Source: Limnochorda pilosa (GTDB lineage: Bacteria > Bacillota > Limnochordia > Limnochordales > Limnochordaceae). From it: DNA of 64,000 bases. Below are positions 1-64,000 of the stretch, piece after piece (position 1 is the stretch's first letter; every line of letters starts with the position of its first letter). The notes under the pieces are model-generated. The model made no database searches, was not told the DNA's origin, and saw only the letters and a program-made list of their open reading frames with translations. Made by a program: the position numbers and the translations under genes. The stretch covers positions 930,001 through 994,000 of the forward strand of contig NZ_AP014924.1 of NCBI RefSeq assembly GCF_001544015.1, in the 5' to 3' direction.

Positions 1-309
1 GGGGCGGGGAAGGTAGCCGTGCTGCTCCTGGACCTGCTGCAGGAGAACGATGATGGAGGACCGGCCCGCTGCAGGAGTGTCTCGCCCGGGTTCCGCCCGG
101 CGAACGGGGAGGGGGACCACCTTCAGGTCCGGCGGGGCCGGAGAGGCGGTGGCTGCGCCGTTCGCCCGCGCGCTGTCCGTCCGCAGCGCAGCCCGGTCCG
201 CGGCCCCCGGAGTGGTGGTTGTCCCCGGAGAAGCGGGCACAGGGCGGCGTGCGGCATCAACGGTCTCTAGGCCCTCCAGGGGAAGGCTGGGAACGGATTC
301 GAACCCCAT
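1..309 (-). CDS. NuoE-like 2Fe-2S thioredoxin-fold subunit, 5' part only
   Basis: The gene starts at ATG 309-307 and runs off the left edge; 103 codons are visible without a stop. The RBS AGGAGG (315-320) lies 7 nt upstream. The first ~80 residues are rich in Ala/Pro/Arg with no recognisable fold. The last visible residues read SSIIVLLQQVQEQHGYLPRP, which matches the opening helix of the 24-kDa NADH dehydrogenase subunit family (NuoE, also the HydC/FdhG-type subunits of hydrogenases and formate dehydrogenases). The Fe-S cysteines lie outside the window, so the exact complex is unknown. Family assignment is from this short motif. A Rex-like operator just upstream fits an NADH-linked enzyme. 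Confidence 0.7.
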   Translation of the reverse strand, partial: MGFESVPSLPLEGLETVDAARRPVPASPGTTTTPGAADRAALRTDSARANGAATASPAPPDLKVVPLPVRRAEPGRDTPAAGRSSIIVLLQQVQEQHGYLPRP

Positions 310-330
310 CCGGGACCCTCCTGCCTGCAA

Positions 331-357
331 CCAGCGGGACCAAGATGATCCCGCTGG
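331..357. other. 9-bp perfect hairpin in the NuoE-like gene leader
   Basis: CCAGCGGGA (331-339) and TCCCGCTGG (349-357) are perfect inverted repeats around a 9-nt loop. It lies between the operator and the RBS of the minus-strand gene, so it would fold in the 5' untranslated region. No T-tract follows, so it is not an ordinary terminator; it may stabilise the mRNA. Confidence 0.5.
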
Positions 358-362
358 GGAAT

Positions 363-380
363 TTGTGATCCATATCACAA
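363..380. promoter_or_regulatory. Rex-like (or CRP/FNR-like) operator
   Basis: The 18-bp sequence TTGTGATCCATATCACAA contains perfect inverted arms TTGTGA/TCACAA around 6 bp. The known Rex consensus is TTGTGAA-N4-TTCACAA; the CRP consensus TGTGA-N6-TCACA is matched exactly too. It sits immediately downstream of the putative -10 of the NuoE-like gene, where a repressor such as Rex would block transcription. The link to NADH chemistry favours Rex, but a CRP/FNR-family protein cannot be excluded. Confidence 0.65.
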
Positions 381-384
381 TACC

Positions 385-413
385 ATCTTACGGTGAGACG
401 GTGCGGAATGCAA
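385..413 (-). promoter_or_regulatory. candidate promoter of the NuoE-like gene
   Basis: Read on the minus strand: -35 TTGCAT (413-408), 17-bp spacer, -10 TAAGAT (390-385). Matches to consensus are 3/6 and 4/6, so it is weak. Position relative to the operator at 363-380 gives it some support. Confidence 0.4.
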
Positions 414-420
414 GGGGGAG

Positions 421-936
421 ATCGGGGGCGCGCGTCATCCGTGGCGGTCATCGGGGGGTGGTGATCCACCCGTTCGCCCTTCCACCCCCTAAAGGTCCCA
501 CCCCATGCACGACGAAGCTGAAAGACGAGGACCGGGCACGCGGGCGATGGGATCAGCTGGGCGGGTTGGTTCTTCCGGCTGCAGCAGGGCCGGGCGCACT
601 TCGTACCATACCGGCGTTCCCGCCCAGCACACCCCGCGACGGTGTCCGGCATCCTCGCCTCTCGATGGGGGCGCGGCGTTGGTAACGGCCCCGCTGCCGA
701 AGGAAGGACGCGTGAAGGAGCCCCATCCAGTGCGGGCCCGGAGACGTGGCGCCCCTCTGGTGCGGGTGGGGAGTTGCGGTGCCATGCAGCCCCAGATGCC
801 CGTGGGCAGCCTGGCGGTGGCCGTGGCGGCCGTCCGGGAGGATGGAGCCAGCCGCATGCACGCGCCCGAAGGCTACCCCGCCAGGTGTGGCTCCGAGAGG
901 CGTGAGGTCGAAGGCATCCGAGGAGGTGCACGTGGA
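421..936. other. no supported gene; leader of the ECF operon
   Basis: About 500 bp between the divergent NuoE-like promoter and the ECF operon. A frame open from 505 continues into the S-component, but its residues before 937 have no protein character and there is no RBS near its starts. I looked for thiamine, cobalamin and FMN riboswitch core motifs and saw none that fold convincingly. Confidence 0.5.
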
Positions 937-1551
937 GTGGCCGTTGGATCGAAAGGCAGTCCGTGGGCTCTGCGGTTCACGACGCTCACCGTCGTCCTCA
1001 TCCCTGTGGCCGTCGGCATCAACTATGTGGGGAAGCTCTTCGCGGCGGCGTTGAAGCTTCCGCTCTGGCTGGACTCCATCGGCACGGTGCTCGCCGGGAT
1101 GCTGGCCGGTCCGTGGGTGGGCGCCATCTCGGGCGCGGTGAACAACGCCATCTTCGGCATCACGGCGGACCCCATCTCCTTCTGGTACCTGATCACCAGC
1201 ATCGCCATCGGCCTGGTGGTGGGCTACCTGGCCTTCACCGGCTGGATCTCGAGCTTCGGCCGGGCGGTGGTGCTGGGCCTCATCGTGGGTGCGGTGGCGG
1301 CGGTGGTCTCGACGCCGATCAACGTCATCCTCTGGGAGGGGCAGACGGGCAACGTCTGGGGCGACGCTCTCTACACGGCCCTGGTGGGGAGCGGCTGGCC
1401 GATCTGGCTCGCCTCCTTCCTGGACGAGGTCGTGGTCGACATCCCGGACAAGCTCGCCACCGTCATCGTCTCGTTCCTGATCTTCAAGGCGTTGCCCGAG
1501 CGGCTGGTGGGTCTCTTCGGCGGCGCCCGCGGCGAGGTGGCGTCGCTCTGA
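937..1551 (+). CDS. ECF transporter S component (substrate-specific membrane subunit)
   Basis: 204 residues with about six hydrophobic segments, typical size for an S component that binds a vitamin or similar micronutrient and associates with EcfT-EcfA-EcfA'. Start chosen at GTG 937 because AGGAGGTG (921-928) lies 8 nt upstream; longer frames upstream look non-coding. Segments such as GAISGAVNNAIFGITADP resemble the loop between helices of S subunits of unassigned specificity. First gene of a four-gene operon with EcfT and two ATPases, i.e. a dedicated group I-like arrangement. Substrate unknown: no biosynthesis gene or riboswitch tells. Confidence 0.85.
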   Translation: MAVGSKGSPWALRFTTLTVVLIPVAVGINYVGKLFAAALKLPLWLDSIGTVLAGMLAGPWVGAISGAVNNAIFGITADPISFWYLITSIAIGLVVGYLAFTGWISSFGRAVVLGLIVGAVAAVVSTPINVILWEGQTGNVWGDALYTALVGSGWPIWLASFLDEVVVDIPDKLATVIVSFLIFKALPERLVGLFGGARGEVASL

Positions 1552-1598
1552 TCCACGGAGGGGCGGTCTCCATTCGGACCCGTGGCAGGTGACGAAGG

Positions 1599-2369
1599 GT
1601 GCGCGTGAGCCTCTACGCCCCCGGCGACACGTGGGTGCACCGGCTGGACCCCATCACCAAGCTGCTCATGGCCGGGGTGGGGATCGTCCTCACCTTCCTC
1701 CTGCCGAGCCTGCAGGGGGGCGCGGCGCTGCTCGCGGTCCTGTTGCTGGTGCTGGGTACGGCAGGCGTCCTCCACCGGGCGGTGCCCGTGTACGTGGGCG
1801 TGGCGGTCATCGGCGTGACCTTCGTCGTGGTGCAGGGCCTGGTGAATCCGGCGAACGTGCACCCGCTGGCGAGGCTGGGGCCCGTGGTCCTCTACCGTGA
1901 GGGCCTGCTGGTGGGCCTCCGCCTTGCCCTTCGCCTCTACGACATCCTCTCGGCCACGCTGATCCTGGTGCTGGTGACCAACCCCTCCGACCTGGTGGAG
2001 TCCCTGGTGCGGCGGGGGGCGTCGCCCCGCTTCGGGTACGTGATGATGGCCGTCCTCCAGATCATCCCCACCATGGTGGCCAGCACCGCGACCATCACGG
2101 ACGCGCAGCGCTCCCGGGGGATGGAGACCGAGGGGCGCCTCTGGGTACGGCTGCGGGCCTTCGTGCCTCTGATGGGACCTCTGGTGACGGGCTCCCTCAT
2201 CGCCACCGAGGAGCGGGCCCTGGCCCTGGAGGTGCGGGGCTTCGCGGGGAACCGCCGGCCCACCTTCCTGAAGGAGGAGCGCATGCCCGGGTATGCGGCG
2301 GCCGTCCGGCTCCTCAGCCTGGCGGTGCTGCTGCTGGGCGTCGCGGGGCGGTGGCTCCTGGGATGGTGA
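1599..2369 (+). CDS. ecfT: ECF transporter transmembrane component EcfT
   Basis: 256 residues. Four or five hydrophobic segments in the first half are followed by a cytoplasmic region with the two coupling motifs expected of EcfT: AQRSRG (about residue 168) and EVRGF (about residue 214), the Ala/Val-Arg-Gly motifs that contact the ATPases. Starts at GTG 1599 (GTG 1605 is an alternative); 47 bp after the S component and 18 bp before the first ATPase. The scaffold converts ATP hydrolysis into toppling of the S component. Confidence 0.9.
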   Translation: MRVSLYAPGDTWVHRLDPITKLLMAGVGIVLTFLLPSLQGGAALLAVLLLVLGTAGVLHRAVPVYVGVAVIGVTFVVVQGLVNPANVHPLARLGPVVLYREGLLVGLRLALRLYDILSATLILVLVTNPSDLVESLVRRGASPRFGYVMMAVLQIIPTMVASTATITDAQRSRGMETEGRLWVRLRAFVPLMGPLVTGSLIATEERALALEVRGFAGNRRPTFLKEERMPGYAAAVRLLSLAVLLLGVAGRWLLGW

Positions 2370-2387
2370 GGCAGGGGGTGGCGGCTC

Positions 2388-3239
2388 ATGCCGGTCGTTG
2401 AGGTGGAGGGCCTCCGCTACCGGTACCCACGCCGGGAGGATCTGGCCCTGGACGGGATCTCCTTCACGGTGGAGCCCGGCGAGTTCGTGGGCCTGGTGGG
2501 GCCCAACCGGGCGGGGAAGTCCACCCTCTGCCAGGCGCTGGTGGGACTCGTGCCCCACTTTTACAAGGGCGCCATCGGCGGCCGTGTGACAGTGGCCGGA
2601 ATCGACGTCCACCGGAGCACCGTGGCCGAGGTGAGCCGCCGGGCGGGGCTCGTCTTCCAGAACCCCTTCACCCAGATCACGGGCGCCAAGCTCACCGTGT
2701 ACGAGGAGGTCGCCTTCGGGCTCGAGTATGCCGGCGTGCCCCGGGAAGAGATGGTGCGCCGGATCGAGGCATCGCTACGTCTGCTGGGCCTGGAGGCGGT
2801 GCGGGACCAGAGCCCCTTCGCCCTCTCGGGCGGGCAGATGCAGCGGCTGGCCATCGCCTCGGTGCTGGCCATGGAGCCCCAGGTGCTGGTGCTGGACGAG
2901 CCCACCTCCCAGCTGGACCCGGCCGGGAGCCGCGAGGTCTTCGAGGCGGTGGTCTCCCTCTGCGATCGCGGCATGGCGGTGGTGATGGCCGAGCACAAGG
3001 TGGACCGGCTGGCCGCACGGGCGGACCGCATCCTGGTGCTCCACCGGGGTAGGGTGGTGGCCTACGACACGCCCCGAGCCGTCTTTGCCCGGGACGACGT
3101 GGCCGCCCTGGAAGTGGCCGTGCCCCCCGTCACCGAAGCGGCCCGGGCCCTGGGCTGGCGGCTGCCGGACGGCGCGTACCCCGTTACCCTGGAGGAGGCC
3201 GTGGCCGTGGGCCGCGAGAGGATGGGAGAGGCCGGATGA
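2388..3239 (+). CDS. ecfA: ECF transporter ATPase EcfA (copy 1)
   Basis: 283 residues. Walker A GPNRAGKST (38-46), with Arg where Gly is usual (GPNGAGKST) but the GxxxxGK[ST] pattern kept; Q-loop FQNPFTQ; signature LSGGQMQR; Walker B VLVLDEPTSQLDP; switch region AEHK with His. A full ABC ATPase expected to pair with the next gene product. It overlaps the next gene by 4 bp (ATGA), implying coupled translation and 1:1 stoichiometry. Confidence 0.93.
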   Translation: MPVVEVEGLRYRYPRREDLALDGISFTVEPGEFVGLVGPNRAGKSTLCQALVGLVPHFYKGAIGGRVTVAGIDVHRSTVAEVSRRAGLVFQNPFTQITGAKLTVYEEVAFGLEYAGVPREEMVRRIEASLRLLGLEAVRDQSPFALSGGQMQRLAIASVLAMEPQVLVLDEPTSQLDPAGSREVFEAVVSLCDRGMAVVMAEHKVDRLAARADRILVLHRGRVVAYDTPRAVFARDDVAALEVAVPPVTEAARALGWRLPDGAYPVTLEEAVAVGRERMGEAG

Positions 3240-4054
3240 GCGTGCTCATCGAGGTCCGGGATCTCCGCTTCCACTACACGCCCGGCGTGCCCGTGCTCAA
3301 GGGGATCACACTGGATCTGCGCCCGGGCGCCACCGCCATCGTGGGTCAGAACGGGGCGGGGAAGTCCACCTTCGTGCGGCTGCTCAACGGGCTGCTGAAG
3401 CCCGTGGAGGGGGAGGTGCGGGTGGGCGGGGTGAGCACCCGGGAGACCACCGTCGCCACCCTGGCCCGCACCGTGGGCCTGGTCTTCCAGAACCCTTCGG
3501 ACCAGCTCTTCAAGAGCCGGGTGCTGGACGAGGTCATGTTCGGGCCGCTCAACCTGGGCGTGACTGCCGACGAGGCCCGGGTACGGGCCCGGGAAGCCCT
3601 GGCCGAGGTGGGGCTCGAGGGCGTCGAAGGGCGCAACCCCTACGACCTGGGGCTCGCTGAGCGGAAGCTGGTGACGGTGGCCGGCGTGCTCTCCATGGGC
3701 ACGCCGGTGGTGATCCTGGACGAGCCCACCATCGCCCAGGACCGGGCCGGGGTCCGGCAGCTCGGCGCCATCGTGGAGCGGCTGCGGAGGGCGGGCCGAA
3801 CGGTCCTCACCATCACCCACGACATGGACTTCGTGGCCCGCCACTTCCATCGGGTCCTGGTCTTCCAGGAGGGCCGGGTGCTGGCCGATGGCACCGCTGG
3901 AGAGGTCTTCGGCCAGCCCGAGCTGCTGAGCGCCGCGGGTCTGGAGGCCCCGCAGATCACCCGGCTGGGCCGGGAGCTGGGCCTGGCCGAGACGGTGCTG
4001 ACCAGCGAGGCGTTCGTCGATAGGGTACGGTCCGCGACCCGCTTCTGGGGATGA
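3236..4054 (+). CDS. ECF transporter ATPase EcfA' (copy 2), degenerate signature
   Basis: 272 residues. Walker A GQNGAGKST (37-45), Q-loop FQNPSDQLF, Walker B VVILDEPTIAQDR, H-loop THD. The ABC signature reads LGLAERK where LSGGQ-like would be expected, so one composite ATP site of the EcfA-EcfA' dimer may be weakened, as in asymmetric ABC exporters. Last gene of the ECF operon. Confidence 0.9.
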   Translation: MSVLIEVRDLRFHYTPGVPVLKGITLDLRPGATAIVGQNGAGKSTFVRLLNGLLKPVEGEVRVGGVSTRETTVATLARTVGLVFQNPSDQLFKSRVLDEVMFGPLNLGVTADEARVRAREALAEVGLEGVEGRNPYDLGLAERKLVTVAGVLSMGTPVVILDEPTIAQDRAGVRQLGAIVERLRRAGRTVLTITHDMDFVARHFHRVLVFQEGRVLADGTAGEVFGQPELLSAAGLEAPQITRLGRELGLAETVLTSEAFVDRVRSATRFWG

Positions 4055-4061
4055 AGCCTGC

Positions 4062-4104
4062 TTCACCTGCCGCTCATGTTCGGTTCATCTGCGGGTGCTA
4101 GATT
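4062..4104 (+). promoter_or_regulatory. three 11-bp direct repeats plus -10: OmpR/PhoB-type activated promoter
   Basis: Three tandem 11-mers: TTCACCTGCCG (4062-4072), CTCATGTTCGG (4073-4083), TTCATCTGCGG (4084-4094), sharing the pattern YTCAY-T-C-G. A -10-like TAGATT follows at 4099-4104. Repeats with 11-bp period overlapping the -35 position are the classic target of OmpR/PhoB-family activators. The natural candidate is the regulator encoded at 6124-6804. Confidence 0.65.
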
Positions 4105-4147
4105 GGGGAGCGCAGGGACGGCAGATCAGGAGGAGGTGACCGATGCG

Positions 4148-4465
4148 GTGAAGCGGCGGAAGATGCTGGTCGTTGCCCTTCTGACGGCGCTGGCGCTCCT
4201 CTCGGCCGGGATCGGTTCCGGGGTACTGGCGGCCCCGAAGGAGCCCGTGGCACCGGCTGCGTCGCAGGCGGTTGAGTCGGCCGCCCAGAGCGCGCAGGCG
4301 ACCGAGACGACGCCGGTCAGTCAGAAGGCCGACGCCGAGGAGAGCGAGCCGGTGGAGTCCGAAGAGGCCGAGAACAACCAGGACAAGGGCGAATCGGATG
4401 GCCCCGGCGGCCATGAGGACCCGGACGGCGTGGACGTCCAGCACGAGTTCGAGGGTGAGGAGTAG
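4148..4465 (+). CDS. small secreted acidic protein
   Basis: 105 residues. Start GTG 4148 is set by the RBS AGGAGGTG (4131-4138 region), 9 nt upstream. Signal peptide MKRRKMLVVALLTALALLSA..VLA, probably cleaved before APKE. The mature part is low-complexity and very acidic (runs such as EESEPVESEEAENN, HEDPDGVD), with no cysteines. It resembles the small acidic exported proteins often placed beside OmpR-type two-component systems. Likely activated through the direct repeats upstream. Role unknown; metal or cation binding is a guess. Confidence 0.75.
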   Translation: MKRRKMLVVALLTALALLSAGIGSGVLAAPKEPVAPAASQAVESAAQSAQATETTPVSQKADAEESEPVESEEAENNQDKGESDGPGGHEDPDGVDVQHEFEGEE

Positions 4466-4510
4466 CGGCCATCCCTGGGCGGTGATCCCCCTCGGGATGA
4501 CCGGGGCCGG

Positions 4511-4570
4511 AGGACGGGCTTGACGCCCCGGAAGCTTGGGAATAGCTTCCGCAGACGCGCCGCCCGTCCT
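4511..4570. terminator. nested hairpin between convergent genes, likely bidirectional terminator
   Basis: Outer arms AGGACGGGC (4511-4519) / GCCCGTCCT (4562-4570) enclose an inner hairpin GGAAGCT (4530-4536) / AGCTTCC (4544-4550). It lies between the ends of the convergent genes at 4465 and 4676. No T-run, so terminator function is inferred from position and structure. Confidence 0.45.
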
Positions 4571-4675
4571 CTTGCCGCGTCCGCGCGTCCTGGCGTGTGC
4601 GTGTGCTCGACGGGCGACCTCCTGCTCGGCCGCCGGGTTCCCGGGCGCCGCTTGCCTGTGCCAGCGTGAAGCGGT

Positions 4676-6127
4676 CTATGCTCCCCCGGCCGGGAGCTCC
4701 ACCCGAAACGTGCTGCCCGCGCCGGGAGTGCTGGCCACCCGCAAGCGCCCGCCGTGGGCCTTCACGATGGCCTGCGCGATGGAGAGACCCAGGCCGGCTC
4801 CCGATCGCTCACCGGATCGGGTCCTGGAAGGCTCGGCCCGATAGAAGCGCTCAAACAGGTGGGGCAGGTGCTCGGGCGCGATGCCGGGGCCACGGTCGGC
4901 CACCTCGATCCACGCGGTCGGACCGTCCAGCCCCGTGCGGATTTCGACACGGCCTCCTGAAGGCGAGTACCTCACAGCGTTGTCCACCAGGTTGAGGAGG
5001 ACGCGCAAGAGGCGCGATTCGTCGCCGATCGCCTGGACGGGTGCCCCGGTGGTGGGGGCGAGCTCCAGGCGGATTCCCCGCCGGTCGGCCAGTTCCTTCA
5101 TGAACCCGGCCACCGCCACACCCAATTGCGTGAGGTCTACCGGCTTGCTCTCCATGCGTTCGGCACCCGCGTCGAGCCTGGCCAGGAGCATCAATTCCTC
5201 TACCAGTGAGGACATGCGCTGGGCCAGATCCCGGATCACCTCCAGGGAGCGCCGGTAGTCCGCTGCGTCCCTGCTGCGAGCCAGGGCGGCCTCCGCCTGG
5301 GCAAGCAAGGCTGCGGCGGGCGTCCGTAGCTCGTGGGATGCGTCCTGCGTAAAGCGTCGCTCGCGGGCGAAGGCGGCCTCCAGCCGGTCGAGCATCTCGT
5401 TGAACGCCTGCGCCAGGCGCCCGAGCTCATCCTCGGTCGCGGGGGGTGGCACCCTGCCGGAGAGGTTGTCGCGGCCGATGGCGCGAGCAGTGCGGGTAAG
5501 GGAGTCGATGGGGGCGAGGGCCCGCCCGGCGAGAAAGAGCCCTCCGGCCACGGTCAGCGCCAGGGCTATGGGTGTAGCGGCCAGCATCTGAAGGAGGAAC
5601 GACCTGCGGCTGGTTTCGAGCGGCTCCAGCGAACGCGCGACCAGCGCCCAAGCCTCGGTGGGGCCCCCCGACTGCTGGGAACCGTCCTCTGTTTGAATGG
5701 GGAAGGAACGCACCAGCCACGTTTCGTCGCCGAAACGCGCCTGCACGAAGGTCTCCCCGGAGATCGGAAGGCCCGCTGCGAGACGATCCACGGCCGCCTG
5801 CTGGGCAGGCGCGAAGCTGGTGAAGAGCAGGCGCAGCCTCGCATCGTAGAGGGCGGCCGCGGTGCCGGCAGGGTCGAACGCGGGCAGCGAGGGCAGACGC
5901 GCGCGACCTTCCTGCCAGTCCAGCTCGGAGACGAGCTGCCGAGCGTGCGCATCCAGGATCGCCCGCTCTTCCATGAGACCCTGACGGCTGGTTCGCCAGT
6001 AGACGAAACCGTTGAAGGCGCCCAGGACCAGGACCAGGGCCACAGCGTACCACAGGGTGAGACGCACGCGGAGCGAGGGCTGCCAGCCGGGCCGCGACAG
6101 GTGCCGGAGGAAACCCCGCATGCTCAC
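4676..6127 (-). CDS. sensor histidine kinase, HAMP type
   Basis: 483 residues. TM1 about 22-44, extracytoplasmic sensor domain about 45-178, TM2 about 180-203, HAMP about 200-255. Dimerisation/phosphoacceptor motif SHELRTP with His265; N box NLVDNAVRYS; G1 DRGPGIAPEHL; F box FERFYR; G2 GAGLGLSIAQAI. Classic bacterial orthodox kinase. It overlaps the regulator gene by 4 bp (GTGA), so the pair is co-translated. The signal is unknown. Confidence 0.95.
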   Translation of the reverse strand: MSMRGFLRHLSRPGWQPSLRVRLTLWYAVALVLVLGAFNGFVYWRTSRQGLMEERAILDAHARQLVSELDWQEGRARLPSLPAFDPAGTAAALYDARLRLLFTSFAPAQQAAVDRLAAGLPISGETFVQARFGDETWLVRSFPIQTEDGSQQSGGPTEAWALVARSLEPLETSRRSFLLQMLAATPIALALTVAGGLFLAGRALAPIDSLTRTARAIGRDNLSGRVPPPATEDELGRLAQAFNEMLDRLEAAFARERRFTQDASHELRTPAAALLAQAEAALARSRDAADYRRSLEVIRDLAQRMSSLVEELMLLARLDAGAERMESKPVDLTQLGVAVAGFMKELADRRGIRLELAPTTGAPVQAIGDESRLLRVLLNLVDNAVRYSPSGGRVEIRTGLDGPTAWIEVADRGPGIAPEHLPHLFERFYRAEPSRTRSGERSGAGLGLSIAQAIVKAHGGRLRVASTPGAGSTFRVELPAGGA

Positions 6128-6804
6128 CCGCGCTCCTCCCCGAACTGATACCCCACGCCGCGGACTGTTCGGATGGGCGGTGCACCCGAACCCACGTCAA
6201 GCTTGCGCCGGAGATTGTAGACGTAGACGTCCACCACGTTCGAACCGACGTCCTGACCGAACTCCCACACGTGATCGGCGATCTGGGAGCGCGTCAACAC
6301 CTGACCGGCGTTCCGCATCAGGTACTCGAGCACCTGCAGCTCGCGCGCGGTCAGCTCCACGGGACGTCCCTTCCTGGTGACGCTGCGCTTCCCCAGGTCC
6401 AGCTCCACGTCGCCGACTCGCAGCGTCCCCCCCTGCGAGGAGAAGGACCCCCTCCGGAGGAGGGCGCGCACCCGAGCCAGGAGCTCGGCGAACGCGAACG
6501 GCTTCACGAGGTAGTCGTCGGCCCCGGCGTCAAGGCCGGTCACCCGATCCGTCACCTGGTCGCGTGCCGTGAGAAAGAGTGCGGGGGTCGTGACTCCCCG
6601 CGCCCGAACCCGCCGAAGGAGGCTCAGGCCGTCCAGGCCCGGAAGCATCCAGTCCAGCACGATGAGATCGTAGGCGGTGGTTTGGAGAAAGAGCTCTGCT
6701 TCCTCACCATCCGCCGCATGATCGACGGCGTATCCTTCCTCTCGAAGGCGGCGCACGGTGGCATCGGCCAACGCCTGGTCGTCCTCGGCCAACAGGAGTC
6801 GCAT
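6124..6804 (-). CDS. OmpR/PhoB-family response regulator
   Basis: 226 residues. Start ATG 6804, from the conserved MRLLLAEDD opening; upstream in-frame starts are ignored. Receiver domain with acidic pocket D8/D9, phosphoacceptor D51 (IVLDWMLPG) and K101 (LVKPF); C-terminal winged helix with LTARELQVLEYL and NVVDVYVYNLRRKLD. Expected to bind 11-bp direct repeats as a dimer, exactly the structure present at 4062-4094 beyond its kinase gene. Confidence 0.96.
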   Translation of the reverse strand: MRLLLAEDDQALADATVRRLREEGYAVDHAADGEEAELFLQTTAYDLIVLDWMLPGLDGLSLLRRVRARGVTTPALFLTARDQVTDRVTGLDAGADDYLVKPFAFAELLARVRALLRRGSFSSQGGTLRVGDVELDLGKRSVTRKGRPVELTARELQVLEYLMRNAGQVLTRSQIADHVWEFGQDVGSNVVDVYVYNLRRKLDVGSGAPPIRTVRGVGYQFGEERG

Positions 6805-6849
6805 GGAACCCCCCCGACCCATCCTGCTCAGACGGCCCTGACCCGCGTG

Positions 6850-6858
6850 AGTATACCA
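6850..6858 (-). promoter_or_regulatory. extended -10 promoter of the two-component operon
   Basis: On the minus strand TGGTATACT gives an extended -10 (TGN plus TATACT, 5/6). Start of transcription would be near 6843, leaving a ~38-nt leader to ATG 6804. No good -35 at 17 bp, as is common for extended -10 promoters. Confidence 0.6.
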
Positions 6859-7027
6859 CGCGCGGGACGACGAACGTGCAACGGCACGCACGGGCCACGG
6901 CCCGGAGGGTATCCTCCGTTCCTCACGACAGCCTGGGAACCCGCCATCCCGACAAGGGCGTCGCGGGACGCTGCCCGTGACCCCAGGCCCATGCCCTGCA
7001 TAGGCAGGGATGGGAGGGGGCGCGGGG

Positions 7028-7888
7028 ATGCAGCACGCGGGCACGCGCCGGGCGGTGAACCTTTCGCGGCGAGACCCGCACACGGCGGACAGGATGGGGA
7101 CACCCAGGCTCTCGGATGCGGAATGGCAGGCCGAGCGGCGAAGCGGGCAGGTGGAGCGGCTCCTCACCGTCCTGGGGCCGCTGCTGATCCTGGCCCTCTG
7201 GGAGATGCTCTCGCGGGCGGAGGTGGTCGACCCGCGCTTTTTCCCGCCGCCCAGCCGGATCGTCCTGAGGCTGGGGCAGATGATCGCCTCGGGCGATCTC
7301 TGGTGGCACGCCGAGGTGAGCCTGGGCCGCATCGCCGCGGGCTTCCTCATGGGCGCCCTGCCCGGGGTGATCCTGGGGCTGGCCATCGGCCTCTACCGGC
7401 CGGTGAGGGCGCTCCTGACACCGCTCATCGGCGCGCTCATGCCCATCCCCACCATGGCGCTGGTGCCCTTGATCATGATCCTCTTCGGCCTGGGAGAGCT
7501 CTCCAAGTGGGTCACCATCGCCACCAGCGTCTTCTTCCCGGTGGTGATCAACACCGCGGCCGGCGTGGCCAGCATCGACCCCATCTACATCGACGTGGCA
7601 CGGAATTACGGGGCTTCCCGGTGGAGCTTCTTCACCCGCATCGCCCTGCCCGGTGCCCTGCCCGTCATGTTCGAAGGGCTTCAGATGGGCCAGGCCATCG
7701 CCCTGCTCACCATCGTGGCGGCGGAGATGGTGGCCGCGAGCCGAGGCGTCGGTTACCTCATCTGGACGTCATACAAGACCTTCCAAATCGCTCAGATGTT
7801 CGTGGGTCTGTTGGTGATCGCGTCCCTGGGCTACCTCTTCTCGCTCGCCCTGCGCGCGCTGGCCCACCGGCTCACGCCCTGGAGGTGA
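7028..7888 (+). CDS. ABC transporter permease, SsuC/TauC/NrtB type
   Basis: 286 residues; ATG 7028 preceded by GGGAGGGG. About six transmembrane segments and the cytoplasmic loop ARNYGASRWSFFTRIALPGALP typical of BPD_transp_1 permeases for sulfonates, nitrate/taurine or hydroxymethylpyrimidine. It overlaps the ATPase start by 4 bp (GTGA at 7885-7888). No substrate-binding protein gene is seen on either side, and the partner ATPase is broken, so this importer is probably no longer functional. Confidence 0.88.
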   Translation: MQHAGTRRAVNLSRRDPHTADRMGTPRLSDAEWQAERRSGQVERLLTVLGPLLILALWEMLSRAEVVDPRFFPPPSRIVLRLGQMIASGDLWWHAEVSLGRIAAGFLMGALPGVILGLAIGLYRPVRALLTPLIGALMPIPTMALVPLIMILFGLGELSKWVTIATSVFFPVVINTAAGVASIDPIYIDVARNYGASRWSFFTRIALPGALPVMFEGLQMGQAIALLTIVAAEMVAASRGVGYLIWTSYKTFQIAQMFVGLLVIASLGYLFSLALRALAHRLTPWR

Positions 7889-9309
7889 CCGAGGTGCCCG
7901 AATCCGCGCCGGCGGCCGGTCCGGCGCCGGAGCGACCCGGCGCGAAGATCGTGGTCCGGCATCTGCACAAGGTCTTCCGCCAAGGCGGCCGCCAGGTCAT
8001 GGCCCTGCAGGACGTCTCCCTCGCCATTCCCGAGGGCGAGTTCTGCGTCCTCATCGGGCCAAGCGGGTGCGGAAAGTCCACGCTGCTGCGCATCCTCGCC
8101 GGCCTCCAGCGGCCGACGGCCGGCACGGTGGAGATCCGCCCGGGCGACGAGACAAGACCCTTGAACGCCATGGTCTTCCAGGAGCAGGGGGTGCTGCCCT
8201 GGATGACCGTGGAGCAGAACGTGGCCTTCGGGCTCGAGATGCGGAAACTCCCCAGAGCGGACGTGCGCCGACGCACCGAGCGCTATCTGGAGAAGACGGG
8301 GCTCCTGCCCTTCCGCCATGCCTACCCCAAGGCGCTTTCGGGGGGGATGAAGCAGCGGGTGAGCCTGGCCCGGGCCTTCGTCACCGAGCCGGAGATCCTC
8401 CAGGTGATCGCGGATCTGGTGCTCCAGGGGAAGTTCCTCGAGGTGCTCCTGCCCAAGGGGGTGTATGCGAGTCTCCGGCAGTTGAACGTGGCCCGGCGTG
8501 AGCTCAAGGCGAAGCTGAGCAGCGGGAAGAACAGGCTCCATGCGATTCTCGACGAGTTCTTCCCGGAGTTCACGGACGTTTTCAAGGATCCCCTCGGTAT
8601 GGGAGCTTGGTGGGTCCTGGAGCACTGCCCGTTCCCGGACGACGTGCTCGCCCTCCCGCTGGAGGAGCTAACCCAGGGTCTAGGCCAGGCCAGCAGCAAG
8701 CGCCTGGGCCGTTCCAGGGCGGAAAAGCTGTTTGAGACAGCCTGGGAGTCGATCGGCGTGCAGGAAGGGCTGGAAGGGGCCAGGATGCGCCTGAGGAGCA
8801 CTCTGGCAGAGCTCCGGGTGTACAAGGAGCAGCTGGCCGAGGTGGAGACCGCCATGGAGCGGCAGCTGGAGGCGACGGGGGTGGCAGAGTACCTGCTCAG
8901 CATCCCCGGGATCGGGATGGTGCTGGCGGCAAGTTTCCTGGCGGAGACCGGAGATCTGAGCACGTACCGGAACTGGCGGCAGCTGCGGAACCTGGCGGGG
9001 CTCAATGTGAAGCAGAACAGCTCCGGGAAGCACAAGGGCAAGACGACGATCACCAAGCGAGGCCGTCCGGGATTGCGGGAAGTGCTCTATCAAGCGGCTA
9101 TCGGCGTCGCCCAACACAGCCCGGAGCTCCGGGGGCTGTATCACTACTGGCTGAGCCGGCCACAGAATCCGCTGAAGCCGAAAGCGGCGCTGGTCGCCCT
9201 GGGACTGAAGGTGCTGCGGGTCATGTTCGCCCTGGCGACGCGCAAGGAGTACTACGACCCGGCCAAGGTGCTGGGTGACGTGCGGAAGGCGCAGCTACGC
9301 GCTGCGTGA
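7885..9309 (+). pseudogene. truncated ABC ATPase fused in frame to IS110 transposase C-terminal half
   Basis: One 474-codon open frame. Residues 1-172 are an SsuB/TauB/NrtD-type ATPase: Walker A GPSGCGKST (58-66), Q-loop FQEQGVLPW, signature LSGGMKQR, and then VTEPEILQ. The Walker B LDEP and everything after are missing. From nt 8403 the sequence is that of the IS110 transposase found complete at 52315-53589, starting in the middle of its catalytic domain (VIADLVLQGKF). Without Walker B and the H-loop the ATPase is dead; the transposase part lacks most of its DEDD domain. The fusion is a scar of IS insertion followed by deletion. Confidence 0.93.
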
Positions 9310-9316
9310 ACCTTTG
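8403..9316 (+). mobile_element. IS110-family element remnant (5' end deleted)
   Basis: Collinear with 52683-53596: the stretch GGTGATCGCGGATCTGG starts the shared part in both places, and similarity ends just past the stop codon (AACCTT). The left end and first ~120 codons of the transposase are missing. Its C-terminal Tnp_20 part (IPGIGMVLAASFLAETGDL, NVKQNSSGKHKG) is intact. Confidence 0.9.
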
Positions 9317-10171
9317 CCGTCTCGGTGGGGGAAGCAGCACTCCTCCATTCGGCCCTCGAGCCCGCAACCGAGTACTGCACGCCCCACCGGCCCTCTTCAG
9401 GCAGAACGAAGGACTGTGCGGCCATGAGCCTGCGAGACATGATAGGGTTGCCGAGGGCTGCGACGGTCGGGGATCCCCCGAGACGGCGGTGTTTGCAGGA
9501 ACGATCCATCGATCCAAAAGAACGCGAGCGAACGCGATACCATGCGAGTTCGCGAGCATGAGAGACCTAAATCGCCAACCTGGAGATAGGAGGATCAGCG
9601 CCGTGCGCGCCACATCCGCGAGAGGGTTGCCGCGGCTCGCGTCGATCCAGTCGATGATGACCGGGTCCCGGTCGGTGAGGATCACATTGGCGGGATGAAA
9701 GTCGCCGTGGCAGAGTCGGTCACCGCCAGGCAGCCGAGCCATCGCGCCGAGTACGGCCTCGCGCTCCGCCTGCGAGAGCGGCGCGCAGCGGGCGATCTTC
9801 TCCCGCAGGAGCGTACGCTGATCGTGCAACCCGGGCGATCCTTCGTGCGCGTGCAGGTCGAGGTGCACCTCAGCCAGCCGAAGGGCCATCGGCTCGATCG
9901 TATCAGGGTCGCGCAGCACGGTCTCCATCATCGACAAACCGTCCACCCGTTCGAGGACAAGGCCCAGTCGTCCATCGAGCTCGATCCTGCTGCCGACGGC
10001 CGGTACGGGGAGCCCGATGGCGTGAGCCGCGGACGTCTTCCGCTGCTCGGACTCTACCGTCCGCGGCGAGGTGCCCGGACGGTAGAGCTTGAGGACACGG
10101 CCCTCGCCCCAAGGGTGGACGTCCGCTGTTCGGCCGGACGCGATGGGGTTAGCTGGTTCCCGTGAGCTCAT
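9221..10171 (-). CDS. APH/choline-kinase-like phosphotransferase, 3' end replaced
   Basis: Frame of 316 codons. Residues 1-~200 form a phosphotransferase fold: Brenner motif HGDFHPAN (155-162) and Mg-binding IIDWIDA (172-178). After about residue 205 the sequence loses family character, and the frame ends inside the IS110 remnant on the opposite strand. The natural C-terminus was therefore lost at the junction near 9317. Substrate unknown (aminoglycoside- or sugar-type kinases share this fold). Probably inactive or altered. Confidence 0.7.
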   Translation of the reverse strand: MSSREPANPIASGRTADVHPWGEGRVLKLYRPGTSPRTVESEQRKTSAAHAIGLPVPAVGSRIELDGRLGLVLERVDGLSMMETVLRDPDTIEPMALRLAEVHLDLHAHEGSPGLHDQRTLLREKIARCAPLSQAEREAVLGAMARLPGGDRLCHGDFHPANVILTDRDPVIIDWIDASRGNPLADVARTALILLSPGWRFRSLMLANSHGIAFARVLLDRWIVPANTAVSGDPRPSQPSATLSCLAGSWPHSPSFCLKRAGGACSTRLRARGPNGGVLLPPPRRQRFTQRVAAPSARHPAPWPGRSTPCASPGRT

Positions 10172-10533
10172 GATCTGCGCACCAACCTATCGGAACTCGG
10201 GTCGGTTCCCGAAAGACGGACCCGTGGCCGAGCGGGCCAGACGGAAAGATCGTTCGGTCCATACCGAAGCAAGGGACCTGCGTCACGGCCATTCACCTCT
10301 GACGACTCAACCGGTCTGGCCACGGGCAAGCACCTCACCAGCGCCATCTCGACCATCAGCGCCACGAAGGGCAAGAGGCCGGTTACCATGAACTTCCCCG
10401 GAATGAATACCAGGGGAAGATGCCACAACCACCACAGGAAGCCCAGAACCAGGCTCGAAACCAACGCGTTGAAGCGTCTCTGCAGGCGGGGAAGCGCGTA
10501 GCCACGCCAGCCACCGGCCGGGGTTCTCTGCAT
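10168..10533 (-). pseudogene. CPBP-family intramembrane protease fragment
   Basis: Contains GWRGYALPRLQRRFNALVSS and LWHLPLVF, the hallmark stretch of CPBP (Rce1-like CAAX) membrane proteases. The upstream EE motif and all N-terminal helices are absent, and the tail runs into non-homologous sequence that overlaps the phosphotransferase start by 4 bp. A leftover piece, not a working gene. Confidence 0.7.
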
Positions 10534-10539
10534 CGCGCC

Positions 10540-10793
10540 AGCGTCTGCGGCCCCCAGACCACGGTGACGAGGACGGCGGCGCCTGCCACGATCAGTGGGG
10601 CAAGCGTCTCAACCTCGGCCTCTACGCTGGCCAGACCGCAGGGCGATGCGTTCTCGAATGATTCGACCACGATCCGTAGCTTCCTGCCTCGCTTCCGGGG
10701 CCTCCATCGGGCGACCGCTTCGCCGTCAACGAGCAGGACCCCCCGATTTCCGGAACACAGTTGACCCGGGACAGGCTCATGTCCAAGGAGCAC
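10540..10793 (-). pseudogene. C-terminal scrap of an AlkZ/YcaQ-like winged-helix protein
   Basis: In the frame ending at 10793 the residues GVLLVDGEAVARWRPRKRGR followed by KLRIVVESF, and later LAPLIVAGA, resemble the C-terminal part of the HTH_42 family (AlkZ/YcaQ DNA glycosylases). The rest of the gene is missing; past ~10540 the sequence changes to the CPBP fragment in another frame. Confidence 0.5.
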
Positions 10794-10963
10794 TGGACCT
10801 CGCGGCCGCTTGCGGCCAGAATGTTCGCGGAAGGGTGATGCGTCGCGGCGTCCACCGCTCCATGGGAAGACGCGTCTTCAGCGCACCAGCGAGTGGCCGT
10901 CGGCGTCGACGCCCTGTCAGCGGTGGCTCTTCCGCCGGAGTGAACCGATCGGAGGTGGTAGGG

Positions 10964-12160
10964 ATGTCTCTCTCATGGCAAGGCAGCCGCACCGTGGGCC
11001 GCCTTCGTCCGGTGCTGCTGGCCGCGCTCGTACTCCCCGCGCTCCTCCTGGCTCGGCAACCCACGTTCAAGGCTTCCGAACTTTCCGGCCTGCGGCTCGA
11101 GCCTCTTGACGCGAGCTTCGTTCAACCTGTCCACATCACCCACGCCCCTGGCGACCCGCGCCATCTATGGATCGTAGAACAGCGGGGCACGATCCGGGTG
11201 TACGATCTCGAGTCGGACTCGCTCTTGAACACGCCGTTCCTCTCGATCCCCGACCGGATCTCGACGGGCGGCGAGCGAGGCCTGCTCAGCCTCGCCTTTC
11301 ATCCAGACTTCCCGTCCAACGGGCGCTTCTTCGTCAACTACACGGACCGAGCCGGTCACACGCAGGTGGTGGAGTACCGGGTCGGGGCGAGCCCCCTGGA
11401 GGCAGATCTGGCCTCCGCCCGGCGGATCCTCCGGATCGAGCAGCCGGCGGCCAACCACAACGGTGGCATGATGGCCTTCGGTCCCGACGGCTACCTCTAC
11501 ATCGGCACCGGCGACGGGGGACGAGCGAACGACCCCTGGGGAAACGGCCAGAATCCCGGCGTCTTGCTGGGGAAGCTCCTGCGTCTCGATGTTGACGGAG
11601 GCAGCCCCTACGCGGTGCCGGCCGACAACCCGTTCGTCGGGCAGAGCGGCGCCCGCGGCGAGATCTGGGCCCTGGGTCTGCGGAACCCCTGGAAGTTCTC
11701 CTTCGACCGGGCAACAGGCGATCTGTACATCGCCGACGTGGGTCAGAACGCGTGGGAAGAGATCAACTTTCAACCCGCCGGAAGCGCGGGAGGCCAGAAC
11801 TACGGCTGGAACCGGATGGAGGGCACCCACTGTTTCCCGACCGGAAGCTGGTGTGATAGGAACGGCCTGACGCTGCCCGTCGCGGAGTATCCGAATCGCA
11901 GCGAGGTGGGCTGTTCCATCACGGGCGGCTACGTCTACCGCGGCGAGGCCATCCCCGAGCTGTACGGTTCCTACCTCTTCGCCGACTACTGCACCGGCCG
12001 CATCTGGGCCATGCCGGCCGGACCGGCGGGGACCTACAGCGAGCAGATGGATCGAGCCGGGGAGACGTGGCCCTATCAGGAGCTCCTGCGCACTCCGCAC
12101 ACGACCACCGCGTTCGGCGAGGATCTTCATGGTGAAGTGTACGTCGCCCACCACGGGTGA
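10964..12160 (+). CDS. secreted PQQ-dependent aldose sugar dehydrogenase-like beta-propeller
   Basis: 398 residues. Start ATG 10964 with GGAGGTGG at 10951-10958. Signal peptide (hydrophobic RPVLLAALVLPALLLA). Six-bladed propeller of the soluble glucose/sorbosone dehydrogenase family: GERGLLSLAFHPDF, NHNGGMMAFGPDGYLYIGTGDGG, GLRNPWKFSFD, ADVGQNAWEEI. These carry the usual PQQ and Ca-binding His/Asn/Gly positions. The protein ends at HHG, a few residues short of the usual final strand, so a small 3' lesion is possible. Oxidises sugars outside the membrane if PQQ is available. Confidence 0.85.
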   Translation: MSLSWQGSRTVGRLRPVLLAALVLPALLLARQPTFKASELSGLRLEPLDASFVQPVHITHAPGDPRHLWIVEQRGTIRVYDLESDSLLNTPFLSIPDRISTGGERGLLSLAFHPDFPSNGRFFVNYTDRAGHTQVVEYRVGASPLEADLASARRILRIEQPAANHNGGMMAFGPDGYLYIGTGDGGRANDPWGNGQNPGVLLGKLLRLDVDGGSPYAVPADNPFVGQSGARGEIWALGLRNPWKFSFDRATGDLYIADVGQNAWEEINFQPAGSAGGQNYGWNRMEGTHCFPTGSWCDRNGLTLPVAEYPNRSEVGCSITGGYVYRGEAIPELYGSYLFADYCTGRIWAMPAGPAGTYSEQMDRAGETWPYQELLRTPHTTTAFGEDLHGEVYVAHHG

Positions 12161-12230
12161 GCGCGTGCGCAACGCCGCGTCACGTCAAGACTCGAGACGC
12201 TGCGGCGGGGAGGTGCGCCCGGGAGTGAAC

Positions 12231-12653
12231 CTAACTCAGCACGGACTTGAAGTGGTAACTCGAGAGCGTCATCCCTTCGCGCTCATCGAACCGGTGCGCA
12301 TCGGTACGCTGGACTCCAGAGTCGAGATGAAGCTGGTGACAGCCCCGGGACTTCGCCGTATCACGAAGCCACCGGAGCAAGAGAGCCCCATACCCTCTGG
12401 AGCGGAACGCGGCGGCTGTGACGAGGTCGTTGACGTAGAGAAACCTCCCCCACGCGAGGTTCTCCCCGACGCGGAAACCGGCGACAGCAACGGGCCTCCC
12501 GTCCTCCTCGACGTAGGCGAGCTCATAACCCCCCGCCTGCTGTGCACGGATGCGAGCCACGAAATCCTCTCTTCGAAGATGCGTCCGGAGCTCTGCCATC
12601 ACCGGGAAACATGCTTCGATCTCAGCATCGGATCGTGCGATCTTCGGTTGCAA
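12231..12653 (-). CDS. GNAT-family N-acetyltransferase
   Basis: 140 residues. TTG 12653 chosen since GGAGG lies 8 nt upstream; an ATG nearby is out of frame. Core: YVNDLVTAAAFRSRGYGALL contains the acetyl-CoA-binding R-x-x-G-x-G/A loop; the tail HLDSGVQRTDAHRFDEREGM is the conserved final alpha/beta segment. Acceptor unknown. Lies downstream of the MATE gene on the same strand. Confidence 0.85.
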   Translation of the reverse strand: MQPKIARSDAEIEACFPVMAELRTHLRREDFVARIRAQQAGGYELAYVEEDGRPVAVAGFRVGENLAWGRFLYVNDLVTAAAFRSRGYGALLLRWLRDTAKSRGCHQLHLDSGVQRTDAHRFDEREGMTLSSYHFKSVLS

Positions 12654-12790
12654 CTTCCATGCCTCCTGGTCCTGACGCCCTCTCCCAACGGCAAGCAGAA
12701 CAGGTATGGCGGCAAGGATCCGTACGGCCACGACGTCACGCTCGATGGGAGAGCGTGCCGCGGCCGGGGCGCGCCGCGGCCAGGCCGAGC

Positions 12791-14203
12791 CTACGCCGGC
12801 GACGCCTGCGAGCCCGCCACCACCTTCCTTCGCCAGTTGCCGGTCCGGTAGTACAACCAGTTCAGAAGCAGGCCCAGGGAAGTGCTGATCAGGATCGACC
12901 ACCACGTGCCCGAGACACCCCAACCGAGCATGTACGAGAGGAACCACGCCAGGGGCAGGCGGACGACCCAGAGCGTGACGAAGCTGATGATCATGGAGGC
13001 GAACGTATCCCCCGCGCCCCGCAGCACGCCGGTAAGGATGAACATCAACGCGAGCGGGACGTAATTGAGCCCGACGATGCGCAAGTACCTGGCCCCTTCG
13101 TCGAGCACGGCCGCGTCTTGGGTGAAGACCTGGATGAGAGAGACGGGCTCCAGCACTGCGATCAACGTCATCAGCCCGGTGATGCAGACGGTCAGGATGC
13201 TGGCCCACCCAACGATCTCCCGTACCCGCTCCTGCCTGCCCGCACCCAGGTTCTGCCCCACCAGAGCAGTGACGGCGAGACTGATGGACATGGCGGGCAG
13301 GAAGGCAAACTGGTCGAGCCGCCCTGCGGCCCCGAAGGCCGCTACGACGCCCGGTCCGAACGTGTTGACCAGCGAGGCGACGACGACCATGCTGAAGGAG
13401 ACGATCGAAGACTGCAGGGCGGCCGGTACACCGATGGTGAACAGCTTACCGGCCAAGGACCCGTCCAGCCGCCACTCGTCCCGTTGCGTCGGGATCAGGT
13501 TGGTATGGCGTGCGATGTAGCGAACCGCCAGCCCGGCCGCCAGGGTCTGGGCAATGACGGTCGCCCAGGCGACGCCGCCAATGCCCATCGCTGGTATCGG
13601 ACCCCAACCGAGGATGAGGAGCGGGTCGAGAAGGATGTTGAGCACGGTCGCGTACACCAAGAAGCGCAACGGGGTCCGTGAGTCCCCCAAGCCTCGGAGG
13701 ATGGAGCTGAGCACGTTGTAGAGGAACATGGGGATGAGCCCGAGCAAGAAGAGGCCCAGGTACAAGGAGGCCGGCTCCAGGAGCTCGGACGGCGTCCGCA
13801 TCAGCCGCAAGATGGGGACCCGGTAGGTGAACCCGACCACGGTGGAGATGAGCCCCAAGGCGACGGTCAGCATGAGTGAGTTGGCGACGGTGCGACGCAC
13901 TTGATCTTCGTCCCTCGCGCCGCGGTATTGGGCGACGAGGGTGGTCGTCGCCATGGTCAGGCCCATGATGAGGGCCACCAGGGCAAAGATCACGGGAAAG
14001 GCGATCGAGACAGCACCAAGCGCTTCAGCTCCGAGGAAGCGGCCTACCCAGAAGCTGTCGACCGTGTTGTACAACGCCTGAAACAGATTGCCGACGAACA
14101 TGGGCCATGAAAAGGCGAGAATGTGCTGCCAGATGCTGCCCGTCGTGAAGTCCCTCATGCGTCGTCCGGCACTGCCTGCATGACGCGGTTCCTGCCTTCT
14201 CAT
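12791..14203 (-). CDS. MATE-family multidrug efflux transporter
   Basis: 470 residues, 12 hydrophobic helices, with family-typical SWPMFVGNLFQALYNTVDSF and later GAAGRLDQFAFLPAMSIS. ATG 14203 has AGGAG 5 nt upstream; ATG 14158 is an alternative. Exports drugs or metabolites using Na+ or H+. It lies just beyond the distal end of the integron and has its own extended -10, so it is probably a resident gene, not a cassette. Confidence 0.93.
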   Translation of the reverse strand: MRRQEPRHAGSAGRRMRDFTTGSIWQHILAFSWPMFVGNLFQALYNTVDSFWVGRFLGAEALGAVSIAFPVIFALVALIMGLTMATTTLVAQYRGARDEDQVRRTVANSLMLTVALGLISTVVGFTYRVPILRLMRTPSELLEPASLYLGLFLLGLIPMFLYNVLSSILRGLGDSRTPLRFLVYATVLNILLDPLLILGWGPIPAMGIGGVAWATVIAQTLAAGLAVRYIARHTNLIPTQRDEWRLDGSLAGKLFTIGVPAALQSSIVSFSMVVVASLVNTFGPGVVAAFGAAGRLDQFAFLPAMSISLAVTALVGQNLGAGRQERVREIVGWASILTVCITGLMTLIAVLEPVSLIQVFTQDAAVLDEGARYLRIVGLNYVPLALMFILTGVLRGAGDTFASMIISFVTLWVVRLPLAWFLSYMLGWGVSGTWWSILISTSLGLLLNWLYYRTGNWRRKVVAGSQASPA

Positions 14204-14265
14204 GGGTCTCCTGTGATCTCCTCATGCTTCCCTCGGTTAGAAAGGCACCAAGCGGTTACTCGTAC

Positions 14266-14274
14266 AGTATACCA
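14266..14274 (-). promoter_or_regulatory. extended -10 promoter for MATE
   Basis: Minus strand TGGTATACT, the same extended -10 as at 6850-6858. It gives a leader of about 55 nt to ATG 14203. No clear -35. Confidence 0.5.
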
Positions 14275-14295
14275 CGCCTGCCGAGTCCCGACCTC

Positions 14296-14325
14296 GCCTG
14301 ACAGCGCAGGTCCGGCTTGTTAGCC
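14296..14325 (-). repeat. attC-like half-site A (distal end of array)
   Basis: GCCTGAC (14296-14302) and GTTAGCC (14319-14325) bracket 16 bp. The GCTTGTTAGSC edge matches other sites but the long left arm is missing, so recombination competence is doubtful. Confidence 0.5.
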
Positions 14326-14336
14326 GCCCGCAAGCT

Positions 14337-14909
14337 TCACAGTTCACTCAGTACGATCCGCCTGAACTCTGCGTCTGTCGCCGTACCAACGTAAAGACCC
14401 GGGCGGCCCGACGACAAGTAGTACGTGAGCTTCTTTTCAAATACGAACTGCCCATCAACATACACCTTGATGATGCTGCCGCGAACATCTACACGTGCCC
14501 TAAACCATGCGTCCGCCGGGATCCGTACGGTTCCCTTCTCCTGAGTCGCGTACGCTTCTGTCCACCACGGGACAATTCCGTGGGCGACAGGTAGGTAGGC
14601 AACTGTCGAGCCGCGTTCAGCACCCGGCATGAACCAGACGACTTCGTAGTTTCTTAGGTCCTGCGCTCGGATAGCGAACCCAAACCAACCCGCCCCGTCT
14701 TGAGACAGGTGATTCGCAACAAATCGCATCTCCGATTCCATCGAGTAGTCGTTCCCGGCATAATCGATGAGAGCAACCTGACCTCCCATGTGGTCCACAT
14801 CCGTGTTCCCGAGAAGCTGAAGAACGGGCTCCTCTCGAGACTCGTCTACCCTCCACAGCTTGGAACTGACCTCAAGGCTCAACGTCCTCAAGCGAAGCAT
14901 CTCGCTCAC
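14337..14909 (-). CDS. cassette 13: LamG/DUF1080-like beta-sandwich protein
   Basis: About 190 residues. GTG 14909 chosen because GGAGGGG lies ~7 nt upstream; TTG 14882 is an alternative. Sequence features YSMESEMRFVANHL, GAGWFGFAIRAQDLRNYEVVW, ADAWFRARVDVRGSIIKVYV and GRPGLYVGTATDAEFRRIVL give the strand pattern of concanavalin-A-like/DUF1080 domains that bind or cut carbohydrates. No signal peptide, so it acts in the cytoplasm or only binds. Last cassette of the array. Confidence 0.6.
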   Translation of the reverse strand: MSEMLRLRTLSLEVSSKLWRVDESREEPVLQLLGNTDVDHMGGQVALIDYAGNDYSMESEMRFVANHLSQDGAGWFGFAIRAQDLRNYEVVWFMPGAERGSTVAYLPVAHGIVPWWTEAYATQEKGTVRIPADAWFRARVDVRGSIIKVYVDGQFVFEKKLTYYLSSGRPGLYVGTATDAEFRRIVLSEL

Positions 14910-14930
14910 AGACACCCCTCCTCGAAGTAC

Positions 14931-14963
14931 GGCTGACGGCCTCGCTGCAGCTGCCTGTTAGGT
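14931..14963 (-). repeat. attC-like half-site B
   Basis: GTTAGGT (14957-14963) with GGCTGAC at 14931-14937. An alternative full-length reading uses GCTCAAC at 14877-14883, which would place the next gene's start inside the attC. The stop TAA of cassette 12 lies in the box. Confidence 0.45.
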
Positions 14964-15527
14964 ACCCCATCCCCTGGCCGCGCGGAGGGCGCTGTCCGGC
15001 GGAAGGTCCATCGCCTTCATCTCCCGGACCAAGAACTGGGCAAGGGCGACGAGGAGGTACGTGACGGCGATGACGGTGTAGGCGCCCCTCAGGCCGGTCG
15101 CCTCCGCGGCGTACCCGCCGATCATGGGCCCCAACGGCATGGCCATCCAGGCCAGGGCTCTCGTCATGCCGAAGACCCTGGCCCGCATCTCCAGGGGCAC
15201 CCTCTCCTGCATGACGGTGTAGATGATCGGGTTGAGCGGGCCGCTGCCCAACCCCATCAACACGGCCAGCCCGATCATGAACGGCAGGGGCGGCAGTTGG
15301 GCCAGCGCCAGTTGCGGTACAGCAGCCACGAGCCAGGCGGTGAGGTAGACCCACCGCCGGGAGAAGCGGGGTCCGACGGCGGCGTAGAGGGCGGCTCCGA
15401 CGATGGAGCCCGCGGCGTGCGCGGAGATGAGGGCACCCAGCGCTTTATGTTGCGGCCCGGTCACTTGCTCGCCCCCCTGGGCGGTCCCGTCTTGCGACGG
15501 CGGGGACTTTATCCTCGGAGCTTTCAC
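14958..15527 (-). pseudogene. cassette 12: MFS transporter, C-terminal half only
   Basis: 189 codons, about five helices (AAGSIVGAALYAAVGPRF, PFMIGLAVLMGLGSGPLNPI, MRARVFGMTRALAWMAMPLGP). This is the back half of a 12-helix major facilitator of the macrolide/siderophore-exporter (MFS_3) kind. The front half is absent and the GTG at 15527 has no RBS. Broken cassette; the adjoining site C is also degenerate. Confidence 0.75.
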
Positions 15528-15616
15528 TGAAGCGGTTGCCCTGCCTTCAGCGTCCGATTCGCTACGTGGCTATCAGGCTGTTGCCACGGCCGATCCTTCC
15601 CCGGCTGGAGATAGGT

Positions 15617-15647
15617 GGTTACGGGCTGCACGATACGCTTGTTAGGA
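15617..15647 (-). repeat. attC-like half-site C
   Basis: The right edge GATACGCTTGTTAGGA is typical of the array's attC family, but no matching GCCTAAC arm is found within 100 bp to the left. Truncated site. Confidence 0.5.
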
Positions 15648-15653
15648 CTTCTC

Positions 15654-16220
15654 TCATTTCGATCCGTTCACCATTCGAGCCGTGTATGCCTCGACGGATT
15701 CCTTGAGCTTACGTGCGGCCGCCTCTACGTTCAGGCCTGTGATGTCAATGCGTAGGTGGGCACGCTTATATGTCCTGCCGAAGTATGCCATGTCCTTCTT
15801 GATCTCCCTCAGGTACAGGCGTCTGTCCGTGGCGGTCAACTTCCGTTTGATCGGACGTGAGTCGATATCGTAGAAGGTGAGCCGTTCCAGGATGTTCTCC
15901 GGCTTGTCCCAGAGTACCACAACCGGCCCGGATGATCGCTTGATAGTTCGCAGGAACCCTCCCATGAGTCCACTCGGCAGGAGGGCGATCAAGCTGTGTT
16001 GGCTTTCAGGGCGTGCCAACAGGTTATCCAGGGCTTTCGCTGCCTCGTCGCGATAGGAGTGAGGAGTCAGGAACCGCGCCTGCAGCCGTTCGATACTCGT
16101 GTTGAAGAAGGTCTCGATCTCGTGATCCAGATCGAAGAAGTCGAGCCCCATAAGAGCGGCCGCTCTCCCGCCGATCGTTGTCTTACCAACGCACGAAACC
16201 CCTGTCACGAATAGCCGCAC
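15654..16220 (-). CDS. cassette 11: shikimate-kinase-like P-loop kinase
   Basis: 188 residues from GTG 16220 (GGGGTG 6 nt upstream). Walker A GVSCVGKTTIG (7-17), then FFDLDHEIE, where shikimate/gluconate kinases bind substrate. The later part (GGFLRTIKRSSGPVVVLWDK and REIKKDMAYFGRTYKRAHLRID) fits the kinase fold with a C-terminal lid. Not a housekeeping aroK: that gene is normally in the core genome. Substrate unknown. Flanked by sites C and D. Confidence 0.7.
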   Translation of the reverse strand: MRLFVTGVSCVGKTTIGGRAAALMGLDFFDLDHEIETFFNTSIERLQARFLTPHSYRDEAAKALDNLLARPESQHSLIALLPSGLMGGFLRTIKRSSGPVVVLWDKPENILERLTFYDIDSRPIKRKLTATDRRLYLREIKKDMAYFGRTYKRAHLRIDITGLNVEAAARKLKESVEAYTARMVNGSK

Positions 16221-16250
16221 TCAGAACACCCCGCGGGATTCTGCTGATAG

Positions 16251-16340
16251 TCCTAACGTCCTTGCGCATCAGCGGCGGCACGCTCACGCTTCAATCGACG
16301 CTCCCCGCCATGACCCGTCCGCTGGATACGCTTGTTAGAC
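16251..16340 (-). repeat. attC D
   Basis: TCCTAAC (16251-16257) to GTTAGAC (16334-16340), 90 bp; inner arms GCGCATCAGCGGCGGC and GTCCGCTGGATACGCTT pair imperfectly. Confidence 0.85.
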
Positions 16341-16350
16341 GGACGCCTTA

Positions 16351-16851
16351 TCAGCACAATTTAAGAACCATGACTTCCTCAAACAGATTTGAACCCGGAC
16401 GCAAAGGCAACCTGACCCCGGTGCCAATGAACCCGGAAGACAGATAGAGTCGTTTGGCCTCGTCGTTTCCTTCGGTAACGTGGAGAATAACCTCCGAGAC
16501 CCCTTTTGATCTCGCCCAGTCAATGGCGGCATCAACTAATGCCCTCCCAACCCCCAGGCCACGTTCGCTTGGCATCACCCACATCGAGAAAAGACCTGCT
16601 TGGGACGCGTCGCCCTCTGAAGGGCCGACGCGTGCCATGCCGACGGGACGGCCATCGCGTTCAGCCAGCAGGAAATCCCGATCGGCCAAGCTACTGGAAG
16701 CTATCAATTCCGTCCAGTGGGAATCGATCTGCTGTCTCTCACCATCCAACGTACTCCCAAACGCGTTAGGCGAGTCAGCAAGTGCCTGCAGCCGTAACGA
16801 CTTCCAAAGCTGCCATTCATCGGGGAGAAAGCTTCGAATCAGCGTAACCAC
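16351..16851 (-). CDS. cassette 10: GNAT N-acetyltransferase
   Basis: 166 residues from GTG 16851 (AGAGGTG 6 nt upstream; starts further out lie in attC E). GNAT core FSMWVMPSERGLGVGRALVD (acetyl-CoA loop) and EVILHVTEGNDEAKRLYLSSGF. Small-molecule or protein acetylation; acetyltransferases are among the commonest integron cargo, including antibiotic-modifying types, but the acceptor cannot be told. Confidence 0.88.
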   Translation of the reverse strand: MVTLIRSFLPDEWQLWKSLRLQALADSPNAFGSTLDGERQQIDSHWTELIASSSLADRDFLLAERDGRPVGMARVGPSEGDASQAGLFSMWVMPSERGLGVGRALVDAAIDWARSKGVSEVILHVTEGNDEAKRLYLSSGFIGTGVRLPLRPGSNLFEEVMVLKLC

Positions 16852-16871
16852 CCCGCTCACCTCTCCGTTCC

Positions 16872-16962
16872 GTCTAGCGTCTTTGCGTATCACCGGCGGC
16901 GCGCATGGGTGTCAAATGAAGCGCCCCGCCTTCACCCCGTCCGGTGAATACGCTTGTTAGGT
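16872..16962 (-). repeat. attC E
   Basis: GTCTAGC (16872-16878) to GTTAGGT (16956-16962), 91 bp, arms GCGTATCACCGGCGGC and CGTCCGGTGAATACGCTT. Confidence 0.85.
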
Positions 16963-17387
16963 GTCTCACCCGGCATCATCTCAAGTGTCAACGAATAATC
17001 CGTGTAGCCCATCGCTTTCCAGAATGAGATTGCCACTGCGTTATTGGCAAGTACGGAAACGGTCCGCCGCTTATCCAGCGACCAGATATCGGTGAACAGA
17101 TCCATAAGTGCCCCACGCCCAATCCCCTCCCGTCGGCGGTTACGAACGACGAAAAACTGCCGTAGGTAGATCTCGTCCTTCGTCTCTCGATAGAGTGCGT
17201 AAGCGACGACTTTACTCTCCCAAAAGAACAGAACGGCGCTATACTCTCCGGACGCCAGCCAGCCACGCATCCGATCCCCAAGTTCCTCGACAGTCATCGG
17301 ATTTCGATGGCCTTCGTCTTGTATGAGTTGGTGATTCAACTCGGCAAGCACTGAAGAATCGTCGGGGACGGCGAATCTCCACTCCAC
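16932..17387 (-). CDS. cassette 9: GNAT N-acetyltransferase with attC-encoded tail
   Basis: 151 residues from GTG 17387 (GGAG 9 nt upstream). Motifs YLRQFFVVRNRRREGIGRGA and VSVLANNAVAISFWKAMGY are the acetyl-CoA loop and the C-terminal wedge. The frame does not stop before the recombination site: the last residues PNKRIHRTG are read from attC E itself. Acceptor unknown. Confidence 0.88.
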   Translation of the reverse strand: MEWRFAVPDDSSVLAELNHQLIQDEGHRNPMTVEELGDRMRGWLASGEYSAVLFFWESKVVAYALYRETKDEIYLRQFFVVRNRRREGIGRGALMDLFTDIWSLDKRRTVSVLANNAVAISFWKAMGYTDYSLTLEMMPGETPNKRIHRTG

Positions 17388-17431
17388 GGCAGTCAACTCC
17401 GATCAGACATAGGTCACAAAACTTGCAGTAC

Positions 17432-17525
17432 ACCTAACGTCCTGCCGTATCAACGGCGCCGCCACTCAGCCTCCAGGTGGATGGACCCAGCCTGCTACGG
17501 CGTCTGCTGCATACGCTTGTTAGGC
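17432..17525 (-). repeat. attC F
   Basis: ACCTAAC (17432-17438) to GTTAGGC (17519-17525), 94 bp; arms CGTATCAACGGCGCCG and CGGCGTCTGCTGCATACG. Member of the dominant attC family. Confidence 0.9.
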
Positions 17526-17536
17526 GGCCGGACATG

Positions 17537-17734
17537 TCACTCGGCCTGTCCTACTTCAGGGACCGACAGTCCCCGGCAGATCTTCCGTGCCAGCTTGTCC
17601 GGGATCTCCATATGACGAGGAATGGTTTCTACGGCGCCCGTTAGGGGATTCATCCAGAGCGAATGTGACCGGCCTTCCCGCTTGAGAATGCAGCCGTGCT
17701 TCCTCAGGTGTCGAAGTAAGGCGCCTCGTTTCAC
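17537..17734 (-). CDS. hicA: cassette 8b: HicA-type mRNA interferase toxin
   Basis: 65 residues. Double-stranded-RNA-binding-like HicA fold: LLRHLRKHGCILKREGRSHS with the catalytic His in GRSHSLWMNP, then ETIPRHMEIPDKLARKICRGL. Start GTG 17734 overlaps hicB by 4 bp. HicA cleaves mRNA when free of HicB. Addiction modules help keep cassette arrays from being lost. Confidence 0.9.
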   Translation of the reverse strand: MKRGALLRHLRKHGCILKREGRSHSLWMNPLTGAVETIPRHMEIPDKLARKICRGLSVPEVGQAE

Positions 17735-17946
17735 GGAACGCTGACCCTCTCAACGACAGCATCGGGCGGAATCCCACGCAATCCCTGATCCCGACGGTCC
17801 TCGAGAATCAAGCGGATAGCCTCGGATAGGCTTGCCAACGCTTCGTCCTTCGTCCTGCCCTGGCCGTTAGCGCCCGGAACCTCCGGAGAGTATGCGATGA
17901 ACCACTCGCCATCCTGCTCAACAACCGCCGTGAACTCGTTGGCCAC
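17731..17946 (-). CDS. hicB: cassette 8a: HicB-type antitoxin
   Basis: 71 residues from GTG 17946 (GGGGGTGG 4 nt upstream). FTAVVEQDGEWFIAYSPEVP followed by GANGQGRTKDEALASLSEAI is the HicB RNase-H-like core that masks HicA. No separate DNA-binding domain at the C-terminus, so autoregulation may rely on the complex or be absent. The order antitoxin-toxin and the overlap indicate one transcript. Confidence 0.9.
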   Translation of the reverse strand: MANEFTAVVEQDGEWFIAYSPEVPGANGQGRTKDEALASLSEAIRLILEDRRDQGLRGIPPDAVVERVSVP

Positions 17947-18090
17947 GCGACCACCCCCACTCACCGTCAGCACCCTTGCGCTCGCCCCACTATTTTACCA
18001 CACCGAGCCCGATCATGGTGAGCACCAAGTAGCTACGACCGTCACCCGCACGAACACCGAGGGGCCTTCGCACATCTCCCGATGTCATTC

Positions 18091-18156
18091 GCCTAACGAC
18101 CTGCGATTCACCTGCGCCGAGCGAAGCGAGGCGTCAGGCGGAAGCGCTGGTTAGGC
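18091..18156 (-). repeat. attC G (short, divergent type)
   Basis: GCCTAAC (18091-18097) to GTTAGGC (18150-18156), 66 bp, with arms GCGATTCACCTGCGCC and GGCGGAAGCGCTG that differ from the dominant family; suggests a cassette acquired from another integron. Confidence 0.85.
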
Positions 18157-18202
18157 GGCGCAATTACACTTCAACGGCCGATTGTTGACGGAGTTGGTCG
18201 CG

Positions 18203-18583
18203 CTAATTAGATGGGAGATACTCCTCGCACCCCCGAATGATTTTCCAGGTGCTATTCTCTTTGCGCCAAATCTCCATGATAATTTGTGATATGCTACCAT
18301 CGGCCCAAGTCAAGTCCGCGCGATACACTAAAATCCCTTCCAGCTCACTGCGTATAACAACGTCCTTTACTTCCACTCTCCACCGGCCTGCGAGATTGGT
18401 AATGGCGCGCTCCACTCCCTCCACGTAAGCCTTGGCATCGTGGTGCTCACCATTGATGACCCCAATATAGGAGTTGCTGATAAAAGCGGTGACTGGAGCA
18501 GTCATTTTGGATTTGAAAGCGTTGTTCCACGCCTCAAAGTACGAAGTGTGTGCCTTTAAGAGCTCGTCCCGCACGTCTTGCAT
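18203..18583 (-). CDS. cassette 7: NTF2/SnoaL-like protein (DUF4440 type)
   Basis: 126 residues from ATG 18583 (GGGAGG ~6 nt upstream). An alpha helix (ELLKAHTSYFEAWNNAF) followed by strands VIRSELEGILVYRADLTWAD and SQIIMEIWRKENSTWKIIRG matches the cone-shaped NTF2-like fold. Such proteins may be small enzymes or binding modules; no catalytic residues can be named. Confidence 0.75.
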   Translation of the reverse strand: MQDVRDELLKAHTSYFEAWNNAFKSKMTAPVTAFISNSYIGVINGEHHDAKAYVEGVERAITNLAGRWRVEVKDVVIRSELEGILVYRADLTWADGSISQIIMEIWRKENSTWKIIRGCEEYLPSN

Positions 18584-18677
18584 TAGGTTCCCTCCCGACA
18601 ACTACGAAGTAACTCCTAAAAGATGGAATGTACCGCGGCGGTGGCCGCAGCAAGATAACCGTTCACAGGCGTGGTCC

Positions 18678-18773
18678 GTCTAGCGTCCTTGCGGCTCAGC
18701 GGCGCCGACGGCTGCCATCAACTTATCCCCTCCCGACTCCCCCTTCGGCGTCCGCTGCAGCCGCTTGCTAGAG
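18678..18773 (-). repeat. attC H
   Basis: GTCTAGC (18678-18684) to GCTAGAG (18767-18773), 96 bp; arms CGGCTCAGCGGCGCCG and CGGCGTCCGCTGCAGCCG pair well. Core boxes diverge slightly from consensus. Confidence 0.75.
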
Positions 18774-19037
18774 GGCTTGGGCACCGCTCGACGCGTTGCC
18801 TGAGGTCGGCGCGAAGAGAGCTCGAGCCCAGTCCCGCCGTTCAGCGCGCCTCCGTATTCCACCCACGTCAGCCCAAGGTCAACCCGCCACCTTCGCCGTA
18901 CCAATGGGCCCGCTTCCGCCATCGTTTGGGGCACCCACCCTCTTCTGGCCACCCGGTACCCTCTACACCGTCACTCTTCGCGCCGCCCTCCATCCAGCTT
19001 TCGACGATCGACCAGGTGTCCACAGATCCTCATGTCC
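18774..19037. other. cassette 6: no convincing gene
   Basis: 264 bp between attC H and I. A minus-strand frame (stop 18680, starts at 18952 or 18919) has no RBS, biased composition and reads into attC H. It may be an ORF-less cassette carrying a promoter or small RNA, as known from other integrons. Confidence 0.55.
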
Positions 19038-19097
19038 CCCTAACGCTCAGCATCAGCGGCGGCGCGGAGCGCCGTCCGCTGGATGCCGTTGTTAGGC
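19038..19097 (-). repeat. attC I (short, divergent type)
   Basis: CCCTAAC (19038-19044) to GTTAGGC (19091-19097), 60 bp with arms CAGCATCAGCGGCGGCGC and GCGCCGTCCGCTGGATGC forming a compact hairpin. Confidence 0.85.
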
Positions 19098-19736
19098 ACC
19101 AACGTTCGATAGCATGCTGCCCGCAACGAACGATATCACCGCCGCTCCAAAGACTTGCCACCGATTCCTCAAGCCCAGGATTCGGAAGCTACCACCCAAA
19201 ATACCCGCAGCGAAGAGAAGATATCCCAAGTTTGCTATGCCGTAGCCAATCACCATAGTCGAGCCGGCTGGAGTGGTTGTCGCGATGTAGATGGCAGCCC
19301 CGACTGGGTACAGCAGTGCAAGTGCGCTCGGCCACGGGAAGGCAGCACGTTCGATCCCCATGAACTCCCGCATCTTCGGTTGGTCGTATGCGCTGTACGC
19401 GTAACTCAAGACCACGATGTTGAAGAGGTTGAAGGCAGCCTCCTCGTCCGTTGCGAGACCGAGTGGGCGCAGAACGCTTCGCGCATCGCCGATGATCTCA
19501 TCGAAGACGTCCGCAGTGTCCCGCTGCCAAAAGCTTCGATCATAGACGCGAGCGTTCCACCGGTCGATGAATTCCTCAGCAAGATCGCGTGCGGCTTCGG
19601 GCAACAGGGCGACGGTCCCATGAACTCCTTGAGTTAGCTCGCCCTGACTCTGCCGACGAAGGTGATGCTGGACGAGTTGCCAGAAGCGTGTTCCCGCGAA
19701 CTGGGCCCTCAGCTCGGGTAGGTTGACAGGCTTCAT
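19092..19736 (-). CDS. cassette 5: membrane protein with cytoplasmic helical N-terminus
   Basis: 214 residues; ATG 19736 preceded by AGGGAG; upstream frame is attC. First ~125 residues are helical and soluble (AARDLAEEFIDRWNARVYDR, DVFDEIIGDARSVLRPLG). Then 3-4 hydrophobic segments follow (WPSALALLYPVGAAIYIA, MVIGYGIANLGYLLFAAGIL, VFGAAVISFVAGSML). Its stop codon TAA lies in the attC box. Soluble sensor plus membrane bundle is the layout of several abortive-infection effectors, but no family is recognised. Confidence 0.65.
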   Translation of the reverse strand: MKPVNLPELRAQFAGTRFWQLVQHHLRRQSQGELTQGVHGTVALLPEAARDLAEEFIDRWNARVYDRSFWQRDTADVFDEIIGDARSVLRPLGLATDEEAAFNLFNIVVLSYAYSAYDQPKMREFMGIERAAFPWPSALALLYPVGAAIYIATTTPAGSTMVIGYGIANLGYLLFAAGILGGSFRILGLRNRWQVFGAAVISFVAGSMLSNVGA

Positions 19737-19756
19737 ACGGTCACTGCTCCCTTGGT

Positions 19757-19850
19757 GGCTAACGTCCTGCCGTATCAGCGGCGCCGCCGCCCAGCTTCTG
19801 CCCAAAGCGCTCCATCCACCTACGGCGTCCGCTGAATACGCTTGTTAGGC
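19757..19850 (-). repeat. attC J
   Basis: GGCTAAC (19757-19763) to GTTAGGC (19844-19850), 94 bp; arms CCGTATCAGCGGCGCCG and CGGCGTCCGCTGAATACG, nearly identical to K and M. Confidence 0.92.
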
Positions 19851-20503
19851 CCCTCTCGCAGTTCGGCGATGTTTGATACAGTGTCCACAGCCTGAAACAT
19901 TCGCAGGCTATCGGCGTGCGTCCAGGCCGCTGAATCACGACCGTGAAGAATCCAATGCCGATTCAGCATACCCGGCCGTGGACCATCGAAATCACTTCTC
20001 ATGTAGAGCTGATCAACAAAGCGCTCGACTGTCCGCCATATGACGAGTGTAAGGGAGTCGGGTAGGTCACGCTCAACTTGCTGAACATATGTCGAGACTA
20101 CATTCCTCAAGTCTGTACGCCTTCCTTGATCCGCCATCAACACTCCTTCGCAGACTATCATGAGGGCCGGGACGGTAATGACGAACTGTCGGCGTCTGTA
20201 GGCTGATGCAGCCTGTCGGAGCAAGGTGCGCCACGGACGAAGGTTGGCCCGGGTAACGAGCCTCTCAGCCATCTCATTGAAGTAGGCCTGGTCGTTTGAT
20301 TCATATAGCTCTATGAACCGCTCGTCGATACTGTGTGGCGCCGCTCCCTCGAGTAACTGTCGTACTTCTGCAGGAGTGAGGAACATGGGGATCGCCCATC
20401 CGAGTTCCGCCAAGTGCAGACTCGAAGTCTCGATGGCCCTCATAGCCTTACGGAAGCCGGCAGCAAGATCTCGTGACTCGTAGCCCAAAGCGGTTTCCAC
20501 CAC
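19820..20503 (-). CDS. cassette 4: HEPN-like protein with RX4H motif
   Basis: 227 residues from GTG 20503. Near the C-terminus GMLNRHWILHGRD contains R-x4-H, the catalytic pattern of HEPN ribonucleases, in the NRHxILHG context common in Abi-type proteins; it is followed by SLRMFQAVDTVS. The N-terminal helical part (TPAEVRQLLEGAAPHSIDER) has no assigned function. The last residues PNKRIQRTP are encoded by attC J. An RNA-cleaving defence or stress role is inferred from the motif. Confidence 0.65.
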   Translation of the reverse strand: MVETALGYESRDLAAGFRKAMRAIETSSLHLAELGWAIPMFLTPAEVRQLLEGAAPHSIDERFIELYESNDQAYFNEMAERLVTRANLRPWRTLLRQAASAYRRRQFVITVPALMIVCEGVLMADQGRRTDLRNVVSTYVQQVERDLPDSLTLVIWRTVERFVDQLYMRSDFDGPRPGMLNRHWILHGRDSAAWTHADSLRMFQAVDTVSNIAELREGPNKRIQRTP

Positions 20504-20515
20504 CTCTGCCTGGGG

Positions 20516-20609
20516 GCCTAACGTTCTGCCGTATCAGCGGCGCCGACGATCAGCGGTCAATCAACGCAGCTCAACTACCTACGGCGTCCGCTGAATACGC
20601 TTGTTGGGC
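20516..20609 (-). repeat. attC K
   Basis: GCCTAAC (20516-20522) to GTTGGGC (20603-20609), 94 bp; arms as in J and M. Confidence 0.92.
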
Positions 20610-21119
20610 GGTGCGCTCACGTCGAAACAAGACGTTCGGAAAGGCGCTTCTTGGTATCAGGATTTCGTCGCCAAGGATCATTCTCCGTTGGCCTGGCGCA
20701 TTCACATAGACTCGAAGCGATCGCCCCTTGGGCGCAGCAACTAGCAGCGTATACTGTTCCTCGTCAGAGCCCTTGGCGACCCTGCGTCGCTCCACCAGAC
20801 GCTTGAAATCGCGGTAATGGAAACTACAGATCTCACGGTCCTTCACACACACGAGAACCAAGAACACCGATGACACTCTCTTCACAAGCTCGCCAAGCTC
20901 ACGTAAATGGCTGGCATGAAAGGTGAACACATACTCTCCAAAAGGACGAGTAGGCTTTGTGGCGTACTTCAAGTATGCGCCGATGTCGTCGTTCACCTTG
21001 AAGGCGCTACGACACGCCACACCCTCGATCTTGAACGCGTTTATGGCTGTAAACTCCGGATGTTCAGCTATCTGGGTGAGCGCCGCCCCGTGATAAAGAT
21101 GGTCCTTGTTGATTCTCAA
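20571..21119 (-). CDS. cassette 3: unrecognised cytoplasmic protein
   Basis: 182 residues from TTG 21119, set by AGGAGGTG 8 nt upstream. Mixed alpha/beta, no signal or membrane segment: begins LRINKDHLYHGAALTQIAEH, then FGEYVFTFHASHLRELGELV, SVFLVLVCVKDREICSFHY, YTLLVAAPKGRSLRVYVN. The last ~13 residues (RTAQQAYSADAVGS) come from attC K. I do not recognise the family. The strand-rich middle with conserved-looking H/D/E residues could be a nuclease or ligand-binding domain; this is a guess. Confidence 0.6.
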   Translation of the reverse strand: MRINKDHLYHGAALTQIAEHPEFTAINAFKIEGVACRSAFKVNDDIGAYLKYATKPTRPFGEYVFTFHASHLRELGELVKRVSSVFLVLVCVKDREICSFHYRDFKRLVERRRVAKGSDEEQYTLLVAAPKGRSLRVYVNAPGQRRMILGDEILIPRSAFPNVLFRRERTAQQAYSADAVGS

Positions 21120-21146
21120 GATCAGTGCACCTCCTCTGCAACACCC

Positions 21147-21237
21147 GCCCAACGTGCTTGCGTGTCAGCGGCGCACCAGCACGGCCTCGTTCGGCCGCGT
21201 CGGGTTTCCATGCGTCCGCTGCACACGCTTGTTAGGG
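21147..21237 (-). repeat. attC L
   Basis: GCCCAAC (21147-21153) to GTTAGGG (21231-21237), 91 bp; arms GCGTGTCAGCGGCGC and GCGTCCGCTGCACACGC. Confidence 0.88.
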
Positions 21238-21261
21238 CGAAGAGACGCTAAGGCGATCGTC

Positions 21262-22446
21262 CTAGAAGACGACTCGCAAATTAGGATAATAAACGCTGAT
21301 CGGGCTGTCGACTAAGTCAGGGTTCTCGAGGGCCATACGGATCTGGTTCGCGACAGCAGCCCGGTAACTCTCCAGTTTCGGCACCAAAGTATAGATGCTG
21401 GAGGTGTCGACTTGGACCGTACGAAACTGATCAATGTCAAAGGGAATCCTATCGCTCTTACGAACCACTTGGACGGTCGGAAGTCTGCAAGCGTGCCTCA
21501 GAGAAAGCTCATAGAACACGTTGGGATTATGGAACGATAGGTCAGCTATGACCAGACGCGACTTCAGGATGTATTCGATGATCTGTCTGGTGATCATACC
21601 CGGCTTCTCGATCTGGTCCGCCCGCACCACATTAAGCCCAAGCTCCGCAAGAGCGGGTTCGATGATGGAGCCCAGGAACAGGTCAGAGTGTAGCCTCTCC
21701 TCCGAGCCCTCGGTGCCGATAGGGGTGATGTAGAAACAAGTGGTGTGCCATTCCGGTCTCTCGCCGGGACGAGGAGCCTCCTCAGAAATCATCGGCGACT
21801 CGGATGCAGTCAGAATCGCCGCCTTAGAGGACTTCTCAGAACTCTTCCCCTCAAGGGCTTGGTCGAAGGAGACGATGCGTTCAGCACCAGCTATCTCAGT
21901 GATGATTCCTGTGTACTGCCCATTAAGGATGAACGCATCAACTGCTTCAGAGAGGTACTCCTCGTCGATGCCGATTTCCCTGAGCTTGTCGCGCATGACT
22001 TCAGCCGAGGGCATCCGGCTATTCTTGAACGCTTCATACAGTGCGTTGAACGGCTGGATTTTAGCAATGGCTAGCTGCATTCGAGCGTGAGCCCTTTCGC
22101 GTTCGCTCGACTCAGGTGATGTCGCTTGGGTCCCTAAGGGAGTAAGCTCTAGGTACTCCGCATTGTAGCCGCCTTTCGTGATCCCGTACTGACCGGAGGC
22201 AGTGACAAGGTCGCGGCTGGCACTGCTTTCCGCGGATCTTCCCATGGCATCAAACAAGGTTAGCCTCCGAACGCGTGCTCCTGAAGCGTGTTCCTGTATT
22301 GCGTCCGCTAGCTGCAGTGCTTCGCGGAAAGTCATTGATGGGAACGGGCGACGACGACGCCTCTTACGTGTCTTCTCCGAGCTACGCTCATTGGACTCTA
22401 CGTTTTCCTGGCTTGATGTGACAATCTCTGGTTCATCGGTGCTCAT
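21262..22446 (-). CDS. cassette 2: putative defence effector, TIR/deoxyribosyltransferase-like C-terminal domain
   Basis: 394 residues from ATG 22446. A basic stretch (KTRKRRRRRP) precedes a winged-helix-like domain (~35-110: SASRDLVTASGQYGITKGGY, ending LELTPLG). A helical linker follows, then at ~245-370 a domain with CFYITPIGTEGSEERLHSDL, VVRADQIEKPGMI, LVIADLSFHNPNVFYELSLR and HACRLPTVQVV. This last part is related to nucleoside 2-deoxyribosyltransferase/TIR-like folds; the Glu in NPNVFYE is the likely catalytic residue. Family members are often defence effectors that attack NAD or nucleotides; activity here is inferred. Confidence 0.75.
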   Translation of the reverse strand: MSTDEPEIVTSSQENVESNERSSEKTRKRRRRRPFPSMTFREALQLADAIQEHASGARVRRLTLFDAMGRSAESSASRDLVTASGQYGITKGGYNAEYLELTPLGTQATSPESSERERAHARMQLAIAKIQPFNALYEAFKNSRMPSAEVMRDKLREIGIDEEYLSEAVDAFILNGQYTGIITEIAGAERIVSFDQALEGKSSEKSSKAAILTASESPMISEEAPRPGERPEWHTTCFYITPIGTEGSEERLHSDLFLGSIIEPALAELGLNVVRADQIEKPGMITRQIIEYILKSRLVIADLSFHNPNVFYELSLRHACRLPTVQVVRKSDRIPFDIDQFRTVQVDTSSIYTLVPKLESYRAAVANQIRMALENPDLVDSPISVYYPNLRVVF

Positions 22447-22463
22447 GGATTTCTCTCCTTTCG

Positions 22464-22556
22464 CCCTAACGTCCTGCCGTATCAGCGGCGCCGCCACTCA
22501 CCGACCGATCGACGCACCTGTCGACCTACGGCGTCCGCTGTATACGCTTGTTAGGC
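22464..22556 (-). repeat. attC M (first cassette)
   Basis: CCCTAAC (22464-22470) to GTTAGGC (22550-22556), 93 bp; arms CCGTATCAGCGGCGCCG and CGGCGTCCGCTGTATACG. Confidence 0.92.
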
Positions 22557-22557
22557 C

Positions 22558-23280
22558 TCAGAGTCCCTGTCTGGCCCTCCTCAGTTGATCATCTAGTCCC
22601 AACAGCCTAAAGCGCTCGTCGAAGACTAGTTCAAATACACCAAGAGAGCTGACACCGACTTGTGCTGCCGACCGTAGGCCGAAGCGCAGCACAAGTGGAT
22701 CGTTTAGCAGGTAACCGAGGTGAAGCTCCATAGAGGCTTCGTCAACCTGCATTGATGTGCTCTGCAGCAATGCTTGCTGATTGGGATGTGCCCCGTAATC
22801 GATACAGCGTTCGTACAGCAAGCTAACCGCGTCGGCCAATCTGGGGCTGGCGTTCGCAAGGGAATCAAGAAGTTTCTTCATCCGGAAGGTGTTCCGAACC
22901 CTCGTCCTGGCTTTGTCGCTCTCGTCACGTCGTAGCCACGTCTCCTGCAACGTCAGATCCCTTGCGCCGTAGTGCCCGTACAATGCGTGTTCAAGACAGA
23001 GACGCTGAAGGGCATACGACTCCACCACCTGTCCTGCCATCCCCAGGTGACACGCGGCGCGGTAGGCAGAGTGGGACCGTTGTACAAAAAGGGCCGCAAA
23101 CCAGTCCGGTGTGTCGTTGAGGCTCGCGATCAGGGCACTAAAGAGTCCATCAATCTCAAGTAGCTTGACGTATTCGGATCGTAGCTTCACGTACGTTGCG
23201 AAGCAGTTCCCGCGACTGTCGTCCAGGAAGCTTGTAAGGCTGTCGCGTCCCCACCCTGGTGGAGCCTGTATAGCACTCAT
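22558..23280 (-). CDS. cassette 1: helical protein, DUF5677/HEPN-like
   Basis: 240 residues from ATG 23280, about 30 nt after the predicted Pc start site, so it should be the best expressed cassette. Almost all helical: FVQRSHSAYRAACHLGMAGQ, VVESYALQRLCLEHALYGHY, then AHPNQQALLQSTSMQVDEAS. The pattern of a long helix with R-x-x-x-E/H and a downstream H-x-x resembles DUF5677-type proteins (HEPN-like bundles). Role not known; its stop TGA abuts the attC box. Confidence 0.6.
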   Translation of the reverse strand: MSAIQAPPGWGRDSLTSFLDDSRGNCFATYVKLRSEYVKLLEIDGLFSALIASLNDTPDWFAALFVQRSHSAYRAACHLGMAGQVVESYALQRLCLEHALYGHYGARDLTLQETWLRRDESDKARTRVRNTFRMKKLLDSLANASPRLADAVSLLYERCIDYGAHPNQQALLQSTSMQVDEASMELHLGYLLNDPLVLRFGLRSAAQVGVSSLGVFELVFDERFRLLGLDDQLRRARQGL

Positions 23281-23304
23281 CTCCGCACCACCCACGTATA
23301 GTAG

Positions 23305-23345
23305 GCCTAACTACGGCTTATATAGTTCTCCATACGCCCTGTAAA
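23305..23345 (-). promoter_or_regulatory. attI junction with cassette promoter Pc
   Basis: On the minus strand: -35 TTTACA (23345-23340, 5/6), exactly 17 bp, -10 TATAAG (23322-23317, 5/6). Then comes the recombination core G-TTAGGC (23311-23305). Transcription would start at about 23310, right at the first cassette, and run leftward through every cassette gene. This is the best promoter seen in the window and is in the position expected for a Pc inside attI. 23346-23490 holds no other feature I can name. Confidence 0.8.
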
Positions 23346-23490
23346 CCGCAAGATTGCTCCGTAATCACCGTGCTGTACGCTACGAGCAACACCCTCAGGG
23401 CCGGTTCCGTCTGTGATCCCCCTTCTTCGCGCGGCGGCTTATCTTGCCCTGGGTAAGCCGCCCTGCCGCTCGTCGATTCTCGGTGTCCCC

Positions 23491-24424
23491 CTACAACGAT
23501 TCCACCAGGCTCCGGACGCCCCGGCCGCCGCGGTTCAGGAAATGGGTGTAGATCATGCTGGTTCGTACGTCCTTGTGCCTAGGAGCTCCTGGACTGTACG
23601 GATGTCGTGCCATCGGCCAGCAGGTGCGTCGCGAAGGAATGACGGAACGCGTGACAGGAGGCTCGCTTGGTCAGCCCGGCGCGCCGGACCGCCTGGGCCA
23701 CGGCCTTTTGGACCAGGGATCCGTGCATGTGGTGCCGGCCCTGCTGGCCCGTCCTTGGATTCCTCCAGCGCCTTGCCTGCGGGAAGACCCACCGCCAGCG
23801 CCAGTCCGCGGCTGCGCGCGGGTACTTTGGTGCGACGGCCTGCGGCAGTTCGACCTGGCCCCAGCCCTCGCGCAGGTCCCGTTCGTGGGTCGCTTTGACG
23901 GCGCGTAGATGCCTTCGGAGGGGCTCTTTGAGCTCCTCCGGAAGCATCGTCATCCGATCCTTGGCCCCCCTGCCGTCCCTAACCAGGATCTCGCCTCGGG
24001 CGACGTCGATATCTTGGACCCACAGGCTGAGGCACTCGGTCAGCCGGAGCCCGGAGCGATACATCAGCGAGGCGATGAGCCCGTAGGCTCCTTCGAGCTC
24101 GGCGAGGACGGCCTTCACTTCCTCCTTCGTGAGGACAACAGGGAGCCGGCGCGGTTTTCGGGCCCGGATCACGGACCCCAGGTCGCCCAGGTCACGGCGG
24201 AGCACGTTTCGGTAGAGGAAGAGCAGGGCACTAAGGGCCTGATTCCGGGTGGAAGCGCTCACCTTCTCGTGGGTGGCCAGGTGGCTCAGGAACGCGTTGA
24301 TCTCTGCTTCCCCCATCTCCGCCGGATGGCGCAGGTTCTGAAAGCGGATGAACCGTCTCACCCACAAGCAGTAGCTCTCTTCGGTCCTTTGGCTGTAGTG
24401 GCGTGAACGGAGCGCTTCTCTCAA
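23491..24424 (-). pseudogene. intI: integron integrase IntI, frameshifted at the C-terminus
   Basis: Tyrosine recombinase with the integron-specific insert (APKYPRAAADWRWRWVFPQA and GRHHMHGSLVQKAVAQAVRR). Catalytic Arg in SGLRLTE and the HAFRHSFATHL box are present. The frame then breaks: reading resumes in a second frame at DIRTVQELL and in a third at [20 protein letters not shown], ending VRSLVESL, stop 23493-23491. Each break needs one missing base, and both fall at GGCAC where GGCCAC would restore the frame. As written the protein lacks the GH histidine and the Tyr nucleophile. TTG 24424 is the first usual start, but homology (PKLLDQLREAL) begins 8 codons earlier. Confidence 0.92.
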
Positions 24425-24810
24425 CTGATCAAGCAGCTTGGGCTTGGGTATTCGGTTGCCGGTGGTGTCGTTACGGCCTTTGTCGGCACTGCGGACGGCG
24501 CTGGAGTTCAGGGGTACGCTGCCCGTGGCGCCAGGACGTGGTACGTGCCTTGGAAGCTCCGTCTAGAGGTCGCTCCTTCCAACCGGAGCCTTGCTGCTTC
24601 ACCGGACCCACCTCGACTCTCGGGCCCCATGGGCATCGCAGGCTCCGCGGAGCGGAGGAACCTACGGGCGATGGTTCGACAGGAAGGCGGCCAATCCTTC
24701 CAATATCTGACCCTCTTCGGTGCTGGTCGATAACTTCGAACTACGACGGTAGCGGACGACCGAGGATCACCGAATCACCAGGCCTCGTCATCGGGTTCCC
24801 GCACCTGGAT
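24425..24810. other. upstream of intI, no gene seen
   Basis: About 390 bp with no frame of protein character on either strand beyond the integrase N-terminal extension (to ~24450). No clear LexA box or good promoter for intI was found. Confidence 0.5.
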
Positions 24811-24933
24811 CTAGGGCTCCTCTTCGATCTCGTCGTCGGCGACGAAACAGATGCGCATGCCCCATCCCGCAAAGGTGGTGAGCACCCTACCGAACTCCTC
24901 CAGCGACAGCTCCCGGCCATCAATCTCAATCAC
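24811..24933 (-). CDS. very small protein, remnant of a DUF7713-like family
   Basis: 40 codons from GTG 24933. VIEIDGRELSLEEFGRVLTT then FAGWGMRICFVADDEIEEEP. This IDGRE-x-x-W/L-EEFGRML...GW pattern is the end of longer small proteins of unknown function; a stop lies 27 nt upstream of the start. Likely the C-terminal leftover of one. Confidence 0.4.
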   Translation of the reverse strand: MIEIDGRELSLEEFGRVLTTFAGWGMRICFVADDEIEEEP

Positions 24934-25135
24934 AGCTTGATTGTCGGGGCCAGCGCTCCCTCAGGGTGGATCTTGGGCGTCCGCGGCGTGGGTCGTCCCG
25001 ACCCACCGCTCACGCGGACGGTCTCTGACGCCGATGCGCCGGTGTACCTTCCCACAGTTCCTGCCAGCCGGGACTCCGGCCCGGCGCCTCGGGGTTACCC
25101 CTACAGGGTCGCCCTGAGATGCTCTGAGGGCGCCC

Positions 25136-25402
25136 TCAGTCCTTGGCGGATCCCAGGGCTCGCTCAGCCTTCGGTCGGTCTTCAACGACGCAGAAGAGGT
25201 TGCCGTCGGGATCTTCCAGGACGACATAATCGGCATCGGGTGGGTACCTCCACGGGTAGCGCCTGGCGCCGAGCCCGACCAGCCTTTCCACTTCTCCTTT
25301 CTGGTCGCCCGTGTACAAATCAAGGTGGAGCCAGCTTCGCTTGCCGCTACGGGGTTCCGGTGCCCGGTCGAAGGACAGGTTCGGTCCTCTCCCCAGAGTG
25401 AC
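25136..25402 (-). pseudogene. VOC (glyoxalase-like) protein, N-terminus lost
   Basis: Frame reads GRGPNLSFDRAPEPRSGKRS, WLHLDLYTGDQKGEVERLVG, VVLEDPDGNLFCVVE, the C-terminal module of a VOC protein with the metal-type His/Glu positions. It follows directly, in the same frame, the stop codon of the gene at 25403-25807, so its N-terminal module has been replaced. A fuller paralogue lies at 30507-30869. Confidence 0.8.
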
Positions 25403-25807
25403 TCAGGAACGGCGCGCCTGGAGCGCCGCCTGAACCCAATCCGGAAGTTCAGTAGGCACGTTCTCCGTCCATTTCCGATCGATGCCAACGATGTCTCCGA
25501 AGGCGATGAATTCACGCCAGGTGGTCTTGTCGGAGGCCTTGGCCCAGAAGAAGCTCCCCGAGAGGACGACGCAGAGGTTGTCGCCTTCGAGGAAATGAGC
25601 GTACCAGTGAGGGCGCATCGCCCGCGCCAGGGAAGGCAAGCGTTCGTGCAGGGTCTTGGCGTCAATCTGATACCAGCAGACGTGCCAGGTGGAAGCGTCA
25701 GGATCGTCGGGCACCTCTACGACACGTTCGGCAACGGGTGTCCAGCCGGTCAGGGGCTCCAGGCTCTCGAGGCTCTCCAGGATGACACAGCCGACAAACG
25801 CAGGCAC
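25403..25807 (-). CDS. conserved hypothetical protein, 134 aa
   Basis: GTG 25807. Sequence MPAFVGCVILESLESLEPLT..GWTPVAERVVEVPDDP..ASTWHVCWYQIDAKTLHERLP..MRPHWYAHFLEGDNLCVVLSG has a regular alpha/beta pattern and looks like a complete small cytoplasmic protein, no membrane segment. I do not recognise a characterised family. Confidence 0.7.
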   Translation of the reverse strand: MPAFVGCVILESLESLEPLTGWTPVAERVVEVPDDPDASTWHVCWYQIDAKTLHERLPSLARAMRPHWYAHFLEGDNLCVVLSGSFFWAKASDKTTWREFIAFGDIVGIDRKWTENVPTELPDWVQAALQARRS

Positions 25808-25911
25808 GACAGGCGTCCCCCTTCCCCTTGGTCATGACAGTCCTGCGTAAGCTTGTCCGGCCGACCGCCGGGCCCGCCTGGACCTCCCTCTGCGTCCACT
25901 GCGGCCGCCCG

Positions 25912-26676
25912 TCAGGCTTCCGAATGCTCGGTACGGGGCGGTCTCACCCAGATCCATCCCTCGCGTTCCGCCCGAGCGCGATCCAGCGGCGGCATGACGT
26001 TCCCCTCCAGGAAGTCGGCAGCGGCGACAACGCACAACGCCGCATCGAGCACATCAGCGCTGCTCTCGAACGTCCCGACGTCCTCCGGGAAGATGGTCCC
26101 CTCGCGGCGCAACGCATCCAGGATGCGAACCCGCTCCAGCTTGGCGTCGGTGCTCTTGTAACCGATCGGCCTGATACCGCGGGCGACCAGCGTCGCCGCC
26201 GGATAGACCTCTATCGCGGCCACGGGCGCCGGGGGCGCCCCGGGTTGCCAGCCTAGCGGGATCTCCAAACCCAACCTCGACCGTAACTCAGCCAGGAGCG
26301 AGAGGGCGGCGTGGGCGGTACGAGCAATGCGGTCCGCGCCCACGTCCAGAGGCCTCTTGCCCAGCCTGGCTTGAACGAACCTGTCGCTCTCGCGGCGGAA
26401 CATGGCGTCCGGAGAGACGGCCAAGCCCTCTCCTGCACGGTGGTGCATCAAGGCCTCGGCCAGCTCGAGGGGCCATCCCAGGGGCGCGTCGAGGGCCAGG
26501 AGGGTCGGGCGCTCGGGAGGCCGGCACTCCCCGAGGATGGTCTCGACCGCGGTCTTCCCCATTCCGCAGCGGACGCCCCGACGAACCCCGAGCCTTCCGT
26601 TCTCCCACACGCCGACCGCCACACCGATCCTGGACTCGTCGGTGGCGCAGTCAACCCCGATAAGCCGAACCTCCAC
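25912..26676 (-). CDS. DUF429 protein (predicted RNase H-like nuclease)
   Basis: 254 residues from GTG 26676; the longer frame upstream lacks protein character. Starts EVRLIGVDCATDESRIGVAV with the first Asp of an RNase H-like fold, then LLALDAPLGWPLELAEAL, FRRESDRFVQARLGKRPLDV, AAIEVYPAATLVARG, YKS, and SSADVLDAALCVVAAADFLE, the conserved blocks of DUF429. Fold and acidic residues suggest a nuclease; substrate unknown. Confidence 0.85.
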   Translation of the reverse strand: MEVRLIGVDCATDESRIGVAVGVWENGRLGVRRGVRCGMGKTAVETILGECRPPERPTLLALDAPLGWPLELAEALMHHRAGEGLAVSPDAMFRRESDRFVQARLGKRPLDVGADRIARTAHAALSLLAELRSRLGLEIPLGWQPGAPPAPVAAIEVYPAATLVARGIRPIGYKSTDAKLERVRILDALRREGTIFPEDVGTFESSADVLDAALCVVAAADFLEGNVMPPLDRARAEREGWIWVRPPRTEHSEA

Positions 26677-26755
26677 GGCTGGACGCCCCCAGTGCGTCTT
26701 GCGACCCGGCGCAGGAGCGGAGGCTGCATCTTCTCGCTCGAGGCCACCTGCCGTC

Positions 26756-27097
26756 CTATCCCGGCGTCGCATCCTTCACACTCCCGGGAACCACCTTCCC
26801 GCCGAGCTCGAAAACCAGCTCCAGATCCGACAGGGCCGTCCACAGCTCGCGGACCTTGCCGCCAGCAATCCGGAAGATGAGCATGCCCGTCTCCCGTACC
26901 GGCTTGCTGCTCGCCGGAAGGCCGAGGAGCCCGCCTCGGTACGTCGACTGCCCAGAATACCGGACCACCGCCTTCTCGCCCACACTCAAGATCTCGTGGA
27001 TCGTCCAGACTTGATCGGTGAACGCCTGGCAATACCACCGGAGCCACTCTTTGAAGGCGGCGGGATTGGCGTTGCCCGCCCGCTTGCCAGACATCAC
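26756..27097 (-). CDS. SnoaL-like ester-cyclase-type protein, short N-terminus
   Basis: 113 residues. QAFTDQVWTIHEILSVGEKA, VVRYSGQSTYRGGLLGLPAS and VRETGMLIFRIAGGKVRELW are typical of the SnoaL-like NTF2 superfamily. The first ~25 residues usual for the family are missing, and an in-frame TAG lies just before the start, so it may be 5'-truncated. Confidence 0.7.
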   Translation of the reverse strand: MMSGKRAGNANPAAFKEWLRWYCQAFTDQVWTIHEILSVGEKAVVRYSGQSTYRGGLLGLPASSKPVRETGMLIFRIAGGKVRELWTALSDLELVFELGGKVVPGSVKDATPG

Positions 27098-27133
27098 CTA
27101 CTGCTCCCGAAATGCTTCGACCCACCGCTCGAG

Positions 27134-28309
27134 CTACCGGTACCTGCCCCGGGCGGCCACGCGGATCTCCCTGACGACCCGCCCGTCCCGGCACCCGTAG
27201 AGGACGTCGCTCAGATTGACGGCCGGGCAGACGTGGTTGGGAATCACCCGGAGCCGGTCGCCCACCCGGAGCTCCCCGCCGGCGGGGTCCACCGAGAGGA
27301 TGCCGTGCTCCTCGCTCAGCCGCTCGAGCTTCAGATCGGGCCGGCCCGCGATGAGCCCGAACGAAGGAGCACCGCCTGCGGCCGGGTCCGAGGAGAGCAC
27401 CTTGCTGCCCGCATCAACGATGGCCCGATCGGGAGAGGGCCGGCTGACGACGGTCGTCAGCACGGTGAGGGCGCAGTCCGCTTCGCTCGCCGCCCAGCGC
27501 TCGACGGTGTTCCGATCGTTGAAGACGTAGGTGCCGGGGCGAATCTCCGTGACGCCGGGTACCTGGGCTTCGAAGGCGGCCCCCGTCGTCGACCCCGGGC
27601 TGACATGCTCGATGGCCAGCCGCCGCTTGCGAAGCGTCTCAGCCGTCTCGACCAGGGCCTCGGCCGCCCGGCGCGCCGCTTCGGCCAGGGCAGGCTGCGA
27701 CGACGCGGCCGCCAGGTGACCGGCGTGCGACATGAGCCCGACCACCTCGAGCCCCCGGATCCGTGCGACACGCTCAGCCAGTTCCACCGTCGCCGCACCG
27801 GGCGGCAGCCCCAGGCGCCGGTGCCCAGTGTCCACGTCAATGCAGACCCTGGCCGTCGCGCGGCCGCTTCTCCGCACGGCCTGTGCGACGGACTCGGCGG
27901 CCTCCACCGAGTCGACGGCAAGCATGAGATCGACCTCGTTCAGCAGGCGCTCGAGGCGGCGGAGCTTTGGCTCTCCCACGATCGGATAGGCGACGAAGAT
28001 GTCGGTGATGCCCGCTTCGATCATCACCTCAGCCTCGCCTAGCTTGGCCACGGTGATCCCGGCCGCGCCCGCCCGGATCTGCCGGTGGGCGATCCAGGGC
28101 GACTTGTGGGTCTTGACGTGGGGCCGAAGGCGAACGCCCGCCTGCCGGGCGAGGGCGGCCATCCGCTCGATGTTCCAATCCATGACGTCCAGATCCACCA
28201 CAAGCGCCGGTGTATCAAGTTCCTCGAGAAGGGACGGCCCCTCCACCCGTACCACCTCCGCACCGTGCTGGCTTTCCACTCTGATGGGCGGGTCCCTCCG
28301 CTCACCCAT
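27134..28309 (-). CDS. PLP-dependent D-threonine aldolase / D-serine dehydratase-like enzyme
   Basis: 391 residues. Alanine-racemase-type barrel: LDTPALVVDLDVMDWNIERM, then the PLP lysine in RPHVKTHKSP, CIDVDTGHRRLGL, VSPGSTTG. C-terminal beta domain ends PNHVCPAVNLSD, the His-x-Cys metal site of DSD1/D-threonine aldolase enzymes. Splits or dehydrates D-beta-hydroxy amino acids with PLP and a divalent metal. Stands alone on the minus strand. Confidence 0.88.
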   Translation of the reverse strand: MGERRDPPIRVESQHGAEVVRVEGPSLLEELDTPALVVDLDVMDWNIERMAALARQAGVRLRPHVKTHKSPWIAHRQIRAGAAGITVAKLGEAEVMIEAGITDIFVAYPIVGEPKLRRLERLLNEVDLMLAVDSVEAAESVAQAVRRSGRATARVCIDVDTGHRRLGLPPGAATVELAERVARIRGLEVVGLMSHAGHLAAASSQPALAEAARRAAEALVETAETLRKRRLAIEHVSPGSTTGAAFEAQVPGVTEIRPGTYVFNDRNTVERWAASEADCALTVLTTVVSRPSPDRAIVDAGSKVLSSDPAAGGAPSFGLIAGRPDLKLERLSEEHGILSVDPAGGELRVGDRLRVIPNHVCPAVNLSDVLYGCRDGRVVREIRVAARGRYR

Positions 28310-28390
28310 GTTCCCACCTACCCTGAGAAGAGCAGTGCTACGAGCAGTGGAGACCCCTGCGTGAGCACGGTCTCGCCCGGCGCGCCTATC

Positions 28391-29101
28391 TCACGCCCGG
28401 TGGCTCCGGTCGTACTCGCGCACGATCCGCCGGATGCTCTTCCAGTGAAGCCGCTCATGCCAGACGAGCCTGCGCAGGACCTTCCGGACCGACCAGACCT
28501 CGTCGGTCTCGCGGACGCGCGCCCTGTCGGAGCTGGAGCTGAGCTCCTCCAGGAAGCGAAGCGTCTCCTGGCGGGACACCCGCAACTGGTCCTGCCAGGC
28601 CATCTCCCTGAGAGCCTGGGGGTGGAAGGCCGGGCGCCACCCGACGCTGGGAAGGTAGTATCCGACCTCGGTGAGCGCAACGTGTTCCACGACCTGTCGG
28701 ACGCTCTTCCACCATGCGAAGGGAGCGAAGCGCCTGTACGGGGGATCCCAGTCGAGCACGTCGTCGGACAAGGGCGCAACCGCCTCCAGGAGGCCGCGGC
28801 GGGTGCATTGCAGCAGGTGGATGCAGCGAGAGACCTCCTCCGCCGTCGCCGGCGCGAGGTCGTCCTGAAAGGCGACTTCGTCGCCGATGATCTCCTCGAC
28901 CACCTCGACGGCCCCCGCCTCCTCGACGGACGTACCCGCACCGCACTGCTCCAGCCACAGGCGGTACTCGCCGTACTTGACGGGCACTCGCTTCAGGACC
29001 TCGGTCCGGGAGGGTGCCCAGGTCGCGAAGCCGAGGTGGTCGAGCGACCACGCGCTCCACCCTTGCTCATCCCCCTCCCACCGATGAAGCCAGACGCGCA
29101 A
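28391..29101 (-). CDS. DinB-superfamily protein with N-terminal HicB-like module
   Basis: 236 residues. ~1-70: small alpha/beta module (WSAWSLDHLGFATWAPSRTE) like HicB/UPF0150 domains. ~85-230: four-helix DinB bundle with metal-ligand histidines in QVVEHVALTE and VWHERLHWKSI. DinB proteins are metal-dependent thiol transferases or unknowns; partner thiol not known. Confidence 0.8.
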   Translation of the reverse strand: MRVWLHRWEGDEQGWSAWSLDHLGFATWAPSRTEVLKRVPVKYGEYRLWLEQCGAGTSVEEAGAVEVVEEIIGDEVAFQDDLAPATAEEVSRCIHLLQCTRRGLLEAVAPLSDDVLDWDPPYRRFAPFAWWKSVRQVVEHVALTEVGYYLPSVGWRPAFHPQALREMAWQDQLRVSRQETLRFLEELSSSSDRARVRETDEVWSVRKVLRRLVWHERLHWKSIRRIVREYDRSHRA

Positions 29102-29176
29102 CCTACCTTCACCTCCCGTAGGTGGAGTCGCAATGGGCCGCGGAGCCAGAAGATCTCCAGACCGCCTGGCTCCGAC

Positions 29177-29619
29177 TCACACGGCGGAGGACCGTCGCAG
29201 GAAGGCCAGGGTTCGATCCCACGCCAGGGTGGCTGCCGATGGGTTGTATGCCTGCGGGCGGTCAGGTTCGATGAACCAGTGTCCGGTGCCGCATAGCGAT
29301 AGAAGGTCACCGGGCGGCCCGCACGCCTCAGGGATGCCTCCAGCTCGGCGAGAAACGCGGTGGCAGCCGCGATCTCGGCCTTGGCCTGGAGGTGGTTGGC
29401 GTCAAGCGCTTTGCCCAGGGCTTCCGCATCGGCAATGGTCTTTGCGACCTTGCCGTGATAGAGGTCTGGGGCGAATGCCACGAAACCAGATTCGGCCAGT
29501 TGCGTGCAGATGCCCTTCATGGTGTCGCTCAAGCCCCACCAGGCGTGAAGGACCAGGACGCCGGGCCCCTTGCCAGTGGGCGGAACGGCGAGAAACGCTC
29601 CTCGGCCCCCCGGGATCAC
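29177..29619 (-). pseudogene. dienelactone hydrolase-like gene, internal deletion plus frameshift
   Basis: Opens as a DLH enzyme (GVLVLHAWWGLSDTMKGICT, FAPDLYHGKVAKTIADAEAL). It then jumps from the residue ~80 helix straight to RRAGRPVTFYRY, skipping the nucleophile elbow and catalytic Asp (~80 residues deleted in frame). One missing base next to CTATGC then shifts the frame: GTGHWFIEPDRPQAYNPSAA..TLAWDRTLAFLRR is read in another frame to stop 29177. Start GTG overlaps the LysE stop. Certainly inactive. Confidence 0.88.
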
Positions 29620-30230
29620 CGGCGGGTGAATGCGAGCTCAACGGCCAGCCCTGCGAAGACGACGGCGAACGACCTCTGGATCCACCGGATCGAACGGGGC
29701 ATCGCGCTGAGGGCTTTGCGTGCCCCGCCTGCGAGGAGGGCATACAGGCAGAAGACCACCAGGGTCATCAGCATGAAGACGGCGCTCAGGCCGACGAGCT
29801 GCCGGGTCGCCGAGAGCACTCCCGGTGTGATGAACTGGGGCAGGAAGGCCAGGAAGAAGATGGTCAGCTTGGGGTTCAGGATGTTGAGGGCTACCCCTCT
29901 CAAGGCCACCTTCACGAGGCTGCTTTCGGTCGACTCATGCCCGATCGCGAGCGCGCCCGTCTCCTTCCACATCTGCCAGGCCAGAAAGAGCAGGTAGGCG
30001 GAGCCCCCGTACTTGACGACCGAGAAGACCGTCGCGCTCACGTGCATGATTGCAGAGAGGCCGAGCGCGCTCGCCAGCAGGTGCGGGAGGATCCCGAGCG
30101 TGCACCCGAGGGCCGCCGCGATGCCGGCGCGCCCGCCGCGGGCCATCCCGTTCGAAAGCGTGTACAAGACGCCGGTACCAGGCATCACGACGACGATCAA
30201 GGATGTGAGCAGGAACTGCGTGGTAAGCAT
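29616..30230 (-). CDS. LysE/RhtB-family amino-acid exporter
   Basis: 204 residues from ATG 30230 (GGGGGTG upstream). Six helices; PGTGVLYTLSNGMARGGRAG is the family N-terminal motif (P-G-P/T), and VALRGVALNILNPKLTIFFL carries the conserved N-x-x-N-P-K. Exports amino acids or similar solutes. Coupled by a 4-bp overlap to the broken hydrolase gene. Confidence 0.9.
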   Translation of the reverse strand: MLTTQFLLTSLIVVVMPGTGVLYTLSNGMARGGRAGIAAALGCTLGILPHLLASALGLSAIMHVSATVFSVVKYGGSAYLLFLAWQMWKETGALAIGHESTESSLVKVALRGVALNILNPKLTIFFLAFLPQFITPGVLSATRQLVGLSAVFMLMTLVVFCLYALLAGGARKALSAMPRSIRWIQRSFAVVFAGLAVELAFTRR

Positions 30231-30506
30231 ACTGCACCCCCATCGTCCGGTGAGCCCCCGCAAGCAATGTCTCTGGCTTAAGCGACCTGGGGTGTCGACG
30301 GCGCCTCCTGCACAGACCATCCTCGGGTGAAACTCCGGGAGCACCACGGCTTATCCCTATGGGTACGTCGCCGTAACATCTGATCCTTCCCAGTTCGTCC
30401 CCAGTTCGTCCCGGCGGGTCGTCCGGGCCGGTCCCTCAAGGGCCGCTCCTCCAGGGCCGCCCCAGGATCCTCTGAGGGCAGTGCTCGGCGCCTTGCGGGT
30501 GCTCGC

Positions 30507-30869
30507 TTAGCTTTCAGTTGGGTCCTCAACGACGCAGAAGAGGTTGGCGTCGGGATCTTCCAGGACAACGCAATCCGCATCGGGAGGGTACCGCCACGGG
30601 TAGCGCCTGACGCCGAGACCGACCAGCCGTTCGACCTCACCTTGTTGGTCGCCTGTGTTCAGATCGAGATGGAGCCAGCTTCGCTTCCCGCGACGGGTTT
30701 CCGGCGCTCGGTCGAAGGAGAGGTTCGGCCCCTTCCCCAGGGGATCCCGGAGAATGACCCAGTCCGAGGCTCGAGGCTCTCAAGCAACGTAGTTCAGCGC
30801 CCGCTCCCAGAAAGCTACCATGCGGTCGAACTCGTAGCACCTGATCACGATCGATCCGATCTTCGTCTG
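30507..30869 (-). pseudogene. VOC (glyoxalase-like) gene with one internal stop codon
   Basis: Both VOC modules are present in one frame: KIGSIVIRCYEFDRMVAFWE..ALNYVA, TGA (30782-30780), then EPRASDWVILRDPLGKGPNL..SWLHLDLNTGDQQGEVERLV..VVLEDPDANLFCVVEDPTES, TAA (30509-30507). TGA replaces a codon that is probably CGA (Arg). Everything else is intact, so the lesion is recent or a base error. Close paralogue of the fragment at 25136-25402. Confidence 0.88.
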
Positions 30870-31162
30870 GTATCGATCCCTCCTTCGTGCCGGCTTTCGT
30901 CCGTCACGCGCAGCAACGGATTCGTACGGGACCCCACATGAGGATAGACCTACCGACGGGTGATGGGCGCCGTCGCTTCCAGGTGTCGCCATGCCGGTTC
31001 CGTAGCAAATCCATTCGAAAAGCATGCCCAGCAGGAAACTGGCTGCGATGGCCCATCACGTCCCGGCCCCCGGCCGCGTCCCCACCCCACCCGCGAGCAG
31101 GCCAAGAACTCCGCCCGTCGGGGTCGGCGGGATGTCAAGGCCCGCGTGTTGCGAACAGCACT

Positions 31163-31837
31163 TCAGGGTACTCCTCCGCCAGCCCCTCCAGCGGCACCTC
31201 CGGCGGGCCCTTCAGGTGCCGGTCGGAAGAAGGCCAGGGCGTAGGCTGTGACGATCTGGTGCGCCCGCTGCGGGTCCAGCGACCCGGTGAGGCCCGACCG
31301 GGAGCTTATGGGCGAGAGGAGCAGGGCATCGGAGAAGTCCTGGTGAAACATCCCCGGCACCTGCACGATGTAGCCGTCGCCCGCAAGGCGGTCGAAGACG
31401 GCCCACATGGTGTTCAGGATGTCGGATTGGCCCCAACCCTCCCGCCGCATGGTCTCTGCGTCCCGGGTTATCCAGAGGGTCGGCTACTTCAGGCCTTCAC
31501 GGACCACGTCAGCCGACATGAAGACGTCCATTACCAGGCAAGCCCTGAACCTGGGCTCCATCCGGCAGGCTTCGGCGGTGATCGCGCCGCCCAGCGACAG
31601 CCCGGCGATGGCAGCCCGATCCAGGTCCAGCCGCCCCTCCAGGACGCCCTGCGGATCCGCCTCGTTCAGGGCTGCCAGTTGATTCAGCGTGCAGACCGCA
31701 TCTTGGGCCAGAAAGGGGATCATGCGGTCAGACGGGCGACCGGCGCCATGATCTGGGCATCTTCCATGTACGGAGCCCGCGCAGAGGAGGGGTCGACCGT
31801 GGCTGGATAACCTGGATAGGCTTACAGCTCCTTCCAT
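31163..31837 (-). pseudogene. alpha/beta hydrolase (PAF-acetylhydrolase/chlorophyllase-like) with internal stop
   Basis: Nucleophile elbow GLSLGG in AAIAGLSLGGAITAEACRME, then VMDVFMSADVVREGLK, TAG (31486-31484), and in the same frame PTLWITRDAETMRREGWGQS..VFDRLAGDGYIVQVPGMFHQ..DFSDALLL with the catalytic His region. TAG probably replaces CAG. A further frame change near 31720 separates a plausible N-terminal part (ARAPYMEDAQIMAPVAR). Non-functional as written. Confidence 0.78.
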
Positions 31838-31860
31838 ATTCCTGGGGGAGACTCAGGCAC

Positions 31861-32075
31861 TGCACCGCCGAGAACGGGATCAAGGAGCTGAAGGACGGGC
31901 TCGGCATCGACTCCATCGGCAAGGAGACCTTCTGGCCCAATGCGGCGGACCTGCTGATCAAGGGCATCGCCTACAACCTGCTGCTCCGGCTCAAGGCGCT
32001 GGCCCCGGCGCCCTATCACCACTACACCGCGACCCGTTTGCAGCTGTGGCCGCACCGAGCTGCATGGCAAGCCAT
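31861..32075 (+). mobile_element. IS1380-type transposase C-terminal fragment
   Basis: Plus-strand residues TAENGIKELKDGLGIDSIGK, FWPNAADLLIKGIAYNLLLR match the C-terminal block (EN.IKELK ... N...L....AYNL) of IS4/IS1380-like transposases. No start, no ends, no inverted repeats: a fossil. Confidence 0.7.
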
Positions 32076-32538
32076 CCGGCTTCCACTGAGCACGTGGCGT
32101 ACCTGGAACGCCGTGGGCGAGGAGCGGAGGCCACCAGTAGGAACGGGCGGCCCGGGCAGCTGCGCCCTTCTTCACCTTCCGAGCCGTTGCTCCTGCCGTT
32201 TCTCGTATCTCCCTGCGCCGCCTACCCCCTTCTTTATGGCGAGTCTCGGCTCACATTCCCAACCTGAAGCGCAACTTGCCGTCAACAGCATTCTATTCCT
32301 CGCAATCTCGGGTAGATTCGCGTCCATCGAAGGGCCCCGCGCAAGATCCGGGTTCAACGACGCCTCGTCGAACCCCAGGGCCGCGAGAGACTCCCGCTCG
32401 ACGACGGCTGCCGCATGTCCTGCTGGTAGGCCGGATGGACGCTGATGCTGGGAATCGAGACGGACGCGCTCAACTACTCGAGGTATGCCCCACGGTGCTG
32501 GGCAAAGCACCGACCCGCATCCACGCGTGCTCCTCCTC
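32076..32538. other. no gene seen
   Basis: About 460 bp after the transposase fossil and before the minus-strand PLP enzyme. Open frames exist on both strands but none has an RBS or recognisable protein character. Confidence 0.5.
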
Positions 32539-33789
32539 CTAGACATCGAGGCCGTAGTGGGACCGCAGGACCCGGTTAATCTCAAACAAGTCGTCCGACA
32601 CCTGCGGCGCGGGTTTAGCACCGCTCCCGTCGGCCCATCTCTTGAACCCGCTTGCGGTGCTGATGCAGACCACGGGGCCATCGAAACGCTCCCCCTGGTC
32701 CAGAGCCAGTCTGCATCCGGCCAGCCCGGCGGCGGCGGAGAGCTCCGCCCAGATGCCGGCCCGGGCGAGACCTTCCCGCGAGGCGACCAGATCCGCATCG
32801 GTCACCCGGATCGCCCACCCGCCGCTCTCCTGGACGGCCAGGAGGGCCCGGTACCCGCTGACAGTGGTGGCGATGGAGACCGCCCGGGTCGGGCGGGCCG
32901 GAACGGCGGCCACGGGCCTTCCCTGGGCTAGGGCCTGGAAGAGCGGTGCCCGGGCAGCTGGCTCGCAGGCGAACATCCGGGGCACCGTCGGGCTGAGACC
33001 AAGGCGTTGAAGCTCGGCAAAGCCCTTCCACACACCGAAGAGCAGCTCCCCGTAGCCGGTGGGCACGAAGACGGCCGCGGGCGGGCGCCGGCCCAGTTGG
33101 AGGAACAGCTCATAGGCGATGCTCTTGTACCCCTCGGGGCCGAAGGGGTGACCGGTATGCCCGCCTTCGGTCAGGTTGCTGACGGGATGGTACCCCAGTT
33201 GCCGGACGATCTGCCGCATCACAGACCAACGGGCCTCCCGCTCCACCTGGAGCACGACGGCCCCGTAGGAGCGAATCCACGCCTGGACCTCCAGCGGCGC
33301 CCCGGCGGAGACCAGAGCGACACAGGGCAGACCGGCCCGCGCAGCGTAGGCGGCGGCGGAACCGGCGTGATTGCCCGACGAGGCGACCACGACCCCGGCG
33401 CTGCCAGAGAGCGCGGCGGCGCTGACCGCGCACCGGTTGAGCCGGTCCTTGTGGCTCCAGGTCGGATTCCGGCTCTCGTCCTTAATGTAGAGCCGGCCGT
33501 CCCAGCCACCCGCCCCACCCTCCAAAGGGATGAGTGCGGTACCGCCCTCGCCTAGGGCGAGGCGCTCGTCCAGCGGAGGCAGCAGCGGGGTCCAGCGGTC
33601 GAGCCCGGGCAGGGCCGGCTGGTCGAACAGACCCGCCGACACCCGGCTGTAATCGTAGTCGACCGTCAGCGGATAGGCGATCTCCGACGTGCTGCTTCGG
33701 GGGCACCCCTCGGTCAGGGGCGGCCACAGCGGATAGCGGTACTGTCCCGTGCCCAGAGAGATCTGCCCAATGGCCAGCGAGCGTATCAC
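32539..33789 (-). CDS. threonine synthase-like fold-type II PLP enzyme
   Basis: 416 residues from GTG 33789. PLP lysine in NPTWSHKDRLN, asparagine loop VVVASSGNHAGSAAAYAARA, phosphate loop FVPTGYGELLFGVWKGF. Related to threonine synthase and diaminopropionate/cysteate-type enzymes; substrate not clear. N-terminal YPLTVDYDYSRV resembles the threonine synthase lead-in. Downstream end of the long minus-strand block but separated from it by 240 bp. Confidence 0.85.
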   Translation of the reverse strand: MIRSLAIGQISLGTGQYRYPLWPPLTEGCPRSSTSEIAYPLTVDYDYSRVSAGLFDQPALPGLDRWTPLLPPLDERLALGEGGTALIPLEGGAGGWDGRLYIKDESRNPTWSHKDRLNRCAVSAAALSGSAGVVVASSGNHAGSAAAYAARAGLPCVALVSAGAPLEVQAWIRSYGAVVLQVEREARWSVMRQIVRQLGYHPVSNLTEGGHTGHPFGPEGYKSIAYELFLQLGRRPPAAVFVPTGYGELLFGVWKGFAELQRLGLSPTVPRMFACEPAARAPLFQALAQGRPVAAVPARPTRAVSIATTVSGYRALLAVQESGGWAIRVTDADLVASREGLARAGIWAELSAAAGLAGCRLALDQGERFDGPVVCISTASGFKRWADGSGAKPAPQVSDDLFEINRVLRSHYGLDV

Positions 33790-34031
33790 GTCTAGTCACC
33801 CCGGTGTTCACGAGCATGTTGCCTGGACTTGTGGGAGGCAGATCGCAGACCCAGAAGGCGCTGCCGGTCAGTCCGAAACCTTCCCTCGCGCTGGGATCGC
33901 TAGCCGCGGCTGCCCGGCGGCCACGGAATCAAGATACCTTTACCGTTGCCGGCGGTCAATGCGGGGTGGGAAGCGTTACCACCAGTAGATTCCGTTCCTG
34001 GGGCGGCCATCCAGCATGAGCACGCTGAGCT

Positions 34032-34748
34032 CTACAGCCCCACGACGCGCCCCCGGTACCTTCGCCGCAGGCGCTCGTTGTGCTCCCGCCCGCCGTCGAG
34101 GTTGTCGCTCATCAGGACGGGCGGCTCGATGCCCATCTGGACCAGCCGGGCGGTCGCCTCGAGGACCACCGAGTGCAGGACCGCCGCGCCGATGACGGTC
34201 GAGACGGGCCCCACCTTCTCCGGCACCCCCGGGACCTCGATCAGGGCGTCGCCCTCGGGCGCGCCCAGGTCCAGGACCAGGTCTGCGATTTCGAAGAGCC
34301 GCTTGCCGCTTCGATGGCGCGATGTCACGGTACGGGAGTACTCCAGGGAGGTGAGGGCGATCACCCGCAGGCCGCGCTCCTGGGCCAGCAAGGCGATCTC
34401 GATGGGCAGCGGATTGCGCCCCGAGGTCGAGAGAACGATGAGCAGGTCGTCGGTCCCCAGGGGTAGGTATCGCTGAAGGAGCAGGGACGCGTACCCTTCC
34501 AGCCTCTCGGCGGCTCCCAAGAGCGGATCCTCGATGATGCTCATAGCGGCCAGCCCGCCTGCTCGCCCCACCACCTCTCGTGCCAGCAGGGCCGAATGGC
34601 CGCTGCCGAAGAGATGGACCACCTGATCGCCGGCGATACACTCGGCCACCCAACGAGCCGCCTGGTCCATCGCCTCCCTACGCTCTGGATCCTGGATGCT
34701 CTCGAGTCGCCCGATCATCTCGTGCAGGTAGGCTGCGGATGGTCTCAC
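34032..34748 (-). CDS. SIS-domain phosphosugar-binding protein (copy 1)
   Basis: 238 residues, GTG 34748. HLFGSGHSALLAREVVGRAG and LLIVLSTSGRNPLPIEIALL are the sugar-phosphate-binding Ser-rich loops of SIS domains; ALTSLEYSRT and RLFEIADLVLDLGAPEGDAL follow. Same UPF0309-like group as the gene at 44824-45582. Probably binds or isomerises an amino-sugar phosphate. Confidence 0.88.
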   Translation of the reverse strand: MRPSAAYLHEMIGRLESIQDPERREAMDQAARWVAECIAGDQVVHLFGSGHSALLAREVVGRAGGLAAMSIIEDPLLGAAERLEGYASLLLQRYLPLGTDDLLIVLSTSGRNPLPIEIALLAQERGLRVIALTSLEYSRTVTSRHRSGKRLFEIADLVLDLGAPEGDALIEVPGVPEKVGPVSTVIGAAVLHSVVLEATARLVQMGIEPPVLMSDNLDGGREHNERLRRRYRGRVVGL

Positions 34749-34827
34749 TGACGCGCGCTCCTCTCCTCTGACGGAGGCCTGGACTGCCGCGGTAAGGCGA
34801 CCTCCAACTCAGGCTCCCTGCGACTCC

Positions 34828-35640
34828 TCAGCGGCAGAGAGGGTGGAAATCCCGGGGCCCGAGACCAAGGACGCCCGCCACTCTTGCCGCGTGCCCCACG
34901 TGCCCCAGGTCGTGGAGCGCGTGGGCATCGCTTCCAATGGAGAAGGTACACCCTTCCTCGCGCAGGATCCGGGCCACCTCAAGCCGGGGGCTGCAGCTCA
35001 TTCCGTGCAACTCGACCGCCACGCCGCGGATCCGCAGGATGGCGGCCAACTCTCGGTAGAAGCTGAGCGGGAAGAACCGCCGCACGATCTCCGCCTCGGC
35101 TCGCCGGCGGCCCGCGAAGTCGAGCGCCCCGGGGTAGCGGGACCACCGGGCAGGGAGGTACCCCTCCACGTGGCCCAGCACGTCTACGAACTCCGCCCGA
35201 GCCGCCTGCAGCACCTGACGCTGGTAACAGGCCCAGTACTCCTCCTCCGGCAGGTCGGCCAGATCAGCCGGAGAGAACCCGCATTCGCCCGGCCGAATCT
35301 CGTGGACGCTGGCGACGACCAGGTCCGCCGCGGCCAGGACCTGGTCCGGGCAGAGCAGCCTCCCACCGGCCACGCCGGTCTCCACCCCCAGCAGGAGGTC
35401 GACCCCTTTCCGGGCGGCGAGGTCCTGGGCCTGGCGAAAGGCGTGGAGGTACTGATCCGGCGGCACTCGAACCGAATTGGGCCGCCCGATCTCGAAGTGG
35501 TCGGTCACCGCGAGGCGTCTCACCCCGATGTCGACCGCGCGGGCGATGATCGCCTCGAAATCGTCCTCGCCGTCCGAGTACCCGGAGTGGACGTGCATGT
35601 CCCGCTGGAGGATCCACTCGGAGGCGCTTCCATCCGACAC
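34828..35640 (-). CDS. PHP-domain metal-dependent phosphoesterase
   Basis: 270 residues from GTG 35640 (GGGGTGG upstream). Metal motifs: DMHVHSGYSDGEDD, VTDHFE, GVETGV, VASVHEI, LGHVEGYL, and GSDAHALHDLGHVG. These match the trinuclear PHP/histidinol-phosphatase-like site. Removes phosphate from a small ester; context suggests a sugar phosphate. Confidence 0.9.
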   Translation of the reverse strand: MSDGSASEWILQRDMHVHSGYSDGEDDFEAIIARAVDIGVRRLAVTDHFEIGRPNSVRVPPDQYLHAFRQAQDLAARKGVDLLLGVETGVAGGRLLCPDQVLAAADLVVASVHEIRPGECGFSPADLADLPEEEYWACYQRQVLQAARAEFVDVLGHVEGYLPARWSRYPGALDFAGRRRAEAEIVRRFFPLSFYRELAAILRIRGVAVELHGMSCSPRLEVARILREEGCTFSIGSDAHALHDLGHVGHAARVAGVLGLGPRDFHPLCR

Positions 35641-35714
35641 CGCTTCGCCACCCCTTCCCAAAGGGCCAGCCCGCCTGGTGGGGAGCTACCGGCTCCGCCC
35701 GAACGCCGATCGGA

Positions 35715-36524
35715 TCAAGAGGCCCCTCCGGGACCGGGCCTCGGGCTCCCGGGCTCGGCGCAGGCCTCCAGCAGGAAGTGGATCATGTTCCCCAGCAGGC
35801 GCCGCACCGAGTCGTCGGCGAAGAGCTCCGGCACCCACAGCGCTTCCCCGACGTAGATCCCCGCCTCAGACAGGACGACCGCGGCGTTGGTCGCTTCCGG
35901 GTGGGAAGCGGTCGCCCGGAAGTCGTCGTACCAGACGCCAAGCACCTGACCACCCGGCAACGTCCGAACCACCACCGCCCGGTTCCGCGGGGTCTCGACG
36001 AACTCGGGAACCTCCTGCCAGACGGGGTGTTCTGCTGTCCGGCGGATGCTCCCATGGAGCGGTCGCAGGTGGTTCCAGCCGACGAACTCCACCCGCAGGA
36101 GCTCCCCCAGCCCGAACCCGTAGGGCTCGTACAGGGCGCCGTCGGGCGTCTTCAAGGAGGAGTGGTAGAAGACGAGCAGCCGCCCCCCGGCCGCGACGAA
36201 GCGCCCTATGGCCCCAAGCTGGGCCTCGCTCATCCTCCGGCTCCCCGGCATGATCAGCAGCTCGGCCGCGAGGAAGCGGGCATCGCCCTGCTCCAGCGCC
36301 TCGTCCGAGAGCTCCACCCACTCCAGCCCCAGGCCGGCCAGAAGCTGCCGCACGTTCTCGACCTGGAGCCCGTACGCATCCCCCAGGAAACCCACAGCCG
36401 CCTCCCACTCCAGGGTCGCGTCGCTCACGTGAAGGGCGACCTGCGCCGCCGGCGCCGGCTGGGCCAGGAGGAGGAGAGCCGCCAGAGCCAGGGAGCAGGT
36501 CACTCCGCACCTTCGGAAGCTCAC
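35715..36524 (-). CDS. secreted glutamine-amidotransferase-like (ThuA/BPL_N-like) protein
   Basis: 269 residues from GTG 36524, which overlaps the upstream EEP stop by 4 bp. Signal peptide (TCSLALAALLLLAQPAPAAQ). The fold pattern DAYGLQVENVRQLLAGLGLE, FLAAELLIMPGSRRMSEAQL, IGRFVAAGGRLLVFYHSS is a class-I-GATase-like sandwich without the Cys nucleophile. Exported domains of this kind often accompany sugar-degradation loci; function unknown. Confidence 0.7.
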   Translation of the reverse strand: MSFRRCGVTCSLALAALLLLAQPAPAAQVALHVSDATLEWEAAVGFLGDAYGLQVENVRQLLAGLGLEWVELSDEALEQGDARFLAAELLIMPGSRRMSEAQLGAIGRFVAAGGRLLVFYHSSLKTPDGALYEPYGFGLGELLRVEFVGWNHLRPLHGSIRRTAEHPVWQEVPEFVETPRNRAVVVRTLPGGQVLGVWYDDFRATASHPEATNAAVVLSEAGIYVGEALWVPELFADDSVRRLLGNMIHFLLEACAEPGSPRPGPGGAS

Positions 36525-37405
36525 AGGTCGTCCCACCCCTCCGGCCGGAGCCTGACCGTGGCCACGACGGGCAGGTGGTCGCTGGCCACAGTGGGAAGGA
36601 CCCGGTAGCCTCCGGCACCTTCCTCCAGGCGGAGGTCGGGCGAGAGGAAGATGTAGTCGATCCGACTGGTCGGTGCGGTGGATGGCAGGGTATAGCCGTC
36701 CTCCAGCAACCGTTCGGGGGTCACCCGGTCCGTGCAGGCGACCATCCGGTAGAGGGTATGGGCGTCGTTCATTACCCGCTGGAAGAGGGTCACCTCGGCC
36801 GTGACCGCCCACGCGTTCAGGTCGCCCGCCAGCACCTTGGGGTTCGGCAGCGCTTGCAGCTCCTCGTGGACCCGCAGCGCCTGATTCCTCCGGATCCGGG
36901 CGTCCTTGTGATCAAGATGGGTGGAGACGAAGCTGAGAACGGCCTCCCCCACGTCGATCCGGGCCACCGCGGCGCTGCGGGGCTCCGACAGGGCGTCAGC
37001 GGGCAGGGCCACCGTCCAGCTCTCCAGGATGGGATAGCGGCTCAGGATCGCGTTGCCGTAGCTTCCGGTCGCCACGGCGAAGGCGGGGGCGAAGGCGTAG
37101 TCGAAGCCGAGTCGCTCCGCGAGGTAGCGGGCCTGGAAGACCATGCCGGATCGAGGGAAACCCCGGTCCACCTCGTTCAGGCCCACCACGTCCGCCCCCG
37201 ACGCTTCGATCACCTGGGCGATCCGGTCGAGGTCGACCAGACCGTCGCAGCCCAACGCGTGCTTGATGTTCCACGTCATCAGGGTGATCGACCGTTGCGC
37301 CAGCACCAGGCCCTCCGTGAAGACCAGGGCCGCGAGGACCAGCATGGCCGCGGCCGCCGCCCTACGGCCTCTCAACCGAGGGCATCTCCCCTCGTCCTGG
37401 ATCAC
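36521..37405 (-). CDS. secreted endonuclease/exonuclease/phosphatase (EEP) family enzyme (copy 1)
   Basis: 294 residues; N-terminal hydrophobic export signal (AAAAAMLVLAALVFTEGLVLA). Catalytic blocks MTWNIKHALG, GLNEVDRG, STHLDHKD, AGDLNAW, SRIDYIFLS, SDHLPVVA give the Mg-binding Asn/Glu and the Asp-His pair. Cleaves phosphodiesters outside the membrane (sphingomyelinase/nuclease/phosphatase clan). Coupled by GTGA overlaps to the alkaline phosphatase and to the next gene. Confidence 0.9.
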   Translation of the reverse strand: MIQDEGRCPRLRGRRAAAAAMLVLAALVFTEGLVLAQRSITLMTWNIKHALGCDGLVDLDRIAQVIEASGADVVGLNEVDRGFPRSGMVFQARYLAERLGFDYAFAPAFAVATGSYGNAILSRYPILESWTVALPADALSEPRSAAVARIDVGEAVLSFVSTHLDHKDARIRRNQALRVHEELQALPNPKVLAGDLNAWAVTAEVTLFQRVMNDAHTLYRMVACTDRVTPERLLEDGYTLPSTAPTSRIDYIFLSPDLRLEEGAGGYRVLPTVASDHLPVVATVRLRPEGWDDL

Positions 37406-38595
37406 GGCTCCGGATCACCTCCCACCTGTGGAAACGGCTCGATGCCCAGGGCGCCCGCGGTCTTCCGGGCCACGTCGGGATGGGTGAGCGTCCCGCGAAA
37501 GGCCTCCGAGCCCGGGCCGTAGGCGTACAGGGGGACGGCGCCGGCCGTGTGGTCGGTGGTCAGCCACTGGACCCGCAGTCCCTCCCCGCCGGCGCCGCCG
37601 CCCACCACACCCAGCCCTCCCGTCTCGTGATCGGCGGTGACGACCACCAGCGTCTCGCCGTCGCCGGCAGCGAAGTCGAGGACCACCCCGACCGCCTCGT
37701 CGAACTCCCGGATCTCCCCCAGGGTCTCCTGCAGGAGGTGCGCGTGGGCGGCCTTGTCGACCTTCGCCCCCTCCACCACGAGGAAGAAGCCGTCAGGATC
37801 GGCTGCAAGCCGATCGAGGGCGAACCGGACCATCTGGACCAGGGTCGGCTCCGTGGGGAGCCGCTCTCCGGCATAGCTCAGGTGGCCGGGCATGAACAGG
37901 CCGAGGATCGGGCTCTCCCCGGGGAGCTCCTCCAGCTCGTCCCTGGTCCGAAGGTAGTGGATGCCCTGATCGACGGCGGCCTCGAGCAGGCTGCCCGGGC
38001 GGGGCGCGCCCGTGAAGGGGTGGGCACCGAAACGATCCCTCCCCCCGCCCAGCACCAGCTCGGGCGGGTCCTCCACGAGCTGGGCTGCGATCTCCTCCTC
38101 GAAGTCGCGCACGGCCACGTGGGCGTAGAACGCGGCAGGCGTCGCGTCGGTCACCCGGGCCGTGGTGACGATGCCTGCCGACCGGCCGTGGTCCCGGCTG
38201 ATCTCGAGAAGGCTCCGGACGGGGGTGCCGTCGGGCAGCACCCCGGTACACCCGTTGTCGGTCCCGAGGCCGCTCGCCAGCGCCGTCGCCGCCGCGGCCG
38301 AGTCGGTCACCGCCCGGTCCGCGGATCCGGTGAGCACGAAGGCGGTCGCCTCCATCCGGTCCACGCTCATCTCGGGCCGGCCGCCGAAGAAGGCGAGGCG
38401 CGCCGCGGTCAGGTGGTTGAGGCCGAGGCCGTCCGCGATCATGAGCACCACGTTGCGGGGCCCGGCCGGAGCACCGGCCGTCGCAGGAGCGGCGACCAGG
38501 CTGATCAGGAGGCAGATCGCCCCCACGATCAGGAGCTTCCCGCCGATCCGCAGCTGCGCAGGGGCCTTGCGGCGAACGGTTGCCGTCACGCTCAT
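37402..38595 (-). CDS. secreted alkaline phosphatase
   Basis: 397 residues, ATG 38595 with GGAGGAG. Export signal 18-41. Metal site D55 (MIADGLG), nucleophile S99 in VTDSAAAATA, later VEGAKVDKAAH, VVTADHETGG and TTDHTAGAVPLYAYGPG. A PhoA-superfamily monoesterase that strips phosphate from extracellular substrates so the sugar can be imported by the ABC system encoded just upstream. Confidence 0.95.
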   Translation of the reverse strand: MSVTATVRRKAPAQLRIGGKLLIVGAICLLISLVAAPATAGAPAGPRNVVLMIADGLGLNHLTAARLAFFGGRPEMSVDRMEATAFVLTGSADRAVTDSAAAATALASGLGTDNGCTGVLPDGTPVRSLLEISRDHGRSAGIVTTARVTDATPAAFYAHVAVRDFEEEIAAQLVEDPPELVLGGGRDRFGAHPFTGAPRPGSLLEAAVDQGIHYLRTRDELEELPGESPILGLFMPGHLSYAGERLPTEPTLVQMVRFALDRLAADPDGFFLVVEGAKVDKAAHAHLLQETLGEIREFDEAVGVVLDFAAGDGETLVVVTADHETGGLGVVGGGAGGEGLRVQWLTTDHTAGAVPLYAYGPGSEAFRGTLTHPDVARKTAGALGIEPFPQVGGDPEP

Positions 38596-38619
38596 CGTCT
38601 CCTCCCCCCCGGGGCCGAG

Positions 38620-39504
38620 TCAGTCCTTCAGACCGCTCAGGGTGATCCCTTCGGTGAAGTACCTCTGGTTGAAGACGAACAGGATGATCACAGGCAGGAT
38701 CGCCAGGGTCGAGGCCGCGAAGACCAGGTTGGGATACTGCTCGTACTGGCCGTTGAACAGGGGTATGGCCAGGGAGAGGGTCCGCAACCGGTCCTCGTTG
38801 ACGATCAGGAGCGGCCAGACGTAGGCGTTCCAGTTGCCGGTGAAGGTGAAGATGGTCAGGGTGGCCAGGGCCGGTTTGAGGAGCGGCAGGATCACCTGGC
38901 CGAAGATGCGGAACTCGCTGCACCCGTCGATCCGGGCGGCGTCCAGGAGATCATCAGGGATGGTCAGGGCGAACTGACGCATCATGAAGATGCCGAAGGC
39001 GGTCGACAGGTTGACCACGATCAGCCCCGCGTAGCTGTTGACCAGTCCCAGCCGAAAGGCCATCACGTAGAGCGGCACGATGGTGACCGGGTACGGGATC
39101 ATCATGGTAGCCAGGATGGCCCAGAAGAAGATCTTCCCGCCCCGAAACCGGTACTTGGCGAAGCCGTAGCCCGCCATGGCCGCCGTGAAGACCGCCACGA
39201 CGGTGGGTATGACCGCGGTGACGATCGTGTTGAGGTAGTACCGGGCAAACATGGGCAGGCGCTCGAAGACGTCGGTATAGTTGGAGAGGATGGGATCCTT
39301 CGGAAGGAAGGTGGGCGGGAACTGGCTCACCTCCTGCAGGGTCTTGAAGGAGCCGAGCAGCATCCAGAGGAAGGGGGCGATCATCAGCACGCCGCCCGCG
39401 ACCAGCATGACATAGAGCGCCACCCTCCACGCCGCCTGCTGCCGCTGGTACGCGACACCCGGATCGCTCACGTCGAGTCGAGCCCTTGCGAGACTCCTAC
39501 CCAC
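38620..39504 (-). CDS. sugar ABC transporter permease, MalG type
   Basis: 294 residues, six helices, EAA loop DAARIDGCSEFRIFGQVILP. GTG 39504 overlaps the MalF-type stop by 8 bp (GTG 39471 is an alternative). CUT1-family permease; no MsmX/MalK-type ATPase gene is present in this block, so a shared ATPase from elsewhere is expected, as in many Gram-positive CUT1 systems. Confidence 0.93.
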   Translation of the reverse strand: MGRSLARARLDVSDPGVAYQRQQAAWRVALYVMLVAGGVLMIAPFLWMLLGSFKTLQEVSQFPPTFLPKDPILSNYTDVFERLPMFARYYLNTIVTAVIPTVVAVFTAAMAGYGFAKYRFRGGKIFFWAILATMMIPYPVTIVPLYVMAFRLGLVNSYAGLIVVNLSTAFGIFMMRQFALTIPDDLLDAARIDGCSEFRIFGQVILPLLKPALATLTIFTFTGNWNAYVWPLLIVNEDRLRTLSLAIPLFNGQYEQYPNLVFAASTLAILPVIILFVFNQRYFTEGITLSGLKD

Positions 39505-40405
39505 CGTAGTGCACCCCCCGGCCGAGGAATCGCCAGTTGATCCAGGTAAGGGCCATGGTCACCAGGAACAGCCCGACCGACATGGCTGCCGCATAGCCCA
39601 TCTGTAGGCTGCTGAACGCCTTCTCGAAGATGTAGAAGACGATGACGCTGGTCGAGTCGACGGGGCCTCCCTGGGTCATGATGTTGATCTCGGCGTAGAC
39701 CCGCAGCGCCCCCATGGTGACGGTGATGACCACGAAGAGGGTCGTCGGGCTCAGCAGGGGGAGCGTGATGTAGCGGAACTGCTGCCAGGGCGTCGCGCCG
39801 TCCATGGAAGCCGCCTCGTAGTATGTCTGGGGAATCCCCTTGAGCGCTGCCAGGTAGATGATCATGTTGGTTCCGACGGCCAGCCAGATCCCCATCACGA
39901 TCACACTGGGCATGGCCGTCGCCGTGGTCTGGAGCCAGTTGGTGGCGCCTACGCCGAAGAGCTGGAGGACACCGTTCAGCAACCCCCGGTAGTCGTAGAT
40001 CCAGAGCCAGATCACCGCGGCCACCGAGATCGGCGTGACGACCGGCATGTAGTAGATCGTCCGGAAGAAGACGACCCCCCGCAGCTTCGAGTTGACCAGC
40101 AGGGCGAGGACCAGGGAGAGGATCACCACGCCCGGGATCGTCCCCGACGCGTAGAGGAACGTGTTCTTCATGGAGGTCCAGAAGAGGGGGTCGTCAAGCA
40201 TCTTCGCGTAGTTGGCGAGCCCCACGAAGGCGTAGCGCGGGGAGATGATCCGGTAGTTGGTGAAGCTGAGGTAGACCCCGATGATCGCCGGGATGAAGGT
40301 GACCATCATGTAGAAGAGGAACCCCGGCCCGATGAAGACGTAAGGGGCGATCCATCGCTGGAAGCGGTACCCGGCCCGGCGCCATCCACCCCGCCCTGCG
40401 GCCAT
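39497..40405 (-). CDS. sugar ABC transporter permease, MalF type
   Basis: 302 residues from ATG 40405 (TAGGAG 7-8 nt upstream). Six helices with the EAA loop YEAASMDGATPWQQFRYITL. Partner of the MalG-type permease. Separated from the binding-protein gene by an intergenic hairpin. Confidence 0.93.
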   Translation of the reverse strand: MAAGRGGWRRAGYRFQRWIAPYVFIGPGFLFYMMVTFIPAIIGVYLSFTNYRIISPRYAFVGLANYAKMLDDPLFWTSMKNTFLYASGTIPGVVILSLVLALLVNSKLRGVVFFRTIYYMPVVTPISVAAVIWLWIYDYRGLLNGVLQLFGVGATNWLQTTATAMPSVIVMGIWLAVGTNMIIYLAALKGIPQTYYEAASMDGATPWQQFRYITLPLLSPTTLFVVITVTMGALRVYAEINIMTQGGPVDSTSVIVFYIFEKAFSSLQMGYAAAMSVGLFLVTMALTWINWRFLGRGVHYGG

Positions 40406-40439
40406 GTCCCCCACTCCTACCCGAAGGTGTGGTATCCTG

Positions 40440-40468
40440 CCGCCCCCGGAGGCAAGCTCCGGGGGCGG
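40440..40468. other. 12-bp perfect hairpin between binding-protein and permease genes
   Basis: CCGCCCCCGGAG (40440-40451), 5-nt loop, CTCCGGGGGCGG (40457-40468); no T-tract. In the minus transcript it follows the binding-protein stop (40487). Such hairpins stabilise the upstream mRNA so that binding protein exceeds permease, as known for malE-malF; inferred here. Confidence 0.7.
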
Positions 40469-40486
40469 ATCAGCCTTCCGAGAGCT

Positions 40487-41734
40487 CTAGTACTCGGCTG
40501 CGACGACTTCGCCGTAGATCCGCTCGGCCTCCCGAGCCAGCCAGCTCAGGGCCTCGGACGGTGCCATCCCTTCGATGGTCACCATCTGGACGGCCTTGCG
40601 GACGGCCGTCTCCATCTCGGCCTGGGCCTCGAAGGGGTACGGGACCGCGTGCTCGAGCGAGTTGAGCGGCTCCCGCAGCAGAGGCTCGGCGTCCAGCAAG
40701 GTGTCGTCGCCGATCAGCGACAGCCGGGCCGGCAGCTCGCCCGTCTCGCTGGTCCAGCGGCGCTGGGCCTCTACCGAAGTGAGGTACGCGATCCACTCGG
40801 TCGCTTCCGGGGTCCCCTCGGCCTGAGCGCTCTGCACGTACGCCCAGCTGGTCAGGACGTTGGTCCGGGGTTGCCCTTCCTTCATGACGGGAATCTGGGC
40901 GATTCCGATGGGCAGATCGGGGTGGGTGGACCGGAAGGAGCCCAGCATGGCCGGGTGGGCCATCACCATGCCCAGTTCCTGGTTCCGGAAGGCGGTCCAC
41001 CGGGAGCCCAGGTTCAGGTCCTCGATGCCGTACTCGGTGACCCAGCCGGCAACCCAGGCGAAGGCCTTCAACGCCTCTTCGTTGTTGAAGAGCGCCTTTC
41101 CGTCCTCGCTCAGGAAGCCGGTTCCCGTCTGGGCCATGTAGGAGAGGATGACCGGGGTGTAGGAGCCGTGGGCCGCACCCATGCGGGTGGTCATGCCTGT
41201 CGCATCCCGCTTGACGATCCTCTGGGCGTACTCGACCAGTTGGTCCCAGGTCGAGGGCGGCCCGGACAGCCCGACCTCTTTGAAGATCTCCGTGTTGTAG
41301 AAGAGGACGATGGTCTGGACGTCGGTCGGCAGGCCGTAGACCACGCCATCCGACTCCAGGTAGGAGATGGTGGCCGGGACGAACTCCTTCAGCGCCTGCT
41401 CGTGGTCGACGACCGACGGGTCCAGCGGTGCCAGGACCCCGTACTCCACGTACCGCGGCACGTCGGTGGCCCGAATCTGGAAGACGTCGGGGCCGGATCC
41501 AGCAGCCAGGGCCGGGAGCAGCTTGGTGTAGTAGTCCTCCAGCGGGATGCTCTGGATCTCGATGGTCACGCCGGGGTGCTCCGCCATGAACTCCTGGGCC
41601 ATCTGCTCCACCATGGCCAGCCGTGCCGGCGAGTGATGCTGCCAGTGGACGATGGTGGTCTGCGCCAGGGCCGTCTGGGCCAACGCCAGGACCAGCACGG
41701 CACTCCACAGCCCGACCGCGATGCGACGAGTCAT
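40487..41734 (-). CDS. extracellular sugar-binding protein, family 1
   Basis: 415 residues, ATG 41734 with AGGAGGT 8 nt upstream. Sec signal ending ALAQ (no lipobox Cys). TTIVHWQHHSPARLAMVEQM, FMAEHPGVTIEIQSIPLEDY, GSGPDVFQI, FYNTEIFKEVGLSGPPSTWD and the late NVLTSWAYVQSAQAEGTPEA are the standard blocks of CUT1 binding proteins. Brings an oligosaccharide or sugar-phosphate derivative to the permeases. Confidence 0.94.
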   Translation of the reverse strand: MTRRIAVGLWSAVLVLALAQTALAQTTIVHWQHHSPARLAMVEQMAQEFMAEHPGVTIEIQSIPLEDYYTKLLPALAAGSGPDVFQIRATDVPRYVEYGVLAPLDPSVVDHEQALKEFVPATISYLESDGVVYGLPTDVQTIVLFYNTEIFKEVGLSGPPSTWDQLVEYAQRIVKRDATGMTTRMGAAHGSYTPVILSYMAQTGTGFLSEDGKALFNNEEALKAFAWVAGWVTEYGIEDLNLGSRWTAFRNQELGMVMAHPAMLGSFRSTHPDLPIGIAQIPVMKEGQPRTNVLTSWAYVQSAQAEGTPEATEWIAYLTSVEAQRRWTSETGELPARLSLIGDDTLLDAEPLLREPLNSLEHAVPYPFEAQAEMETAVRKAVQMVTIEGMAPSEALSWLAREAERIYGEVVAAEY

Positions 41735-41794
41735 TCTCCAAGACCTCCTTTGAAGGCTTGTCCAACCGAGCCGAAGCCAGCCAGCTGCAGATCG

Positions 41795-42550
41795 CTAGAT
41801 CTCCCTCTCCACCTCCCTCCGACGGAGGGTTGCGATCACCGGCAGGTGGTCCGAGACGCGGGCGGACCCGACGTGCACCTCGTCCGCCTGCAGCCCGGGG
41901 TCGATGAAGACGTAGTCGATGCGAACGTTGGGCCTGCCGGGCGGTTCCGACCGATAGGAGAAGGTGGGCTCCGGCGACCCGGGGGCCTCCGTGGCGGCAT
42001 CCACCCAGCGGGCGGTCATCGCGCGCACCTCCTCGCTCTCGGGCAGGGCGTTCCAGTCGCCCACCACCGCCTTGGACGGGGGGAGCTGCTGCCCGTAGGC
42101 GAGGATCCGCTCCACGTGGACCAGGCGTTCGGCCTGGTCGAGGCCCAGGTGAGTGCAGACCAGGTGAAAGGAGCCGGACGTTCCCCATGGGAGCTCGACG
42201 TGGAGGAAGGCCCGCGCCTCCCGCCCCCGGCTCGATGCCAGGCGCTCGCCGTACCGGAAGAGGATGGGGTGACGGCTCACGACGGCGATCCCGTACCCGG
42301 ACCGGTGCGCCCCGTAGAGCCCCTCGCCCGTCATGGCCGCCTGGAACGCGTGATGCCATCCGAGGGCTCCCGCGATCTCCGCCGCCTGATCGCGGCACCC
42401 CGACCGGGGAAGGTACCGATCGACCTCCTGCAACCCGACCACGTCCGCCCCCGCCTCATCGATGGTGCCGGCGACGGCCTCCAGGTCGATGACGCCGTCC
42501 GGTCGCTCCCCATGCCGGATGTTGAAGGTCATCAACCGAAGCAGGCTCAT
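41795..42550 (-). CDS. EEP-family phosphodiesterase/phosphatase (copy 2), cytoplasmic
   Basis: 251 residues, ATG 42550 overlapping the upstream stop (ATGA). RLMTFNIRHGERPDGVIDLE, GLQEVDRYLPRSG, CTHLGLD, VGDWNAL, RIDYVFIDPG, SDHLPVIA. No export signal, unlike copy 1 at 36521-37405. Together they suggest a phosphodiester substrate handled both outside and inside the cell. Confidence 0.9.
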   Translation of the reverse strand: MSLLRLMTFNIRHGERPDGVIDLEAVAGTIDEAGADVVGLQEVDRYLPRSGCRDQAAEIAGALGWHHAFQAAMTGEGLYGAHRSGYGIAVVSRHPILFRYGERLASSRGREARAFLHVELPWGTSGSFHLVCTHLGLDQAERLVHVERILAYGQQLPPSKAVVGDWNALPESEEVRAMTARWVDAATEAPGSPEPTFSYRSEPPGRPNVRIDYVFIDPGLQADEVHVGSARVSDHLPVIATLRRREVEREI

Positions 42551-44799
42551 CCGCCCGCCACCTCCTCCTCCACCGGGCGGGATGGGGCGATCAGGCAGGC
42601 GGCGAAGCGACGAGGGGGCAAGGGCATCGTCCCCGCCTCCGGCCGAAGCCGGCGCTCCCCGACCCTCCACCCGTCCATGGCCGCCCGCTCGCCAGACGCT
42701 CGAGCACCCGCAGACGCGGTCAGGATGCGGACCTCCCGGCCGGCCGGGAACGGAAGGCTCACCTTCCCGCCCACTCGCTCCGGGTTGAAGAGCAGCAGGA
42801 GCTCCTCCCGGGAACGGCCCGGCTCCTCGGTGCGGGGGGTCCAGAGGCGGCCCTGGACTCCCCGGGGGAGATCGAACGGCTGCCGGTCCGCGAGCCTGGA
42901 GGCGGCCAGCGTGGAGGCGACCGCCTTCCTCACCGCCAGGGCTTCCTGGATCCACTCCATGGCGCTCTCCGGGGAGCCCTCGCCGATCCATCGCTGCTCC
43001 AGCAGGCCGGGCTCGTACCAGAAGACCGCCCCAAGCAGGAAGGCCCGCCCCACGTCCGAGCGGAAGAGCCGTTCCTGCAGCCTGGGATCCTGAACCGGGC
43101 GCGGCTGGACCATGCAGACCAGGGCGTGCTCCGGGAAGGTGTACCGATAGACGTCGAAAGACTCGTCGTATTGCTCGCCGTTCCAGGTGACGTTGCCCCA
43201 GACCCGGCTGCTGTAAACGTCGCCGCAGTTCTCGATCATCAGGAAGGCAACCGGATCGTGCCTTCGCAGGCGGCCCAGGACCTCGTCCAGCAGTCGGACG
43301 TAGCCCTGGTTGAAGAGGCCGTGATGATCGGCAGGCGAGTGGCCGTGGTCCCGGCTGTAGCAGGGCAGCGGCGTGGCCGAGCCCAGCTGGTCGTAGTAGA
43401 TGCCCCGGGCGCCGTACCCGGTCACCATCCACTCGCCGAAATCGGCCAGGTGCTTCCGCCAGGCCGGATCCGCCGGGCAGAGGACCGAGAAGGTCCGGGG
43501 GCCGTAGCTCTCCTGAACGGTGTTCCCGTCCGGTCCCCGAAGGGCCCAGCGCCGGCCGAGGCTCTGGTAGTATTCGGACTCCAGGTCGATCAGACGGCTG
43601 TTGATGTAGAAGGTGACGAAGCCTCCCGCCTCGCGCACCGCCGAGACGCCCCGGGCCAGGTCGAGAGGGGTCCCCAGTTCCAGGTCGGGGTTGTAGTCGG
43701 GGTAGTGGTTGTCAAAACCGAGGTGATTCCAGCCTGAGACGAAGAGGTGCCGGCTCCCCAGCTCCCGCCTGGCGCGATCGAAGAGGGACGGCATCTCCTC
43801 GAATCGATGGTAGACCCTCCCCTCCCGGCGGAAGTCGTAATGCGGCGTCACCACGCCCTCCTCCGCCAGGTCGGCGGGCTGCTCCAGCTGCGGCACGCGG
43901 GTGTCGAACCACTCCCGGTAACGGCGGGCCGCCCAGTGCCAGTCCCCCGGATGGACGCCCAGGGCGTAAGGCGGCGAGAGCCAGGCCTCGCCGGGGCGGA
44001 TCGGTAGGTACTTCCGGAAGGCGAGCCGCAGGTAGGGGCTCTCCGGCCCTCCCGTCTCGACGCGCAGGCCCGTGAGGAGGAATTCCGGGTCGTACGAGGC
44101 CAGGTAGACGCCGCCCTTCCCATCGTGGTAGTCCATCCACATCATGGAGGCCAGCCCGCAGTAAGGGATCTCCCGAACGTACTCCCCGCCCTCCCGGACC
44201 GTCCCGGCGCGGTGGAGGCCCAGATACCTCTCGGTCGCCAGGGTGGCCGCCGGCTGAGCGATCCGCTCCCCCGCATGATGGGGGTAGACCAGCACGTCGT
44301 CGCCTTCGAGGGCGAGCCCCGGAAGCCGCGGGAAGAGCACCTCGACCACCATCACCTCGGCCAGGTTGACGACCGCGAGGCGCCAGGCCAGGAGCTCCCC
44401 GGGTTCAGCGATGCGCCGGCCCGGGAGGGGCGCTGACGGGGTCAACCAGGCCAGCGCCCGCAGGGGCAAGGTCTCCCCGGATGAGGCCTGGAACGCACCA
44501 CAGGCGACGCGCAGGAGCGCCTGGTTCAGCTCCTCCTCCCGGGGAGCGACGCTGCCCGCCGGGTCCATGTCGCGTAGCAGATCCCGGGCCTGCCCGGCGT
44601 CCACCGGCCGAAGCTCCAGCGGCAGGGCCCGGTGGATCGCCGCCTGGCCGGAAGCGGGCTCCCGAAGGAAACGGAGCTCCAGGAGGGGTTGCGCCGTGGA
44701 ACGGCCGGCGACCAGTTCCCGGCCCAGCTCTTCATCCCAGAACGACGTCAGGTTCTGCTCCCCAACGTCCCAGGCCACACGAGCGGTCTTCCATGCCAC
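42547..44799 (-). CDS. DUF6259 glycoside-hydrolase-like protein
   Basis: 750 residues, GTG 44799, no export signal. N-terminal beta domain, then a TIM-barrel-like centre (RHLFVSGWNHLGFDNHYPDY, GFVTFYINSRLIDLESEYYQ, ARGIYYDQLGSATPLPCYSR, FLMIENCGDVYSSRVWG) and a C-terminal beta domain. The DQL and IENCGD acidic residues sit where GH clans with this barrel place catalytic acids. Sugar released would be handled by the SIS proteins and BadF-type kinase next door. Confidence 0.8.
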   Translation of the reverse strand: MAWKTARVAWDVGEQNLTSFWDEELGRELVAGRSTAQPLLELRFLREPASGQAAIHRALPLELRPVDAGQARDLLRDMDPAGSVAPREEELNQALLRVACGAFQASSGETLPLRALAWLTPSAPLPGRRIAEPGELLAWRLAVVNLAEVMVVEVLFPRLPGLALEGDDVLVYPHHAGERIAQPAATLATERYLGLHRAGTVREGGEYVREIPYCGLASMMWMDYHDGKGGVYLASYDPEFLLTGLRVETGGPESPYLRLAFRKYLPIRPGEAWLSPPYALGVHPGDWHWAARRYREWFDTRVPQLEQPADLAEEGVVTPHYDFRREGRVYHRFEEMPSLFDRARRELGSRHLFVSGWNHLGFDNHYPDYNPDLELGTPLDLARGVSAVREAGGFVTFYINSRLIDLESEYYQSLGRRWALRGPDGNTVQESYGPRTFSVLCPADPAWRKHLADFGEWMVTGYGARGIYYDQLGSATPLPCYSRDHGHSPADHHGLFNQGYVRLLDEVLGRLRRHDPVAFLMIENCGDVYSSRVWGNVTWNGEQYDESFDVYRYTFPEHALVCMVQPRPVQDPRLQERLFRSDVGRAFLLGAVFWYEPGLLEQRWIGEGSPESAMEWIQEALAVRKAVASTLAASRLADRQPFDLPRGVQGRLWTPRTEEPGRSREELLLLFNPERVGGKVSLPFPAGREVRILTASAGARASGERAAMDGWRVGERRLRPEAGTMPLPPRRFAACLIAPSRPVEEEVAGG

Positions 44800-44823
44800 C
44801 GTGACTCCCCCCAGCGGTCCTCG

Positions 44824-45582
44824 CTAGAAGCCCTGGGCCAGGAAGCGTCCGCGCGCCTCCTCGTTCAGGCGCTTGGCGCCCGGCAGATGGTTGCTCACGT
44901 AGATGCTCGGGGTCTTCCCGCCCCGCTGCAGCCGGTCCACCACCGCCGCCACCAGCGCCCACATGAGGTAGGCGGCTGCGATCCCCGAGGCAGGACAGAT
45001 CGCTCCCTCGAGACCGGCCACGTCCACCAGGGCGTCGCCGGGAGGGGCGCCGTGGTCGAGCAGGATCTCCACGACCTCATAGAGCCGCTTTCCCATCGGG
45101 TTCACCGGTGCGAGCGAGGAGGAGTAGGCGACCGAGGTGAGCCCGATGACGGTCAGCCCCGCTTCCCTCGCATCGATCGCGAGGCTCACGGGCAGGGTGT
45201 TGACACCCGAGACGGAGTTGATCAGGAGGACGTCGCCCGGTCGGAGGTCGGCCTGGGTGAGGATCCATCGGTGAAGGCCGCCGACCTCGTCGAGGAAGAC
45301 CCGAGGCGGTCCGTCCTGAGGGCGGGGTCCCCGGGGGCGGACATCGTGCTGCAGCTCGAACTGCCAGCGGATGGGAGCCAGCATCATCGGCCCCCCGGCC
45401 CGCCCGATCATCTCGTGGGTCAACATGTGGCCGGTGTCGAAGAGATGCCAGACGCCGCCGCGCTCGGCCGCCCCTGCGATGGCCGCGGCGGCCCTGGCGA
45501 GCGACGGCTGCTGACCCTCGCGGATCTGCGCCAGCACCCGCCCCATCGCTTCGAAGTAACGTTCCGGCAGGCTCTCGGTCAC
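44824..45582 (-). CDS. SIS-domain phosphosugar-binding protein (copy 2)
   Basis: 252 residues. HLFDTGHMLTHEMIGRAGGP, VLLINSVSGVNTLPVSLAID, LTSVAYSSSLAPVNPMGKRL. Related to the gene at 34032 but with a divergent first loop (FDTGH in place of FGSGH). Overlaps the kinase stop by 4 bp; likely acts on the kinase product (amino-sugar phosphate). Confidence 0.88.
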   Translation of the reverse strand: MTESLPERYFEAMGRVLAQIREGQQPSLARAAAAIAGAAERGGVWHLFDTGHMLTHEMIGRAGGPMMLAPIRWQFELQHDVRPRGPRPQDGPPRVFLDEVGGLHRWILTQADLRPGDVLLINSVSGVNTLPVSLAIDAREAGLTVIGLTSVAYSSSLAPVNPMGKRLYEVVEILLDHGAPPGDALVDVAGLEGAICPASGIAAAYLMWALVAAVVDRLQRGGKTPSIYVSNHLPGAKRLNEEARGRFLAQGF

Positions 45583-46589
45583 AGCGCGGACCTCCTCTTC
45601 AGCTGGGGTGAGGACGGGACGGTCTGGGCTGCGTCGATCTGCCCGGCCACCCGCTCGATGAAGCTCTCGTCGACCGGGAGAGCTGCCACCTCGCAGGCGC
45701 GCAGGACCGCCCCCACGAACGGCGGGAACCGGGCCGGCACCAGCACCACGTTCGGGGCTGCGAGGTTCAGCGCATCGACGAAGGGATCCAGGAGGGGCGA
45801 CCCGGCGGCGCTGACGCCGCCCGTGACGGCGACGGAGACCTCGTCGTCCCTTCCCACACCCAGCCGGGAGATCACGGCGGCGGCCTGTTTGACCAGCTCC
45901 CCGGCCGCGTTCCTGAAGATCTCCCTCGCGACCGCGTCGCCCTCGTCGGCCGCGTCCGACACGACGGTGGCCAGGCTGGCGATCCGCTCCCGGCTCAGCC
46001 CCTTGCGGTAGACCAGTCCGACCAGTTCCCGCTCCATCCCGTAGAGGAGCGTCTTGCGGAAGAGCCGGGTCAGCGCGGTGGGCGGTCCCAGGCCGTCCGA
46101 CGCCCGGACGACGGCCTTCAACCCCTCGACGGCGATCCAGTAGCCGCTTCCCTCGTCACCCAGGAGCGAGCCCCAACCGCCGACCGTCGCCGTTCGTCCA
46201 CGCCACTCGCCGTATGCGAACGATCCGGTGCCGGTCAGGACGACGACGCCATCCCCTTGCGGGAGGGCTCCACGGAACGCGGCGGGGGCGTCGCCCTCGA
46301 CCACCAGGTTCCGATAGCGGAACGTACCCTCCAGGGCCAGCTCCGCCACGTCAAAGGTAAGCCCCGGGGCCGAGAGGTAGACAGCGGCGACCTCGCCGTC
46401 GACCTCCGCGAGGGCCTGACGGCTTGCCTGCTGGATGGCGAAGATGGCTTCGTCCTCAGGTACGAAGTACAGATTCGTCCCGCCGCCGAAGCCCGTTCCG
46501 ATCACCGTACCGTCCCTCGTCACGGCGCATCCAATGGTCTTGGATCCTCCGCTGTCGATCCCCAATACGATCTCCGTCGCACCGCCCAT
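45579..46589 (-). CDS. BadF/BadG/N-acetylglucosamine-kinase-type sugar kinase
   Basis: 336 residues from ATG 46589 (AGGAG 7 nt upstream). ASKHA fold: LGIDSGGSKTIGCAVTRDGT (phosphate 1), VVLTGTGSFAYGEWRG and GWGSLLGDEGSGYWIA, the family's characteristic GDEGS block, then VAVTGGVSAAG (adenosine). Phosphorylates an amino sugar after import. Confidence 0.92.
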   Translation of the reverse strand: MGGATEIVLGIDSGGSKTIGCAVTRDGTVIGTGFGGGTNLYFVPEDEAIFAIQQASRQALAEVDGEVAAVYLSAPGLTFDVAELALEGTFRYRNLVVEGDAPAAFRGALPQGDGVVVLTGTGSFAYGEWRGRTATVGGWGSLLGDEGSGYWIAVEGLKAVVRASDGLGPPTALTRLFRKTLLYGMERELVGLVYRKGLSRERIASLATVVSDAADEGDAVAREIFRNAAGELVKQAAAVISRLGVGRDDEVSVAVTGGVSAAGSPLLDPFVDALNLAAPNVVLVPARFPPFVGAVLRACEVAALPVDESFIERVAGQIDAAQTVPSSPQLKRRSAL

Positions 46590-46632
46590 GGCCATGCTCC
46601 TTTTGCCTTCGCCGACCTCCGGTCGCACCCGA

Positions 46633-47364
46633 TCAGGCTCGGCGCGTGAGATGGAAGCGAAGCAGGTAGCGATCCGCGCGAAATACGGTTCGGCTGTGAT
46701 GAACGGGCCTCGATCCCAGGTCCCTCACCGTACGATGCGCCACGAGCACCACGGCCCCATCGTCTGCGAGCCGGAGCCGTTCCCTCTCCTGGGGTTCCGC
46801 GGCTCGCGCCTCAACCACCTCCTCGGCGGAGGCGAGGCGCACCTCGTACTTCTGCTCGAGCAGCCAGTCGATCGAATGGGCCTCCAGGTCTTCCTCCAGC
46901 AAGCCCGGACAGAGCTTCTCAGGAATGTACGCCTCCTCCAGGGCGAGAGCCTCGGCGCCGGCCCTTCGAATGCGAAGGACACGGAGGACCCGGGCTCCCC
47001 TGGGCAGGTCGAGGTGCCAAGCCACCTCGGTTTCGGGCACGTCCACGCCCTTGGAGAGCAGCTCCGAGGAGACGCTGAGGCCGCGTTGGTGCATCTCCTC
47101 GGTGAAGCTTCGCAGGGGGATCGCGGCCGATTCGGGCGGGGGCATCTCCACGACCGTCCCCCGACCCGGGCGGCGCGAGACAAGGCCGTCGGCGGCCAGG
47201 GAGATGATCGCATGCTTGGCGGTCGCCTGGGAGACGCCGAGTTCGGCGGCCAGCTCCTGTTCCGAGGGAAGGCGATCGCCCGGTTGAAGCAGTCCGGACC
47301 GGATGCGCCGCTCCAGTTCATCCTTGACCTGCACGTACAGCGGAAGATTACGGTTGAATGCCAT
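46633..47364 (-). CDS. GntR/HutC-family regulator with UTRA domain
   Basis: 243 residues from ATG 47364 (GGAG 4 nt upstream). Winged HTH PLYVQVKDELERRIRSGLLQ, GDRLPSEQELAAELGVSQAT; UTRA effector domain with RVLRIRRAGAEALALEEAYI and HHSRTVFRADRYLLRFHL. UTRA domains bind sugar phosphates such as GlcNAc-6-P; this is the probable repressor of the sugar block. Confidence 0.94.
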   Translation of the reverse strand: MAFNRNLPLYVQVKDELERRIRSGLLQPGDRLPSEQELAAELGVSQATAKHAIISLAADGLVSRRPGRGTVVEMPPPESAAIPLRSFTEEMHQRGLSVSSELLSKGVDVPETEVAWHLDLPRGARVLRVLRIRRAGAEALALEEAYIPEKLCPGLLEEDLEAHSIDWLLEQKYEVRLASAEEVVEARAAEPQERERLRLADDGAVVLVAHRTVRDLGSRPVHHSRTVFRADRYLLRFHLTRRA

Positions 47365-47431
47365 GGCACTCCGCCTCGTCACGATCGTTTGGCAATCCAG
47401 CAGCTCCCCTGGGCAGCCGTGAGGTACGCGC

Positions 47432-50400
47432 CTACTGCCCCGGGTGAAGCTGCATCCACCCGTCCTCCACCCTCACGACACCGTAACCGCACAGCTCGGG
47501 GGAAGCCGCCTGTGCGGTGCGGGTGGTGACGTAGCGGGTGATCTCACTCTCGTCGAGCTGGTCGCTGTGCCGGTGACCGACGAAGACGGCCTTCGCCCCG
47601 TACCGCTCCAGCAAGCGAACCACGTCCCGGCGGGAGTCGTCCATGAAGAACACCCATCGGTCGTCGAAGGGGTTGTGGTGCATGAAGACGGCGATCTGCC
47701 GGCCGGCAGCAGACGCTCTGGCCAGATCCTCTCCCAGCCAGAGAAGCTGCTGGCGGCCGACGGTGCCGCTGGCACTCCGGCTGGCTGGATGGTCGTAGCT
47801 GTTGACTCCGACGAAGTGCCAGTTGCCGTAGTCGAAGGAGAAGTAGAGGGGCCCGATCCTGTCGACCCACCAGGCGAATCCGTTGACGCGGCCGACCAGC
47901 TGGCCGTCATGGTTGCCCATCACCCCGTAGAGAGGAACGGAAAGGTGCTGCAGGACGAGCTCGCGGAAGAGGGGGTAGTCCCTGTGATAGGTGTCGGCGG
48001 TGCTCTGGGCGAAGTCACCGAGCATCAAGACGAAGTCGGGCTTCAGCTGCTCGATCTCCCCGAGGATCTCGGTCACCTGCGCGTTGAGCGGGTTCCTCGG
48101 ATCCGCTCCCCGCGAGCGTCGGTCGTGCAGGTGAATGTCGGTCACGAGCGCGAAGGTGAAGGAGTCCGGGGCTCGATCTGCCAGCACCTGCACGGCGTGG
48201 GGCTCGCAGGACGTTGCTCCCGAGGAATGCGCCAGCGTCAGATCGTAAAGGCCGCCGGGAACCCCAACGGGCGCGGCGAAGGTGATCTCCCATATCCCGG
48301 TCCCCGCGCCGGTCGCCGCCGGCGCCCAGCCGTTACCGGATGCAGAGAGCTCCACGGCCCCGACCGGTGTCAGCGTCTTCGACGCCTGCCCGCCTTCCTC
48401 ACCTCCCCGGGAGCAGACGAACCGGCCCTGCCACCCGTCAGGTGAGCCCCCGTCCGGGATGGCGACCAGCACTGTCAGCCGATCGCCTCCAGTGATGACG
48501 GCAGGGCTGGCCAGTCTGGGCCAGAGGAGCTTCATCCCACCATCCCTCCTAAGGGAGGAGAGCAGCGAGGGCAGCTCGAAGGCCTCGGGCGGCGGATAGG
48601 CGGCAGGGAGCATCGGTTGCCCCGCGGTTTCGGCCCGCGGGAGCTCCTCGCCGCCGGATCCGGCCGCCTCCGGGGACGAAAGCGCGCCCGGCAGGCTGGC
48701 CGCCCACAGGTTCCAGCTGCCGCCCTGATCAGAGACGAAGGCGACTCGGTCCCCGGTGGGATCCCAGGCGGGATGCTTCTCCGCGGACGGCCCCGGCATA
48801 CGCACCGGGAGCGGCTCGGCTGCCCACGGTTCTGCGTCGCTCCACACCACCGGCGCGACCCAGATATCCCAGTCGCCTCCTGCATTGGAAACGAAGGCTA
48901 TCTGGTCGCCGGAGGGCGACCATGCCGGTTCCACGTAGCTCGCGCCTTCCGGCCCGGCCGGGACGAGCATCCGGGCTTCACCGACCCCCGAGATCGACCC
49001 GTCGGCTCCGTAGCGCACGGGGACCGTCCAGATGGTCCACCTGCCTCGGCTGCGATCAGACTGGAAGGACAGGTGGGTGCCGTTCGGAGACCAGGTCGGG
49101 AAGGCGTCGGCACCGGGATGGGAGGTCACCTGGGTGATCTGCCCGGTGGCCGTGTCCATGACGCACAGGTCCCAGTTGCCGCCCGCATCGGAGCGGAAGG
49201 CGATGTGACGTCCGTCGGGCGCCCAGACCGGCGAGCGCTCGTTGGCCTTCGTCTCGGTCAGCCGGCGGGCTGCCTCGGGGCGAATCCTTCCGCCTGCCCC
49301 ATTCAGACCCTCCAGCACGAAGAGGTCCCAGTTGCCCCCGGGTTCATCCAGACTGGAGGCGCCTGCGTAGACCAGGCGTCTCCCATCCGGAGACCAGGCA
49401 GGCTCCTGCTTCTCCGTGGCGTCGAAGGTCAGGGGAAGGATCTCCGCCCGGTCGGTGAACCTCATGAGGAACAGGCTCGCATGGGCCGGTTCCTGGGTCG
49501 TCCTGCGGTTCTGCTCCTTGGAGAGCGAGAGAGCGATCATGCTGCCGTCCGGATGCCACGCGGGATGGAAGGTGCCCAGGAACGGAAAGTCAGTGCCGGA
49601 GGTCAGCGAGGTGAGCCGGTACAGCCCGTAGCTGGCCACCCGCTGAACCGGTCCGTTCTGGAAGCTCATGGTCTCGGGAGCAGGCGGCTCCTCCTCCCTG
49701 GGCAGGCTCTTCTCCGGCACTCGCACCAGGTCTTCCTGCCGGGTGGGACGGAGGTAGTAGAAGTCGGTGTAAGGGGGCGCCTCGTCCCCCTGCACCAGGA
49801 TGCCGGTGACCCGAACGTAGTCGCCGTTCCCGAAGGCGCCGATCTCGATACCTGCGTAGTCGTAGAACTTGACGTTCATCGCCCCGCGTCCGTCTTCGAT
49901 CTCGCCGTCCCGGGAACCATCCACCCAGAACCCGCGAGTGGTGGTCTCATTGTCGTAACGGGAGAGGCGACCAGCGATGGTGACGGGTGTCCCCTCGTAT
50001 CGCTCCACCTCATCGTACATCGCGTCCGTGGGGATCCGGGGCGGCTCAGCCTCCAGGATCCTGAGCGTGGCCGTCAGATCGCTCGACGGAGGAGGGTCCG
50101 CCAGTGGAAGGATCTCTTCGGGCCCCCGCGGCATGATCACGGTAGAGCCGAAATCGGTCGAGTATCCCTTGATGCCCAGTTCTCCCGTGACGCGGACCAT
50201 CTGGCCGCGCCGGACGGGCGGCTGTATACTCCCGGGCAGGTAGACCAGGACACCGGCTCGAGAGGCCTCCGTATCGCCGTGGGAGACCAGGGCGAAGTAG
50301 TTGGCGGCGTTGTGCCAGCTACCGGTGTCAATGACCGCCACTCCCGAAAGCGTCACAATCTGGCCGACGAGGAGAGGAACACCGTTCTCGTCGTTCTCTC

Positions 50401-50605
50401 GGATCTCGGCCACCGAGACCGATCTGGCGACGTCCGAGGGGGCGGTGGCGCCGGCAGGAGTAGGAGCGAGGCAAGAAGCCACCGCGGTCAGGAGCAACAG
50501 CCAGAGGAACCGCGTGATCGGGCCGGAGAGCCATGGAGCGTCCACATCGGGCCGCGCCGGCCCTCCGGTCATCATCGCCCGCGCGCCTTCCTGCGCTCGG
50601 TTCAT
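47432..50605 (-). CDS. giant exported protein: OB-folds, PD40 propeller, calcineurin-like phosphoesterase
   Basis: 1057 residues. Signal or anchor at ~30-55, with ASCLAPTP a possible lipobox. ~60-310: two OB-fold-like modules (VGQIVTLSGVAVIDTGSWHN, GTPVTIAGRLSRYDNETT, GDYVRVTGILVQGDEAPPY). ~340-660: six PD40/TolB-type propeller repeats (AWSPDGRRLVYAG, SPVWAPDGRHIAFRSDAGGN and similar). ~690-800: beta linker. ~810-1057: metallophosphoesterase with VTDIHLHD, MLGDFAQS, GVMGNHDG, MHHNPFDD, GHRHSDQ. I know no common family with this order; it probably acts on a bound phosphoester polymer at the surface. Confidence 0.88.
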   Translation of the reverse strand: MNRAQEGARAMMTGGPARPDVDAPWLSGPITRFLWLLLLTAVASCLAPTPAGATAPSDVARSVSVAEIRENDENGVPLLVGQIVTLSGVAVIDTGSWHNAANYFALVSHGDTEASRAGVLVYLPGSIQPPVRRGQMVRVTGELGIKGYSTDFGSTVIMPRGPEEILPLADPPPSSDLTATLRILEAEPPRIPTDAMYDEVERYEGTPVTIAGRLSRYDNETTTRGFWVDGSRDGEIEDGRGAMNVKFYDYAGIEIGAFGNGDYVRVTGILVQGDEAPPYTDFYYLRPTRQEDLVRVPEKSLPREEEPPAPETMSFQNGPVQRVASYGLYRLTSLTSGTDFPFLGTFHPAWHPDGSMIALSLSKEQNRRTTQEPAHASLFLMRFTDRAEILPLTFDATEKQEPAWSPDGRRLVYAGASSLDEPGGNWDLFVLEGLNGAGGRIRPEAARRLTETKANERSPVWAPDGRHIAFRSDAGGNWDLCVMDTATGQITQVTSHPGADAFPTWSPNGTHLSFQSDRSRGRWTIWTVPVRYGADGSISGVGEARMLVPAGPEGASYVEPAWSPSGDQIAFVSNAGGDWDIWVAPVVWSDAEPWAAEPLPVRMPGPSAEKHPAWDPTGDRVAFVSDQGGSWNLWAASLPGALSSPEAAGSGGEELPRAETAGQPMLPAAYPPPEAFELPSLLSSLRRDGGMKLLWPRLASPAVITGGDRLTVLVAIPDGGSPDGWQGRFVCSRGGEEGGQASKTLTPVGAVELSASGNGWAPAATGAGTGIWEITFAAPVGVPGGLYDLTLAHSSGATSCEPHAVQVLADRAPDSFTFALVTDIHLHDRRSRGADPRNPLNAQVTEILGEIEQLKPDFVLMLGDFAQSTADTYHRDYPLFRELVLQHLSVPLYGVMGNHDGQLVGRVNGFAWWVDRIGPLYFSFDYGNWHFVGVNSYDHPASRSASGTVGRQQLLWLGEDLARASAAGRQIAVFMHHNPFDDRWVFFMDDSRRDVVRLLERYGAKAVFVGHRHSDQLDESEITRYVTTRTAQAASPELCGYGVVRVEDGWMQLHPGQ

Positions 50606-50707
50606 TCAGCTCACCGCCCCCGGAGATCGCGTCCATTCCCTCGAATCCTGCATCGGGGCAGCCTTCGTGTTTCCTGGGCCGCCCCCGCCCGCGCATCCGC
50701 CTGGTCG

Positions 50708-51550
50708 CTACTGCCGGGTGGTGTACCAGATGTCGTAGTTGCCGGCGCCGCCCTCGCCGTTCGGGATGCTGATCCAGATCTCCCCCTCTCCCACCCAGAC
50801 GCAGCGCTCGTCGTCCCCGCTGTTGATGGGGGCTCCGAGATTGCGCGGCTCGGAGGAGGTGTCTTCTGCCACGTACACATCGTAGCCGCCGGCGGTCTCA
50901 TCCCGCTGACCGTCGACGTAGACGCGCCCTGCGGGGTCGACGAAGATGCTCCATTCGTTCCCTTCCGTGTTGATGGGTGGTCCCAGATTGACGGGCGTCG
51001 TCCACCGATCACCGACCCGGGTCGACTTCCACACGTCCCGACCCCCCAGGGGCTCGGTACCGCCAAAGGCTCCCTTGGTGGTGAGGTAAAGGACCGTCTC
51101 TGCCTCGTCGACCCAGATGTCCCACTCCTGGTCGTCGGTGCTGATCTCCTCGATCTTCTCAGGCTCGCCCCATGCGCCTTGCCCCTCGTCCCAGACCGAA
51201 CGATAGAAGTCGTAGTCGGTCAGGGGGCTGTAGCGCGCAAAGTACATCACCCTGCCGCCGCCCACGATGCATGGGTTGATCTCGTTCGCGCCGGTGTTGA
51301 TGGGTCCGGGAACCGGTACCGGTTCGAGCCAGACGTTCCAGAGAGCGTCCCACTCGGACGTGTAGATGTCGTAATCCTTGGCGAAGTAGAGCGTGTCGCC
51401 GTCCTTCCACATCATCCGCTCCACGCCAGCCGTCGAGTGCTGCCACAGGGTCGGCTCGCTCCACTCACCCTGCTGGGCATAGACGCCCGCGGCGAGGAGT
51501 GACAGAGCCAGACCCAGAGCAACGGTAAGCGACGCAGCGCGCTTCAGCAT
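50708..51550 (-). CDS. secreted PD40/TolB-like beta-propeller
   Basis: 280 residues, ATG 51550. Cleaved signal (SLTVALGLALSLLAAGVYAQ). Repeats of the form Y-D-I/F-Y-x-S...W (KDYDIYTSEWDALW, TDYDFYRSVWDEGQ, GGRDVWKSTRVGDRW, GGYDVYVAEDTS, GNYDIWYTTRQ) make a small propeller, presumably a binding protein. First gene of the minus-strand block. Confidence 0.85.
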   Translation of the reverse strand: MLKRAASLTVALGLALSLLAAGVYAQQGEWSEPTLWQHSTAGVERMMWKDGDTLYFAKDYDIYTSEWDALWNVWLEPVPVPGPINTGANEINPCIVGGGRVMYFARYSPLTDYDFYRSVWDEGQGAWGEPEKIEEISTDDQEWDIWVDEAETVLYLTTKGAFGGTEPLGGRDVWKSTRVGDRWTTPVNLGPPINTEGNEWSIFVDPAGRVYVDGQRDETAGGYDVYVAEDTSSEPRNLGAPINSGDDERCVWVGEGEIWISIPNGEGGAGNYDIWYTTRQ

Positions 51551-51937
51551 GCATGCCAGCCTCCTCGCGATTGCCTGCCTGGCAGTGGATGCCCACCGGC
51601 GGCTCGCATCGGACGCATCGCCTCGGATCCTACCTCAGGGCCGCGTTCCGTGGATCAGGGCGGTGCACGCCGCCGTAGAATCCGCTTAGACGTATCAACA
51701 TGTTTAATATGCTTATTCACCTCAAACCAAGGATTTCCTCCCCTGCCTCTCTCGGTACACCCGTGGTCAAGACGCTGCACGTCGCCCAAGATGGAGCAAG
51801 GAAATCATGCGACATCAGAAACCAGAGGAAGAGGCCGTGTGCGGGCGAAAGGAGCATGGCTGTGAACCACCTAGTCCGGGGTCTTCTCATGGTGGTGTTG
51901 GGACTCGTCCTTCTCTTCGTGCGATCATGTCTCCCAG
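51551..51937. other. intergenic region with AT-rich promoter patch
   Basis: 387 bp between the propeller gene and the istA fragment. The stretch 51690-51720 (ATCAACATGTTTAATATGCT) is strikingly AT-rich for this DNA and contains the palindrome AACATGTT, a likely promoter/operator zone for the minus block. No gene seen. Confidence 0.4.
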
Positions 51938-52237
51938 CTGCATCTGACCGGGCGGGAGGAGACGGAAGCGTTCCTGGCCTTCCGGACCTACTACGTCTTC
52001 CGGGCGCGGTTCTGCAACCCCAGGAAGGGCAACGAGAAAGGGCTGGCGGAGAACCTGGTGGGCTACGCCCGGCGCAACTTCCCGGTCCCCGTCCCAGAGG
52101 TCCCTTCGACGGAGCCGGAAGGGCTGGAAGAGCTGAACGGATCGCTGCTTGAGGCCTGCGTGGCGAACCGGAGGCGCACGCGTGCCGGGGAAAGCCGGAT
52201 GGTGGGCGAGCTCTATGAGCAGTCCTGTGAGGTTTGA
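51938..52237 (+). mobile_element. IS21-family IstA transposase, C-terminal fragment
   Basis: 100 codons ending at TGA 52235-52237: FRTYYVFRARFCNPRKGNEK, GLAENLVGYARRNFPVPVPE, EELNGSLLEACVANRRR. This is the conserved end of the IstA integrase domain; everything upstream and istB are missing. Confidence 0.85.
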
Positions 52238-53597
52238 TGGGGGAAGTTGAAGAAGTGAGGACCCACCGGCTATGCTGGAAGCGGCAACCAAACCAGCACC
52301 GGGAGGCCCTCACAGTGAAAACCGATGAGAAGATCACGCTTGTTCGCTCCAACACCCTGATCGTGGCGGTGGAGGTGGTCAAGAAGACCCACTACGCACG
52401 CGTCATCGATCAGGTGGGGCGAACTGTCGAGGAGCCGTTTGAGTTCCACAACGGCGACGAAGGGTTTCGCCGCCTGGAGAGGCGGCTCCTACGCCGGCAA
52501 GCAGAAATCGGCGCGGAGAGGGTGATCATCGGGATGGAGCCCACCGGCCACTACTGGAAGCCGCTGGCCTACTGGCTGGTCGGCAGGGGCTACACCGTGG
52601 TGCTGGTCAACCCGATAATCACGAAGCGTCCCAAGGAGGACCGTGACAACAGCCCGAGCAAGACGGACCCGAAGGACACGGGGGTGATCGCGGATCTGGT
52701 GCTCCAGGGGAAGTTCCTCGAGGTGCTCCTGCCCAAAGGGGTCTACGCGAACCTGCGACAGTTGAACGTGGCCCGGCGTGAGCTCAAGGCGAAGCTGAGC
52801 AGCGGGAAGAACAGGCTCCATGCGATTCTCGACGAGTTCTTCCCGGAGTTCACGGACGTTTTCAAGGATCCCCTCGGCATGGGAGCTTTGTGGGTCCTGG
52901 AGCACTGCCCGTTCCCGGACGACGTGCTGCCTTTCCCGTTCGAGGAGCTCATCGGGGGTCGACGCCAGGCCAGCAGGAACCGTGTGGGCCGAGCCAGAGC
53001 GGAAAAGCTGTTCGAGACAGCCTGGGAGTCGGTGGGCGTGCAGGAAGGGCTGGAAGGGGCCAGGGTTCGCCTGAGGAGTACTCTGGTGGAGCTCCGGGTG
53101 TACAAGGAGCAGCTCGTCGAGGTCGAGGCCGCCATGAAGCGGCAGTTGGAGGCGACGGGGGTGGCAGAGTACCTGCTCAGCATCCCCGGGATCGGGATGG
53201 TGCTGGCGGCAGGCTTCCTGGCCGAGACCGGGGATCTGAGCGCGTATCGGAACTGGCGGCAGTTGCGGAACCTGGCGGGGCTCAACGTGAAGCAGAACAG
53301 CTCCGGGAAGCACAAGGGCAAGACGACGATCACCAAGCGAGGCCGCCCGGGATTGCGGGAAGTGCTCTATCAAGCGGCTATCGGCGTCGCCCAACACAGC
53401 CCAGAGCTCCGGGAGCTGTATCACTACTGGCTGAGTCGGCCACAGAATCCGCTGAAGCCGAAAGCGGCCCTGGTCGCCCTGGGACTGAAGGCGCTGCGGA
53501 TCATGTCCACCTTGGCGACCCGTAAGGAGTACTACGGCCCGGCCAAGGTGCTGGGTGAGGTACGGAAGACGCAACTGCGCGCCGCATAAACCTTAAC
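52238..53597 (+). mobile_element. IS110-family insertion sequence, complete gene
   Basis: Between the istA fragment and a large palindrome. 77 bp precede the transposase start and ~8 bp follow its stop, so neither side has room for the ~150-200-nt bridge RNA region unless it overlaps the flanking sequences. No terminal inverted repeats, as usual for IS110. Confidence 0.8.
52315..53589 (+). CDS. IS110-family transposase (DEDD/RuvC-like)
   Basis: 424 residues from GTG 52315 (GGGAGG 8 nt upstream). N-terminal DEDD domain: first acidic position is E20 in IVAVEVVKKTH, where Asp is usual; then IGMEPTGHYWKPL (Glu) and SKTDPKDTGVIADLV (two Asp). C-terminal Tnp_20 domain with LLSIPGIGMVLAAGFLAETG and NVKQNSSGKHKGKT containing the serine needed for strand exchange. 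RNA-guided recombinase family. Full length but with a D-to-E change that may weaken it. Confidence 0.95.
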   Translation: MKTDEKITLVRSNTLIVAVEVVKKTHYARVIDQVGRTVEEPFEFHNGDEGFRRLERRLLRRQAEIGAERVIIGMEPTGHYWKPLAYWLVGRGYTVVLVNPIITKRPKEDRDNSPSKTDPKDTGVIADLVLQGKFLEVLLPKGVYANLRQLNVARRELKAKLSSGKNRLHAILDEFFPEFTDVFKDPLGMGALWVLEHCPFPDDVLPFPFEELIGGRRQASRNRVGRARAEKLFETAWESVGVQEGLEGARVRLRSTLVELRVYKEQLVEVEAAMKRQLEATGVAEYLLSIPGIGMVLAAGFLAETGDLSAYRNWRQLRNLAGLNVKQNSSGKHKGKTTITKRGRPGLREVLYQAAIGVAQHSPELRELYHYWLSRPQNPLKPKAALVALGLKALRIMSTLATRKEYYGPAKVLGEVRKTQLRAA

Positions 53598-53742
53598 TGC
53601 TCCGATGCCAAGAAGTGGTGCCAGTAGAACGGTAACATATGGGGGACCTTCCTGGGGTCTCGGAGGCCGTAAGCTGAAGGGACCCCAGGAAGGGCCCCCC
53701 TATCTCACTGTTCCCCTGGAACCACTTCTTGGCATCGGAGCA
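53598..53742. repeat. 145-bp giant palindrome (62-bp arms, 21-bp loop)
   Basis: Left arm 53598-53659 and right arm 53681-53742 are the same length and pair with 8 mismatches; the outer 22 bp (TGCTCCGATGCCAAGAAGTG-GT) and the inner CCTTCCTGGGGTC are perfect. It interrupts the minus-strand gene at 53743-53972. Candidate MITE, REP-like IS110 target, or IS-associated structured RNA. No target duplication is evident. Confidence 0.9.
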
Positions 53743-53972
53743 GGTGACCCGTGCTTCACGTGTGGGTCCCGAGCAGCGGCCCCTTTCTGCCAATGCGTCC
53801 GCTGTACCTTGAACTGCACATGGGCGGCAGCAGCCATCACGGCCGCCTCCAAGCAATGGAAACCGTACAAGGATAGGTCGCTCCGATCGGTCGGTTGATC
53901 CCAGGCTGTCTGAACTCGGTCCAGGTGACGTCTGGCAACTCCGTACTGTGACTTCGCGTCTGGGGTACCCAT
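53743..53972 (-). pseudogene. HEPN-like protein truncated by the palindrome
   Basis: ATG 53972 with AGGAGGTG 9 nt upstream. YGVARRHLDRVQTAWDQPTD, LSLYGFHCLEAAVMAAAAHV, RTHWQKGAAARDPHVKHGSP is the helical front of a small protein usually continuing ~50 residues (HGLPD...LL..LNEARK). The frame enters the palindrome at 53742 and loses its tail. Confidence 0.75.
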
Positions 53973-54117
53973 AGCTGCCCTCACCTCCTGTCTACCCTTC
54001 CACCATTATACCTGCTTCTACCGTATCCCGGCCTTACCTGGCTCAAGTCTCTCGGTAGTACCGACGGGCGACGGAGATGAGTTGGGCGCGGCCATGGGTC
54101 ACCGCGGACTCCCGGTC

Positions 54118-54861
54118 TCAAAAGACCGACCGTTCGAACCGCCGGATCAGCGCCACCAGCAGGCCCACCAGATAGACCGTCCCCACGCCCAGGTAGAGCC
54201 ACGCCCCCTCCTGACCCGCCGCCAGCGTGGTGAAATGGATGGAAAGCCAGAAGGACGGGGTGACACCCATGATCCAGGCCCACGGGCCCGCCAGCAAGTG
54301 GGCCACAACCGGAAAGATCACCAGCAGCCCGGACGCCTTGGCCAGCACCAGACCCGTCACCTTGTTCTCGGCATAGGCGGCGACGAAGAACGCCACGACC
54401 GGGGCGACCAGAGAGCAGACCAGCACCCCCGGGATCGTCGCGGCGATCGGGTACGTCCCGAGGCCGGCAAGGTGGATGGAGGCATAGGAGATCACCGTCG
54501 CATATGCCATGGGAACGATGGTCTTGTACGCCAGATGGCTGGCCTTCGAGAGGCTGGTCACCGAGATGGCGGTAAGCACATTCTCATCCCGTTCTTCCAG
54601 CAGGATGAACCCCACCACCATACCCACCATGATCGGCATGAGCAGCGGCACCAGGCTGATGATGAACGGATAGTGCAGAGCCAGGTCGAACCCAGGGTGC
54701 CGCAGCAGCGCAGCGCGCAGCGGGGGAAGACCGAGGCGCAACAGCGCGAGAATCACAAAGGGAACGTAGATCAAGACTTCCAAGAGCGGGTCACGGGTAG
54801 CGTTCCGCAGATCGAAGAGGGAGAGGTAGGCCAGTCGCTTCCAGTTCAGGCGGGTCTCCAT
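54118..54861 (-). CDS. ABC-2-type exporter membrane subunit 2
   Basis: 247 residues from ATG 54861 (AGGAGG 7 nt upstream). Six hydrophobic segments (PLLEVLIYVPFVILALLRLG, PLLMPIMVGMVVGFILLEER, VCSLVAPVVAFFVAA). The motif EERDENVLTAISVTSLSK is typical of ABC-2 permeases. Start lies inside the preceding gene (16-bp overlap), so the two are coupled. Confidence 0.85.
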   Translation of the reverse strand: METRLNWKRLAYLSLFDLRNATRDPLLEVLIYVPFVILALLRLGLPPLRAALLRHPGFDLALHYPFIISLVPLLMPIMVGMVVGFILLEERDENVLTAISVTSLSKASHLAYKTIVPMAYATVISYASIHLAGLGTYPIAATIPGVLVCSLVAPVVAFFVAAYAENKVTGLVLAKASGLLVIFPVVAHLLAGPWAWIMGVTPSFWLSIHFTTLAAGQEGAWLYLGVGTVYLVGLLVALIRRFERSVF

Positions 54862-55592
54862 GTGGAACCTCCTGTCTGCCTGTGGACCACGCGGGTCACT
54901 TCCCGGCGCGCCCACCACCACGCAGCACCAATCGAGGCGATCAGATAGAGATGACTGTAGAGCAGCAGGGCCGGCGAGACTGGCTCGAGCGCTCCGGCGA
55001 TGAGCACCAACGAGGCCTGGGTCGGAAACAGGTAGAACAGGAGATTCCTGGACTCAAGGAAGTACTCCACGACGGGCGGAATGACGACAGCCATGCTGGC
55101 GCCGGCGGTCAGGAAGTACTCGTTCAACGTTTCCGCGCGCATCGCAAAGGGGATGCTGACCAGGGTGAGAAGGACCGAGGAGAAGAAGACGCCGGCGGTC
55201 AGGAAGTACCAGTTGAAGGCCCATCCGTAGAGCGGGAGCATGATGGCGTAGGCCGCGAGAACGGAGAGCAGCGCCAGCGAGGTCGCCTTGGCGGCAACAT
55301 ACTCGGCCGGATCGAGGGGCGTGACGAAGAGTCCGGTCAGCACATCCTGCTTCCGTTCCAGGAGGACCATGCCCCCCACGAAGAAGAACCCAAGGGCCGC
55401 CGGATCCGAGAAGACCAGCAACGGGGCCGCGACCTCACGCACCGCCGGAGAAAGGGAGAGCAACACCAGGACGTACAGGGCGCAGACCACGGCATACACC
55501 GTGTACATCCCGTGCCGCACCTCAAAGCGTACATCCTGCCATACCAGCGTCCAGAACCGGTGCCGGCCGCCGCCTCGGATCCGATCGCTCAT
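54846..55592 (-). CDS. ABC-2-type exporter membrane subunit 1
   Basis: 248 residues. Six hydrophobic segments and MVLLERKQDVLTGLFVTPLD, PAEYVAAKATSL, the ABC-2 motif equivalent to that of subunit 2. Start ATG 55592 overlaps the ATPase stop by 4 bp. Confidence 0.85.
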   Translation of the reverse strand: MSDRIRGGGRHRFWTLVWQDVRFEVRHGMYTVYAVVCALYVLVLLSLSPAVREVAAPLLVFSDPAALGFFFVGGMVLLERKQDVLTGLFVTPLDPAEYVAAKATSLALLSVLAAYAIMLPLYGWAFNWYFLTAGVFFSSVLLTLVSIPFAMRAETLNEYFLTAGASMAVVIPPVVEYFLESRNLLFYLFPTQASLVLIAGALEPVSPALLLYSHLYLIASIGAAWWWARREVTRVVHRQTGGSTWRPA

Positions 55593-56443
55593 AGCAGCCC
55601 CCTGCCGGTGGTGGCGACGAAGACATCCTCAAGGGTCGCTTCCTGGGTGTGGATCGTCTCCACCGTTCCCGCTTTCAAGAGGGCCATGAAATCCCCGTTC
55701 TCTCCGATGTCCGCGAGCGGAAACTCCCAGGCTACCGTAGAGCCGTTGTTCCGGCATTCGACCCGGACCCGTCGCCGTCCGTGGCGCAGCTTCAGCTCCC
55801 GCGGGGCATCGATCAGGCTGATCCTCCCATCCACGATGAACGCCACACGGTCGCAGAGCTGGTCAGCCACCGTCATGTTGTGGGTGGTGAGAAAGACCGT
55901 CTTGCCCTGGCGCTTCTGCTCCCGGATGATCTCCATGATCCGCCTCCCGTTGGTCGGATCGAGTCCGGACGTGGGCTCGTCGAGAAAGAGGATCTCCGGG
56001 TCGTGCAGCAAGGCCCGGCAGAAGTTCAGGCGCATCTTCATTCCCTTGGAGAACTCTCCCACCCGGGTGTGGGCCTCCCCCTCCAGCCCCACCAGGCGGA
56101 GCAGCCTGAGCGGATCCTGCGTGGGTTTGTCGTACAGCTTGCTGAAGAAGTCCAGGTTCTCGACGGCGGTGAACCTGGTGTACAGGTTGGGCAGCTCAAA
56201 GCAGACCCCCACATGACGATAGTACTCCCTGCCGAAGTGCCGCAGGTCGCGGCCCATCACCTCCACCGTTCCCCGGTAGTCCCGCAGCACACCGATGACG
56301 AGCTTCTGGGTGGTGCTCTTCCCCGCTCCACTCGGTCCGAGGAATCCGAAGATCTCCCCCGGTTCGACGGAGAAGTCCACCCCTTGCAGGGCATCTCTGG
56401 TCGATCCTGGGTATCGATAGGCGAGGCCGGCCACACGGATCAT
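55589..56443 (-). CDS. ABC exporter ATPase
   Basis: 284 residues. Walker A GPSGAGKST (37-45), Q-loop CFELPNLYTRFTAVENLDFF, signature FSKGMKMRL, Walker B ILFLDEPTSGLDP, H-loop TTHNM. C-terminal ~70-residue extension as in drug and antibiotic exporters. ATGA overlap with the TetR gene: regulator and pump made from one mRNA. Confidence 0.95.
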   Translation of the reverse strand: MIRVAGLAYRYPGSTRDALQGVDFSVEPGEIFGFLGPSGAGKSTTQKLVIGVLRDYRGTVEVMGRDLRHFGREYYRHVGVCFELPNLYTRFTAVENLDFFSKLYDKPTQDPLRLLRLVGLEGEAHTRVGEFSKGMKMRLNFCRALLHDPEILFLDEPTSGLDPTNGRRIMEIIREQKRQGKTVFLTTHNMTVADQLCDRVAFIVDGRISLIDAPRELKLRHGRRRVRVECRNNGSTVAWEFPLADIGENGDFMALLKAGTVETIHTQEATLEDVFVATTGRGLL

Positions 56444-57054
56444 TCCGTCGCCCCCTTCTCGGTGATCATGCCTCGGGCAAGGACCTCGGCCAGGAGGCTG
56501 AACACTCGTTCAAACACGTTCTCCCCGATCTCCGCCCGGTGCAGTGTCAGCAGGAAGACCGCCCGGAACAGTCCGACCACCACCTCCGGTTCCGCGTCGA
56601 GGATCAGTCCCCGGTTCTGCAGGTACTCCACATATCCCGAAAGCTCGCGCGCATCTTTGATCCGATGCTTGTCCAGCCGCTCCTGCCCGAGCTTCCGCAC
56701 CAGGGCCTGGTAGGTGCCCTCTTTGTAGAGTTGTTGCAACAGCTCGTTTTCCGTCAGGTGTTTCAGCCCTTCGTGCATGAACCGCCGGATGCCCTCGCGA
56801 GTGTTCTCCGCCTCGGAGACGATCCGGTTCAACAGCTCGTCCCGGAAGCTCTCCTCCCGCTCCACCACCGACATGAACAGATCTTCTTTGGACTCAAAGA
56901 AGGCGTAGAACGACCCCTTGGCGATCCCCACCGCGCGGCAGAGTTCGTCCACCGTCACCCGCTTCAGCCCATGCCGGGCGAAGAGCTGCCGACCGTGGGT
57001 CATGAGCGCCTCCCGTATCTCGTCCCGTCGCTCCGCGGTGAACTCTTTCGGCAT
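56440..57054 (-). CDS. TetR-family repressor
   Basis: 204 residues from ATG 57054 (GGAGGAG 5 nt upstream). HTH: LFARHGLKRVTVDELCRAVG, IAKGSFYAFFESKEDLF. The C-terminal helical ligand pocket is unassigned. First gene of the exporter operon, so likely autoregulated; the small palindrome CTACCGTAG near 57132-57140 in its leader is a weak operator candidate. Confidence 0.95.
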   Translation of the reverse strand: MPKEFTAERRDEIREALMTHGRQLFARHGLKRVTVDELCRAVGIAKGSFYAFFESKEDLFMSVVEREESFRDELLNRIVSEAENTREGIRRFMHEGLKHLTENELLQQLYKEGTYQALVRKLGQERLDKHRIKDARELSGYVEYLQNRGLILDAEPEVVVGLFRAVFLLTLHRAEIGENVFERVFSLLAEVLARGMITEKGATE

Positions 57055-57207
57055 GGTCACTCCTCCGCCGTGACTCCAGACCCGCACCGGGTGCGTGTCT
57101 CTGTGACCAAATCCGTCGTCTAGTCATTCCTACCGTAGCATAGATCTGTCGCCCGTGCAACCGACCTGTGCAACCACCCTCGCTTGCTGGTGTACGTGTG
57201 CCGGCGG

Positions 57208-58242
57208 TCAACCGCGGTAGTAGTTGGCGAGAGCGGTAAACGCGGCCTTGGGTTCCCAGTCCATGTCGGGATAGGTGTGGCCGCGGCGGCCTTCGAGCAC
57301 TTTGACCACGCCGTAACTGGCCCTGTCCAGGTCTTTGTGGGCATCCTTGCGGTGAGGCAGGTCGTAGCGGGCGAAGGTGTTCACGAACGCGGTGTCGACA
57401 CCCTCGTCATTGAAGATGTCCAGAAGCTCGCACAAGTACCGTGCCTGTTGGGCTTCATCACGGGCGTAGTCGCCCGTCAGTCCGATCGGTCGGCCGTCGT
57501 CACCCCACTCGATGATCGTGTCGCCGCGGCCGCCAAGGTCGGCCGCGTCACGATGGGTGGTGCACCCGAACTCCGTGATCGCGACGGGCTTTCCTTGTGC
57601 CTTTCCCTGTGAAACGCTGGAACGGATGAGTTCACGATACCGTGGCGCGTTGTCGACGGACCGATAGCCCGCATCTGTCGATATGATGTCAAACGGTGCC
57701 CAGTCGACGCCCTCGAAAGGCAGAGAGGCGTAGGTGACCGGCCCGCCAAACCGGGCACGCACCAGGCCGACGGCTTTGCGGAGGAAGTCGTTGACACGGC
57801 CGGGAAGCTCCGGCAGCACCTCGCGGGCCCGGCGGGGATCGCTCAGCAGGTTGAGCCGCTCTTGGAGAGTGTTGCCGGGCAGGAACCCTGCATTGAACAG
57901 GCTCAGTTCAGAGCCGGTGACAAACACGACCTCGGCTCCCCCCCGACGCAACCGTTCAGCGTGCTCGGCACAGTCGATCAGGAGAGCCTGTAGCTCATCC
58001 ATGCTCAGTCCACAGGTGAAGGGCGAGAGCCAGACCTCGAGCCCGACTTCGGCGGCGTGGCCGGAGGCGACCTTCAGCCGATTCGGGTCGCCGCTCGTGA
58101 TGCGGATCGCGTTACAGTGTAGGTCCTCACGGATGACGCGCATCTCCCGCCGAACGAGCTGGGGGTCGAAGTGTTCACGGGTGCTCACTCCGGCGTTGAC
58201 GAAGCCGGTATCGTAGGCGATGCCATTCCCACGCATGGACAT
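57208..58242 (-). CDS. TIM-barrel glycosidase-like protein
   Basis: 344 residues from ATG 58242 (GAGAGGGG upstream). NGIAYDTGFVNAGVSTREHF, MRVIREDLHCNAIRITSGDP, LEVWLSPFTCGLSMDELQAL, VVFVTGSELSLF, FDIISTDAGYRS, KPVAITEFGCTTHRDAADLG: a barrel with Glu at ends of strands 4 (TGSELS) and 7 (ITEFG), the geometry of clan GH-A hydrolases. Similar proteins are sometimes labelled abortive infection protein in databases; the fold argues for glycosidase or relatives. Confidence 0.75.
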   Translation of the reverse strand: MSMRGNGIAYDTGFVNAGVSTREHFDPQLVRREMRVIREDLHCNAIRITSGDPNRLKVASGHAAEVGLEVWLSPFTCGLSMDELQALLIDCAEHAERLRRGGAEVVFVTGSELSLFNAGFLPGNTLQERLNLLSDPRRAREVLPELPGRVNDFLRKAVGLVRARFGGPVTYASLPFEGVDWAPFDIISTDAGYRSVDNAPRYRELIRSSVSQGKAQGKPVAITEFGCTTHRDAADLGGRGDTIIEWGDDGRPIGLTGDYARDEAQQARYLCELLDIFNDEGVDTAFVNTFARYDLPHRKDAHKDLDRASYGVVKVLEGRRGHTYPDMDWEPKAAFTALANYYRG

Positions 58243-58289
58243 GCCCCTCTCTTGTAACGAATTCGGGATTGCCCCCTGTCGCACTGTCG

Positions 58290-58720
58290 TGCCCTCGGCG
58301 GCGGCCGAGCGCCTGCCGGGTCGTCGGCATCTCGATCAGTCGGTCGATGAGGAAGCCAAGACGGGCGAGCTCGTTGCAGTAGGCCTGGAGCGGCCGGTGG
58401 AAGCTATGGATCGCTCCGGGCTTGCCGCCCGGAAGGGGCCGCACGGGGACGGCAAGAGGCGTGAGGTACCGGTCGACCCGGCGGAACTGGAGCTCCCGGT
58501 TCGCATCCCATGCCCAGCCACTCTGCCTGGCGACGCGAAAGCACGGGTGGGTCATGAGGCGGACGATGCGTCCCTCGGGCTTGAGGGCCCAGGCAGCCGA
58601 GTCGAGGGCAGCTTCGAGGGGATCCATGTCCTGAAGGCTGAGCAGGAAGACCACCGCGTCGGCGTGTGCGGCACGCGGGCCCTTGACGGTCTCCAGCCGG
58701 CAGGCGTCGCCCCTTAGGAA
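58290..58720 (-). pseudogene. class I SAM methyltransferase, C-terminal fragment
   Basis: FLRGDACRLETVKGPRAAHA, DAVVFLLSLQDMDPLEAALD, SAAWALKPEGRIVRLMTHPC, FRVARQSGWAWD then HSFHRPLQAYCNELARLGFL match the latter two thirds of a methyltransferase. The SAM-binding GxGxG region is absent, and the start region (58720-58786) is unrelated. The 3' end runs into the neighbouring gene. Inactive remnant. Confidence 0.75.
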
Positions 58721-59066
58721 AGTGCCTGACCGGCCGTGCCGTCTCCGGGCCAGGGGCGGTCGGGTCCCAGCTCGTCTGGGAGGCAAGCCGTTCTTTCGTC
58801 TCTCGCGGCTTAGGGCGGCTCACGGCCGCATCCCTCCTCTTTCGTGCACGACTCGATGCCACGAAATAAAGGGCCCCGGTCTCCCGTGGCCCTGGAGGGC
58901 ATTGCAGTCAACCACCGCCTCAACGCAGGGAACGACAGGGAGCCCCCGGTGTGGCCCTTTGACGGATGGGTCGATGGCACCGCGCCTCTTGAGGATCGCA
59001 AGCAAGGATGTCTGGAGGCGGCGATCCGAGGGAGCAACTTGGAGATCTACGCAGGCAAGAGAGATT

Positions 59067-59630
59067 CTACATCGCCGGGACGAAGCCGGGGAACTGCCGG
59101 AGAATGCCGGCCGTGAATTCGTCCGCCATCCGGAGGAGCAGCTGTTCCCCTTCATCGTAATGGGCGATGCCGGACGCGTAATCCCTGTTGAGCCTGGCTA
59201 CGGCCTGGGCTTTGACCAGGTCAAGGTGTTCGCGCCACATCCGGCGCATGCCTTCCCTGGACCAATAGAGATTGATCTCGCCGAGAAAAGAAGCGATCTC
59301 GTCAGCGTTAGCGTACCATCTCCGCTCCGTCTCTTCAGCGGCGGCACTCTCACCGGCTTTGGACTCCTGGACGAGCTGCGCGGCAAGTACCAGATGCTCC
59401 GTGAGCAGATCGTTCAGCCGCCCGGCGACCTTGTCTCCGTACAAGGGTCGGAACACCGCCGCGATGTCCGCCGGGTTGCGAAGAAGGCGCCTGGTCACGA
59501 GGTCCTCGTCCGCCAGGCTCTCCGTGATGCTGATAATGGTCATCATGGTCCAGGCCGCGTGCTGCTCCCAGAGCATGCGCATGAGGTTGTTCAGATCGCA
59601 GAGGCCTGTCTCACGGGGGCGTGAATCCAT
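59067..59630 (-). CDS. conserved hypothetical protein, helical
   Basis: 187 residues from ATG 59630 (GGAGTGAG upstream). LNNLMRMLWEQHAAWTMMTI, RRLLRNPADIAAVFRPLYGD, LLTEHLVLAAQLVQESKAGE, RRWYANADEIASFLGEINLY, LLRMADEFTAGILRQFPG form an all-helical family widely found in spore-forming and other Gram-positive bacteria; biochemical role unknown to me. No signal peptide. Confidence 0.75.
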   Translation of the reverse strand: MDSRPRETGLCDLNNLMRMLWEQHAAWTMMTIISITESLADEDLVTRRLLRNPADIAAVFRPLYGDKVAGRLNDLLTEHLVLAAQLVQESKAGESAAAEETERRWYANADEIASFLGEINLYWSREGMRRMWREHLDLVKAQAVARLNRDYASGIAHYDEGEQLLLRMADEFTAGILRQFPGFVPAM

Positions 59631-59896
59631 ATGGCTCACTCCTTGGGCAGATGCTGCTCTACTATACGAGACGGTGACAAGGTGAGTCACCGCATCCGCC
59701 GCCGGGCGCACCGATGGGGGTAGCCGCCGAGGTACCGGCTCATCCGCCACTGGAACGAGGTCGTCGAGACGGCGAGGGGGCTGCGGATGGCGGGGAGCCT
59801 GTAGATCTCCGCGGTCAGGGAGCCTTCACCCTCACGTACCGTCCCGAAGCGAAGTCCGCTCGAGCCACTTGTTGGAAAGACCTGCCATTGCTGTGA

Positions 59897-60079
59897 TCAA
59901 CACAAGTCCTTTTGCCCCCGGGTCGCCCTGAAGGCCCAGGCTCCCCAGTGGCGGATCGCTCCCGCAGGTTCCATCAGGACCAGCGCCACGAGGACGACGC
60001 CTGCCCGGCACGTGATCTCCTCGACGGTGGCCCGCTCGTAGCCCACCTCCCTGAAGCAGGCCAGGGCGGCCTCAGCCAT
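59897..60079 (-). pseudogene. TetR-type regulator, N-terminal fragment
   Basis: MAEAALACFREVGYERATVE, EITCRAGV is the start of a TetR HTH domain; the recognition helix (usually KGTLYHYF-like) and all the rest are replaced by unrelated sequence. Confidence 0.6.
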
Positions 60080-60130
60080 TGCGAATGAGAGATCAGGGGT
60101 ACACGCCCGGCACGCCCTGCCGACCCGGAG

Positions 60131-60228
60131 GTCACGGATCGAGCTTCAGAACGTATTCCGGCTGATCCCCGTTGGGATCTCCGGTAGGCCGGAACCCAAA
60201 CCGCCGGCAGAACGGCTCCGGGCTCGCC
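60131..60228 (-). pseudogene. GNAT acetyltransferase, C-terminal scrap
   Basis: PEPFCRRFGFRPTGDPNGDQ, PEYVLKLDP, stop TGA 60133-60131. This is the usual end (FY.r.GF.pTG) of a GNAT protein; no upstream part found. Confidence 0.5.
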
Positions 60229-60287
60229 GGACCCGTCCCACAACTGGGTCTCCTCTGCGCTGCGGACGGCGCCATCCTCTTCCCCGG

Positions 60288-62549
60288 TCATGGTGTCGGC
60301 CTCCCCATACACTGCCCCGCTTCCGCGACGATCCGCTCTACCGTCGTCTCGTCAACGGCGCCCTGGCTCAGCATCGGGAGCTTCTTCAGCGGCAGCTCGA
60401 GCACGAATGGCGGTAGCGGCCCCTCGCCGAACTGCCCGGCCACTTCCGCCGGCAGCAACCGCTCCAGCGTCGACCTGCCTGCCGGATGCTCCAGCCAGGC
60501 CCGGATCGAGGAGTCGGCGTCCAGGAGTTGCTCGGCCCGCACGCCCTCGACCAGCCTGACCGTGGCCTCCCCTCGGATGTCACGAGACGACGCACCGACC
60601 AGCAGGTCATATTCGCCTGGTTCGGCCACCCATCCGCTCTTGTCTGGGTCGTAGTAGGAGAGATCCCTTATGGTGAGCGTAAAGGTGACGGGTTTCGACT
60701 GGCCGGGAGCCAGGTCGACTTTGGCGAACCCCTTCAACTCCTTCACCGGACGCGCCAGCCGTGACCGGCGAGGCCTCACGTAAAGCTGCACGACCTCCTC
60801 CCCCGGGCGCTCGCCGGTGTTGGTGATGGGAAGCGAGACCTCGAGGGAGCCCGCCGGCGTCATCTCACGACTGCTGAGGCTCAACGGTCCGTACGCGAAG
60901 GTCGTGTAGGAGAGCCCGTGACCGAAGGGGAAGAACGGGTCGACGCGTTTCGTATCGTAGTAGCGGTAGCCGATGAACAGCCCCTCGCCGTAGAAGACAC
61001 GCCCGTTCTCGCCGGGGAAGTTGAGATAGGACGGGTTATCCTCCAGCCGCGCCGGATAGGTCTCGGCCAGCTTGCCCGAGGGATTGACCTCGCCGAAGAG
61101 CAGGTCGGCCACCGCGCCGCCCGATGCCTGGCCTGCCAGGCCAGCCAACAGCAACGCAGGCACTCGATCCACCCAGTCTGCCAGAGAGACCGGCGCCCCG
61201 TTCTGCAGCACGACGGCGGTGCGGGGTTGGACCTCGACCACCGACTTGATCAGCTCCACGTGCCCGGCTGGCAGGTCCATCGCGCGACGGTCGTAGCCCT
61301 CCGATTCGACGCCGTCCGGGAGCCCTACGAAGACCAACGCGACCTCGGCGGCCCTCGCCGCTTCGACGGCGGCTCGCAGAAGCTCAGCATCAGCGGCTCC
61401 GTCCTCCCGGTACCCCTGGCAATAGGAGAAGCTCGCCTGAGGGGCGGCTTCACGGAGCTCGTCCAGCGGGACGTCCACCTTCGTCGGGTTGACGCGGGAA
61501 CTCCCGCCTCCCTGAAACTGCGGCACAACCCCCATCTGGCCCAAGACGGCCACCGAGCCGGGTCGAGCCGGGTCCAGGGGGAGCAGGGCCCCTTGGTTCT
61601 TGAGAAGCACCATCGAGGCGGCGGCCGCCCGTCTCGCCAGCTGGTGGTGAAGCTCGACATCCAGGCCTTCCGTCGAGCCCGCCTCCCGGTGGGCGCGGCG
61701 CACCAGGTCCAGGATCCGGAGGACCGCCCGGTCAAGGTCCCGCTCGTCGAGCCTGCCCGACCGTACGGCTTCCACGATGCGGGCGTCGTTGGCAGGGGAC
61801 GGACCGGGCATCTCGAGATCCAGACCCGCGGCCAGCCCTGACACCCGGTCTTCGACAGCACCCCAGTCGGAGATGACGACGCCTTCGAACCCCCACTCGT
61901 CCCGCAGGACATCGGTGAGGAGCTGGCGGTGCTGCGACGTATAGGTACCATTCAGGCGGTTGTACGAGCACATGATGCTCCAGGGCCGGGCTTTCTGCAC
62001 GGCGCGTTCGAACGCCGAAAGGTAGATCTCGCGCAACACTCGCTCGGGGATCTCGGCGCTGACGGTCATCCGATCTGTCTCCTGGTTGTTGGCGGCGAAG
62101 TGCTTGAGACAGGTGCCAACGCCGGTGGACTGAACCCCTTCGATATAGGCTGCCGCCAGATCGCCGGCCAGGTAGGGATCCTCCGAGAAGTACTCGAAGT
62201 TGCGGCCGCACAGAGGCGTGCGCTTCATGTTGACCCCGGGGGCGAGGAGAACGTGCACCCCGAGGGCCCGGCTTTCTGATCCCAGTGCCTGGCCGATCTC
62301 ACGCACAAGGTCCCGATCCCATGAGCACGCGAGGCTGGAAGCGGTGGGAAAACAGGTGGCCGGGATGCTCCGACTCAGGAGCTGACCTTCCTCAGCAGGC
62401 CGCCGAAGCCCGTGAGGCCCGTCGGAGACCACAATGGAGGGGATGCCGAGGCGCGCGATGGCTTCGGTGGTCCAGGCGGTTGCACCAGAGCAGAGGGACG
62501 CCTTCTCTTCCAGGGTCATCTGGCGTACGAGGGCTTCCAGATCCTCCAT
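60288..62549 (-). CDS. GH3 family beta-glucosidase
   Basis: 753 residues from ATG 62549 (GGGGAGG ~10 nt upstream). Barrel domain with GVNMKRTPLCGRNFEYFSED, KHFAANNQETDR, nucleophile Asp in VVISDWGAVED. Second domain with VLGQMGVVPQFQGGGSSRVN, then FGHGLSYTTFAYGPLSLSSR and a fibronectin-III-like C-terminus. No signal peptide: hydrolyses imported beta-glucosides. Divergent from an oligosaccharide/peptide-type binding protein gene, a plausible feeding importer. Confidence 0.95.
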   Translation of the reverse strand: MEDLEALVRQMTLEEKASLCSGATAWTTEAIARLGIPSIVVSDGPHGLRRPAEEGQLLSRSIPATCFPTASSLACSWDRDLVREIGQALGSESRALGVHVLLAPGVNMKRTPLCGRNFEYFSEDPYLAGDLAAAYIEGVQSTGVGTCLKHFAANNQETDRMTVSAEIPERVLREIYLSAFERAVQKARPWSIMCSYNRLNGTYTSQHRQLLTDVLRDEWGFEGVVISDWGAVEDRVSGLAAGLDLEMPGPSPANDARIVEAVRSGRLDERDLDRAVLRILDLVRRAHREAGSTEGLDVELHHQLARRAAAASMVLLKNQGALLPLDPARPGSVAVLGQMGVVPQFQGGGSSRVNPTKVDVPLDELREAAPQASFSYCQGYREDGAADAELLRAAVEAARAAEVALVFVGLPDGVESEGYDRRAMDLPAGHVELIKSVVEVQPRTAVVLQNGAPVSLADWVDRVPALLLAGLAGQASGGAVADLLFGEVNPSGKLAETYPARLEDNPSYLNFPGENGRVFYGEGLFIGYRYYDTKRVDPFFPFGHGLSYTTFAYGPLSLSSREMTPAGSLEVSLPITNTGERPGEEVVQLYVRPRRSRLARPVKELKGFAKVDLAPGQSKPVTFTLTIRDLSYYDPDKSGWVAEPGEYDLLVGASSRDIRGEATVRLVEGVRAEQLLDADSSIRAWLEHPAGRSTLERLLPAEVAGQFGEGPLPPFVLELPLKKLPMLSQGAVDETTVERIVAEAGQCMGRPTP

Positions 62550-62742
62550 GGCATGGATACCTCCCCTGGGCAGGTCCTGCTGTGCCGGGCCATGGATGGG
62601 GTTCGATCGACGACCCCGCGCTCCTGCCGGCGGCCCGTGACCTGGAACCTGGCGACATCGCGCGGGAGGGACGTCCGGCACCCGACGCTCTCACGGCCGG
62701 AAGGGAACTGTGGGTCGATCCCGGAATGCTACGAATGGGCAG

Positions 62743-62762
62743 GAGAGTTAATGATGACTCTC
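62743..62762. promoter_or_regulatory. inverted-repeat operator candidate between divergent genes
   Basis: GAGAGT (62743-62748), 8 bp, ACTCTC (62757-62762). It is placed between the beta-glucosidase start (62549) and the binding-protein start (62842), where one repressor could serve both. Family of regulator unknown. Confidence 0.45.
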
Positions 62763-62841
62763 TTGCATTTCGAGTCTTGGGCGTCCGGCAAGGCCCGGCA
62801 CCTCGGCCGGAGGAGAACGGTTACAAGAGGAGGGTGTCCAC

Positions 62842-64000
62842 GTGAGAGACGTGATCCGTGCGCTGGCTGTCGTGGCATTCGTCCTGGCGGCTGCCTGTAT
62901 GGCCGCCTCACCGGCACTCGCTCAGGTCCTTCCCCGCGGTGAGACCATGTACTTCGCCGGATTCCAGTGGGGTCCCGTGACGCACTTCAATCCTCTGGCA
63001 CCCAACCCGCCCTGGCCTCTCGGCTCCAACGCCAACCCGGACCAGCAGGGGCCCGGATATGTCTACGAGACGCTCTTCCTGTACAACATCGTCCATGGCC
63101 AGTATGAGCCGCTGCTCGGCCGCGAGATGAACTGGGTCGACCCCAACACGCTGCGTATCGTGCTGCAGCCAGGCACCCGGTGGCAGGACGGTCGAGCCTT
63201 GACTTCAGCCGACGTCGTCTTCACCTTCCAGCTCGCTCAACGGTACGCTCTCGGCTACAGCTCGTTCTGGCAGTACGTGAAGTCCATGAGGGCGATCGAC
63301 GACCGAACGGTGGAGATCGCTCTCGACCCGTCCAAGCCTAACCGCCCGCTCGTCAACCAGTACGTCTCCTTCGTCATGATCCTGCCGCAGCACATCTGGG
63401 GTTCGGTGGCGGACCAGGGACGCACTGCACTCCTGCAGTTCGAGAACCTGAATCCGGTCGGCTCCGGCCCCTACAAGGTCCAGGCTTACTCGGCCGAGCG
63501 GATCGTCCTGGAGCGATTCGACGGCTACTGGGGCAAGTCCGTCTACGGCATGCCGGTGCCCAGGTACCTGGTCCATCCTATCTTCAAGAGCAACGACGCC
63601 GGGAACCTCGCGCTCGAGCAGGCCCAGGTCGACTGGTCGCAGCAGTTCGTACCGCGGGTGTGGACCATCCCCAACGTGAAGACCTGGCTCGACGAGGAAC
63701 CGTACTACGTGCCTGGCTCGATTCCGCTGATGATCATCAACGTGCAGCGCCCGGGTCTGGCCAACGCGCTGGTGCGCAGGGCGCTGGCATTCTCCATCGA
63801 CTACGCGCTCATCGCCCGCACCGCCATGTCCAGTTACTCGGAACCTGCCAGGTCCAGCCTGATCCTGCCCACGGGCGTTGAGGCCCGGTACTTCGACGTG
63901 GAGAACGTAGAGCAGTACGGCTGGGAGTACGACCCGGACAGGGCGGTAGAGATCCTGGAGGAGGAACTCAACGCCAGGAAGGGCTCCGATGGCATCTACG
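62842..64000 (+). CDS. ABC transporter substrate-binding protein, family 5 (partial)
   Basis: GTG 62842 with AGGAGG 8 nt upstream; 386 codons are visible and it runs off the right edge. Signal peptide (VIRALAVVAFVLAAACMAAS..ALA). SBP_bac_5 blocks: YVYETLFLYNIVHGQYEPLL, LQPGTRWQDGRALTSADVVF, NPVGSGPYKV, RFDGYWG, QRPGLANALVRRALAFSIDY. Binds peptides or, in systems beside GH3 genes, cello- or beta-oligosaccharides. Confidence 0.94.
   Translation, partial: MRDVIRALAVVAFVLAAACMAASPALAQVLPRGETMYFAGFQWGPVTHFNPLAPNPPWPLGSNANPDQQGPGYVYETLFLYNIVHGQYEPLLGREMNWVDPNTLRIVLQPGTRWQDGRALTSADVVFTFQLAQRYALGYSSFWQYVKSMRAIDDRTVEIALDPSKPNRPLVNQYVSFVMILPQHIWGSVADQGRTALLQFENLNPVGSGPYKVQAYSAERIVLERFDGYWGKSVYGMPVPRYLVHPIFKSNDAGNLALEQAQVDWSQQFVPRVWTIPNVKTWLDEEPYYVPGSIPLMIINVQRPGLANALVRRALAFSIDYALIARTAMSSYSEPARSSLILPTGVEARYFDVENVEQYGWEYDPDRAVEILEEELNARKGSDGIY

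What the first reader, a model, noticed from the sequence alone, without database searches (positions are those of the whole stretch)
53598..53742. 145-bp giant palindrome between an IS110 element and a truncated gene
62-bp arms with 54 matches and a 21-bp loop; outer 22 bp perfect. It begins 9 bp after the transposase stop and cuts a HEPN-like gene. Options: a MITE, a REP-type target chosen by IS110, or part of the IS (structured guide RNA). IS110/IS1111 elements are known to favour palindromic REP targets and to use a bridge RNA.
Basis: partly seen in the sequence, partly recalled or inferred. Interest (0 to 1): 0.72.

Follow-up and report, generated by a model that had tools for sequence, protein, structure and literature searches.

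The report
Relic palindromic repeat beside broken IS110
A real 147-bp DNA hairpin sits where a jumping gene has lost its tail; it is most likely the last full-length copy of a small, worn-out family of mobile palindromic repeats, not part of the jumping gene and not its landing site.

Summary
The palindrome is real: 53597-53743, 63-nt arms, 55 of 63 complementary, 21-nt loop, outer 23 bp perfect. It far exceeds chance. It is not part of the IS110 element: this genome's other IS110 copies that keep a right end, and relatives elsewhere, have a conserved 3' non-coding region (NCR) after tnp instead. The window copy lost that region 5 nt after its stop codon, so the palindrome abuts a truncation, not an IS end. 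This undercuts both the 'structured guide RNA' and the 'REP-type target' readings. It is not an integron attC (no R boxes, whereas true attCs occur in the same genome) and not a canonical terminator (no T tract). The arm sequence recurs at three other places in the 3.8-Mb genome: one 96-bp partial copy including the loop (78% identity) and two 27-31-bp end fragments. No credible homologue was found in about 450 other genomes, plasmids, phages or viral contigs. Best reading: sole full-length survivor of a degenerate MITE/ERIC-type palindromic repeat family at a rearrangement scar. Mobility is inferred; no target duplication or partner transposase was found. Interest is low to moderate.

The parts
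53597..53659 (+). left arm of the palindrome, 63 nt; outer 23 bp perfect; its first 27-31 bp recur at three other loci
53660..53680 (+). 21-nt spacer; matches the consensus CGGAGGCSGTRRGCTGAAG shared with the partial copy at 506535-506553(-)
53681..53743 (+). right arm of the palindrome, 63 nt, 55 of 63 complementary to the left arm
52219..53594 (+). IS110-family element (about from GAGCAGTCCTGT to ACCTT; tnp start probably about 52312, stop 53587-53589), lacking its 3' NCR and right end
53745..53984 (-).

Best explanation
The palindrome is the only full-length copy left of a small family of non-autonomous palindromic repeats (MITE/ERIC-like) in this genome. Such units are moved in trans by a transposase that recognises the inverted ends; here the terminal 27-31 bp (TGCTCCGATGCCAAGAAGTGGTGCCAG) are the recurring part. 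At this site it lies at a rearrangement scar that removed the 3' NCR and right end of an IS110-family element. Shown: the palindrome, its dispersed partial copies, and the truncation of IS110. Inferred: past mobility, the partner transposase (not found), and that the unit, or a deletion next to it, caused the truncation.
For: Palindrome far beyond chance. Arm consensus at exactly four loci (five occurrences), all with 0 mismatches to the consensus drawn from them, one further match only at the 3-mismatch limit, reversed control pattern 0; with the window arm alone as query, 3 other loci at up to 3 mismatches, control 0. The 506-kb copy is homologous over arm, loop and start of the right stem (96 bp, 78%), so the palindromic unit is older than this site. 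At 453 kb the end fragment lies between a transaldolase-like stop and a 5'-truncated acyl-CoA-dehydrogenase-like ORF. IS110 here has lost a 3' NCR that its relatives keep.
Against: Only one full-length copy, no target-site duplication, no partner transposase with matching ends, no copy in other genomes. The two short copies (27-31 bp) could be terminal repeats of some other, lost IS. All partial copies resemble the left arm, unexplained (small numbers).
Confidence: 0.55

Rival explanations
1. The four end sequences are terminal inverted repeats of a larger insertion sequence, now lost; the palindrome is its two ends brought together by internal deletion, a fossil rather than a propagating MITE.
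For: Two loci keep only the outer 27-31 bp.
Against: The 506-kb copy shares the loop and the start of the right stem, so the joined form is not a private deletion at this site. No IS with these ends was found in the genome.
Confidence: 0.2
2. A resident structured RNA or regulatory hairpin (for instance protecting or regulating a transcript) with a few decayed paralogues.
For: Very stable fold; loop better conserved than arms; inner stem of the second copy keeps 13 of 15 comparable pairs with one compensatory change.
Against: The second copy does not fold into the hairpin; no excess covariation over shuffles; no credible Rfam match; no promoter-like site; not conserved in relatives.
Confidence: 0.12
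3. Canonical terminator or integron attC site.
For: Lies just after a stop codon; the genome really carries integron integrases and attCs.
Against: No T tract. No RYYYAAC or GTTRRRY box on either strand of 53551-53800. The genome's true 94-bp attCs look unrelated.
Confidence: 0.04
4. The palindrome is part of IS110 (guide RNA), or the target that IS110 chose.
For: Adjacency; IS1111/IS110 members are known to target REP, attC and Tn21 ends and to use NCR-derived guide RNA (PMC11187229).
Against: Other copies and relatives have a different, conserved 3' NCR there; the right end is missing, so the palindrome does not touch an IS terminus; no palindrome near 29 relatives.
Confidence: 0.05

Closest known systems
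ERIC / RU-1 (127 bp) and RU-2 (168 bp) enterobacterial small mobile repeats
   Same: Similar length, intergenic, described as MITE-like small mobile sequences (PMC2759123 abstract); near-complete palindromy of ERIC is from my own knowledge.
   Different: Those have many copies; here one full copy and three relics. No sequence comparison with them was run.
REP elements targeted by IS110/IS1111-type elements (ISPa11, IS621, ISPpu10)
   Same: A palindrome next to an IS110-family transposase gene.
   Different: REPs are 20-40 bp and high copy (PMC3733652 abstract); this is 147 bp, low copy, and beside a truncated IS rather than at an IS end.
Integron attC sites
   Same: Imperfect palindrome just after a stop codon, in a genome with two integron integrases.
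   Different: No R boxes; unrelated to this genome's own 94-bp attCs.

Membership tests
MITE / palindromic mobile repeat | Short non-coding unit with terminal inverted repeats | tested here: met
MITE / palindromic mobile repeat | Several dispersed copies in the genome | tested here: inconclusive
   one full copy, one 96-bp partial copy, two end fragments
MITE / palindromic mobile repeat | Target-site duplication or empty site | tested here: inconclusive
   no duplication visible in the flanks; no orthologous empty site available
MITE / palindromic mobile repeat | Autonomous partner with the same ends | tested here: not met
   none in the own genome; a partner in another genome was not excluded
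IS110 element component | Present at the same place in other copies of the IS | tested here: not met
IS110/IS1111 target (REP type) | Abuts a true IS terminus | tested here: not met
   3' NCR and right end absent
attC | R'' RYYYAAC and R' GTTRRRY boxes | tested here: not met
   positive control from the same genome
Intrinsic terminator | Hairpin followed by a T tract | tested here: not met
   flanks read

The most novel reading that the evidence does not exclude
A lineage-restricted, undescribed palindromic element whose conserved loop and hairpin have a function (protein-bound cruciform or RNA) and which promotes deletions of neighbouring DNA, having disarmed an RNA-guided IS110 by removing its guide region.
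Probability: 0.07. Interest if true: 0.45.

Novelty: new member of a known kind. Interest (0 to 1): 0.22.

Why it matters
Mostly as a caution: a striking palindrome beside an IS110 gene invites a guide-RNA or REP-target reading, but comparing IS copies shows that it marks a truncation. If the repeat family proves real and mobile, it would be a small addition to palindromic repeats in a deep Firmicutes lineage. The conserved 3' NCR of this IS110 subfamily is the more useful by-product.

Tried and rejected
IS110 guide RNA and IS110 target. attC. Terminator. Known RNA family: only sub-threshold chance hits. Coding origin of the arms: no 3-base periodicity of substitutions by eye, not tested formally. 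Exact 21-mer in an Aquiluna contig (L043) and hits in G041, G198, G202 and G436: single-arm matches without a partner arm, judged chance. Terminal repeats of the nearby ISL3-type element: no matching ends seen. IS1380-type elements lie near two of the four loci but on different sides of the end. Sequencing hairpin artefact: unlikely, since the arms differ at 8 positions and the genome is one contig.

Full report
Observation. The inverted repeat exists at 53597-53743 with 63-nt arms, 87% complementary, and a 21-nt spacer. It is the only one in the window scoring 14 or more under +1/-2 scoring; it scores 39, against at most 13 in ten first-order Markov sequences of the same length. Its RNA fold is -113.4 kcal/mol, z = -13.3. 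The arms differ at 8 positions, so a hairpin artefact of sequencing is unlikely. The genome is a single contig of 3,817,036 bases. Its size, and the published statement that the only complete Firmicutes integron is in Limnochorda pilosa HC45 (PMC9024848), make L. pilosa the likely source; that is inference.

Relation to IS110. The transposase is a genuine IS110-family enzyme (PF01548, PF02371; NF033542, 214 bits over a cut-off of 140). Three other partial copies lie in the genome. Homology between copies on the right side ends at window 53594, 5 nt after the stop. Beyond it, the copies at window 9314 and at 2443486 do not have the palindrome. They have a region that aligns with the 3' NCR of relatives from four other genomes (TTGGGTGGGGGAAGC...CCCCACCCGCCC...AGGCAGAACGAAGGA...GATAGGGT). 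Copies within genomes G436 and G418 define sharp ends: about 111-117 nt of 5' NCR and about 333-347 nt of 3' NCR after the last aligned codon. The window copy keeps the left end (GAGCAGTCCTGT, shared with the copy at 1050378) but has lost this 3' NCR and the right end; nothing similar to that NCR lies elsewhere in the window apart from the copy at 9309-9660. The palindrome therefore abuts a truncation. By analogy with IS1111 and some IS110 members, whose guide (seekRNA) comes from the NCR (PMC11187229), this copy is probably guide-less; no guide RNA was demonstrated here. In 29 relatives with flanks of up to 1.5 kb, no palindrome of score 18 or more exists.

Other copies of the palindrome. A whole-genome search with the arm consensus finds four loci: this one (both arms), 506588-506614(-), 453612-453638(+) and 2394851-2394877(+). 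The only further match is at the 3-mismatch limit, and the reversed control pattern gives none. The 506-kb locus is a 96-bp copy, 78% identical, containing arm, loop and the start of the right stem. The other two keep only 27-31 bp; at 453 kb the sequence lies between the stop of a transaldolase-like gene and a 5'-truncated acyl-CoA-dehydrogenase-like ORF (names read from the translation, not scanned). Outside this genome nothing credible was found: 60 relatives, 398 genomes of the phylum (the sets overlap), viral contigs, plasmids, phages. An exact 21-mer in an Aquiluna contig and four weak hits are single-arm matches.

Structure versus history. The second copy keeps 13 of 15 comparable inner-stem pairs with one compensatory change, but the whole structure shows no excess covariation over shuffles, and that copy does not fold into the hairpin. 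Two sequences are too few to decide. No Rfam family matches credibly, and there is no sigma-70-like promoter or T-tract terminator nearby.

attC test. The genome carries two integron integrases over the TIGR02249 cut-off, one of them in this window, and 94-bp attC sites with correct boxes at window 20516-20609 and near the second integrase. The palindrome has no R' or R'' box and does not resemble them. Two stricter scans of mine missed these attCs; the looser one found them.

Conclusion. The best-supported reading is a low-copy, decayed palindromic repeat (MITE-like) at a rearrangement scar that also removed the 3' NCR of IS110. Dispersal and truncation are shown; transposition, the partner enzyme and the order of events are inferred. 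The region has been rearranged elsewhere too: another IS110 copy appears cut in two by a roughly 111-kb inversion. The finding is real but ordinary in kind.

Noticed in passing
window 23497-24436 (-) and 20516-20609; G000:C1:1041228-1042172 (-); L143:14212-14305 and 15372-15465: Two integron integrases over the TIGR02249 cut-off, the window one apparently frameshifted, with 94-bp attC sites of one sequence family; matches the published report of the only complete Firmicutes integron, in L. pilosa.
   Followed up: partly
window 8403-9314 and G000:C1:1049931-1050378 (-): Complementary halves of one IS110 copy (break at IS nt 448/450), each fused to one half of a single ABC-type ATPase gene (...FVTEPEIL | LMDEPFSALDE...): signature of a reciprocal inversion of about 111 kb.
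   Followed up: partly
window 9309-9500; L109-L128: Conserved 3' NCR of this IS110 subfamily, a candidate guide-RNA region, kept by the copy with a truncated tnp and lost by the copy with an intact tnp in the same window.
   Followed up: partly
window 15445-15607 (-): Rfam group-II-D1D4-4 match, 72.6 bits: a group II intron.
   Followed up: no
L072:6809-6881: A second long palindrome (25-nt arms, 96% complementary, 23-nt loop) at the edge of an ISL3-type transposase pseudogene about 3 kb from the 506-kb partial copy.
   Followed up: no
window 51938-52222 (+): ORF fragment that reads like the C-terminal part of an IS21 IstA transposase, directly left of the IS110 left end; Pfam gave no hit.
   Followed up: partly
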